The translations under genes and the position numbers were made by a program. This document shows positions 1 through 39,427 of a DNA stretch of 39,427 nt, in pieces. The DNA is from Candidatus Evtepia faecavium (GTDB lineage: Bacteria; Bacillota; Clostridia; Oscillospirales; Oscillospiraceae): contig DXDK01000082.1 of assembly GCA_019115545.1 (NCBI GenBank), positions 1-39,427 of the forward strand, in the 5' to 3' direction. The notes below the pieces were generated by a model. The model worked only from the letters and a program-made list of their open reading frames with translations. It was not told the DNA's origin and ran no database searches. Positions within the stretch are counted from its first letter, which is position 1, and each line of letters begins with the position of its first letter.

Positions 1-759
1 ACGAAACCGGCGGAGGGATACCTGGTGGACACCCTCACCGTCACCAGCGACGCCTTGGCCCCGGGGACGGTCTCCGTGAAAGACATGGGGGAGGGGATCT
101 ACACCTTCTCCATGCCCGCCGGAAATGTCACTGTGGCCGGGACCATGGTCCCGGAGGAGGCCACTCAGAAGTGGCCTCCATTCCCCTTCACCGATGTGAA
201 GGAAAGCGACTGGTACTATGACAGCGTCTACTACGTCTATGCCTACGGCCTGATGAACGGCACCGCAGAGGCCACCTTTAACCCCGACGGCGCTACCACC
301 CGGGGGATGCTGGTGACCATCCTCTACCGCATGGAGGGCAGTCCCCAGGGTGGCGGCTGGAGCCCATTCACCGACGTGGACCCGGAGCTGTACTACGCCC
401 AGCCCATCGCCTGGGCGGCCTGGAACGGCATCGTCAAGGGGATTACGGAAACCACTTTTTCTCCCGACGCCCCGGTGACCCGGCAGCAGATGGCGGCCAT
501 CCTCTACCGCTACGCCGCCTGGAAGAAGTGGGATGTGTCTCAGCAGGGGAACCTGTTCCAGTTCACCGACTGGGAGCAGATCCAGGAGTACGCCCGGACA
601 CCCTTGGCCTGGGCCAGTGCCGCCGGCCTCATCCAGGGGAAGGAGAACAATATCCTGGACCCCGCCGGCACCGCCACCCGGGCCCAGGTGGCCACCCTCC
701 TCCAGCGGTTCCACAGCGCCTATGTGGTCCCGGCGGAGGAGGAAGCCGCCCTGCCGTAA
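1..759 (+). CDS. S-layer homology (SLH) domain protein, C-terminal part; 5' end outside window
   Basis: Frame is open from base 1; repeated SLH motifs (FTDVKESDWYYDSVYYVYAYGLMNGT..F.PDG.TTRGMLVTILYRMEG; FTDVDPELYYAQPIAWAAWNGIVKGITETTFSPDAPVTRQQMAAILYRYA). Confidence 0.9.
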   Translation, partial: TKPAEGYLVDTLTVTSDALAPGTVSVKDMGEGIYTFSMPAGNVTVAGTMVPEEATQKWPPFPFTDVKESDWYYDSVYYVYAYGLMNGTAEATFNPDGATTRGMLVTILYRMEGSPQGGGWSPFTDVDPELYYAQPIAWAAWNGIVKGITETTFSPDAPVTRQQMAAILYRYAAWKKWDVSQQGNLFQFTDWEQIQEYARTPLAWASAAGLIQGKENNILDPAGTATRAQVATLLQRFHSAYVVPAEEEAALP

Positions 760-796
760 CAGGGCGGGGGCACGCCCTTTGACCAGGTAAAACAAC

Positions 797-838
797 GCAA
801 GGCCTGCCGGGAACGGTTTGTTTCCCGGCAGGCCTTGC
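797..838. terminator. Intergenic hairpin between convergent SLH gene and trxA, likely bidirectional terminator
   Basis: gcaaggcctgccgggaa-cggtttgt-ttcccggcaggccttgc, about 16-bp perfect stem. Confidence 0.7.
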
Positions 839-882
839 TGCGTGTATGAGAGAGATGGAGGGAAAATCATCCGAGGGGTTGC

Positions 883-1209
883 TTACTTCAAAAAGGCTTC
901 CAGCTCTGCCTTGGACTTCACGCCGATGGACATATCCACAGGCTTGCCGTCCCGGAAGAGAAGGAGGGTGGGGATGGCGGAGATCTGGAACTTCTGGGCC
1001 AGCTCCGGCGCATCGTCTACGTTGACCTTGCCAAAGGCGATCTCAGGGTGTTCCTGGGCCAGCTCTTCCACCACGGGGGAGAGCATGGTGCAGGGGCCGC
1101 ACCAGGCAGCCCAGAAGTCCAGCAGGACGGGGGAGGTGGCCTTGGTGACCTTTTCCTCAAAGTTATTCTGGTTGATGGTGGTGATAGCCATATTCAGCAC
1201 TCCTTTCAA
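883..1209 (-). CDS. trxA: Thioredoxin
   Basis: 108 aa with WCGPC active site and FWAAWCGPCTMLSPVVEELA context. Confidence 0.96.
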   Translation of the reverse strand: MKGVLNMAITTINQNNFEEKVTKATSPVLLDFWAAWCGPCTMLSPVVEELAQEHPEIAFGKVNVDDAPELAQKFQISAIPTLLLFRDGKPVDMSIGVKSKAELEAFLK

Positions 1210-1396
1210 GAGTCGTTGTTTTTCTTGTTGGCCTTATGATACCCCAAAATCCCGGCTTCCTCTGTGATTAGGACACAAAACCCAAACATTCCCGGCAAAA
1301 ACCCGCCCAAAACCAACCTTGCCCCAGTTCGCTGGCAAGGGGAAGAAATAGAGACAGGCCGCCGGGGAATAGAGTAGGGCACAGGAGGTGCTGTCA

Positions 1397-2080
1397 ATGA
1401 TCTCAGCATGGATACTGCTGCTGCTCCACACCATTTGCTTCCCCCTGCGCCTGGGGAACGCCGGCTCCTTTCCCCGGCCCCTGAAGGCGGAGGAGGAGCG
1501 GGAATACCTGGCCCGCAGCGCCCAGGGGGACCTGGAAGCCAGGAACAAGCTGGTGGAGCACAATCTCCGCCTGGTGTCCCACATTTTGAAAAAATACTAT
1601 GTCCAGGCCGGGGACCAGGATGACCTGATCTCCATCGGCACCATCGGGCTCATCAAGGGGATCTCCACCTTTAAGCCGGACAAAAAGGTCCGCCTGGCTA
1701 CCTATGCCAGCCGGTGCATCGAAAACGAGATCCTCATGTATTTCCGCAGCCAGCGGAAGTACCAGGGGGACGTCTCCCTCTCCGACTCCCTGGACGCCGA
1801 CCGGGAGGGCAACGCCCTGTCCCTGATGGATGTGATCAGCGTGGACGACGACATGCTGGAAAACCTGGACGCCCGGGACGCCTGTGCCAAGGTCCGCCGG
1901 TGCGTGGAGCACTGCCTCACCGGCCGGGAGGCCAAGGTGATCTCCCTCCGGTACGGGCTGGACGGGGAGGGCCCCCGCACCCAGCGGGAGATCGCCGCCG
2001 CCTGCGGCATCAGCCGGTCCTATGTCTCCCGCCTGGAGAAAAAGGCCCTGGCCAAGCTGCGGGAGGCCATGGAGGAGTAA
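1397..2080 (+). CDS. sigK: RNA polymerase sporulation sigma factor SigK, uninterrupted, with hydrophobic N-terminal pro-sequence
   Basis: Sigma-70 regions 2 and 4 (LVEHNLRLVSHILKKY..DDLISIGTIGLIKGISTF; REIAAACGISRSYVSRLEKKAL); N-terminus MISAWILLLLHTICFPLRLGNAGSFPRPL resembles pro-sigmaK; AGGAGGT RBS 7 nt before ATG 1397. Confidence 0.88.
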   Translation: MISAWILLLLHTICFPLRLGNAGSFPRPLKAEEEREYLARSAQGDLEARNKLVEHNLRLVSHILKKYYVQAGDQDDLISIGTIGLIKGISTFKPDKKVRLATYASRCIENEILMYFRSQRKYQGDVSLSDSLDADREGNALSLMDVISVDDDMLENLDARDACAKVRRCVEHCLTGREAKVISLRYGLDGEGPRTQREIAAACGISRSYVSRLEKKALAKLREAMEE

Positions 2081-2094
2081 CCCCCGGACAGCGC

Positions 2095-2130
2095 AGGCCA
2101 GCCGGCACGGGATCCCGCGCCGGCTGGCCT
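2095..2130. terminator. Hairpin between convergent sigK and purA
   Basis: aggccagccggc ... gccggctggcct, 12-bp perfect arms. Confidence 0.65.
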
Positions 2131-2158
2131 GGCGAGCATGGCATTGGAAAGGCTGCCC

Positions 2159-3442
2159 TTACGGCCGCATGGCGATCTCGTGGCGCTTGGGCCCGGTGGA
2201 GACGATGCGAATGGGGGTCTCGATTTCCTTTTCCAGGAAGTCCACATAGGCCCGGGCGTTGGCGGGGAGGGCATTGTAGTCGGTGACGCCCCGGATGTCC
2301 GTCTTCCAGCCGGGGAGGGTGGTGAACACCGGCTTGGCCCGCTCCAGCAGGGCGGGGACGGGGAACTGCTTGGTGACCTGGCCGTCGATCTCGTAGGCGG
2401 TGCACACGGGGATCTCGTCCAGGTAGCTGAGGACATCCAGGCAGGTCAGGGCTACCTGGGTGGCGCCCTGGATCATGCAGCCGTAGCGGGTGGCCACGGT
2501 GTCAAACCACCCAACCCGGCGGGGCCGGCCGGTGGTGGCGCCGAACTCGCCCTTGTCGCCGCCCCGGCGGCGGAGCTCGTCCCCGGCCTCTCCCAGCAGC
2601 TCACTGACAAAGGGCTCCGTCTGGGACCCTACGCAGGAGGAATAGGCCTTGGAGACGCAGATAATCTCCTCCATGGCGGTGGGGGGCACTGGCGCCCCCA
2701 CGCAGCCGAAGGCGGCCAGGGTGTGGGAGGAGGTGGTCATAGGCACGATGCCCAGGTCGGGATCCTTCATGGCCCCCAGCTGCCCCTCCAGGAGGATGGC
2801 TTTGTTCTCCTGGCAGGCCTGGTGGAGGAAGGTCACGGCGTCCCCCACATAGGGGCGGATGACCTCCCGCAGCGCCAGCAGCTGGGCGAAGAGCTCTTCC
2901 CCGTCCACCGGCGGCTTGTGGTACATGGTCTGGAAGAGGATGTTCTTGATCTCCACCGCGTGGGCCAGGTGCTCCCGCAGGCGGTCCTCCTGGAAGAGGT
3001 CGCAGACCTGGATGCCGATCTTGGCGTACTTGTCCGAGTAGAAGGGGGCGATGCCGCTCTTGGTGGAGCCGAAGGCGTGGCCTCCCAGGCGGGCCTCCTC
3101 ATAGGTGTCCTGGAGGATGTGATAGGGTAGCAGGAGCTGGGCCCGCTCCGACACGATCAGGTTGGGGGCGGGGACCCCGGCCTGCTCCAGGGCGGTGAGC
3201 TCCTCTGCCAGCTTGTGGATGTCCAGGGCCACGCCGTTGCCGATGACGTTGGTGATGTGCCGATAGAACACCCCGGAGGGCAGGGTGTGCAGGGCGAAGC
3301 GGCCGTAGTCGTTGATGATGGTGTGCCCTGCATTGGCGCCCCCCTGGAAGCGGACCACGATGTCCGACTGCTCTGCCAGAAGGTCGGTGATCTTTCCCTT
3401 GCCTTCGTCGCCCCAGTTGGCGCCTACGATTGCTTTTACCAC
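2159..3442 (-). CDS. purA: Adenylosuccinate synthetase
   Basis: 427 aa beginning MVKAIVGANWGDEGKGKITDLLAEQSDIVVRFQGGANAGHTI; GWFDTVATRY. Confidence 0.97.
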   Translation of the reverse strand: MVKAIVGANWGDEGKGKITDLLAEQSDIVVRFQGGANAGHTIINDYGRFALHTLPSGVFYRHITNVIGNGVALDIHKLAEELTALEQAGVPAPNLIVSERAQLLLPYHILQDTYEEARLGGHAFGSTKSGIAPFYSDKYAKIGIQVCDLFQEDRLREHLAHAVEIKNILFQTMYHKPPVDGEELFAQLLALREVIRPYVGDAVTFLHQACQENKAILLEGQLGAMKDPDLGIVPMTTSSHTLAAFGCVGAPVPPTAMEEIICVSKAYSSCVGSQTEPFVSELLGEAGDELRRRGGDKGEFGATTGRPRRVGWFDTVATRYGCMIQGATQVALTCLDVLSYLDEIPVCTAYEIDGQVTKQFPVPALLERAKPVFTTLPGWKTDIRGVTDYNALPANARAYVDFLEKEIETPIRIVSTGPKRHEIAMRP

Positions 3443-3537
3443 AGAAATTCCTCCTCAAAACACAAGAAAACAGCCCATCCGGTGAGAAAACAGGGGTTTC
3501 CGTTCCCCAGCGGAAGGGAGGGAAAAACGTACAACTC

Positions 3538-3566
3538 ATTATAATCCTCGTTTTTTCAAGATGCAA
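3538..3566 (-). promoter_or_regulatory. Sigma-A-type promoter for purA
   Basis: Minus strand TTGCAT-N17-TATAAT. Confidence 0.55.
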
Positions 3567-3629
3567 GAGGGGACAGAAAAAATTTCATTTTTTCTGGAAA
3601 TTTTCCCGGAAAGAAAGGCATCTTCCCTC

Positions 3630-3658
3630 TTTACATTCACAATTCACCTTGCTAAAAT
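3630..3658 (+). promoter_or_regulatory. Sigma-A-type promoter for the TrpR-like gene operon
   Basis: TTTACA-N17-TAAAAT, about 35 bp before the ATG at 3693. Confidence 0.55.
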
Positions 3659-3692
3659 AGAAAAGTAATCCAGGGCGAAGGAGGCAGAGACC

Positions 3693-4004
3693 ATGAAACA
3701 CACCACCGCCAACGACGACCACGGGCTGTTGTATGAGAGCCTTCTGCAGCTGAAAGACGCGGACGAGTGCCGCCGGTTCATGGAGGACCTGTGCACCGTG
3801 ACGGAGCTGAAAGCCATGAGCCAGCGGATCGAGGTAGCCATGTATCTGCGGGAGGGGATGATCTACCAGGACATTCTCAAGCGAACCGGCGCCAGCAGCG
3901 CCACCATCAGCCGGGTCAACCGGTGCTTGCAGTACGGCGCGGAGGGGTACCAGACTGTTCTGCCCCGGCTGGAACCTCTGTGGGAGGAGAAGAAGAAACC
4001 GTGA
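3693..4004 (+). CDS. YerC/YecD-family TrpR-related DNA-binding protein
   Basis: 103 aa; LLQLKDADECRRFMEDLCTVTELKAMSQRIEVAMYLREGMIYQDILKRTGASSATISRVNRCLQYG. Confidence 0.9.
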   Translation: MKHTTANDDHGLLYESLLQLKDADECRRFMEDLCTVTELKAMSQRIEVAMYLREGMIYQDILKRTGASSATISRVNRCLQYGAEGYQTVLPRLEPLWEEKKKP

Positions 4005-4774
4005 GCCGCTGGGACGAGACATACCGCGCCCTGGCCGGCTGCTATGACGAGATGACCCAGGACGTGCGCTACCCCGCCTGGGCCGACTTTTTGGAAAAAC
4101 TCTTTTCCCGGGAAAAGCGGCCGGTGAAGACCGTGCTGGACCTGGCCTGCGGCACGGGGACCATGTCCTTTCTCCTGGCCCAGCGGGGGTATGAGATGAT
4201 CGGGGTGGACTTTTCCCCGGAAATGCTGGCCATCGCCGCCGGGAAGGAACTGGAAGGGGAAGGGGAGCCCCCCATCTTCCTCTGCCAGGCCATGGAGGAG
4301 TTAGACCTCTACGGCACGGTGGACGCCTGCGTCTGCCTGCTGGACAGCGTCAACCACGTCACCCGGCCGGACAAGCTCTACCGGGCCTTTCAGCGGGTCC
4401 ACCTGTTCCTGGAGCCTGGGGGGCTGTTCGTGTTTGACGTCCACACCCCCCGGCATCTGGAGGGGCTGGATGGGGGCGTCTTCCTGGACGAGACGGAGGA
4501 CGCCTATTGCGTCTGGCGCACCGACTACCACCCCAAGCGGCAGATCTGCACCTACGTCATGGACGTGTTTTCCCGGGAGGGCGGGCTCTGGCGGCGGGAG
4601 ACGGAGGTCCACGAGGAGCGGGCCTATTCCCCGGAGGAGCTCATTGCCGCCCTCCAGAAGGCGGGCTTTCAGAGGATCCGCCTCTACGGGGACCGGAAAC
4701 TCCGGCCGCCCCAGGCGGGGGAGGAGCGCATCTTCTTTACCGCCCACAAACCCAAGGAAACTGCAAAGAAGTGA
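4001..4774 (+). CDS. Class I SAM-dependent methyltransferase
   Basis: GTG start overlapping the upstream stop (GTGA); VLDLACGTGTMSFLLAQRGYEMIGVDFSPEMLAIA motif I; CLLDSVNHV. Confidence 0.88.
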   Translation: MSRWDETYRALAGCYDEMTQDVRYPAWADFLEKLFSREKRPVKTVLDLACGTGTMSFLLAQRGYEMIGVDFSPEMLAIAAGKELEGEGEPPIFLCQAMEELDLYGTVDACVCLLDSVNHVTRPDKLYRAFQRVHLFLEPGGLFVFDVHTPRHLEGLDGGVFLDETEDAYCVWRTDYHPKRQICTYVMDVFSREGGLWRRETEVHEERAYSPEELIAALQKAGFQRIRLYGDRKLRPPQAGEERIFFTAHKPKETAKK

Positions 4775-4782
4775 GGCATACT

Positions 4783-5658
4783 ATGGATTATATTGTACGA
4801 ATGATTGCCAAAGACGCCCCCATCACCGCCATGGCCATCCAGGGGCGGGGGCTGGTCCAGCGGGCCCGGGAGATCCACCACACCCTGCCGGTGGCCACGG
4901 CTGCCCTGGGCCGCACCCTCCTCATCACCTCCCTGATGGGGCAGCAGCTCAAGGTGCAGGACGGCTCCGTCACCATCCGGGTCCAGGGGGGCGGCCCCCT
5001 GGGGACCATCCTGGCGGTCTCCGACAGCGACGGGAACGTCCGGGGCTATGTGCAGAACGGACAGGTGGACCTCCCCCTGAAGGGCCCCGCCAAGCTGGAC
5101 GTGGGCCGTGCCGTGGGGACCGACGGGTCCCTCACCGTCATCAAGGACCTGCAGCTGAAGGAACCCTATGTGGGCACCGTCCCCCTGGTCTCCGGGGAGA
5201 TTGCGGAGGACATCACCTCCTATTTCGTGGAGAGCGAGCAGATCCCCACCGCCTGCGCCCTGGGGGTCCTGGTGGACCGGGATTTGTCGGTGGCCGCGGC
5301 GGGGGGATACCTCATCCAGCTGCTCCCCGGCGCCACCGACGAGATGATCGACAAGATCGAGGCGGGCATCGCCAAGGCAGGCCCGGTGACCGCCAGGTTG
5401 AGTCAGGGGGACACCCCGGAGGACCTCCTCCGCCTGGTCCTGGCCGGCTTTGACCTGGAGCTGCTGGAGACCTCCCCTGTGGAGTACCGCTGCTACTGCA
5501 GCCGGGAGCGGATGCGCAGAGCCCTCATCAGCCTGGGCAAGGAGGAGCTGGAAAACCTCATCCAGGAGCAGGGCAGGGCGGAGATGACCTGTCAGTTCTG
5601 CGACGCCGTCCATGTGTTTGAGAAAGACGAGCTGGAGGCCCTGGCCGCCTCCCTGTGA
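4783..5658 (+). CDS. hslO: Redox-regulated chaperone Hsp33
   Basis: MDYIVRMIAKDAPITAMAIQGRGLVQRAREIHHTLPVATAALGRTLL; C-terminal CYC...CQFC zinc motif. Confidence 0.94.
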   Translation: MDYIVRMIAKDAPITAMAIQGRGLVQRAREIHHTLPVATAALGRTLLITSLMGQQLKVQDGSVTIRVQGGGPLGTILAVSDSDGNVRGYVQNGQVDLPLKGPAKLDVGRAVGTDGSLTVIKDLQLKEPYVGTVPLVSGEIAEDITSYFVESEQIPTACALGVLVDRDLSVAAAGGYLIQLLPGATDEMIDKIEAGIAKAGPVTARLSQGDTPEDLLRLVLAGFDLELLETSPVEYRCYCSRERMRRALISLGKEELENLIQEQGRAEMTCQFCDAVHVFEKDELEALAASL

Positions 5659-5727
5659 GGGGGCCAGGGGGGCTCCGGCCCCGGGAAAGGCCGCCCCGGA
5701 AAAAAGAAAAAATATTTGGAAAATCCC

Positions 5728-5756
5728 TTGACAAACTATCTGCTCTTCGATATAAT
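5728..5756 (+). promoter_or_regulatory. Consensus promoter for the tRNA cluster
   Basis: TTGACA-N17-TATAAT (perfect consensus), about 45 bp before the first tRNA. Confidence 0.85.
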
Positions 5757-5800
5757 AAGCTTCGCCGCTTGAGTGTTGCACACTTTACACGCGGCGCAAC

Positions 5801-5876
5801 GGGAGCATAGCTCAGCTGGGAGAGCACATGCCTTACAAGCATGGGGTCACAGGTTCGAGCCCTGTTGTTCCCACCA
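5801..5876 (+). tRNA. tRNA-Val (anticodon TAC), CCA encoded
   Basis: Cloverleaf gggagca...tgttccc-A-CCA; anticodon loop cttacaa; T-loop ggttcgagcc. Confidence 0.95.
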
Positions 5877-5886
5877 CCTGTCATTT

Positions 5887-5963
<77 letters not shown>

Positions 5964-5989
5964 AGGGGTACGGACCCGTGCCCCGATAT

Positions 5990-6065
<76 letters not shown>

Positions 6066-6092
6066 CGCTGCGGCACCTGCCGCAGCGGATCT

Positions 6093-6168
6093 GCGAGTGT
6101 AGCTCATCTGGTAGAGCGCCACCTTGCCAAGGTGGAGGTAGCGAGTTCGAGCCTCGTCACTCGCTCCA
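6093..6168 (+). tRNA. tRNA-Gly (anticodon GCC), CCA encoded
   Basis: gcgagtg...cactcgc-T-CCA; anticodon loop ttgccaa. Confidence 0.95.
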
Positions 6169-6171
6169 GAT

Positions 6172-6245
<74 letters not shown>

Positions 6246-6247
6246 TG

Positions 6248-6280
6248 AAAAAGGTCTTGTCTTTGTGACAAGACCTTTTT
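6248..6280 (+). terminator. Terminator of the tRNA cluster
   Basis: aaaaaggtcttgtc-tttgt-gacaagaccttttt, 14-bp perfect stem ending in T5. Confidence 0.85.
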
Positions 6281-6320
6281 CCATATCCAGAACACCCAGC
6301 CGGGAGAAGGGAGCAGGGCG

Positions 6321-7004
6321 ATGATCTATTTCGTGGAAGACGACGCCAGCATTCGGGAGCTGGTTCTCTATACCCTCAACAACGCGGGGCTGCCGGCGGA
6401 GGGCTTTGAGCGCCCCTCCGCCTTCTGGGCCGCGGTGGAGCAGGAGCGCCCGGCCCTGGTCCTGCTGGACATCATGCTGCCGGAGGAGGACGGCCTGTCC
6501 ATCCTCCGCAAGCTCCGGGCGGACCGGGCCACCCGGGCTGTGCCGGTGATGATGCTCACCGCCAAAGGCACGGAGTACGACACGGTCCTTGCCCTGGACG
6601 CCGGGGCGGACGACTATGTCCAAAAGCCCTTCCGGATGATGGAGCTCCTCTCCCGCATCCGGGCGCTGATCCGCCGGGCGGCGGGGTACAACAACCTGCC
6701 GGAGTCGGAGGAGTATCACTTCGACGGGCTGGAGGTCTCCCCCTCCCGCCACCTGGTGCGGGTGGATGGGCAGGACATCTCTCTGACCTTCAAGGAGTTT
6801 GAACTGCTCTGCCTGCTGGTGGAGAACCGGGGCATCGTTCTCTCCCGGGACAAGATCCTGGACAAGGTCTGGCAGGACGCCATGGGCCGGGAGAGCCGGA
6901 CGGTGGATGTCCACATCCGCACCCTCCGCCAGAAACTGGGCGATGCCGGCCGCCGGATCGAGACCGTCCGGGGGATTGGGTATAAGTTTAAGGGGGAAGA
7001 TTGA
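6321..7004 (+). CDS. OmpR-family response regulator (no cognate histidine kinase adjacent)
   Basis: Receiver domain (VEDDASIRELV, LLDIMLPEEDGLSIL, MLTAKG, GADDYVQKPF) and winged-helix C-terminus (LTFKEFELLCLL..VDVHIRTLRQKLGD..IETVRGIGYKF). Confidence 0.93.
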   Translation: MIYFVEDDASIRELVLYTLNNAGLPAEGFERPSAFWAAVEQERPALVLLDIMLPEEDGLSILRKLRADRATRAVPVMMLTAKGTEYDTVLALDAGADDYVQKPFRMMELLSRIRALIRRAAGYNNLPESEEYHFDGLEVSPSRHLVRVDGQDISLTFKEFELLCLLVENRGIVLSRDKILDKVWQDAMGRESRTVDVHIRTLRQKLGDAGRRIETVRGIGYKFKGED

Positions 7005-7030
7005 CACTCTGGAGGAAAGGGGAGAGGGCC

Positions 7031-8203
7031 ATGAAATGCTTGCAGAAACTGTTTGTCCTGGCGGTCATTGCCTTTTTGACCTTGGGGCTGGCACGGTCTA
7101 TTTGGGCCCCGAAGGCCATCAACAGCTACGAAAACCGGTACGCTGAGCAAATGCCGGCGGTTTCTGTGGCTGGCTATCTGGACACCACCTTCCAGGACGG
7201 TGTGGAGGCCGGCCTGATGGACCAGGTTCCCTTGGCCCAGACCATGAAATCTTTCTACAACCGGACCCATGCCCGCTGGGTGCTGTCTATGGTGGACGCC
7301 CTGTACGGGGAGGAAAAAACCCAGTACGTCGCCTACGAAGGCCTCCGCCTTTTTGGAGAGAACTATCTTGTCAACTGGACCCGCACCCTGGAGACCAGCC
7401 AGGAAGACCTGGACCGCAAGATCCAGGCCCTCAACGCCACCTTTGCCCGCCACCCGGAGCTGGACTTTTACGTCTATTACATTGAGAAAGACACCGACAT
7501 CGACTTTATCACAGGGGAGAAAAGCGGCCTGGCGGAGTACCTCCTGTCGGGGCTGGATCTGCCTGCGGAGCGGCAGGCGGTCTTTACCGTGGACAGCTTT
7601 GCGGAGTTTGCCCAAAAGTTTTACAAAACAGACACCCACTGGAACTACGCAGGCTCCTATGAGGGCTATTGCCAGCTCCACGACTTGCTGGGCTGTCAGG
7701 GGCCTGTCCTCCAGCCGGCAGGGGAAGCGCAGCTGGTGGGCGACGCGTTCAGCGGGGTGAAAGCTGGCAACATCGGCGCCGAGGGAATTCTCACGGAGCC
7801 CTTCTATGCCGTACCCTATGATTTTCCCGCCATGTCGATCTCCATCAACGGAGCGTCCGGGGTGGATTACGGGGACCAGGCGGCCTTCCTCCAGGGGACC
7901 AGCAGCCTTTCCCTGACCTATGGCAATTTCTATGGCGGAGACAATGGGGAGACGGTGTTTTCCACCGGCACCCAGGGCCGGGGCAGCTTGCTGGTGTTGG
8001 GGGAGTCTTTTGACAACGCCATTCTCAAGCTCCTGGCCTCCCATTATGACACCCTGTATTCGGTGGACCTGCGCTATTACGAGCACAGCATGGGCCATCC
8101 CTTCGATCTGTCTGCCTATACCAAGGAGCATGGGATCTCGTCGGTCCTTCTTCTGGGCAACATCGATTATTTCGTCCAGGATACCTTTGACCCGGAGGCA
8201 TGA
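7031..8203 (+). CDS. DHHW-family (AlgX/AlgJ-like) protein, probable polysaccharide O-acetylation partner
   Basis: N-terminal TM segment; TDTHWNYAGSYEGYCQL motif, LVLGESFDNAILKLLASHYDTLYSVDLRYY; directly upstream of an MBOAT gene; ATG 7031 preceded by ggaggaaaggggag. Confidence 0.8.
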   Translation: MKCLQKLFVLAVIAFLTLGLARSIWAPKAINSYENRYAEQMPAVSVAGYLDTTFQDGVEAGLMDQVPLAQTMKSFYNRTHARWVLSMVDALYGEEKTQYVAYEGLRLFGENYLVNWTRTLETSQEDLDRKIQALNATFARHPELDFYVYYIEKDTDIDFITGEKSGLAEYLLSGLDLPAERQAVFTVDSFAEFAQKFYKTDTHWNYAGSYEGYCQLHDLLGCQGPVLQPAGEAQLVGDAFSGVKAGNIGAEGILTEPFYAVPYDFPAMSISINGASGVDYGDQAAFLQGTSSLSLTYGNFYGGDNGETVFSTGTQGRGSLLVLGESFDNAILKLLASHYDTLYSVDLRYYEHSMGHPFDLSAYTKEHGISSVLLLGNIDYFVQDTFDPEA

Positions 8204-8207
8204 CCCT

Positions 8208-9608
8208 ATGGTATTCAGCAGTTTAACCTTTCTCTATCTTTTCCTGCCCCTGGCAGTGATTCCATACTTCCTCTGGAACAACCGGACCTACCGAAACGGC
8301 CTGCTTCTGGTGCTCTCCCTGCTGTTCTACTCCTGGGGGGAACCAAAGTACGTGGTGCTTATGGTTGCCGCCACAGTGGTGGCCTATTTTGGAGGGCGGG
8401 TTATGGTGGCCCTGGAAGGGCGGCCCCGCATCAAACGGGTGGTTTTTTGGAGCACCGTGTGCCTGGTGCTTCTGAACCTTCTCATCTTTAAGTACTTCAC
8501 CTTTTTCGGGGAGAACCTCTGCCTGCTTCTCCACCAGGACTGGGCCGTGCCCCAGATCCTGCTGCCCATCGGCATCAGCTTTTACACCTTTCAGATCCTC
8601 TCCTATGTCATTGACCTCTACTTTGGACGGGTGCGGCTGCAGCGGAATTTCTGCTACCTCCTGCTGTATATCAGCTTTTTCCCCCAGCTGATCGCCGGCC
8701 CCATCGTGCGCTACAGCACCATTGAGGAGGAGATCCTCCACCGGAAGGAGACCTGGGAGGACGTGGAAGCCGGCCTGAAGCGCTTCATCCTGGGCCTGGG
8801 GAAAAAAGTCCTCCTGGCCAACCAGGTGGCCGTTGTGGCAGAGAGCATCTATGGAGGCAGCACAGAGGTCTATGGGACGACCATGTACTGGGTGGCGGCC
8901 TTTGCCTACACGATGCAGATCTACTTTGACTTTTCCGGTTACAGCGACATGGCCATCGGCCTGGGGCGGATGTTTGGGTTCCACTTCTTGGAGAACTTCA
9001 ACTACCCCTATCTCTCCCGCTCGGCCACGGAGTTCTGGCGGCGGTGGCACATCTCCCTGTCCTCCTGGTTCCGGGACTATGTCTACATCCCCTTGGGCGG
9101 CAGCCGGGTCAGCCGGGGCAAATGGGTGCGGAACATCCTCATTGTCTGGGGACTCACAGGATTCTGGCACGGGGCGGCGTGGAACTTCCTGCTCTGGGGA
9201 CTGTATTACGCCGGCCTGCTGATCCTGGAAAAGTTCCTCTTAGGCCCCCTGTTGGAGAAGCTGCCCTCTCTGGTGCGGTGGGTCTATGCCTTCTTCGTGG
9301 TGAATCTGGGCTGGGTGCTGTTTAACCGGACGGATTTCTCCGACCTGGCCCACGCCCTGCACACCATGTTCGTGTGGCAGAGTACGGATCTTCTCCGGAT
9401 CGCCGCGGGGAATTCCGACCTTTTGCTGGGCCTGTTCGTCCTCCCTGTGGCCTTCCTGTGCGCCTTTCCCATCTTCCCCAAGCTGCCCCGGCCGAAAAAG
9501 CTCCCTGGAGCCCTGGCAGCGGACCTGGGCTATGGCCTGGTCCTGGTGGCCAGCGTACTCTTCATCATCAGTTCGGTCTATAACCCCTTCATCTATTTCC
9601 GCTTCTAA
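8208..9608 (+). CDS. MBOAT-family O-acyltransferase (AlgI/DltB-like)
   Basis: MVFSSLTFLYLFLPLAVIPYFL; YFDFSGYSDMAIGLGRMFGFHFLENFNYPYLSRSATEFWRRWHISLSSWFRDYVYIPLGGSR...GFWHGAAWNF. Confidence 0.95.
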   Translation: MVFSSLTFLYLFLPLAVIPYFLWNNRTYRNGLLLVLSLLFYSWGEPKYVVLMVAATVVAYFGGRVMVALEGRPRIKRVVFWSTVCLVLLNLLIFKYFTFFGENLCLLLHQDWAVPQILLPIGISFYTFQILSYVIDLYFGRVRLQRNFCYLLLYISFFPQLIAGPIVRYSTIEEEILHRKETWEDVEAGLKRFILGLGKKVLLANQVAVVAESIYGGSTEVYGTTMYWVAAFAYTMQIYFDFSGYSDMAIGLGRMFGFHFLENFNYPYLSRSATEFWRRWHISLSSWFRDYVYIPLGGSRVSRGKWVRNILIVWGLTGFWHGAAWNFLLWGLYYAGLLILEKFLLGPLLEKLPSLVRWVYAFFVVNLGWVLFNRTDFSDLAHALHTMFVWQSTDLLRIAAGNSDLLLGLFVLPVAFLCAFPIFPKLPRPKKLPGALAADLGYGLVLVASVLFIISSVYNPFIYFRF

Positions 9609-9614
9609 AACGCA

Positions 9615-9653
9615 CGCCCCCTGCTGCCGGAGAGTATCCGGCAGCAGGGGGCG
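9615..9653. terminator. Bidirectional terminator hairpin between MBOAT gene and hydF
   Basis: cgccccctgctgccgg-agagtat-ccggcagcagggggcg, 16-bp perfect stem. Confidence 0.75.
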
Positions 9654-9660
9654 TTTCCCA

Positions 9661-10857
9661 TTATTCCGCGTAACACACTTTATCCAGGATCCCGGCCAGA
9701 TAGGCCAGGACCACGCCGTAGTTGCTGATGGGCACGCCCTGTTCCGCCGCCTGGGCGATGCGGCTGAGAACGTGCCGGCGGTTGAACATACACGCCCCGC
9801 AGTGGATCACCAGGTCGTAAGGGGAGAGGTCCGCGGGGAAGTCCTTCCCCCGGACAAAGTCGAAAGACAGCCCCTGGCCCACCAGTTTCCGCAGCTGCCG
9901 GGGGATCTTCTCCCGGCCGATGTCCTCCGTCAGAGGAGCGTGGGCGCAGGCCTCCGCAATCAGGACCCGGGAAGCCTCCGTCAGGCCGGCGATGGCCCGG
10001 GCCCCTTCCAAGAAGGCGTGGATGTCCCCCTTGTACCCGGCAAAGAGGATGGAGAAGGAGGTCAGCAGGCTCTCCGGCGGCTTGACCTTCCACACCGCGG
10101 GAAAGGCCTGGGAGTCGGTGATGATGAGCCGGGGCGGGGCCTGGAGAGCCGCCAGGGTGGCGGGCAGGCAGTCTGCCGTGCAGCTCATCACTGAGCACTT
10201 CTTGTCCAGCAGTTCCCGGATGGTCTGCACCTGGGGGAGGATCAGCCGCCCCTTGGGGGCCTGGAGGTCCTGGGGCATCACCAGAAGGACCACATCCCCC
10301 GGCCGGGCCAGGCTGCCGGTGATGGTGAGGTCCCAGAAGTCATCGGGCACCGCCTGGGCGATGGCCTGGCGCAGCTGGGGGATGCCCGCCCCCGTCACGG
10401 CGCTCACTGGCAGGACGGAAAGCCCATCCAAGGCCTGGGCGATGGCCGCTTCCAGGGTAGGCAGGCCTTCCAGCCGGTCGCACTGGTTCAGCACTGCCAG
10501 CACCGGGATTTTCCGGGCCTGGAGCTGCCGGAACCACGCCGCTTCCTCCCCGGGCGGGCCGGAGAACACCAGGATGGCCAGGTCGGTTTTTTCCATGGCC
10601 TGGCGGGTGGCCGCCACCCGGAGCTGGCCCAGGGGGCCGGCGTCGTCCAGCCCCGGGGTGTCCAGGAAGACCACCGGCCCCACCCCGTGGAGCTCAAAGG
10701 ACTTGGCCACCGGGTCCGTGGTGGTGCCGGCAACAGGGGAGACCAGGGAGGTCGCCTGCCCGGTGAGGGCGTTGATGAGGGAGGACTTTCCCGCGTTGCG
10801 CCGGCCGAACAGGCCGATGTGCAGGCGGCTGGCCTGGGGGGTGTCTTGGATGCCCAT
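9661..10857 (-). CDS. hydF: [FeFe]-hydrogenase H-cluster maturation GTPase HydF
   Basis: 398 aa; LHIGLFGRRNAGKSSLINALTGQ, PVAGTTTDPV, DTPGLDD, NQCD; C-terminal HCGACMFNRRHVLSRI cluster motif. Confidence 0.94.
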   Translation of the reverse strand: MGIQDTPQASRLHIGLFGRRNAGKSSLINALTGQATSLVSPVAGTTTDPVAKSFELHGVGPVVFLDTPGLDDAGPLGQLRVAATRQAMEKTDLAILVFSGPPGEEAAWFRQLQARKIPVLAVLNQCDRLEGLPTLEAAIAQALDGLSVLPVSAVTGAGIPQLRQAIAQAVPDDFWDLTITGSLARPGDVVLLVMPQDLQAPKGRLILPQVQTIRELLDKKCSVMSCTADCLPATLAALQAPPRLIITDSQAFPAVWKVKPPESLLTSFSILFAGYKGDIHAFLEGARAIAGLTEASRVLIAEACAHAPLTEDIGREKIPRQLRKLVGQGLSFDFVRGKDFPADLSPYDLVIHCGACMFNRRHVLSRIAQAAEQGVPISNYGVVLAYLAGILDKVCYAE

Positions 10858-10858
10858 G

Positions 10859-11842
10859 TCACACGCCCCCCAAATCCAAGGTCAGGCCGGCCAGCCGGGC
10901 CACGTCCTCGCAGTGCCCCAGGCCGGAGACGTGCCGCTGGTCAATGGGGCGGAAGGCGTCGGCCTGGGCATCCGGCAGCAGGTCGCAGAAGAGGAGGTTT
11001 GCCCCGCAGGCGATGGCGTTGAGGTTTCCCGTCTCGTCGGCCAGGCCGGTTTTGGGGTTCACCCCCGGCTGCTGGGCGGTGATCTTGATCTCCGGCATCA
11101 TCAGGCGGAGGATGGCCATCTCCTTGTTGTTCAGCAGAAAGCTCCCCGGCCCACCCTCCTGGGCCAGGGGGGTGTTGGCCGCGGGGAGATAGGGGATGTT
11201 GGGGGCCCAGCTGATCTCCAGCTCCTTCATCAGGAGAATGTCGTCGGCAAGCTCGTCCAGGGTCTGGCCGGGCCAGTCCACGATGTTGCCGGAGGCCAGC
11301 TTCATCCCAGCCTCACGGATCCACCGGGCGCACCCCAGGCGCTTGGCATAGGTGGTGGAGGGGTTCAGCCGCTGAAAGCTGTCCGGGTGGGACATCTCGA
11401 ACTTCAGCACATACTCCTCCACCCCGGCGTCGTGGAGGGCCTGGTACTGTGCCCGGGAGAATTCCCCCGCCCCCAGGGCGATGGTGAAGCCCTGCTGACG
11501 CAGGCCGGACACCAGGGTGAGCAGGTTGTCAAACCCGTAGTGGAGGTCCTCCCCGGCCAGGAGGAACATCCGCCCCAGGCCGGCCTCCCGGGCCCGCTGG
11601 GCCAGGGGGAGGATCTCCTCCGGCAGCATGCGGTAGCGGGGGATTTTGCTCCCCGCCCGCATGCCGCAGTAGAGGCATTGGTTTTTGCAGATGTTGGTGT
11701 AGGCCAGCATGGCCGTCACCAGCAGGGTGTCGCCGAAGTGGGCCTGGCAGGTCCGCCGGGCCTCCGGGGCGACCTCCGCCCAGAAGGCCGCCTCCGGCAT
11801 GGTCAGAATGTCCAGGATCTCTTGCTTGGTTTCCAGGGCCAT
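10859..11842 (-). CDS. hydE: [FeFe]-hydrogenase maturation radical SAM protein HydE
   Basis: Radical SAM CKNQCLYCGMR; LLAGEDLHYGFDNLLTLV; adjacent to hydF; RBS aaaggaga before ATG at 11842. Confidence 0.88.
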   Translation of the reverse strand: MALETKQEILDILTMPEAAFWAEVAPEARRTCQAHFGDTLLVTAMLAYTNICKNQCLYCGMRAGSKIPRYRMLPEEILPLAQRAREAGLGRMFLLAGEDLHYGFDNLLTLVSGLRQQGFTIALGAGEFSRAQYQALHDAGVEEYVLKFEMSHPDSFQRLNPSTTYAKRLGCARWIREAGMKLASGNIVDWPGQTLDELADDILLMKELEISWAPNIPYLPAANTPLAQEGGPGSFLLNNKEMAILRLMMPEIKITAQQPGVNPKTGLADETGNLNAIACGANLLFCDLLPDAQADAFRPIDQRHVSGLGHCEDVARLAGLTLDLGGV

Positions 11843-11865
11843 GGAGGGTCTCCTTTCCTCTGGGG

Positions 11866-12900
11866 TCACTGGGCGATGTAATAGAAATCATCCCCGGGCA
11901 GGGCCCCGCCCACGGACTGGGGGTTCTGGTCAAAGAGGACCTGGAAATACCCCTCCACGGAGGTCTTCATCTCCTCCCCGGTGATGCAGACGATGTTGCA
12001 GTAGGGAATGGCCTTCTCCGCCACCGCGGCCTCCACGATGTCGTACTGGCCCACCAGTTGGGCGGCCTCGGCCACGTTGTCGTTGACGTACTGGGTGGAG
12101 GCGGCGTACTCTTCCAGGAAGGCGGCCACGGCGTCGGGGTGCTCCTGGGCAAACTCGGTGCGGACGATGAGGCCGGCGGTGTTCAGCTGGCTGCCGTTGT
12201 CCAGCTTGTCCCACTCCTGGGTGAGGTCGATGGCCACCTGCAGGTCGGGGAACTTGCTCTGAGCCACGGTGACGAAGGGCTGGGGCAGCATGGCGATGAC
12301 GTGGTCCTCGGCGGCCATCAGGGCCACCACTTCCGAGGGCTCGCTCTTCCACTCGATGGTGACGTCAGAGGCGGGGTCCAGGCCGTTTTCCTCCAGGAGG
12401 TAGTTCAGGGCATACTCAGGGGTGGAGCCCTTGCCGGTGGCATAGATAGTCTGGCCCTTCAGGCTGCTCCAGTCGGTGACGGTCTGGCCGCCGTTCTCCA
12501 CGATGTAGATGACCCCCAGGGTGTTCACCGCCAGCAGCTGGACGGAGCCCTCAGAGTTGTTGTACAGAACGGAGCCCAGGTTCACCGGCACGGCCAGAAT
12601 ATCCAGCTCCCCCTGGAGCATCTTGGGGGTGAGCTCGTCGGCGGAGCCGGCCATGGTGAACTCGTAGTGGTTGGTAGTGGTGCCGGCGTCGTTGTCGGCC
12701 AGGAGCTTCACCATGCCCATGGAGGTGGGGCCCTTCAGCCCGCCCAGGCGGATGGTGGTCTGCTCGCCGGTCTCGGCGGCGGTGGTGTCTTCGGTGGGGG
12801 TGTCCTCTGCGGGGGTATCGGTGCTTCCGCAGCCGGCGCACAGGGCGGCGGCCAGGCAGGCGGAGAGGAGCAGGGCAAGGAATTTCTTTTTCATAGTCAT
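11866..12900 (-). CDS. ABC transporter substrate-binding lipoprotein (NMT1/SsuA/TauA-like), no permease or ATPase adjacent
   Basis: Lipobox LLLSACLAAALCAGCGS; RLGGLKGPTSMGMVKLLAD, ATGKGSTPEYALNYLLEENGL. Confidence 0.85.
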   Translation of the reverse strand: MTMKKKFLALLLSACLAAALCAGCGSTDTPAEDTPTEDTTAAETGEQTTIRLGGLKGPTSMGMVKLLADNDAGTTTNHYEFTMAGSADELTPKMLQGELDILAVPVNLGSVLYNNSEGSVQLLAVNTLGVIYIVENGGQTVTDWSSLKGQTIYATGKGSTPEYALNYLLEENGLDPASDVTIEWKSEPSEVVALMAAEDHVIAMLPQPFVTVAQSKFPDLQVAIDLTQEWDKLDNGSQLNTAGLIVRTEFAQEHPDAVAAFLEEYAASTQYVNDNVAEAAQLVGQYDIVEAAVAEKAIPYCNIVCITGEEMKTSVEGYFQVLFDQNPQSVGGALPGDDFYYIAQ

Positions 12901-13018
12901 AACCTCGTTTTCTTTCTCGCCAGTGGCGGTGATGCCATTATTTTACCCCTTTGCCCGGAGAATCTGCGTTGCCTGTGCAACCAAGCAGGGGCTTTTCTGG
13001 GGCGTAAGGGCAGAAAAA

Positions 13019-13045
13019 CTCCCGTGCCCGGAAGGGGCACGGGAG
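13019..13045 (-). terminator. Terminator of the desulfoferrodoxin gene
   Basis: ctcccgtgcc...ggcacgggag followed on the minus strand by TTTTT. Confidence 0.8.
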
Positions 13046-13066
13046 CTGGTTGGTAAGGCAAGAAAG

Positions 13067-13444
13067 TCAGGCTTTCTTCCACAGGCCGTGGAGGTTGCAG
13101 TACTCATAGGCGGCCACGAACTTGTCGCCGGGGGCCATGGCAAAGACGGCCTTGGGCTCCTGGCCGGGCTTGAGGGCCTTGCGCTGGTTGCCCTGCTCGG
13201 TCTGGATGCTGATCCACTGGATGGAGTGCTTCTCCTCCATGGGGTGGATGGTGGAGCCCACGGTGACGGTGACCAGGTTGCCGTCGATCTCCACCACGGG
13301 GACGTGCTTCTCGGTGGCGGCGTCGGTGGTGTTGGCCACCAGCTCCTTCATCTCCTCGCCGCAGCAGGAAACCTTGGGGCCCTTGGGATCGACATAGGCG
13401 ATGATGTTGCCGCAGTGGGAACATTTGTAGAACTTCATATCCAT
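13067..13444 (-). CDS. dfx: Desulfoferrodoxin / superoxide reductase
   Basis: 125 aa; MKFYKCSHCGNIIAYVDPKGPKVSCCGEEMKEL; EKHVPVVE, HPMEEKHSIQWI, EYCNLHGLWK. Confidence 0.95.
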   Translation of the reverse strand: MDMKFYKCSHCGNIIAYVDPKGPKVSCCGEEMKELVANTTDAATEKHVPVVEIDGNLVTVTVGSTIHPMEEKHSIQWISIQTEQGNQRKALKPGQEPKAVFAMAPGDKFVAAYEYCNLHGLWKKA

Positions 13445-13492
13445 GATGTGGTTCTCCTTTCTGATGATCGAATGAAAATATGGAATAAGAGG

Positions 13493-13522
13493 TTGTGTCG
13501 GCTTTCTTGTTTATGGTATGAT
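13493..13522 (+). promoter_or_regulatory. Candidate promoter of the Crp/Fnr-type regulator
   Basis: TTGTGT-N18-TATGAT, overlapped by an 18-bp inverted repeat (13513-13530). Confidence 0.4.
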
Positions 13523-13618
13523 ACTACCATGAAATCACCCCAACCACAGTGATTTTGTCACGAATCCTGAAAAAACCCACAGGGTGGCCATGTTCCGGCC
13601 AGAGAGGACGAGATTCCC

Positions 13619-14269
13619 ATGAACCGAGAAATTTCCTTTTACAATTACCTCACCCCGGAGGAGCAGGATCTCCTGGACCGCTCCATGCGGCAGGTCTCCT
13701 GCCGGAAGGGGCAGGTGGTCCACCGCCATGGCGATGCCTGCGTGGGCCTCATCTTCGTCCGGCGGGGCCGGCTGGCCTTTTCCATCCTCTCTGAAGAGGG
13801 GCGGGAGATCACCGTCTTCCGTGTAGAAAAGGGATCTGCCTGCATTCTCTCCGCCGCCTGCGTGCTGCAGAGCCTGGAGTTTGAAAGCCAGATCACCGCG
13901 GAGGTCAACGCGGACATCTCCATCCTGCCCGCCCCTATCCTCTCCCGGCTGATGAACGCCAATCGGGATGTGGAGCGCCTGGTCTATAAACAGGCGGTGG
14001 GGCAGTACTCCAGCGTGCTGCACACCATGCAGCAGATCATCTTCCTCAGCCTGGAAAAGCGCCTGGCCACCTTCCTTCTGGAGGAGAGCCAGCGGCGGAA
14101 ATCCCCGTCCTTCTCCGCCACCCACGAGCAGATCGCCCGGTACATCGGCTCCTCCCGGGAGGTGGTCACCCGGATGCTCAACCAGTTTGCCGGCCGGGGC
14201 ATCGTCACCTTGGGCCGGGGAACGGTCACCGTGCTGGACCCGGACGCGCTGGAAGACATCATCCAATGA
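13619..14269 (+). CDS. Crp/Fnr-family transcriptional regulator
   Basis: 216 aa cyclic-nucleotide-binding-like fold and HTH (HEQIARYIGSSREVVTRMLNQFAGRGIVTLGRGTVTVLD). Confidence 0.92.
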   Translation: MNREISFYNYLTPEEQDLLDRSMRQVSCRKGQVVHRHGDACVGLIFVRRGRLAFSILSEEGREITVFRVEKGSACILSAACVLQSLEFESQITAEVNADISILPAPILSRLMNANRDVERLVYKQAVGQYSSVLHTMQQIIFLSLEKRLATFLLEESQRRKSPSFSATHEQIARYIGSSREVVTRMLNQFAGRGIVTLGRGTVTVLDPDALEDIIQ

Positions 14270-14294
14270 CATCATACCACAAGGAGGGGCTCGA

Positions 14295-15464
14295 ATGAAG
14301 CGGGATTTTGAGTTTTTTAATCCAACCCAAGTATTTTTTGGCAGGTCCGCCATGGAGAACCTGGGGGCCGTCCTGTCCCAGTACGGGGACCGGGTGCTGC
14401 TGGCCTACGGCGGCGGGTCCATCCGGGAAAACGGGATCTATGACCAGGTGATGGAGGTCCTCCGCGCCTGCGGGAAGACCGTGACGGAGTTCTCCGGCAT
14501 CCTGCCCAACCCCACCTATGCCAAAGCCCTGGAGGGGGGCGCCCTGGCCCGGGCCTGCCAGGCGGACCTCATCCTGGCGGTGGGGGGCGGGTCAGTGATC
14601 GACTGCGCCAAGGCGGTGGCCATCGCCGCCGTGGAGGAGGGGGACCTCTGGAACAAGTACTGGGAGGGGAAGCAGCCCCTGGACTGCGTGCCCCTCCCGG
14701 TGGGGGCCATCCTCACCATGGTGGGCACCGGCTCGGAGATGGACGGGGATTCCGTGCTCACCAACGAGGAGACCAAGCGCAAGACCTCCTGCTGGGACTA
14801 TGCCATCTATCCCCAGTTTGCCATCCTGAACCCGGAGTTCACCTTCAGCGTGCCGGAGTATCAAATGGTGTCGGGGATCTTTGATACCCTCTCCCACATC
14901 ATGGAGATCTACCTCAGCCCCGAGGATGAGGACAACATCTCCGACGACTTTGCCGAGGCCCTGATGCGCAGCATCCTCCGCAACACGCCCGTGGCCATCG
15001 CCAATCCCCGGGATTACGTGGCCCGGAGCAATCTGATGTGGGCCTCCTCCCTGGCCCTCAGCGGCATCCTGGCCCCCTCCAAGCAGGAGGACTGGGAGGT
15101 CCACCAGATCCAGCACCAGATCGCCGCTTACTACCCCTCGGCCCACGGCATGGGGCTGGCGGCGGTGTCGCCCGCCTATTACCGCCTGGTGTGCCCCCAC
15201 GGCCTGCCCCGGTTCCGGCGGTTTGCGGTGAATGTGTGGGGCGTCGACCCCGCCGGCAAGAGCGACCGGGAGGTGGCCCTGGCGGGGATCGACGCGATGG
15301 CCGCCTTCATTCGGGACAGCCGGATGACCCCCAACCTCCGGGCCCTGGGGATCCTCGACGAGAGCCGTCTGGCGGAGATCGCCGCCACCTGCAACCTCCG
15401 CCGGGGCGGGTATTACACCCTCACCCGGGAGGACGTGCTCCAGGTGCTCCGGGAGAGCTTTTGA
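14295..15464 (+). CDS. Iron-containing alcohol dehydrogenase (butanol dehydrogenase-like)
   Basis: FEFFNPTQVFFGRSAMENLGAVL, YGGGSIRENGIYDQV, LILAVGGGSVIDCAKAVAIAA, HGMGLAAVSPAYYR; RBS aaggagg. Confidence 0.94.
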   Translation: MKRDFEFFNPTQVFFGRSAMENLGAVLSQYGDRVLLAYGGGSIRENGIYDQVMEVLRACGKTVTEFSGILPNPTYAKALEGGALARACQADLILAVGGGSVIDCAKAVAIAAVEEGDLWNKYWEGKQPLDCVPLPVGAILTMVGTGSEMDGDSVLTNEETKRKTSCWDYAIYPQFAILNPEFTFSVPEYQMVSGIFDTLSHIMEIYLSPEDEDNISDDFAEALMRSILRNTPVAIANPRDYVARSNLMWASSLALSGILAPSKQEDWEVHQIQHQIAAYYPSAHGMGLAAVSPAYYRLVCPHGLPRFRRFAVNVWGVDPAGKSDREVALAGIDAMAAFIRDSRMTPNLRALGILDESRLAEIAATCNLRRGGYYTLTREDVLQVLRESF

Positions 15465-15474
15465 GGCTGTGATG

Positions 15475-15512
15475 AAAAAACAGCAGGTGCTGGGAAACAC
15501 CTGCTGTTTTTT
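15475..15512 (+). terminator. Terminator downstream of the alcohol dehydrogenase gene
   Basis: aaaaaacagcaggtg...cacctgctgtttttt. Confidence 0.85.
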
Positions 15513-15524
15513 GCTGCAGAGTTT

Positions 15525-15929
15525 TTAGAAGTAGAGGTCGTCGTTCTCCCCCTGGGCACCCAGGAGGTCCACAAAATAGGGCGCAACCACATAGACGTTG
15601 GTGGCTACCTTCATGATGTGACCGTCTTCCGTGTAGATGACGCCGGAGACGAAGTCCAGCAGACGACGGGCGACGTCCCGCTCGGTCTTGGCCAGGTTCA
15701 GCACAACGAACTTCATATCCCGGAGAAGATCCGCGATCTTGGATGCGTCCTTATACTCCTGGGGAGAGACCAGGACGATCTGCATATCCGCTACGCTGTG
15801 GATCGGCTGGACCCCTTCGGGTTCCCAGTCCTGCGCCTCGTCCTCATACTCGTAATCGTAATTGGCTTCGTAATCTTCGTACAGGTCGTCTTCTTCCGGC
15901 TTACGGCGCAGAGCGCTAAAGAGTGACAT
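15525..15929 (-). CDS. sepF: Cell division protein SepF
   Basis: 134 aa; Tyr/Asp/Glu-rich linker, then IHSVADMQIVLVSPQEYKDASKIADLLRDMKFVVLNLAKTERDVARRLLDFVSGVIYTEDGHIMKVATNVYVVAP. Confidence 0.92.
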   Translation of the reverse strand: MSLFSALRRKPEEDDLYEDYEANYDYEYEDEAQDWEPEGVQPIHSVADMQIVLVSPQEYKDASKIADLLRDMKFVVLNLAKTERDVARRLLDFVSGVIYTEDGHIMKVATNVYVVAPYFVDLLGAQGENDDLYF

Positions 15930-16022
15930 GTGCGTACCTCCTCAGTATGGATGACTCTCTCTTGGTTTATGATCCACAAGTTGCAAGAACAAAACCATTT
16001 CGTTCCATCAAGTGTTTTTAAC

Positions 16023-16051
16023 ATGATACTACAAAAGAGAGGAGATTTCAA
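16023..16051 (-). promoter_or_regulatory. Candidate sepF promoter
   Basis: Minus strand TTGAAA-N17-TATCAT. Confidence 0.5.
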
Positions 16052-16202
16052 GGGTTTTGTGGAATATTTTGTGCGTGTCTGTAACTTTTTTTCAATATGT
16101 TGAAACCGTTCTGACACTTTTTGGGGCGGGGCAAGGGCGGGCCGGGGCAAAAATCAGCAGAGGGGGCTGCAAAAATGGGCTGTATCCCCTGGGGCACAGG
16201 GG

Positions 16203-16592
16203 TTACGGCTCCCGCCGATACTCCTCCAGCAGCTGCAGCAGCTGCTCCTCGTCCTTGTCGTCCAGGCCGTGGGCGTTGGCCAGGCCCTCGATGTGGTGGG
16301 TGAGCTCGTGGGCCAGGGTGGTGTAGAGCTCCTCCTGCCAGGTCTCTTCGCTCCAATCCTCGTTCCGGGCGGAGGCCAGGAAGGAGCCGTAGTAGAGGTT
16401 GATATACCGCCCCAGGTACCCGTCCTGGACATACTCCCCCATGAAATAAACCTCCCCATCGGGGAACATGGGGTCCGGCTTGGCCTCCTCCTGGAGAAGG
16501 ATCCCGCCGTTGAGCTCCTCAAAAAAGACGGGAGGAAAGGCCTCGGCCATCTCGTCCAGCATATCTGCCACTTGGTCAAAGGTATACTCCAT
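16203..16592 (-). CDS. Small metallopeptidase (zincin) family protein
   Basis: 129 aa with HELTHHIEGLANAHG (HExxH..H) motif and MFPDGEVYFMGEYVQDGYLGRYINLYYGSF. Confidence 0.82.
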   Translation of the reverse strand: MEYTFDQVADMLDEMAEAFPPVFFEELNGGILLQEEAKPDPMFPDGEVYFMGEYVQDGYLGRYINLYYGSFLASARNEDWSEETWQEELYTTLAHELTHHIEGLANAHGLDDKDEEQLLQLLEEYRREP

Positions 16593-16664
16593 CGTGTATC
16601 CTCCCTTCTCGGATCCTTATGGCATTGATTGTACAATACCGGCGGAAAGACTGCAAGCAAAACA

Positions 16665-16697
16665 GGCCCGGCGGAGGAAATTTTCCTCCGCCGGGCC
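16665..16697 (-). terminator. Terminator of the double ABC operon
   Basis: ggcccggcggaggaaaattttcctccgccgggcc, followed on the minus strand by tgtttt. Confidence 0.75.
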
Positions 16698-16713
16698 AAG
16701 GGGGACACGGAAA

Positions 16714-18270
16714 TCAATGGGTGTACTCTGCGTACTGCAGCATATTCCGCAGCAGGTAGAAGAGCAGCAGGGCCACGGGGACGTTCACCAGGCCGGCCAG
16801 CAGCAGGCCGGTGACCACGCCGCCGGGGAAGCCCACAAAGGCCACCAGGAAGATGGCCAGCAGGATGCCGGGCAGGGTCAGCAGGATGAGGATCAGGAAA
16901 TAGAGGAAGAGGATGAGGGCCTTGCTGGCGCCGCTCCAGAAGCGCTCCAGCAGGAGGTTCCCGCTCTGGAACAGGAAGGCGTAGCTGATCCGGGCGAACA
17001 CGCAGACCACAATGCCCCAGGGGCTCATCTGGAGGATCAGCCCCACCGGCACAAAGACCACCACCGCCTCCGCCAGGGCGGAGGGGAAGAGCTCCCGCAG
17101 GCACTGGAGAAGCTTGGCAAAGGGCGGCTCCGGCACCAGGTAGACGAAGGGTTTGTACAGCTCCCGGTTGATCCGGCTGGTCCCTGCGGTGAAGAGCTGG
17201 AGATAGACCGCCAGGGCAAAGACGGGGATGATCCCCCCCGCCCGCATGAAGAAGGCGAAGACGATCAGGACCACCGCGAAGATCAGGGTGATGGGCGGCA
17301 GCAGCAGCCACCCGCCCCGGCGGTTTTCGATCTTGTGCTTGTAGTAGAAGGCCGAGGCCCCCCAGCCCCCTTTCATGCCGATGGCACCCACGCGGACCTT
17401 TCCGGGGACGGCCTCCATGGAGCCCTCCTTCTTGGCGGCGATGGCCGACTGGGCCAGTTCCGCTGTGCGCAGGACGTCCTCGTACCAATCCCGGGGGAAG
17501 TGGGTGAGGAGGAAGACCAGCAGGGCCAGAAAGGCGGCGCACAGGAGCAGGCCGGGCCACCACAGGCCCATGCCCAGCCACCCGGCAAAGGTCCAGCCCA
17601 GCCAGCCCGCCACGGGGAAGAGCTCCACCGGCAGGCTCACCGCCGCCTGGATGAGGCCCGCCAGGCGGTTCTCTGGGGCGTTCCACATGCCCCAGCACAG
17701 CCAGGCCAGCTCCAGCAGGCCCAGCACCACGATGAGGATCTTCAGGACCCGCTGGGCCCCCTCGCTGCTGCTGGTGAAGGCATAGATGGTCATGGCCGTC
17801 ACCTGGCCCAGGAAGACCGCGGCGCAGTAGCACAGGAAGATCACTGCCATGGTCCCCACGGTGATGTTGTACAGGTTGTGGAGCCAGCCGTACTGGTAGA
17901 AGAGGAAGATCCCCACCAGCAGCACGGTGCCGATCTGCCGGAAGAGCCCATAGAACAGCGCCCGGGTCCGGCCGATGGGGGAGGGGAAGATCAGGTTCAC
18001 GTCCGACAGGGAGAAGATGGTGCCCCCCTTGGAAAACCCGTTCCACACCATGTAGAGGAAGATGAACAGGAAGAGGGCGGTGGCCATGGCCACCATTTCC
18101 CGGGGATCCCGATAGGCCTCGGGGGGAGGGCCGCTCTGGCTGCCCCCCACCGCCAGCACGAAAAGGGCCACCAGGAACACCACGTAGATCAGCCGGGCGG
18201 GCTTGCGGAACAGGTCCCGGATGGCGTTCTTCAGCCGGGAGAGGGAGAGATAGATCAGGGGACTGGTCAC
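16714..18270 (-). CDS. ABC exporter permease, ABC_export-like multi-TM protein
   Basis: 518 aa, many hydrophobic helices; GTGA overlap with the upstream ATPase gene. Confidence 0.8.
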   Translation of the reverse strand: MTSPLIYLSLSRLKNAIRDLFRKPARLIYVVFLVALFVLAVGGSQSGPPPEAYRDPREMVAMATALFLFIFLYMVWNGFSKGGTIFSLSDVNLIFPSPIGRTRALFYGLFRQIGTVLLVGIFLFYQYGWLHNLYNITVGTMAVIFLCYCAAVFLGQVTAMTIYAFTSSSEGAQRVLKILIVVLGLLELAWLCWGMWNAPENRLAGLIQAAVSLPVELFPVAGWLGWTFAGWLGMGLWWPGLLLCAAFLALLVFLLTHFPRDWYEDVLRTAELAQSAIAAKKEGSMEAVPGKVRVGAIGMKGGWGASAFYYKHKIENRRGGWLLLPPITLIFAVVLIVFAFFMRAGGIIPVFALAVYLQLFTAGTSRINRELYKPFVYLVPEPPFAKLLQCLRELFPSALAEAVVVFVPVGLILQMSPWGIVVCVFARISYAFLFQSGNLLLERFWSGASKALILFLYFLILILLTLPGILLAIFLVAFVGFPGGVVTGLLLAGLVNVPVALLLFYLLRNMLQYAEYTH

Positions 18271-18971
18271 GCTTCCTGCCCTCCCTCGGTGATGGCGAAG
18301 AAGAGATCCTCCAGGCTCTGGGCCTGGAGCTCCTCCGGTCGGTTGTACTGGGTGGCGGCAAAACGGCCTTTGACCATGATGTGGGTCACATCCCAGTAAT
18401 CCTCCACGCTGTCGATCATGTGGGTGGAGATGAGCAGGGCGGCCCCCGCCTCCTTCTGCTCCCGGAAGAGGGTCTTCAGCTCCTTGATGGCGTGGGGGTC
18501 CAGACCCACCATGGGCTCGTCAAAGATGATGAGTTTGGGACGGTGGACCAGGCCGCAGCAGATGGAGAGCTTCTGCTGCATGCCCTTGGACAGGTCCCGG
18601 CCCAGCTTGTCCCGCTTGTCCGCCAGCTCGAAGCGCTCCAGCAGCTGCTCTCCGTAGCCGTCGTCCTCCAGGCGATAGGCCCGGCGGATGAACTCCAGGT
18701 GCTCGGACACGGTGAGCATGTCGTACACCGCCGGGGTTTCTGGGATATAGGCCAGCAGCCGCTTGGCCTCGGTGGTCTTGTTGCCAAAGCCGCCGATGGT
18801 GATCTCCCCCTGGAAGCGGAGCAGGCCGGCGATGCACTTGATGATGGTGGACTTGCCGGCGCCGTTGGGTCCCAGGAGAATGGCGATCTGCCCGCCCTCC
18901 ACCTGGAAGCTGATGTCGTCGTTGGCCAGGTTCTTGCCATAGTATTTGGTGACGTGTGCTAAGTGTAACAT
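18267..18971 (-). CDS. ABC transporter ATP-binding protein
   Basis: Walker A GPNGAGKST, signature LSKGMQQKL, Walker B LIIFDEPMVGLD. Confidence 0.95.
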   Translation of the reverse strand: MLHLAHVTKYYGKNLANDDISFQVEGGQIAILLGPNGAGKSTIIKCIAGLLRFQGEITIGGFGNKTTEAKRLLAYIPETPAVYDMLTVSEHLEFIRRAYRLEDDGYGEQLLERFELADKRDKLGRDLSKGMQQKLSICCGLVHRPKLIIFDEPMVGLDPHAIKELKTLFREQKEAGAALLISTHMIDSVEDYWDVTHIMVKGRFAATQYNRPEELQAQSLEDLFFAITEGGQEA

Positions 18972-19007
18972 GTGGGATCTCCTTTGAAGGGTTTACTGGG
19001 AATGGGT

Positions 19008-19781
19008 TTACTGCCGGGAGAGCATGCCCGCCCGGATGTTGGTGCGGCGGATGAGCAGCCAGCCGATCAAGGCCAGAATGGCGGCGACCACCAAGAAGAG
19101 GAGCAGCGCCACCCAGGGGGAGGACAGGAAGGCGTTCCACAGCCGCCAGAAGGCGGCGGTCACCGGGGCCAGGGGAACGCTGAACACGGTGAACAGGGTG
19201 GGCACCCCAGTGGCCAGCACCACCAGCGCCAGGACGGCGATGATGCACCCCAGCTTGTTCAGCCGCCAGAAGAGGAGGGTGAAGAAGAGACCCAGGGCAT
19301 ACATGACCAGCATGAACAGGGCGGCGTACAGGATGGACAGGGGCGTGGAGACCACCCCCGGCGACCAGCTCCCCTGGTGATAGACCAGGGAGAACAGGTC
19401 CAGGAACCGCCCCTCCATGGCCGGGGCTACCTGCTCCGCGGCCAGGTTGGAGCCGGCCAGGAGCACCTGCCCGGCGACCGCCATGGCCAGGGCTGCCGGC
19501 AGGGCAGAGAGAAAGAAGCTGAGGTAGGCCGTCCGACGGGAGACCCCCATCTGCACGCACAGGCGGGCAGCCTGCCGGGGGAGGATCAGTCCGAACAGGA
19601 AAGAGTAGATGGCGCAGGAGAAGTCGTACCAGCTGAAGGCAAACCCTTCCCCGTCCAATCCCTGAACCTTTAGCAGCCCCAAGAAGCACAGAGCCACAAA
19701 ACCCACGTTGACCAGGAAGAACACGAAGCCGCCCACCCAGAACTCGTGGAGCTGGTATCGTATGGCTGGTTTAAGACGCAT
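19008..19781 (-). CDS. ABC-2-type membrane permease-like protein
   Basis: 257 aa, about six hydrophobic segments; overlaps the upstream ATPase gene by 11 bp. Confidence 0.75.
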   Translation of the reverse strand: MRLKPAIRYQLHEFWVGGFVFFLVNVGFVALCFLGLLKVQGLDGEGFAFSWYDFSCAIYSFLFGLILPRQAARLCVQMGVSRRTAYLSFFLSALPAALAMAVAGQVLLAGSNLAAEQVAPAMEGRFLDLFSLVYHQGSWSPGVVSTPLSILYAALFMLVMYALGLFFTLLFWRLNKLGCIIAVLALVVLATGVPTLFTVFSVPLAPVTAAFWRLWNAFLSSPWVALLLFLVVAAILALIGWLLIRRTNIRAGMLSRQ

Positions 19782-20661
19782 GGCGTTCCGCCTCCTTTTC
19801 CGCCGCTTTCCGGTCCTCCGCTTCCTGCAGGCTGATGAAGTAGTCCTGCAAGCTCACCGGGCCCAGTTCCAGGCCAGGGGGGAGGGGTTCTGTGAGCGCG
19901 CCCCGGAAGGTTACCGACTTCAGCCCGCCCAGGCTGTGGCTGGTGAGGACCTCCCGGCCGGAGAGAAATTCCTCCACCAGCCCCGCCGGGCCGGAGAGGG
20001 TGCTGGTCCCCGCCATCAGGTCCTCGGTGGGGGCGTTTTGGAGGATTTTCCCCTCCCGGAGGATGATGGTGTGGTCGATGAGGTTCTCCACCTCGGCGAT
20101 GAGGTGGGTGGAGAGCACCACGGTGCAGGGGGTGTCGATGAACTTCTCCACCAGCAGCCGGTAGAAGAGGTCCCGGTGCTGGGCGTCCAGCCCCAGGACG
20201 GGCTCGTCAAAGAACAGGTAGGGGGTGTTGACGCTGAGCCCCAGCACCAGCCGGAAGATGGAGGCGTACCCGGTGGAGAGGTTCACGATCTTCTTTTTCA
20301 GGGACAGGCCAAACTGCCGGGACAGGTCTAAGGCATAGTCCAGGTCGAAGTGGGGATAGAAGTAAGCCATGACCTGAAAGGCCCGGCGGACCTTCATGTC
20401 GTCGGGGAAAAAGTTTTGCTCCCCCACGAGAAAAACCTTTTCCAGGGCCCGGTCGTTGTTGCGGATGGGCTGGTCGTCGATGGTGACGCCGCCGTGGTCG
20501 GGGAGCTGGCGGTCGGTGAGAATGCTCAGCAGGGTGCTCTTCCCGGCGCCGTTGTTGCCCAGCAGGCCGTAGATGTGGCCGCTTTCCAGGGTCAGGGAGA
20601 CTTTGTCCAGGGCCTGGGTCCGCCCGAACCGCTTGGAGATCTCTCGGCATTCAATTGACAT
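19771..20661 (-). CDS. ABC transporter ATP-binding protein (YtrB-like)
   Basis: GNNGAGKSTLLSIL, LSTGYASIFRLVLGL, YLFFDEPVLGLDAQHRDLFY. Confidence 0.93.
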   Translation of the reverse strand: MSIECREISKRFGRTQALDKVSLTLESGHIYGLLGNNGAGKSTLLSILTDRQLPDHGGVTIDDQPIRNNDRALEKVFLVGEQNFFPDDMKVRRAFQVMAYFYPHFDLDYALDLSRQFGLSLKKKIVNLSTGYASIFRLVLGLSVNTPYLFFDEPVLGLDAQHRDLFYRLLVEKFIDTPCTVVLSTHLIAEVENLIDHTIILREGKILQNAPTEDLMAGTSTLSGPAGLVEEFLSGREVLTSHSLGGLKSVTFRGALTEPLPPGLELGPVSLQDYFISLQEAEDRKAAEKEAERHAS

Positions 20662-21019
20662 CGTGGTATCCTCTCCTTACCAGGTCCGTGAGCTGCTCCA
20701 GGGTCAGTCCCAACCCCTTGGCCTCCCGGACCAGTTTCTCTACATAATCGCGGTAAAAATCCTCCGAGCGCCGCCGGCGCAGGGCCTCCTGGGCCCCGGG
20801 GGCCACGAACATGCCGATGCCTCGCTTTTTGTACAGCAGGCCGGCGCTCACCAGGAGGTTGATCCCCTTCAGCGCCGTGGCGGGATTGATCTTGTAGGTG
20901 GACGCGTACTCGGTGATGGAGGGCACTTGGCTGCCCTCCGGGTAAGCCCCGGAGAGGATGCCGTCCTCCAATTGTTCCGCCAACCGGAGAAAGATTGGCT
21001 TTTCTCCCTGCAGCTGCAA
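20651..21019 (-). CDS. GntR-family (YtrA subfamily) transcriptional regulator, TTG start
   Basis: 122 aa; PIFLRLAEQLEDGILSGAYPEGSQVPSITEYASTYKINPATALKGINLLVSAGLLYKKRGIGMFVAPGA. Confidence 0.92.
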   Translation of the reverse strand: MQLQGEKPIFLRLAEQLEDGILSGAYPEGSQVPSITEYASTYKINPATALKGINLLVSAGLLYKKRGIGMFVAPGAQEALRRRRSEDFYRDYVEKLVREAKGLGLTLEQLTDLVRRGYHDVN

Positions 21020-21043
21020 TGAGGCACCTCCTTTTCTTAGTTG

Positions 21044-21065
21044 GTTAGTTACTTGAGTAACTAAC
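21044..21065. promoter_or_regulatory. Candidate operator of the GntR/YtrA-type regulator
   Basis: Perfect inverted repeat GTTAGTTAC-ttga-GTAACTAAC lying just downstream of the -10 box. Confidence 0.75.
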
Positions 21066-21074
21066 TATGCTCAC

Positions 21075-21103
21075 ATAGTACCACAGCGCCAGGCCCCTGT
21101 CAA
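21075..21103 (-). promoter_or_regulatory. Promoter of the GntR-ABC operon
   Basis: Minus strand TTGACA-N17-TACTAT. Confidence 0.8.
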
Positions 21104-21217
21104 GGGAAACCTGGCGGAAAAAAGCGAAACCGGGAGGGCTCCGGGGCGGCATTGCCAAACCCCGGCCCGGATGCTATAATCAGGGGGTATCATCACACAT
21201 GGGAGGAGTGGACAACC

Positions 21218-21628
21218 TTGCAGGACATCAACCCATTGCAGGAAAAATTCAAGAACGACCTCTTTGTCTCCCAGGGGCTGGGGGCGGTCATCGACGAGGC
21301 CGACTACGGCTACGCCAAGTGCTCCATGACCATTGAGCCCCGGCACTGCAACGCCCTGGGCATTCCCATGGGGGGCACCATCTTTACCCTGGCGGACTTT
21401 GCCTTCGCCGTGGCTTCCAACCAGAAGGGGCGGGACGTGGTCACCCAGGCCTCCCAGATCACCTTCCTGAAATCCGCCAAGGGAAAGCACCTCACCGCCG
21501 TGGCCCGGCAGATCAAGGACGGCAAGCGGGTGTGCTTCTACGAGATCACCGTCAGCGACGAATTGGGCACCGAGGTGGCCTTCGTCACCGTCAATGGCTA
21601 CGTGGTCCGCAGCGGGGGAGAGGGCTGA
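21218..21628 (+). CDS. PaaI-family hotdog-fold thioesterase, probable TTG start
   Basis: HCNALGIPMGGTIFTLADFAFAVASN; gggagg RBS before TTG 21218. Confidence 0.85.
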   Translation: MQDINPLQEKFKNDLFVSQGLGAVIDEADYGYAKCSMTIEPRHCNALGIPMGGTIFTLADFAFAVASNQKGRDVVTQASQITFLKSAKGKHLTAVARQIKDGKRVCFYEITVSDELGTEVAFVTVNGYVVRSGGEG

Positions 21629-21652
21629 TCCCCCAGATATCCCGCCAGACAG

Positions 21653-21688
21653 CGCCCCCGGCACGGCAGGTTCGCCGCGCCGGGGGCG
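21653..21688. terminator. Hairpin between convergent thioesterase gene and dapA
   Basis: cgcccccggc...gccgggggcg. Confidence 0.6.
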
Positions 21689-21692
21689 TCGT

Positions 21693-22592
21693 TTACCCTT
21701 CTGTGGGGAGCAGGTCGAAGGCCCGCAGGGTCTCCCGCAGCGCCCGCCGGGGGGCGGGGTCCATTTTCCACAGAGGCTGGCGGAGCACGCCGCTGTCCAG
21801 ACCCACCGCCGCCATGGCCGCCTTGACGGGGATGGGGTTGACCTGGGAGAACAGGGCCTGCATCAGGGGGAGGTAGGACAGCTGGATCTCCCGGGCCCCC
21901 TCCAGGTCCCCCCGGAAGAAGCTGTGGGTGAGCTCAGCCATGGGCTCCGGCACCAGGTTGGACACCACGGAGATGAGCCCCTTGGCCCCCAGGGCCAGCA
22001 TGGGGAGGGTCTGGTCGTCGTTGCCCGACCAGACGTTGAGCTCATCCCCGCAGTAGGCCATGGTCTCCGCCAGCAGGGAGAAGTTGCCGGAGGCCTCCTT
22101 GGTGCCGTTGATGCGGGGGTGCTGGCTGAGGATCCGATAGGTCTCCGCCGTGATGGACAGCCCCGTCCGGGCGGGGACGTTGTAGAGGAGGATGGGCAGG
22201 TCGGTCTGGTCGGCCAGGTACTCGTAGTGGTGGATGAGCCCGGTCTGGGTGGTCTTGTTGTAATAGGGGGTCACCAGGAGCAGGGCGTCCGCTCCGGACT
22301 CCTGGGCGTGCTGGCAGAGGTAGAGGGCCTGGGCGGTGTCGTTGCTCCCGGAGCCCGCCACCACCTTGCACCGCCCGGCCACGTGGGCAGCGCAGAAGTC
22401 CACCAGGCGGACGTGCTCCTCCCGGGTGAGGGCGGCGCTCTCCCCGGTGGTGCCGCAGACGCACAGGGCGTCCACCCCGGACTCCAGCTGGCGGTCGATC
22501 TGCCGGCCGAAGGCGGCGTAGTCCACGGCGCCCCCCGCCTGGAAGGGGGTGATGAGGGCGGTGCAGGTGCCGGTAAAGACGGGTGTTTTCAT
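21693..22592 (-). CDS. dapA: 4-hydroxy-tetrahydrodipicolinate synthase
   Basis: MKTPVFTGTCTALITPFQ; CGTTGESAALTREEH; LLYNVPARTG; GTKEASGN. Confidence 0.95.
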   Translation of the reverse strand: MKTPVFTGTCTALITPFQAGGAVDYAAFGRQIDRQLESGVDALCVCGTTGESAALTREEHVRLVDFCAAHVAGRCKVVAGSGSNDTAQALYLCQHAQESGADALLLVTPYYNKTTQTGLIHHYEYLADQTDLPILLYNVPARTGLSITAETYRILSQHPRINGTKEASGNFSLLAETMAYCGDELNVWSGNDDQTLPMLALGAKGLISVVSNLVPEPMAELTHSFFRGDLEGAREIQLSYLPLMQALFSQVNPIPVKAAMAAVGLDSGVLRQPLWKMDPAPRRALRETLRAFDLLPTEG

Positions 22593-22620
22593 AAAAACTC
22601 CTTTCCAGATGCCACAGGGC

Positions 22621-22682
22621 AAAAAAAGACAGCCCGGACCGTCTTCTGCAAACATCTTTGGCAGAAGCCCGATCCGGGCTGT
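22621..22682 (-). terminator. Two-part stem with U-tract between asd and dapA (terminator or attenuator)
   Basis: Minus strand agcccgga..cttctgc..gcagaag..tccgggct then TTTTTTT. Confidence 0.65.
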
Positions 22683-22698
22683 GTCTCATCTGGAAACC

Positions 22699-23784
22699 TC
22701 AGCGGGGGAGGATGTAGCCCTCCGCGCACAGCAGCTCAGCCAGCAGGACGCCGCCGCCGGCCGCCCCCCGGAGGGTGTTGTGGGAGAGCCCGACGAACTT
22801 ATAGTCGTACTGGGTGTCCGGCCGCAGCCGCCCCAGGGTGACGGCCATGCCCCCCTCCAGGTCCCGGTCCAGCTTGGCCTGGGGCCGGTCGGGCTCCTCG
22901 AAGTAGTGGAGGAACTGCTTGGGGGCGCTGGGCAGGTCCAGCTCCTGGGGCCGGCCCCGGAAGGCGCTCCAGCAGGCCTTGATCTCCTCCAGGGAGGGTT
23001 TGTTCCGGAAGGAGACAAAGACCGCCGCGGTGTGCCCGTCAGACACCGGCACCCGCAGGCACTGGGCGGTGATGGAAGGGGAGGGGGCCTTGACGATCTC
23101 CCCGTTTTCCACCGTGCCCCAGACCTTCAGGGGCTCCTGCTCCGACTTCTCCTCCTCGCCGCCGATGTAGGGGATCACGTTGTCCACCATCTCCGGCCAG
23201 GTGGCAAAGGTCTTGCCGGCGCCGGAGATGGCCTGGTAGGTGCACACCAGCACCCGCTCCAGGCCAAAGGGCCGCAGAGGGTGCAGGGCGGGGGCGTAGG
23301 ACTGGATGGAGCAGTTGGACTTCACGGCGATGAAGCCCCGGCGGGTACCCAGGCGGGCCTTTTGGGCCTCCAGCACCGCCAGGTGCTCGGGGTTGACCTC
23401 GGGGATCACCATGGGCACGTCGGGGGTCCAGCGGTGGGCACTGTTGTTGGAGACCACCGGGCACTCCAGCTTGGCATAGGCCTCCTCCAGGGCGCGGATG
23501 TCCTCCTTCTTCATGTCCACCGCGCAGAAGATGAAGTCCACCGCGGCGGCGATCTTCTCCTTGTCTGCCTGGGCGTCCAGCACCACCAGGGCCTTGGCCT
23601 GCTCTGGCATGGGAGTGGGCATGGCCCAGCGGGGCCCCGCCGCCTCTTCATAGGTCTTGCCGGCGGAGCGGGCGCTGGCCGCCACCACCGTCAGCTGGAA
23701 CCAGGGATGGTTTTCCAGCAGAGTCACAAAGCGCTGACCCACCATTCCGGTGGCGCCCACCACGCCCACAGCATACTTTTTCAT
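22699..23784 (-). CDS. asd: Aspartate-semialdehyde dehydrogenase
   Basis: MKKYAVGVVGATGMVGQRFVTLLENHPWF; SNCSIQSYAPALHPL; RVPVSDGHTAAVFV. Confidence 0.94.
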   Translation of the reverse strand: MKKYAVGVVGATGMVGQRFVTLLENHPWFQLTVVAASARSAGKTYEEAAGPRWAMPTPMPEQAKALVVLDAQADKEKIAAAVDFIFCAVDMKKEDIRALEEAYAKLECPVVSNNSAHRWTPDVPMVIPEVNPEHLAVLEAQKARLGTRRGFIAVKSNCSIQSYAPALHPLRPFGLERVLVCTYQAISGAGKTFATWPEMVDNVIPYIGGEEEKSEQEPLKVWGTVENGEIVKAPSPSITAQCLRVPVSDGHTAAVFVSFRNKPSLEEIKACWSAFRGRPQELDLPSAPKQFLHYFEEPDRPQAKLDRDLEGGMAVTLGRLRPDTQYDYKFVGLSHNTLRGAAGGGVLLAELLCAEGYILPR

Positions 23785-23857
23785 GGGGAAGGACCTCCTA
23801 TATCTTGTTAAAATCACCGGAAAACAGCCGTTTCCCCCGGGAATCGGGAAAGAACGG

Positions 23858-23887
23858 TTGAAAAGCCGCTGGTGTTTGTACTATAAT
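23858..23887 (+). promoter_or_regulatory. Candidate queA-tgt promoter
   Basis: TTGAAA-N18-TATAAT. Confidence 0.55.
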
Positions 23888-23948
23888 AGAACAGATTTGC
23901 CCCTTCCCCAGGATTGTTCCTCAGAAAGGGACAAATGTTCACTTGATA

Positions 23949-23977
23949 AAGATAGCACAGAATATTTTTCCTGTCAA
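23949..23977 (-). promoter_or_regulatory. Candidate asd promoter
   Basis: Minus strand TTGACA-N17-TATCTT. Confidence 0.65.
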
Positions 23978-24096
23978 CGGGAAAATCCTTCTCTCCGAAA
24001 AACCCACCTGCCGCATTCGGTTTCCGCCCCTATCCTATGCAGGGCGCGGCCCGGGTGCCACCGGCGGGGGAGAGGGGGTGGAAGGGGAGGCTGGCT

Positions 24097-25122
24097 GTGA
24101 AAACCCATGACTTTTACTATGAACTCCCCCCGGAACTCATTGCCCAGACCCCCATCCAGCGCCGGGACGCCTCCCGGCTGATGACCCTGGACAAGGTGAC
24201 CGGGGCGGTGGGGCACCACCATTTCTACGACCTGCCCCAATTCCTCCGGCCGGGGGACTGCTTGGTGCTCAACGACTCCCGGGTGCTGCCCGCCCGGCTG
24301 CTGGGGCACCGGGAGCCCACCGGGGGGGCCTGCGAGGTGGTCCTCCTCATCGACCGGGGGGAGAACACCTGGGAGTGCCTGGTCCGTCCGGGGAAGAAAC
24401 TGCGCACGGGGGCCCGCCTCTCCTTTGGAGAGGGCCAGCTTCAGGGGGAGATCACCCAGGTGCTGGAGAACGGCAACCGGCTGATCCGTTTTTCCTACCA
24501 GGGGATCTTTCTGGAGATCCTGGAGCACCTGGGGAAAATGCCCCTGCCCCCCTACATCAAGGAGGAGCTCCAGGACGGGGAGCGGTACCAGACGGTGTAC
24601 TCCCGGGAGGTGGGGTCCGCTGCGGCGCCTACGGCGGGGCTCCACTTTACCCAGGAACTGCTGGCCAGCATCCAGGCCATGGGGGTGTCGGTGTGCTATG
24701 TCACCCTCCATGTGGGCCTGGGCACCTTCCGCCCGGTGAAGGCGGAGGAGATCACCGACCACCAGATGCACAGCGAGTACTGCATGATCCCGGCGGAGAC
24801 CGCCCGCATCGTCAACGAGACCAAGGCCGGGGGGGGCCGGGTGATCTGCGTGGGCACCACCTCCTGCCGCACCATCGAGAGCTGGGCGGGGGAGGACGGG
24901 ACCTTGCAGGAGTCGGCGGGATGGACCGACATCTTCATCTACCCCGGCTACCGGTTCAAGGTGCTGGACGGGCTCGTCACCAACTTCCACCTGCCGGAGT
25001 CCACGCTGATCATGCTGGTCTCCGCCCTGGCCGGGCGGGAGCACGTGCTCCAGGCCTATGGGGAGGCAGTGAAGGAGAAGTACCGCTTCTTCTCCTTCGG
25101 CGACGCCATGCTGATTCTCTGA
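24097..25122 (+). CDS. queA: S-adenosylmethionine:tRNA ribosyltransferase-isomerase, GTG start
   Basis: [54 protein letters not shown]. Confidence 0.96.
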
Positions 25123-25147
25123 CACTTTGGAAAAGGAGGAAGCCACC

Positions 25148-26278
25148 CTGTTTACCTTGCTGAAAACCGAGGGCCGGGCCCGGCGGGGGGTGCTCACCTG
25201 CGCCCACGGCACCGCCCAGACCCCGGTCTTTATGAACGTGGGCACCCTGGCCGCCATCAAGGGGGCGGTGTCCGCCCTGGACCTGAAGGAGATCGGCTGT
25301 CAGATCGAGCTCTCCAACACCTATCACCTCCACCTGCGCCCCGGGGACAAGGTGGTGCGGGAGATGGGGGGCCTGCACGCCTTTATGCGCTGGGACGGGC
25401 CCATCCTCACCGACAGCGGGGGGTTCCAGGTGTTCTCCCTGGCCAGTCGGCGGAAGATCCGGGAGGAGGGGGTGACCTTCGCCTCCCACATTGACGGCCG
25501 GCGGATCTTTATGGGGCCGGAGGAGAGCATGCAGATCCAGTCCAACCTGGGGTCCGACATTGCCATGGCCTTTGACGAGTGCGTGGAAAACCCCGCCCCC
25601 TACGACTACGTGAAGCAGTCCTGCGAGCGCACCCTCCGCTGGCTGGCCCGGAGCAAGGCGGAGCACGACCGCCTGAACCTCCTGCCGGACACGGTGAACC
25701 CCCGGCAGATGCTCTTTGGCATCAACCAGGGGGGCGTTGTCCCCGCCCTGCGGACCTGGCACATGCAGGCCATCGCCGACTTGGACTGTGACGGCTACGC
25801 CATCGGCGGCCTGGCGGTGGGGGAGCCCGCCGAGACCATGTACGAGATCCTGGAGGAGGTGGAGCCCTTCGCCCCCAAGGACAAGCCCCGGTACCTCATG
25901 GGGGTGGGGACCCCGGTGAACATCCTGGAAGGGGTGGCCCGGGGGATCGATATGTTCGACTGCGTCCTCCCCGCCCGGAACGCCCGCCACGGGAAGCTCT
26001 ACACCTGGAACGGCACCATCAACATCCGCAATGAGCGGTACAAGAGCGACCACCGCCCCCTGGACGAGACCTGCCAGTGCCCGGTCTGCAGGCACTTCTC
26101 CCGGGCCTATCTACGCCACCTGTTCACGGCAGGGGAGATGCTGGCCATGCGCCTGGCGGTCCTCCACAACCTGTATTTCTACAACGATCTTATGGCGAAG
26201 ATCCGCCTGGCCCTGGACGAAGGGCGGTTTGCCGCCTTCTACCGGGAGTATGCGGAGAAGCTGGACCGGAAGGTGTGA
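25148..26278 (+). CDS. tgt: Queuine tRNA-ribosyltransferase; start uncertain (CTG 25148 or TTG 25157)
   Basis: LLKTEGRARRGVLTCAHGTAQTPVFMNVGT; LSNTYHLHLRPG; LTDSGGFQVFSLA; CQCPVCRHFSRAYLRHLF. Confidence 0.95.
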   Translation: MFTLLKTEGRARRGVLTCAHGTAQTPVFMNVGTLAAIKGAVSALDLKEIGCQIELSNTYHLHLRPGDKVVREMGGLHAFMRWDGPILTDSGGFQVFSLASRRKIREEGVTFASHIDGRRIFMGPEESMQIQSNLGSDIAMAFDECVENPAPYDYVKQSCERTLRWLARSKAEHDRLNLLPDTVNPRQMLFGINQGGVVPALRTWHMQAIADLDCDGYAIGGLAVGEPAETMYEILEEVEPFAPKDKPRYLMGVGTPVNILEGVARGIDMFDCVLPARNARHGKLYTWNGTINIRNERYKSDHRPLDETCQCPVCRHFSRAYLRHLFTAGEMLAMRLAVLHNLYFYNDLMAKIRLALDEGRFAAFYREYAEKLDRKV

Positions 26279-26309
26279 AGAAAAAACCAGGACACCAGGA
26301 AAAAAGTAC

Positions 26310-26338
26310 TTGTCAAATGGAAAAATCTCTTCTATAAT
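26310..26338 (+). promoter_or_regulatory. Promoter of the yajC gene
   Basis: TTGTCA-N17-TATAAT. Confidence 0.7.
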
Positions 26339-26373
26339 AAAGAGAAAGTTTATTTCTAGCGGAGGGAACAACT

Positions 26374-26652
26374 TTGGAAATTCTGATTATCGTCCTCATT
26401 GTTTTCTATATCGTCATTTTCTACTTCCTGAAAATGCGTCCGGAAAAGCAGCGGAAGAAGGAGCAGGAGGCCATGAAACGGTCCTTAGCGCCCGGCGATC
26501 CTGTCACCATGATCGACGGGATCATCGGCAACGTCTGCGCTGTGAAGGAGAAGACCATTGTCATCGAGACCGGCGCAGACCGGGTCCGCCTGGAGTACGC
26601 CAACTGGGCCATCATGAACAAGGGCGCCTCGGTGGACCAGGGGCAGCAGTGA
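26374..26652 (+). CDS. yajC: Preprotein translocase subunit YajC, TTG start
   Basis: 92 aa; single TM then MRPEKQRKKEQEAMKRSLAPGDPVTMIDGIIGNV. Confidence 0.93.
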   Translation: MEILIIVLIVFYIVIFYFLKMRPEKQRKKEQEAMKRSLAPGDPVTMIDGIIGNVCAVKEKTIVIETGADRVRLEYANWAIMNKGASVDQGQQ

Positions 26653-26671
26653 GCCAACCATCGGAATAGAG

Positions 26672-26725
26672 AAATCCCTCCCCGCATAGAATCCAGCAAA
26701 GATTCTCTACGGGGAGGGATTTTTT
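26672..26725 (+). terminator. Terminator after yajC
   Basis: aaatccctccccg...cggggagggattttttt. Confidence 0.8.
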
Positions 26726-26726
26726 C

Positions 26727-27158
26727 ATGGGGAACCCAGGGGAAGACAACTCCAGAAAAACCGGACAGGGGATGGCCCTCGTGGTGGCCATCCTTCTGGG
26801 AAGCACCGTGGGCCTGGCAGGGCTGCTTCTTTTGACCCTGCTGACGGCGGCGCTCCTCTGGAGCGGCGTGGTGGCCACCCCCGCCGCCGGCGTGCTGCTC
26901 ACCGCTTTTGCCGGGGCCTGCGCCTTTGCCGGCGGCCGGGTGGCCGTGGGGAAGGGGAGCGCTCCTGCCATGCCGGCGGGAGGCGGCGTCGGCGGGCTGC
27001 TCTGCCTGCTGCTGCTGGCCATCTGCTGGGGCACTGCGGGGACGGACGGCCTTCAGGGGCCCTTCCTGGGGGTGCTGCTGGCCCTTTTGGCCGGGGGCTG
27101 CCTGGCAGGCCTGCTGGGCAAGGGAAAGCGCAAGCCGAAGAAGAAAAAGAAGAGATAG
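26727..27158 (+). CDS. TIGR04086-like small membrane protein
   Basis: 143 aa, about four TM segments, Lys/Arg-rich C-terminus (GKGKRKPKKKKKR). Confidence 0.6.
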   Translation: MGNPGEDNSRKTGQGMALVVAILLGSTVGLAGLLLLTLLTAALLWSGVVATPAAGVLLTAFAGACAFAGGRVAVGKGSAPAMPAGGGVGGLLCLLLLAICWGTAGTDGLQGPFLGVLLALLAGGCLAGLLGKGKRKPKKKKKR

Positions 27159-27161
27159 CCC

Positions 27162-27758
27162 ATGGGGAAGCAGATCCGCAAGGACCCCCGGGGGGCCAAG
27201 AAAACCGAGGTCCAGCGAAAGCGGCGGGACACCGTCCTGCTGCTCCTGTCGGCCGCCTTTCTGATTGGCGGCGCGGCAGGGGGGCTGCTGGCCAGCCGGC
27301 TGTCTCCGGCGCTGTACCTCTCGTCCTTTTGGGATACGGCAGCCCAGGGGGTGATCCAGCCCTCCCTGTGGCGGGAGCTCTGGGTGGTTTTCCGCTGGCC
27401 CATGGCCGCGGCAGCCCTGGCCCTGCTGCCTCTGGCGGGGGTGACGCTGCCGGTGCTCTTTTTTCTCCGGGGCCTCTTCCTGGCCTATGGGGCGGCCGCC
27501 CTCCTGGGCGGGTTTACCGGGTCGGAGATCCTATGCGCGGCCCTGGTGCTGGGGCCTGGCGGCCTGTTGACCGTCCCGGCGCTGTTCCTCTTGGGGACGG
27601 CCGGCCTGCTGCGCAGGAGCCAGGGCAGCTGGGGCAGCGGGATCCGGCCCTTGCTGCTGGCGTTGCCGGCCTTGGCCCTGTGCGTGGTCCTGGACCAGAT
27701 GGTGGTGCCCAAACTCCTCACCGTGCTGCTGAAAGGATTTTCTGCCGCGGGAGGATAA
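27162..27758 (+). CDS. Membrane protein resembling stage II sporulation protein M
   Basis: 198 aa, about five TM segments; SpoIIM-like layout; family assignment by eye only. Confidence 0.5.
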   Translation: MGKQIRKDPRGAKKTEVQRKRRDTVLLLLSAAFLIGGAAGGLLASRLSPALYLSSFWDTAAQGVIQPSLWRELWVVFRWPMAAAALALLPLAGVTLPVLFFLRGLFLAYGAAALLGGFTGSEILCAALVLGPGGLLTVPALFLLGTAGLLRRSQGSWGSGIRPLLLALPALALCVVLDQMVVPKLLTVLLKGFSAAGG

Positions 27759-27773
27759 AGGGAAACGAGCAGC

Positions 27774-27802
27774 TTGCTTTTTCCAAGGGAAAGGGGTATA
27801 AT
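27774..27802 (+). promoter_or_regulatory. Candidate promoter of the recombinase gene
   Basis: TTGCTT-N17-TATAAT. Confidence 0.55.
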
Positions 27803-27822
27803 AACAAAAACTCATACACCGA

Positions 27823-27844
27823 CATGCTCCCGAAGGGGAGCATG
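27823..27844 (+). terminator. Short hairpin upstream of the recombinase (terminator or leader hairpin)
   Basis: catgctccc-gaag-gggagcatg followed by cttttc. Confidence 0.5.
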
Positions 27845-27856
27845 CTTTTCCGGGAG

Positions 27857-27890
27857 ATAACTTCGTATAATGTAGATTTTGCGAAGTTCG
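27857..27890. other. loxP/dif-like tyrosine-recombinase target site
   Basis: ATAACTTCGTATA-ATGTAGAT-TTTGCGAAGTTCG; 28-bp core ACTTCGTATAA-TGTAGA-TTTTGCGAAGT fits 11-6-11 Xer geometry; located 42 bp before a Xer-type recombinase start codon. Confidence 0.75.
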
Positions 27891-27932
27891 CACCCCGGAA
27901 AACCGTGAGAGAAGAGAAAGGAGCGCTGCCCC

Positions 27933-28919
27933 TTGGCTGACTACCATCTGGAAGCTCCCCCCATTTTGCAGGAGTTCCTCAGCTACCACGAGTCCATTCT
28001 GTCCCACTCTGCCAAGACGGTGGATGAGTATTTCCTGGACCTGCGGAGTTTCTTCCGCTATCTGAAACTCCGCCGCAGCCCGGAACTGGGCCAGGTTCCG
28101 TTTCAGGACATCTCCATCCTGGACGTGGACCTGGACTTCGTGGCCAAGACCCAGCTGTCGGAGATCTACGGTTACCTGACCTTTCTTCCGGGCAACACCA
28201 AGTCCGGCAAGGCGGAGTCCTCCACCCGGGCCAGAAAGTGCGCTGCCATCCGCTCCTTCTTCAACTATCTCTGCGTCCACGCCCACCAGCTGGACACCAA
28301 CCCCACCCAGGCGCTGAACAATCCCAAGCTGCGCAAGGCGCTGCCCCGGTACTTATCCCTGTCTGAGAGCCTCCAGCTGCTGGAAGCCGTCTCCGGCCCC
28401 AACGAGGCCCGGGATTACTGCATCCTCACCCTGTTCCTCAACTGCGGCCTGCGGGTGGGCGAACTGGTGGGGCTGAACCTCCAGGACGTCCGGGAGGACA
28501 CCATTCGGGTGTTAGGCAAGGGCAACAAGGAGCGGCAGATCTACCTCAACGAGGCCTGTCTGGAGGCCATTGGGGCCTATCTGGCTGTCCGCCAGCCTCC
28601 CAAGGAGGAGCTGCGGCACAAGGACGCCCTCTTCGTCTCCCGGAACCGGACCCGGCTGACCACCCGGGCGGTGGAAAATATCGTCCAAAAGGCGGTGCGG
28701 AAGGCTGGGCTGGACCCGAAATACTCCCCCCACAAGCTCCGCCACACGGCGGCCACCCTGATGCTGAACAAGGGGGTGGACATCCGCACCCTCCAGGACG
28801 TCCTGGGCCACGAGAATCTGGGGACCACCCAGATCTATACCCATGTCTCCGACGCCAACATGAAGCAGGCGGTGGACGCCAACCCCCTGGCCCATGTGAA
28901 AAAAAGCCAGGAATCCTGA
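27933..28919 (+). CDS. Xer-family tyrosine recombinase, TTG start
   Basis: 328 aa; catalytic motifs CGLRVGEL, GKGNKER, HKLRHTAATLM, LGHENLGTTQIYTHV. Confidence 0.93.
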   Translation: MADYHLEAPPILQEFLSYHESILSHSAKTVDEYFLDLRSFFRYLKLRRSPELGQVPFQDISILDVDLDFVAKTQLSEIYGYLTFLPGNTKSGKAESSTRARKCAAIRSFFNYLCVHAHQLDTNPTQALNNPKLRKALPRYLSLSESLQLLEAVSGPNEARDYCILTLFLNCGLRVGELVGLNLQDVREDTIRVLGKGNKERQIYLNEACLEAIGAYLAVRQPPKEELRHKDALFVSRNRTRLTTRAVENIVQKAVRKAGLDPKYSPHKLRHTAATLMLNKGVDIRTLQDVLGHENLGTTQIYTHVSDANMKQAVDANPLAHVKKSQES

Positions 28920-28924
28920 GTGGT

Positions 28925-29236
28925 TTACTCCAGAATATGGTCCAGTCCCTGGGCGAAGATGGTGCGGACATGGTCGTCTGCCAGGGCGTAGAAGACCATC
29001 TTCCCCTCCCGCCGGGCCTTTACCAGGCGGGCCTGTTTCAGCAGCCGCAGCTGGTGGGAGATGGCGGACATGGTCATCCCCAGCTGCTGGGCGATGTCCC
29101 CCACCCCCCGTTCCCGGTCGAAAAGGGTGTAGAGGATTTTCAGTCGGGTGCGGTCCCCGAAGAGCTTATAGAGCTCTGCCAGGGCGTCCAGCATCTCTGG
29201 GCTGGGGATTTCCTGGGTGTGCCGATGCTCTTCCAT
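28925..29236 (-). CDS. ArsR-family transcriptional regulator
   Basis: 103 aa; ELYKLFGDRTRLKILYTLFDRERGVGDIAQQLGMTMSAISHQLRLLKQARLVKARREGKMVFYAL. Confidence 0.93.
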   Translation of the reverse strand: MEEHRHTQEIPSPEMLDALAELYKLFGDRTRLKILYTLFDRERGVGDIAQQLGMTMSAISHQLRLLKQARLVKARREGKMVFYALADDHVRTIFAQGLDHILE

Positions 29237-29258
29237 GGCGGCACCTCCTTACAGTTGA

Positions 29259-29274
29259 ATAATTGCTCAATTAT
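29259..29274. promoter_or_regulatory. Candidate ArsR operator
   Basis: Perfect 7-2-7 inverted repeat ATAATTG-ct-CAATTAT between promoter and start codon. Confidence 0.7.
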
Positions 29275-29279
29275 AAAAG

Positions 29280-29307
29280 ATTATACCCAGGAACCGGGAA
29301 AAGTCAA
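29280..29307 (-). promoter_or_regulatory. Promoter of the arsR-type gene
   Basis: Minus strand TTGACT-N16-TATAAT. Confidence 0.65.
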
Positions 29308-29325
29308 GCTGGGATTGAGAAAGAA

Positions 29326-29358
29326 GTACCCATGCAGTTTGGTTGGCTGCATGGGTAC
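29326..29358 (-). terminator. Hairpin downstream of ligA
   Basis: gtacccatgcag...ctgcatgggtac, 12-bp perfect arms. Confidence 0.6.
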
Positions 29359-29372
29359 GTTTCGTTGGATGT

Positions 29373-31388
29373 TCAGGATTCCGGGGCGGTTTCCAGCATG
29401 GCCTGGACCTCCTCCAGAGAGAGGACGGGGATGTCCAGGGCGTGGGCCTTTTCCAGCTTGCTCCCTGCCCCCTCCCCTGCCAGGAGGAAGGAGGTTTTCT
29501 TGGACACGCTTCCCGTCACCTTCCCGCCGTAACGCTGGATGAGGGCGGCGGCTTCCTCCCGGCTCAGCCCCGGCAGGGTGCCGGAGATGACCACGGTTTT
29601 CCCGAAGAGGGGCAGGTCCCCTTCCGGGGCCTGGGCCACCTCCTGGACCAGGTTCACCCCTGCTGCCTTCAGCTTCTGGAGAACCGCCAGGTTGTGGGGC
29701 TGGCGGAAATAGGTGTAGACGCAGTGGGCGGAGATGGGGCCGATGTCGTCGATGGCCATCATCTCCTCCTCCGAGGCCTGGACCAGGGCGTCCAGGGTGC
29801 CGAAGTGGCGCATCAGCACCTGGGCGGCAGAGCGGCCCACGTTGGAGATCCCCAGCCCGGTGAGCAGGCGATCGGGCGGGTTTGCCTTGGCCTTTTCAAT
29901 GGCGGCCAGGAGCTTGTCGGTGTTCTTCTCCTTGCCCACGATCCCTTTTTGGATGAGCGCCTCCCGGTGCTCTGCCAGGGTGAAGATGTCCGCTACATCC
30001 TTCAAATAGCCTTCCGCGATGAGGTCGTGGACATAGACTACGCCAAACCCCTTGATGTCCATGGCGTTGCGGCCCACGAAGTGGCCGATGAGCCGCTCCA
30101 GCTGGGCGGGGCAGTTGAGGTTCACGCACTTGATGTCCGCGGTATCCTCCCGCACCGCGGGCTCACCGCAGACGGGGCACACCATGGGGATCTGGAACAC
30201 CTGGGCGTCGGGGGGCTGCTTTTCCGGGACCACGCCCACGCACTTGGGGATCACCTCCCCGGACTTCTCGATCCGCAGGGTGGAGCCCAGGCAGATCCCC
30301 AGCTTGGTGATGAAGTCCTGGTTGTGAAGGGTACATCGGGACACCGTGGTCCCGCACAGCCGTACGGGGTCAAAGATGGCGGTGGGGGTGATCTTCCCCG
30401 TCCGCCCCACGGAGAGCTCGATCTCCCGGAGGACGGTCTCCTTCTGTTCCGGGGGATATTTATAGGCCACCTGGTAACCGGCGTTCTTGGCAGTGTCCTT
30501 CAGCTGGGCGCGGAGGGCCAGGTCGTTGACCTTGATCACCGCCCCGTCGATGTCGTAGGGCAGCTCCCCCCGCATCTCGCCAATGGCCTGGATGGCCTTC
30601 CAGATCTCCTCCCGGTTTTTGCAGACGTAGTAGTGGGCGATGACGGTGACGCCGCAGTCCTTCAGGTAGGCGTAGGCCTCCTCGTGGGTGGACAGGTCCT
30701 TCCCCTGGATGTCCTGGACGTTGAAGACGAAAAAGGACAGGTGCCGCTCCCGGGTGACGGCGGCGTCCAGCTGCCGCAGGGTGCCGGCGGCGCAGTTGCG
30801 GGGGTTGGCGAAGGGCTTTTTCCCCAGCAGTTCCTGGCGCTCGTTGACGGCCTCGAAGGCGGCGTCGGTCATATAGACCTCCCCCCGCAGTTCCAGGTAA
30901 GGGATGGGATGGCGCAGGGTCACGGCCACGTCGTCGATGACCTTGGCGTTGGCGGTGACGTCCTCCCCAAAGGTCCGCCCGTCCCCCCGGGTGATGGCGG
31001 TGACCAGATTGCCGTTCTCATAGCGCAGGGCCATGGACAGGCCGTCGATCTTGGTCTCCACCAGGAAGGTGATCCCCTCCCCCAGCTTCTCCTGGCAGTC
31101 GGAGATGAAGTGGTCTACCTCCTCCTGGGTGAACAGGTCCTGCATGGACAGCATGGGCACCCGGTGGGCCACCAGTACCCCGGCGGTCCGCTTGGCGCTC
31201 CCCCCCACCCGCTGGGTGGGGGAATCCGGGGTGATGAGCTCCGGATGCACCTTCTCCAGGGCCTTCAGCTCCCGCATCAGGCCGTCATATTCCTGGTCGG
31301 AGATCTCCGGCGCGTCTTGGTTGTAATAGAGGTCACTGTGGTGGTTGAGCACCTCCCGCAGTTGTTTGGCTCGCTGGGCTGGGTCCAC
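29373..31388 (-). CDS. ligA: NAD-dependent DNA ligase
   Basis: 671 aa; VETKIDGLSMALRYENG, Zn-finger CPVCGEPAVR..CVNLNCPAQ, C-terminal BRCT domain (GKTVVISGTLPGLSREEAAALIQRYGGKV). Confidence 0.97.
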   Translation of the reverse strand: MDPAQRAKQLREVLNHHSDLYYNQDAPEISDQEYDGLMRELKALEKVHPELITPDSPTQRVGGSAKRTAGVLVAHRVPMLSMQDLFTQEEVDHFISDCQEKLGEGITFLVETKIDGLSMALRYENGNLVTAITRGDGRTFGEDVTANAKVIDDVAVTLRHPIPYLELRGEVYMTDAAFEAVNERQELLGKKPFANPRNCAAGTLRQLDAAVTRERHLSFFVFNVQDIQGKDLSTHEEAYAYLKDCGVTVIAHYYVCKNREEIWKAIQAIGEMRGELPYDIDGAVIKVNDLALRAQLKDTAKNAGYQVAYKYPPEQKETVLREIELSVGRTGKITPTAIFDPVRLCGTTVSRCTLHNQDFITKLGICLGSTLRIEKSGEVIPKCVGVVPEKQPPDAQVFQIPMVCPVCGEPAVREDTADIKCVNLNCPAQLERLIGHFVGRNAMDIKGFGVVYVHDLIAEGYLKDVADIFTLAEHREALIQKGIVGKEKNTDKLLAAIEKAKANPPDRLLTGLGISNVGRSAAQVLMRHFGTLDALVQASEEEMMAIDDIGPISAHCVYTYFRQPHNLAVLQKLKAAGVNLVQEVAQAPEGDLPLFGKTVVISGTLPGLSREEAAALIQRYGGKVTGSVSKKTSFLLAGEGAGSKLEKAHALDIPVLSLEEVQAMLETAPES

Positions 31389-31415
31389 GGTTCTGCCTCC
31401 TTCCGGCTTGTTCTA

Positions 31416-32666
31416 TTATGCCCGCAAAAGTTCCTCGGCAGCCAGGAGGATCCCCAGCTTACCCGACTCAAAGGTCAGCCCACCCTGCATATACACCGTG
31501 TAGGGCGGGCGCATGGGGGCGTCGGCGGAGAGCTCAATGGAGGCCCCCTGGATGAAGGCCCCAGCCGCCATGATCACCGGGCAGTCGTACCCGGGCATGT
31601 CCCAGGGGACGGGGGTCACGTAGGAGTCCACCGGGGCCCCGGCCTGGATGCCTCTGCAGAACTTCTCCACCGCCTCGGGCTTTTCCAGGTGGATCATCTG
31701 GATGATATCGTGGCGAAGGTCCCCCGAGGCGGGGTCGGTGCGGTAGCCCAGCAGCTCCATGACCTTGGCGGCGAAGACCGCTGTCTTGGTGGCCTGGGCC
31801 ACGGTGTGGGGGGCCAGGAAGAGCCCCTGGTACAGGGCCCGGTTGTTCCCCAGAGAGGCCCCGCACTCCCGGCCGATGCCGGGGACGGTCATGCGCATGG
31901 CGGTGCTCTCCACCAGATCCTTCCGGCCGGCCACATAGCCCCCCATGGGGGCCAGGCCGCCGCCGGGGTTTTTGATCAGGGAGCCCATGACCAGGTCGGC
32001 GCCCACCTGGGTGGGCTCGATGGTCTCCACAAATTCCCCATAGCAGTTGTCCACCAGGATGTTCACCGTGGGGTTCACCCCCCGAATGGCCTGGATGATG
32101 GTGCCGATGGTCTCCACCGACAGGGAGGCCCGGGTGGCATAGCCCCGGGAGCGCTGGATGAGGACAGCTTTCACCTTGGGATCCTGCACGGCCTGGACGA
32201 TGCCCGGCAGGTCGGGGGTGTCCTCCGGGGTGAGGTCCACCTGGCGGTACTGGATGCCGAACTCCTTCAGGGAGCCGTTGCCGTCCCCGGTGAGGCCGAT
32301 CACCCCCTGGAGGGTGTCATAGGGGGCCCCGATGGCGGAGAGGAGCACGTCCCCCGGGCGGAGCACCCCGTAGAGGGCGGAGGCGATGGCGTGGGTGCCG
32401 TTGACGAAGTTGATGCGCACCATGGCGTCCTCCGTGTGGAAGATGTCCGCGTAGATCGCCCCCAGGGCTTCCCGGCCCAGGTCGTCGTAGCCGTACCCGG
32501 TGGTCCCCTGGAAGAAGGCCTCCGCTACTTTGTTTTTCTGGAAAGCGGCCAGGACTTTCTCGGTGTTGAAGGCCGCGATCTCGTCGATGCGGGCAAACTG
32601 ATCCGCCAGCGCCTCCTGGGCCTGCTTGCCCAGGGCGCGGACGCGGTCGCTGATGTGTAAAGGCAT
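31416..32666 (-). CDS. Met-gamma-lyase / 'aluminum resistance' family PLP enzyme
   Basis: 416 aa; FFQGTTGYGYDDLGREALGAIYADIF, VNGTHAIASALYGVLRPGD, LVDNCYGEFVE. Confidence 0.9.
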   Translation of the reverse strand: MPLHISDRVRALGKQAQEALADQFARIDEIAAFNTEKVLAAFQKNKVAEAFFQGTTGYGYDDLGREALGAIYADIFHTEDAMVRINFVNGTHAIASALYGVLRPGDVLLSAIGAPYDTLQGVIGLTGDGNGSLKEFGIQYRQVDLTPEDTPDLPGIVQAVQDPKVKAVLIQRSRGYATRASLSVETIGTIIQAIRGVNPTVNILVDNCYGEFVETIEPTQVGADLVMGSLIKNPGGGLAPMGGYVAGRKDLVESTAMRMTVPGIGRECGASLGNNRALYQGLFLAPHTVAQATKTAVFAAKVMELLGYRTDPASGDLRHDIIQMIHLEKPEAVEKFCRGIQAGAPVDSYVTPVPWDMPGYDCPVIMAAGAFIQGASIELSADAPMRPPYTVYMQGGLTFESGKLGILLAAEELLRA

Positions 32667-32667
32667 G

Positions 32668-33678
32668 TCACATACCGTCCTTTTCCGCGGCTAGATTTTT
32701 CTCGGCGAAGGCCGCCACCAGGCGGGCGGCGGCAGCCACATCCCCCAGGTCCACCATCTCCGCGGGGGCGTGGCGGTACCGGCAGGGGATGGAGATCCCC
32801 CCGGTTTTTACCCCGCCCCGGCTCATGTGGATGGCGCCGGCGTCGGTGCTACCGGAGACCGTGACCTCCCGCTGGGCGGGGATCCGGCCTGCCTGGGCGG
32901 TGTCCTCCAGGGCCCGGACCACCTCCGGGTGGGCGATGACGGAGGGGTCCATCACTTTGATGGCAGCGCCCCCGCCCAGCACGGCGCTGGTGGTCTTTTT
33001 GCCCTCTGGCTCGTCCACCGGGGTCACGTCCACCGAGATGCCGTAGTCGGGGTCCACGGCGTAGGCCGCGGGCTTGCTCCCCCGCAGGCCCAGCTCCTCC
33101 TGGACGGTGAAAACGAAGTACAGGTCGCTGGTGTAGCTCCGGATGTGGCTGAGGGCGTCCAGCAGGACGGCGCAGGAGATCCGGTTGTCCAGATAGGGGG
33201 AGACCAGCCGGGTCTCCGTGGTGAAGGCGGGCATCCGGGAGACGGCGGTGTCCCCCACCTGCACCAGGTGGCGGGCGTGGGCCTCGCTTCTGGCGCCGAT
33301 GTCCAGGCAGAGGTCGGCAATGGTCAAATCCTTCAGGGCCACGTCTCCCCGGCGGGAGACCACCCCGCACACCCCGTTCTTAAACCGGAAGGGGGTGTGG
33401 AGCAGGTCCTCCGGCCGGACGTCGCCCAGCTTTCCAAAGGAGAGGTACCCCTCCTTGTCGATGTGGGTGACGATGAGGCCCACGGTGTCCATGTGGGCGG
33501 TAAACATCACCTTGGGGCCGGTCCCCTTTTTGTGGACAAAGAGATTGCCCAGGGTGTCCGTCCAGCAGGCGTCGGCGTAGGGCTCTGCCAGGCGGCGGAT
33601 GGTGGCGGCAATCTGCCGCTCATCCCCGGCCGGGCCGTGGCTGGCGTTGAGCATTTCAATGACAGATAAGTAGTCCAA
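32668..33678 (-). CDS. M42-family metallopeptidase (paralogue 1)
   Basis: MFTAHMDTVGLIV, YLDNRISCAVLLDAL, FTVQEELGLRGS, STDAGAIHMSRGGV. Confidence 0.92.
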   Translation of the reverse strand: MDYLSVIEMLNASHGPAGDERQIAATIRRLAEPYADACWTDTLGNLFVHKKGTGPKVMFTAHMDTVGLIVTHIDKEGYLSFGKLGDVRPEDLLHTPFRFKNGVCGVVSRRGDVALKDLTIADLCLDIGARSEAHARHLVQVGDTAVSRMPAFTTETRLVSPYLDNRISCAVLLDALSHIRSYTSDLYFVFTVQEELGLRGSKPAAYAVDPDYGISVDVTPVDEPEGKKTTSAVLGGGAAIKVMDPSVIAHPEVVRALEDTAQAGRIPAQREVTVSGSTDAGAIHMSRGGVKTGGISIPCRYRHAPAEMVDLGDVAAAARLVAAFAEKNLAAEKDGM

Positions 33679-33691
33679 ACTGAGTTCCTCC

Positions 33692-34720
33692 TCATTCCAT
33701 GGCAGCCACAGCCTGCAGGAAGCGCCGGGCCAGGATCAGCATGTTCTCGCAGTCCTCCAGACTGGCCACGCTGGCGGGGGTGTGAAGGTAGCGCACCGCG
33801 GCGGCGATGGCCGCCACCCGGACCCCTTCCTTGGTCCGCTGGATGGCGGCGGCGTCGGTGCCGCCGGAGAGATATTCCTTGGTCTGCCAGGGGATCTGCC
33901 CCTGCTCGGCCAGGGTGCGCAGCAGTTGGAAGAGGGCCCGGTCATAGACCGTTCCCCCGTCCATATAGGGGATCACCGGCCCGCGGCCGGGGGCGCACAC
34001 CCGCTTGTGCCCGGGCATGTCCGGCAGGTCCGCGGCGGTGGTGCCCTCCAGCACCAGGGCGATGTCTGGCGTCACGGAAAAGGCGGCTCCGAAGGCGCCC
34101 CGGGTGCCCACCTCCTCCTGGACGGTAAAGACGAAGGTGCAGTCCATGGGGAGGGGCTCCTGGAGGAGCTCCGCCAGGACGGCGCAGCCCACCCGGTCAT
34201 CGATGGCCTTGGCCTTGAGAAACCCGTTCCCGAAGGTCAGGCAGTCCGTGTCAAACACCGCCACGTCCCCGGGAGAGACCAGGGCGGCGGCGGCCGCCTT
34301 GTCCCGGGCGCCGATGTCGATGTAGAATTCCCGCAGTTTGGGGACGGTCTTGGTCTCCTCCGCGGTGGTGAGGTGGTAGGCCTTCAGCCCGATGACACCA
34401 GGGATTTGGTCCTCCCCCACCAGCACGGGCTTGCCCAGCAGGACCCGCCGGTCGATGCCCCCCACCGTGTCAAATTTCAGATACCCCTCTTCCGTGATGG
34501 TGTGGACCATGAGGCCCACCTCGTCCATGTGGGCGGCCAGCATCAGCTTGTGCCGGCCGGGGACGCGCCCCTTCCGCTCCACGATGAGGTTCCCCATAGC
34601 GTCCACCCGGATGGCCTGGGCGTGGGGGGCGGCCAGGTCCCGGAGGTAATCCCGCACCGCATCCTCCCGGCTGGAGACGCCGGGAAGGGCGCAGAGGGTT
34701 TTCAGGGTGTCAATCAGCAA
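33692..34720 (-). CDS. M42-family metallopeptidase (paralogue 2)
   Basis: MLAAHMDEVGLMV, AIDDRVGCAVLAELL, FTVQEEVGTRGA, GTDAAAIQRTKEGV. Confidence 0.92.
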   Translation of the reverse strand: MLIDTLKTLCALPGVSSREDAVRDYLRDLAAPHAQAIRVDAMGNLIVERKGRVPGRHKLMLAAHMDEVGLMVHTITEEGYLKFDTVGGIDRRVLLGKPVLVGEDQIPGVIGLKAYHLTTAEETKTVPKLREFYIDIGARDKAAAAALVSPGDVAVFDTDCLTFGNGFLKAKAIDDRVGCAVLAELLQEPLPMDCTFVFTVQEEVGTRGAFGAAFSVTPDIALVLEGTTAADLPDMPGHKRVCAPGRGPVIPYMDGGTVYDRALFQLLRTLAEQGQIPWQTKEYLSGGTDAAAIQRTKEGVRVAAIAAAVRYLHTPASVASLEDCENMLILARRFLQAVAAME

Positions 34721-35750
34721 GGAAGGTCCCTCCTTCCGCGGACAGGTCTTGCACGAAAGCCGCCAGCAGGGAGGCCGTGGCCTCCAGGTCCGTGAGGTCC
34801 AGGGTCTCCACCGGGCTGTGCATGTATTTCAGGGGGAGGGAGACCACGGCGGTGGCGATCCCCTCCCGGGCGGTCTGGACCCGCCAGGCGTTGGTGCCGC
34901 TGTGGCCGGTCATCACCTCGGGGGCCCAGGGAATGCTGTGGCCCTCCGCCTTGGCGATGAGCCGCTGGCTCATCCAGCGGGTGATGTTGGGGCCGATGCC
35001 GATGACGGTGCCCTCCCCTGCCGGGAAGGTCCCCTCCTTGGGGCCGTCCGGGGTGCGGGCGTGGGTGACGTCCACCGCCACGAAGCAGTGGGGGGCCAGG
35101 GCAAAGGCCCCGGTGAGGGCCCCGCTGCCGTTGACCTCCTCCCGGCAGCTGCCCATGAAGTAGAGGTCCACGTCCAGATCCGTGCCCTGGAGCAGTTCTG
35201 CCGTCCGCAGCAGGGCGCCAAAGCCCGCCCGGTCGTCCAGGGCCTTGGCGGAGACCCGCTCCCCCAGCAGGGTGCGGAAGGGACCCCGGGGCACGGCAAA
35301 GGTCCCCACCAGGGCCTCCCCCTCCTTCTGGGTGAGGCCGGCGTCGATCCAAAGGTCAGACAGGGGGAGGCTCTTATCCCCCTCCCCTGCCTGCTGCACG
35401 TGGGGCGGGAGCACCGCCACCAGGCCGAAGCGGGGGGGCTGGGAGAGGATGGTCACCTCCCGGTCGGGGAGCATTCTGGGGTCGATCCCCCCCACCGCCC
35501 GGAAGGAGAGGAAGCCCTCCTTGGCCCCGGTGATCACCAGGCCCACCTCGTCCAGGTGGGCGTCCAGCACCACCCGGGGGGCGTTTTCCCGGCCGCACCG
35601 GCGCACCCCGATGACGTTGCCGAATTTGTCCTGGTAGACCTCGTCCACCAGGGGAGCCAGGAGGGAGCGGGCCAGATCGGCCACCGGGCCCTCCCGGCCG
35701 GCGGGGCCGTCGCAGCCGCACAGAGCGGCCAGGGTCTCGCGGATGTCCAT
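34710..35750 (-). CDS. M42-family metallopeptidase (paralogue 3)
   Basis: VLDAHLDEVGLVI, ALDDRAGFGALLRTAELL, SCREEVNGSGA, GTNAWRVQTAREGI. Confidence 0.9.
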   Translation of the reverse strand: MDIRETLAALCGCDGPAGREGPVADLARSLLAPLVDEVYQDKFGNVIGVRRCGRENAPRVVLDAHLDEVGLVITGAKEGFLSFRAVGGIDPRMLPDREVTILSQPPRFGLVAVLPPHVQQAGEGDKSLPLSDLWIDAGLTQKEGEALVGTFAVPRGPFRTLLGERVSAKALDDRAGFGALLRTAELLQGTDLDVDLYFMGSCREEVNGSGALTGAFALAPHCFVAVDVTHARTPDGPKEGTFPAGEGTVIGIGPNITRWMSQRLIAKAEGHSIPWAPEVMTGHSGTNAWRVQTAREGIATAVVSLPLKYMHSPVETLDLTDLEATASLLAAFVQDLSAEGGTFLAD

Positions 35751-35767
35751 TGCATGACCTCCCCTGC

Positions 35768-37150
35768 TCACAGTTCGTTGACGATGGCCTTAAACGTCTG
35801 CCCCCGCTGGGCAAAGTTTTTAAAGTGGTCGAAGGAGGCGCAGGCCGGGGAGAGGATCACCACGTCCCCCTCCTGGGCCGCCTGGGAGGCGGCCAGCACC
35901 GCCTGCTTGAAGTCGTCCTCCATGAGGATGGCGGGGTGGCCCTCCTGGTATCCCTCGGCCTGGACCACGGCCTGGCGGATCTTCTCCGCGGTGTGGCCGG
36001 TGAGGACCAGGGTCTTTACGTGGTCCTGGACCGCCTTCCCCAGCACGTCGAAGGGGATCTTCTTGTCATACCCCCCGGCGATGAGGATGACCTTCTGGTG
36101 GAAGGACCGCAGGCCGGCGAGGGTCCGGGTGGGGCTGGAGGCGATGGAGTCGTTGTAGTACCGCACGCCGTCCTTGGTGCGCACCAGCTCGATGCGGTGC
36201 TCCACCCCGGGGAAGGTCTCGGCGGTGTGGAGGATCACCTCGTCGGGCACCAGGCCCTGGACAGCGGCGATGGCCGCCAAATAGTTCTCCACGTTGTGCT
36301 GGCCGGGGATGAGGATGCGGTCTGCGGCAAAGAGGGCCCGCTTCTGGCCGTTGTGGGCCACGTAGATCATACCGTCCTCCACATAGGTCCCCTCTTCCAC
36401 CGGGCCCTGGCGGCTGAAGCGCATCACCCGGCCCGGGGCCCGGGCGGCCATCTCCCGGGTGAGGTCGTTGTCCTGGTTGAAGATGGCCAGGTCCCCCGGC
36501 CCCTGGTGAGAGAAGATGTTCTCCTTGGCCTGGGCATACTCCTCCATGGACTTGTGCACGTCCAGGTGGTTGGGAGAGAGGTTGGTGAACACCGCAATGT
36601 CCGGGCTGGCCTGGAGGGTCATCAGCTGGAAGGAGGACAGCTCCAGGACGGCCACGTCGTCCTTCCCCATGGCGTCCGCCTCGGAGAGGAGGGGCTTGCC
36701 GATGTTGCCCCCCACGTGGACGGTGCGGCCGGCGTTTTTCAGCATCTCCGCGATGAGGGAGGTGGTGGTGGTCTTCCCGTCGCTGCCGGTCACGGCGATG
36801 ATCTTGCAGGGGCAGACCTGGAAAAAGACCTCCATCTCCGAGGTGAGCACGCTCCCCTTCTCCATGGCGGCCAGGAAGGGGGGGATGTCCGGCCGGATGC
36901 CCGGGGAGCGGAAGATCACGTCCTGGTCCAGCCCGTCCAGATAGGTCTCCCCCAGGCGAAGGGTGGCGCCCAGGGACTCCAGTTCCTCCGCCAGGGAGCC
37001 GAAGTTCTCCCGGGGACTTTTGTCGCAGGCGGTGACGGAGATCCCCGCCCCCAGCAGGGTTTTGATGAGCGGGGTGTTGGAGACCCCGATGCCGATCACA
37101 GCCACTCGCTTCCCCTGAAGGGAGGTGAGATAGTCTTGCAGTGTGGCCAT
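35768..37150 (-). CDS. murD: UDP-N-acetylmuramoylalanine--D-glutamate ligase
   Basis: 460 aa; IAVTGSDGKTTTTSLIAEML, ELSSFQL, NLSPNHLDVH, HRIELV, NDSIASSPTRTLAGLRSF. Confidence 0.95.
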   Translation of the reverse strand: MATLQDYLTSLQGKRVAVIGIGVSNTPLIKTLLGAGISVTACDKSPRENFGSLAEELESLGATLRLGETYLDGLDQDVIFRSPGIRPDIPPFLAAMEKGSVLTSEMEVFFQVCPCKIIAVTGSDGKTTTTSLIAEMLKNAGRTVHVGGNIGKPLLSEADAMGKDDVAVLELSSFQLMTLQASPDIAVFTNLSPNHLDVHKSMEEYAQAKENIFSHQGPGDLAIFNQDNDLTREMAARAPGRVMRFSRQGPVEEGTYVEDGMIYVAHNGQKRALFAADRILIPGQHNVENYLAAIAAVQGLVPDEVILHTAETFPGVEHRIELVRTKDGVRYYNDSIASSPTRTLAGLRSFHQKVILIAGGYDKKIPFDVLGKAVQDHVKTLVLTGHTAEKIRQAVVQAEGYQEGHPAILMEDDFKQAVLAASQAAQEGDVVILSPACASFDHFKNFAQRGQTFKAIVNEL

Positions 37151-37226
37151 ATGCTAGTTCCTCCTGTCTGTCCGCGCCTGGGCCGGCGCGTGACGATGGT
37201 TGGGTTTGTCCAGAGACAGATACTTT

Positions 37227-37255
37227 ATTATACGCCGCCAGGCGGGGGATTGCAA
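37227..37255 (-). promoter_or_regulatory. Promoter of the murD operon
   Basis: Minus strand TTGCAA-N17-TATAAT. Confidence 0.6.
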
Positions 37256-37313
37256 GGCGGCCATTGGAATGTCCGGCAAAGAAATGGCAATTCCCGCCCC
37301 GGAGACAGGAAAA

Positions 37314-37347
37314 CGCGCCGGGTGAGCGGAAAAGCTCACCCGGCGCG
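37314..37347 (-). terminator. Terminator downstream of the feoB-associated small gene
   Basis: cgcgccgggtgagc...gctcacccggcgcg, 14-bp perfect stem; minus strand followed by gttttcc. Confidence 0.75.
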
Positions 37348-37359
37348 TCTTGGGGTTTC

Positions 37360-37533
37360 TCAGGGTTTTGTATGGCTGTGGCAGTGACCGGAGCACCCCT
37401 CACAGCCGCAGCCGCAGGAGGAGCAGCCCTGCCGTTTCTGGAGAATCAGGTAGCGGATGATGGCCACCACCGCCACCGCCAGGGCGGCGGTGAGGAGAAT
37501 GGTTCCTCCGTTTAGTTGCAAAAAGTTCAGCAT
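37360..37533 (-). CDS. FeoB-associated Cys-rich small membrane protein (57 aa, below the ORF-track cutoff)
   Basis: Hand translation MLNFLQLNGGTILLTAALAVAVVAIIRYLILQKRQGCSSCGCGCEGCSGHCHSHTKP*; ggagg RBS; immediately downstream of feoB. Confidence 0.85.
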   Translation of the reverse strand: MLNFLQLNGGTILLTAALAVAVVAIIRYLILQKRQGCSSCGCGCEGCSGHCHSHTKP

Positions 37534-37579
37534 GGGAATTCCTCCAATCGCGTTTCAATGACAAAAGGTATCCTGCGGG

Positions 37580-39427
37580 TCACACCGAGGCCTTGGCCTT
37601 GTTCTTCAGCAGCAGGGTCTCGGACTCCTTGTAAGGCCGGGCCAGCTGGAAGATGATCAGGGCAATGAAGAGGATGGCGAAGATCAGGCCGATCACGTTA
37701 ACGTTACCGGTGAACAGGGAACCCACCTGATAGATGATCAGAGACACCACATAGGCGAAACCACACTGATAGCCGATGGCAAACCATGTCCACTTGGCGG
37801 AGTTCATCTCCCGGCGAATGGCACCGATGGCGGCAAAGCAGGGAGCACACAGCAGGTTGAAGGCCAGGAAGGCATAACCTGCCAGGGGAGTCAGACCTTC
37901 GAAGTCCAGGACGCCGAAGACACCCACGACCTCTTCCTTGGCCACAAGGCCCATGATCGTGGCCACAGTAGCCTTGATCTCGCCAAAGCCAAGGGGGGAG
38001 AAAATCCAGCAGATGGCACCGCCGATGATTCCCAGGACGCTGTTCTCCAGCTCCATCTCGGTGCTGAAGGTGAAGGCACCATCCACATAGCCGAAGGTGG
38101 AACCAGCCCAGATCACGATGGTGGCCAGCAGGATGATGGTGCCGGCCCGCTTGATGAAGGACCAGCCACGCTCCCACATGGAGCGCAGGACACTGCCCAC
38201 AGTGGGAAGGTGGTAGGCAGGCAGCTCCATGACGAAGGGAGCGGGGTCGCCGGCGAACATCTTGGTCTTCTTCAGCATGATGCCGGAGACGATGATGGCG
38301 GCGATGCCCAGGAAATAGGCGCTGGGTGCCACCCACCAGGTCCCGCCGAAGAGGGCGGCGGCGATGAGGGCGATGATGGGCATCTTGGCGCTGCAGGGAA
38401 TGAAGGTGGTGATCATGGCCGTCATTCGGCGGTCCCGTTCGTTTTCAATGGTACGGGAGGCCATAACCCCGGGCACACCGCAGCCGGTGCCGATGAGGAT
38501 GGGGATGAAGGACTTACCGGACAGACCAAAGCGGCGGAAGATCCGGTCCATAATGAAGGCGATTCGGGCCATATAGCCACAGCCTTCCAAGAAAGCCAGG
38601 AAGATGAACAGCACCAGCATCTGGGGCACAAAGCCCAGCACGGCACCCACGCCGGCCACGATGCCGTCCAGCACCAGACTGGAGAGCCAGTCGGCTGCGC
38701 CAATGGCGGTGAGGCCGCTCTCCACTAGGGCGGGAATCCCAGGTACCCAAATTCCGAATTCAGAAGTATCCGGGGCATTCTCCATGGCGGCATCGTAGTA
38801 ACCAGAGATGTCATACCCCGCCTCCGCCAGGGCGTCAGCATAGGAGCCGTAGGCTTCGTCAAAGCCACCAAAGTCAGCCTCTTCGATGGCCCCCAGGATG
38901 TCCTCCGCGCCGATGACACCGGCAGCAGCGGCATCCTCCACGGTGGTCACCATCTCGTCGGTCCACAGGTTCTCCTGGGCATAGGCGGTGATGGCCTCTT
39001 CGTACTCGTCAGTGCCGTTGCCGAAGAGATGGTAGCCGTCGCCGAACAGGCCATCGTTGGTCCAGTCAGTAGCCCAGGCACCTACCGTAGTGATGGAGAC
39101 GAAGTAAACCAGAATCATCACTGCGGCGAAAATGGGCAGAGCCGCGATCCGGTTGGTAACCACCCGGTCAATTTTATCCGAAATGGTTAAACCTCCGCTT
39201 TTCTTCTTTTTGTAACAGCCTTTCAGAATCGAGGCAATGTAGAGGTACCGCTCATTGGTAATGATGCTCTCCGCATCGTCGTCCAGCTCCTTCTCAGCGG
39301 ACTGGATGTCCACTTCGATGTGGGCCAGGGTGTCCTGGGGGATGTCCAGCTGGGCCAGCACCTTGTCGTCCCGCTCGAAGATCTTGATGGCGTACCACCG
39401 CTGCTGCTCCTCGGGCAGGTCATGGAT
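37580..39427 (-). CDS. feoB: Ferrous iron transport protein B, C-terminal part; N-terminal G domain beyond window
   Basis: FVPQMLVLFIFLAFLEGCGYMARIAFIMDRIFRRFGLSGKSFIPILIGTGCGVPGVMASRTIENERDRRMTAMITTFIPCSAKMPI; frame open to the window end. Confidence 0.95.
   Translation of the reverse strand: MHDLPEEQQRWYAIKIFERDDKVLAQLDIPQDTLAHIEVDIQSAEKELDDDAESIITNERYLYIASILKGCYKKKKSGGLTISDKIDRVVTNRIAALPIFAAVMILVYFVSITTVGAWATDWTNDGLFGDGYHLFGNGTDEYEEAITAYAQENLWTDEMVTTVEDAAAAGVIGAEDILGAIEEADFGGFDEAYGSYADALAEAGYDISGYYDAAMENAPDTSEFGIWVPGIPALVESGLTAIGAADWLSSLVLDGIVAGVGAVLGFVPQMLVLFIFLAFLEGCGYMARIAFIMDRIFRRFGLSGKSFIPILIGTGCGVPGVMASRTIENERDRRMTAMITTFIPCSAKMPIIALIAAALFGGTWWVAPSAYFLGIAAIIVSGIMLKKTKMFAGDPAPFVMELPAYHLPTVGSVLRSMWERGWSFIKRAGTIILLATIVIWAGSTFGYVDGAFTFSTEMELENSVLGIIGGAICWIFSPLGFGEIKATVATIMGLVAKEEVVGVFGVLDFEGLTPLAGYAFLAFNLLCAPCFAAIGAIRREMNSAKWTWFAIGYQCGFAYVVSLIIYQVGSLFTGNVNVIGLIFAILFIALIIFQLARPYKESETLLLKNKAKASV

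Follow-up and report, generated by a model that had tools for sequence, protein, structure and literature searches.

Several of the described dif systems pair a chromosomal site with a single recombinase. XerS/difSL of streptococci and lactococci and XerH/difH of Helicobacter and Campylobacter are linked gene-site modules, and in the former a lone recombinase gene lies immediately beside a dif-like site at the terminus (PMC5357621, PMC2731167). The difSL site is 31 bp long; its arms are unequal, and its center spans 11 bp. The archaeal XerA/dif system, which has been described as FtsK independent, likewise uses one recombinase, and its site, located in the terminus region, is 28 bp long (PMC5357621). 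XerL of the Legionellales is also a single recombinase with uninterrupted inverted arms, but in L. pneumophila its gene and site are >400 kb apart, and, as the authors of that study pointed out, only partial symmetry is seen in other dif sites, including those of single recombinases (PMC9765430). The XerC/XerD systems of Bacillus and E. coli have a 28-bp site of 11-6-11 layout at the terminus, with distinct arms. A survey from 2011, based on XerCD-type profiles, gave predicted dif sites for 97 of 100 Firmicutes and left single-recombinase analogues to future work (PMC3025954). For the Oscillospirales, our literature search, mainly of papers available without subscription, found no dimer-resolution system.

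The locus described here combines symmetric arms with gene linkage. In the 39,427-nucleotide stretch of "Candidatus Evtepia faecavium" that we analyzed (the window), a 34-bp sequence occurs once, at positions 27857 to 27890 on the plus strand. Its 28-bp core (27860 to 27887), ACTTCGTATAA-TGTAGA-TTTTGCGAAGT, lies between genes and has the makeup of a dif site, being noncoding and AT rich, with two 11-bp inverted arms around a center in the 6- to 8-bp range. The left arm (27860 to 27870) and the right arm (27877 to 27887) are complementary at 9 of 11 positions around the 6-bp center (27871 to 27876), and the arms are thus near perfect where those of difSL are unequal. A complete tyrosine recombinase gene follows on the same strand (27933 to 28919), with 42 bp between the 34-mer and the TTG start at 27933 and 45 bp between the core and the gene; this confirms the first-pass annotation, which had described both the site and the gene. 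That annotation had also taken a single copy per chromosome as favoring dif. Up to three mismatches being permitted, the core was found once in the draft assembly (148 contigs, 1.95 Mb, 97.8% complete), and relatives usually carry one perfect palindrome per genome.

The site is conserved upstream of orthologous recombinases, as had been expected of a dif-type module. The sequence ACTTCGCATAATGTAGATTTTGCGAAGT stands upstream of the orthologous gene at eight congeneric loci, at a spacing of 30 to 33 bp in seven and 260 bp in one, and the copy in the window differs from it by a single base, C to T. At the locus with the wide spacing (L088, on G001:C69), about 230 bp intervene between the site and the gene, which are about 30 bp apart elsewhere. 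Outside the congeneric cluster the site sequences diverge while the layout stays constant: variants upstream of orthologs include ACTTCGCAAAA-TACTAA-TTTTGCGAAGT, ACTCAACAAAA-TAAAAA-TTTTGTTGAGT, AGTAAACAAAA-TAAAAA-TTTTGTTTACT, ATTGAACAAAA-TTTTTA-TTTTGTTCAAT, and ATTATACAAAA-TGAACA-TTTTGTATAAT, among others. In genus g109 of family f25, which we take to be Faecalibacterium-like, a related palindrome, GTTTCGTATAACCTGCATTATACGAAAT, and its variants lie downstream of the gene instead. The central 6 bp are found in both orientations with respect to the gene, and no rule was detected.

For the covariation test, sites were chosen on the inner 18-bp core only, to avoid selection by symmetry. This pattern matched a site within 350 bp upstream in 59 of 76 ortholog loci and had no match in 108.5 kb of downstream control sequence; given this result and the conservation among congeners, the site is more than a chance occurrence. 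The outer five arm pairs, which had no part in the picking, were complementary in 140 of 150 instances, against a mean of 83.4 and a maximum of 104 in shuffled comparisons. Across 30 distinct sites, 9 of the 11 pairs had changed on both sides and 96% of the cells paired, a figure that fell to 40 to 49% when the partner arm was slid by one to three columns; because a few sites in this alignment had been picked for being palindromic and the search had made use of the inner core, the 140/150 result is the cleaner test.

Covariation by itself would also suit an RNA stem, and in most genomes the palindrome lies within the 5' leader of the gene. It is therefore appropriate to consider whether the palindrome is an autoregulatory operator or a leader RNA hairpin and not a recombination site. 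The leader in the window folds far better than shuffled sequences (z = −6.5), although an Rfam search of it returned no match. Reading from 27774 to 27902, it consists of a promoter-like box, a GC-rich hairpin with a T tail, the site, and then the gene. The box, a tentative sigma-70-like promoter read by eye (TTGCTT-17-TATAAT, 27774 to 27802, plus strand), was not picked up by a consensus promoter scan of the sequence; its −10 element recurs at the same place in congeners. The hairpin, CATGCTCCC-GAAG-GGGAGCATG followed by CTTTT (27823 to 27849, plus strand), was found by RNA folding and resembles a terminator or attenuator; a terminator scan did not pick it up, similar hairpins are present in congeners, and an attenuator in the leader of the recombinase gene is possible. 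An outer inverted repeat, TTTTCCGGG (27846 to 27854) and CCCGGAAAA (27894 to 27902), encloses the site in the window and is absent from the congeneric upstream regions inspected.

However, in a number of genomes the recombinase gene lacks an adjacent site, and several of these genomes retain a perfect palindrome elsewhere. It lies 6.5 kb from the gene in G044, about 48 kb from it in G155, and farther off or on another contig in G017, G020, G022, G024, and G030; G037 has a candidate with 10 of 11 pairs, and no site was found in G197 or G372. Since palindromes are kept at distances of 6.5 to 76 kb or on another contig, and in G022 and G030 lie between convergent genes, the palindrome is not merely an operator or a leader hairpin. 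Such a role would also leave the position at the terminus unexplained. We rejected it as the sole function and regard it as highly improbable, although the palindrome could have an added regulatory role besides recombination.

The recombinase was identified from family profiles, PDB matches, and invariant residues as a Xer-type enzyme, with a SAM-like N-terminal domain and a Phage_integrase domain that carries the catalytic residues R174, K199, H267, R270, H293, and Y302, all of them unchanged in 80 of 80 orthologs. It was found in 51 of 60 relatives and, among the 397 genomes of the order that are at least 98% complete, in 385. Its scores fall below the NCBIfam cutoffs for XerC (238 against 335 bits), XerD (218 against 330 bits), and XerA (205 against 220 bits) and below the cutoff for XerS (154 against 267 bits), and the ortholog in G343 is likewise below the NCBI cutoffs for all four. 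The nearest solved relatives in a PDB search were XerA (E value of 2e−37), the best match, and XerD (4e−37), with XerH far behind (2e−14); no match to Cre was obtained at an E value of ≤0.001. Legionella proteins matched only distantly, at about 23 to 25% identity. In a FastTree phylogeny of 123 Xer proteins, a group of 16 XerD proteins was fully supported and 72 of the 80 dif-linked recombinases clustered with a support of 0.74, together with two unlabeled homologs; we therefore do not claim a strict clade of dif-linked recombinases.

From these comparisons the module is apparently distinct from XerS, XerH, XerA, and XerL, XerL and XerH having been compared by sequence similarity, which proved distant. 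The lone gene beside its site at the terminus recalls XerS/difSL, but the profile score, the 28-bp length, and the 6-bp center set the two apart. Linkage to a single recombinase is shared with XerH/difH, from which the protein is remote. A single recombinase and a 28-bp site are shared with archaeal XerA, although FtsK_gamma is present in the genome of the window, as it is in 7 of 7 genomes examined. Symmetric, uninterrupted arms are shared with XerL, but here the gene and the site are usually adjacent. The 11-6-11 layout is that of the XerC/XerD sites, and the core matches the B. subtilis dif sequence at 20 of 28 positions; unlike in those systems, the arms are symmetric, the protein scores below both cutoffs, and no XerD was found in the genus.

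The first-pass annotation called the target unusually Cre/lox-like, and such a resemblance could point to a mobile element that uses the site for integration or inversion; in mobile elements, a recombinase gene beside its own site is common. The loxP site of phage P1 has 13-bp arms and an 8-bp spacer. Compared with the loxP string quoted in that annotation, the 34-mer matches at 27 of 34 positions, including the first 18, and the core matches at 23 of 28, with near-symmetric arms in both. The match itself stands, but its emphasis was overstated: the identity of the left arm to loxP depends on a T that is private to the window's copy, congeners having C, the B. subtilis dif is matched at 20 of 28 positions as well, and the PDB search found no Cre. 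Because congeners differ at that base and the enzyme has no Cre match, the likeness is best read as incidental, loxP being dif-like in layout and one private base adding to it. The covarying arms are organized as 11-6-11 and not as 13-8-13, and the protein is not detectably Cre-like. Moreover, a single site with no second copy leaves no flanked insert, nearly all genomes of the order carry the recombinase, and among solved structures XerA and XerD come closest to it. A Cre/lox-type mobile element was rejected on these grounds and seems to us scarcely credible.

Paired inverted sites with a dif-like core, about 250 bp apart, were observed in some relatives (L321 in G024, L322 in G086, L323 in G230, L325 in G155, and probably L324 in G122). 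They adjoin a different tyrosine recombinase open reading frame, ending ..GHSSIETTRIYL.., and in G155 the segment between them contains a TATAAT-like box. These pairs look like invertible promoter switches whose repeats are akin to the dif core; none was seen in the genome of the window. The window itself also carries five clustered tRNA genes (Val, Asp, Phe, Gly, and Cys) at 5801 to 6245.

It had further been proposed that the module works with a single recombinase, and this is indicated for Evtepia and some other lineages but not for the order as a whole. In the assembly of the window, the recombinase is the only PF00589 protein found, in a draft that is 97.8% complete, and neither XerD nor any other tyrosine recombinase turned up that would make up a canonical XerC/XerD pair. 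No XerD ortholog was detected in 16 genomes of the Evtepia group, several of them 97 to 100% complete; in G008, a weaker relative with 37% identity and a score of 140 bits is encoded at a contig end (C67). However, a true XerD, which scores 354 bits against the NCBI cutoff of 330, has orthologs in 29 of the 60 relatives, and most of the family's other genera are represented among these; it coexists with the dif-linked recombinase in most relatives outside the genus. In several complete genomes, the genes for XerD and the dif-linked recombinase are near each other at the terminus. In G030, a dif-like site was noted about 2.3 kb from xerD on contig C27 (204773 and 201560), with the dif-linked recombinase 32 kb off.

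These XerD genes raise the alternative that the site belongs to an essentially two-recombinase system, formed by a diverged XerC and XerD, and that in Evtepia the partner has been lost or is merely missing from the drafts. We consider this unlikely. Symmetric arms that change together point to one protein on both, the site and the recombinase persist without XerD both in Evtepia genomes that are 97 to 100% complete and in G050, and the score of 238 bits on the XerC model is well under the cutoff.

To assess the position of the module, we used the 18 Oscillospirales genomes assembled as single contigs in which both dnaA and the recombinase could be placed. The recombinase lies at about 0.43 to 0.57 of the genome from dnaA in 17 of them (some genome lengths being rounded), the exception being G372, with a value of about 0.30. 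The GC skew of G343 changes from positive to negative at the site (1,667,624), and the cumulative maximum, at 1,670,000, is 2.4 kb from the site; in G005, of the same genus, the site (77,382) and the maximum (78,500) are 1.1 kb apart. In G022, where 76 kb separate the site (at 73 kb) from the recombinase (at 148 kb), the skew switch is broad; its maximum at 114 kb falls between the two and favors neither. In Evtepia gabavorous (G008:C1), the cumulative maximum falls 66 kb beyond the site; rearrangement or scaffolding may be behind this offset. Complete relatives thus have the site or recombinase near the pole opposite the origin and near the skew switch, the latter as the first-pass annotation had anticipated for dif. 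The 39-kb window has no skew flip, being too short to be informative, and the maximum in E. gabavorous is 66 kb off; the placement of this draft genome's own site at the terminus is therefore drawn from relatives.

On the basis of the single copy, the covariation of the arms, the linkage to the gene, the terminus position in relatives, the catalytic residues, the lack of a detected XerD in the genus, and the presence of FtsK_gamma, the 28-bp palindrome very probably serves as the dif site of the chromosome and is recombined by the product of the adjacent gene, which in this genus would work without a partner. The single-recombinase dimer-resolution module suggested by the first-pass annotation is in this respect supported by its copy number, its linkage to orthologs, its position opposite the origin, and the genome's lack of a recognizable XerD. 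Counting against the dif reading are the draft state of the genome, the absence of a skew flip in the window, the 66-kb offset in E. gabavorous, the position at about 0.30 in G372, and the siteless G372 and G197. By the proposed mechanism, copies of the lone recombinase would bind the two near-identical arms, and in a chromosome dimer FtsK would bring two sites together at the septum. Tyr302 would cut at the borders between the arms and the center, and two successive strand exchanges over the 6-bp center would resolve the dimer into monomers.

A wider proposal, on which we consider the chances to be even, is that an additional Xer class, with a single recombinase and symmetric dif arms, is common to the Oscillospirales. 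Distinct from XerS, XerH, XerA, and XerL, it would resolve dimers alone across the order and may be activated by FtsK_gamma without XerD. XerD would then be redundant for resolution, perhaps kept for SMC unloading, and absent in several lineages, including Evtepia. Unloading of SMC at the terminus is a further role of XerD in B. subtilis (Karaboja 2021, as cited in PMC12322038), and by analogy this may be why XerD is kept in many relatives. The small, symmetric recombinase-site pair may serve as a tool, and in draft genomes the site would mark the terminus at the sequence level. The module would also offer a testable dimer-resolution system, with an exact site, for an order whose members are abundant in the gut. 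Because a like site and recombinase are retained both in lineages that have XerD and in lineages that lack it, nature would here have set up an experiment on how Xer proteins divide their labor.
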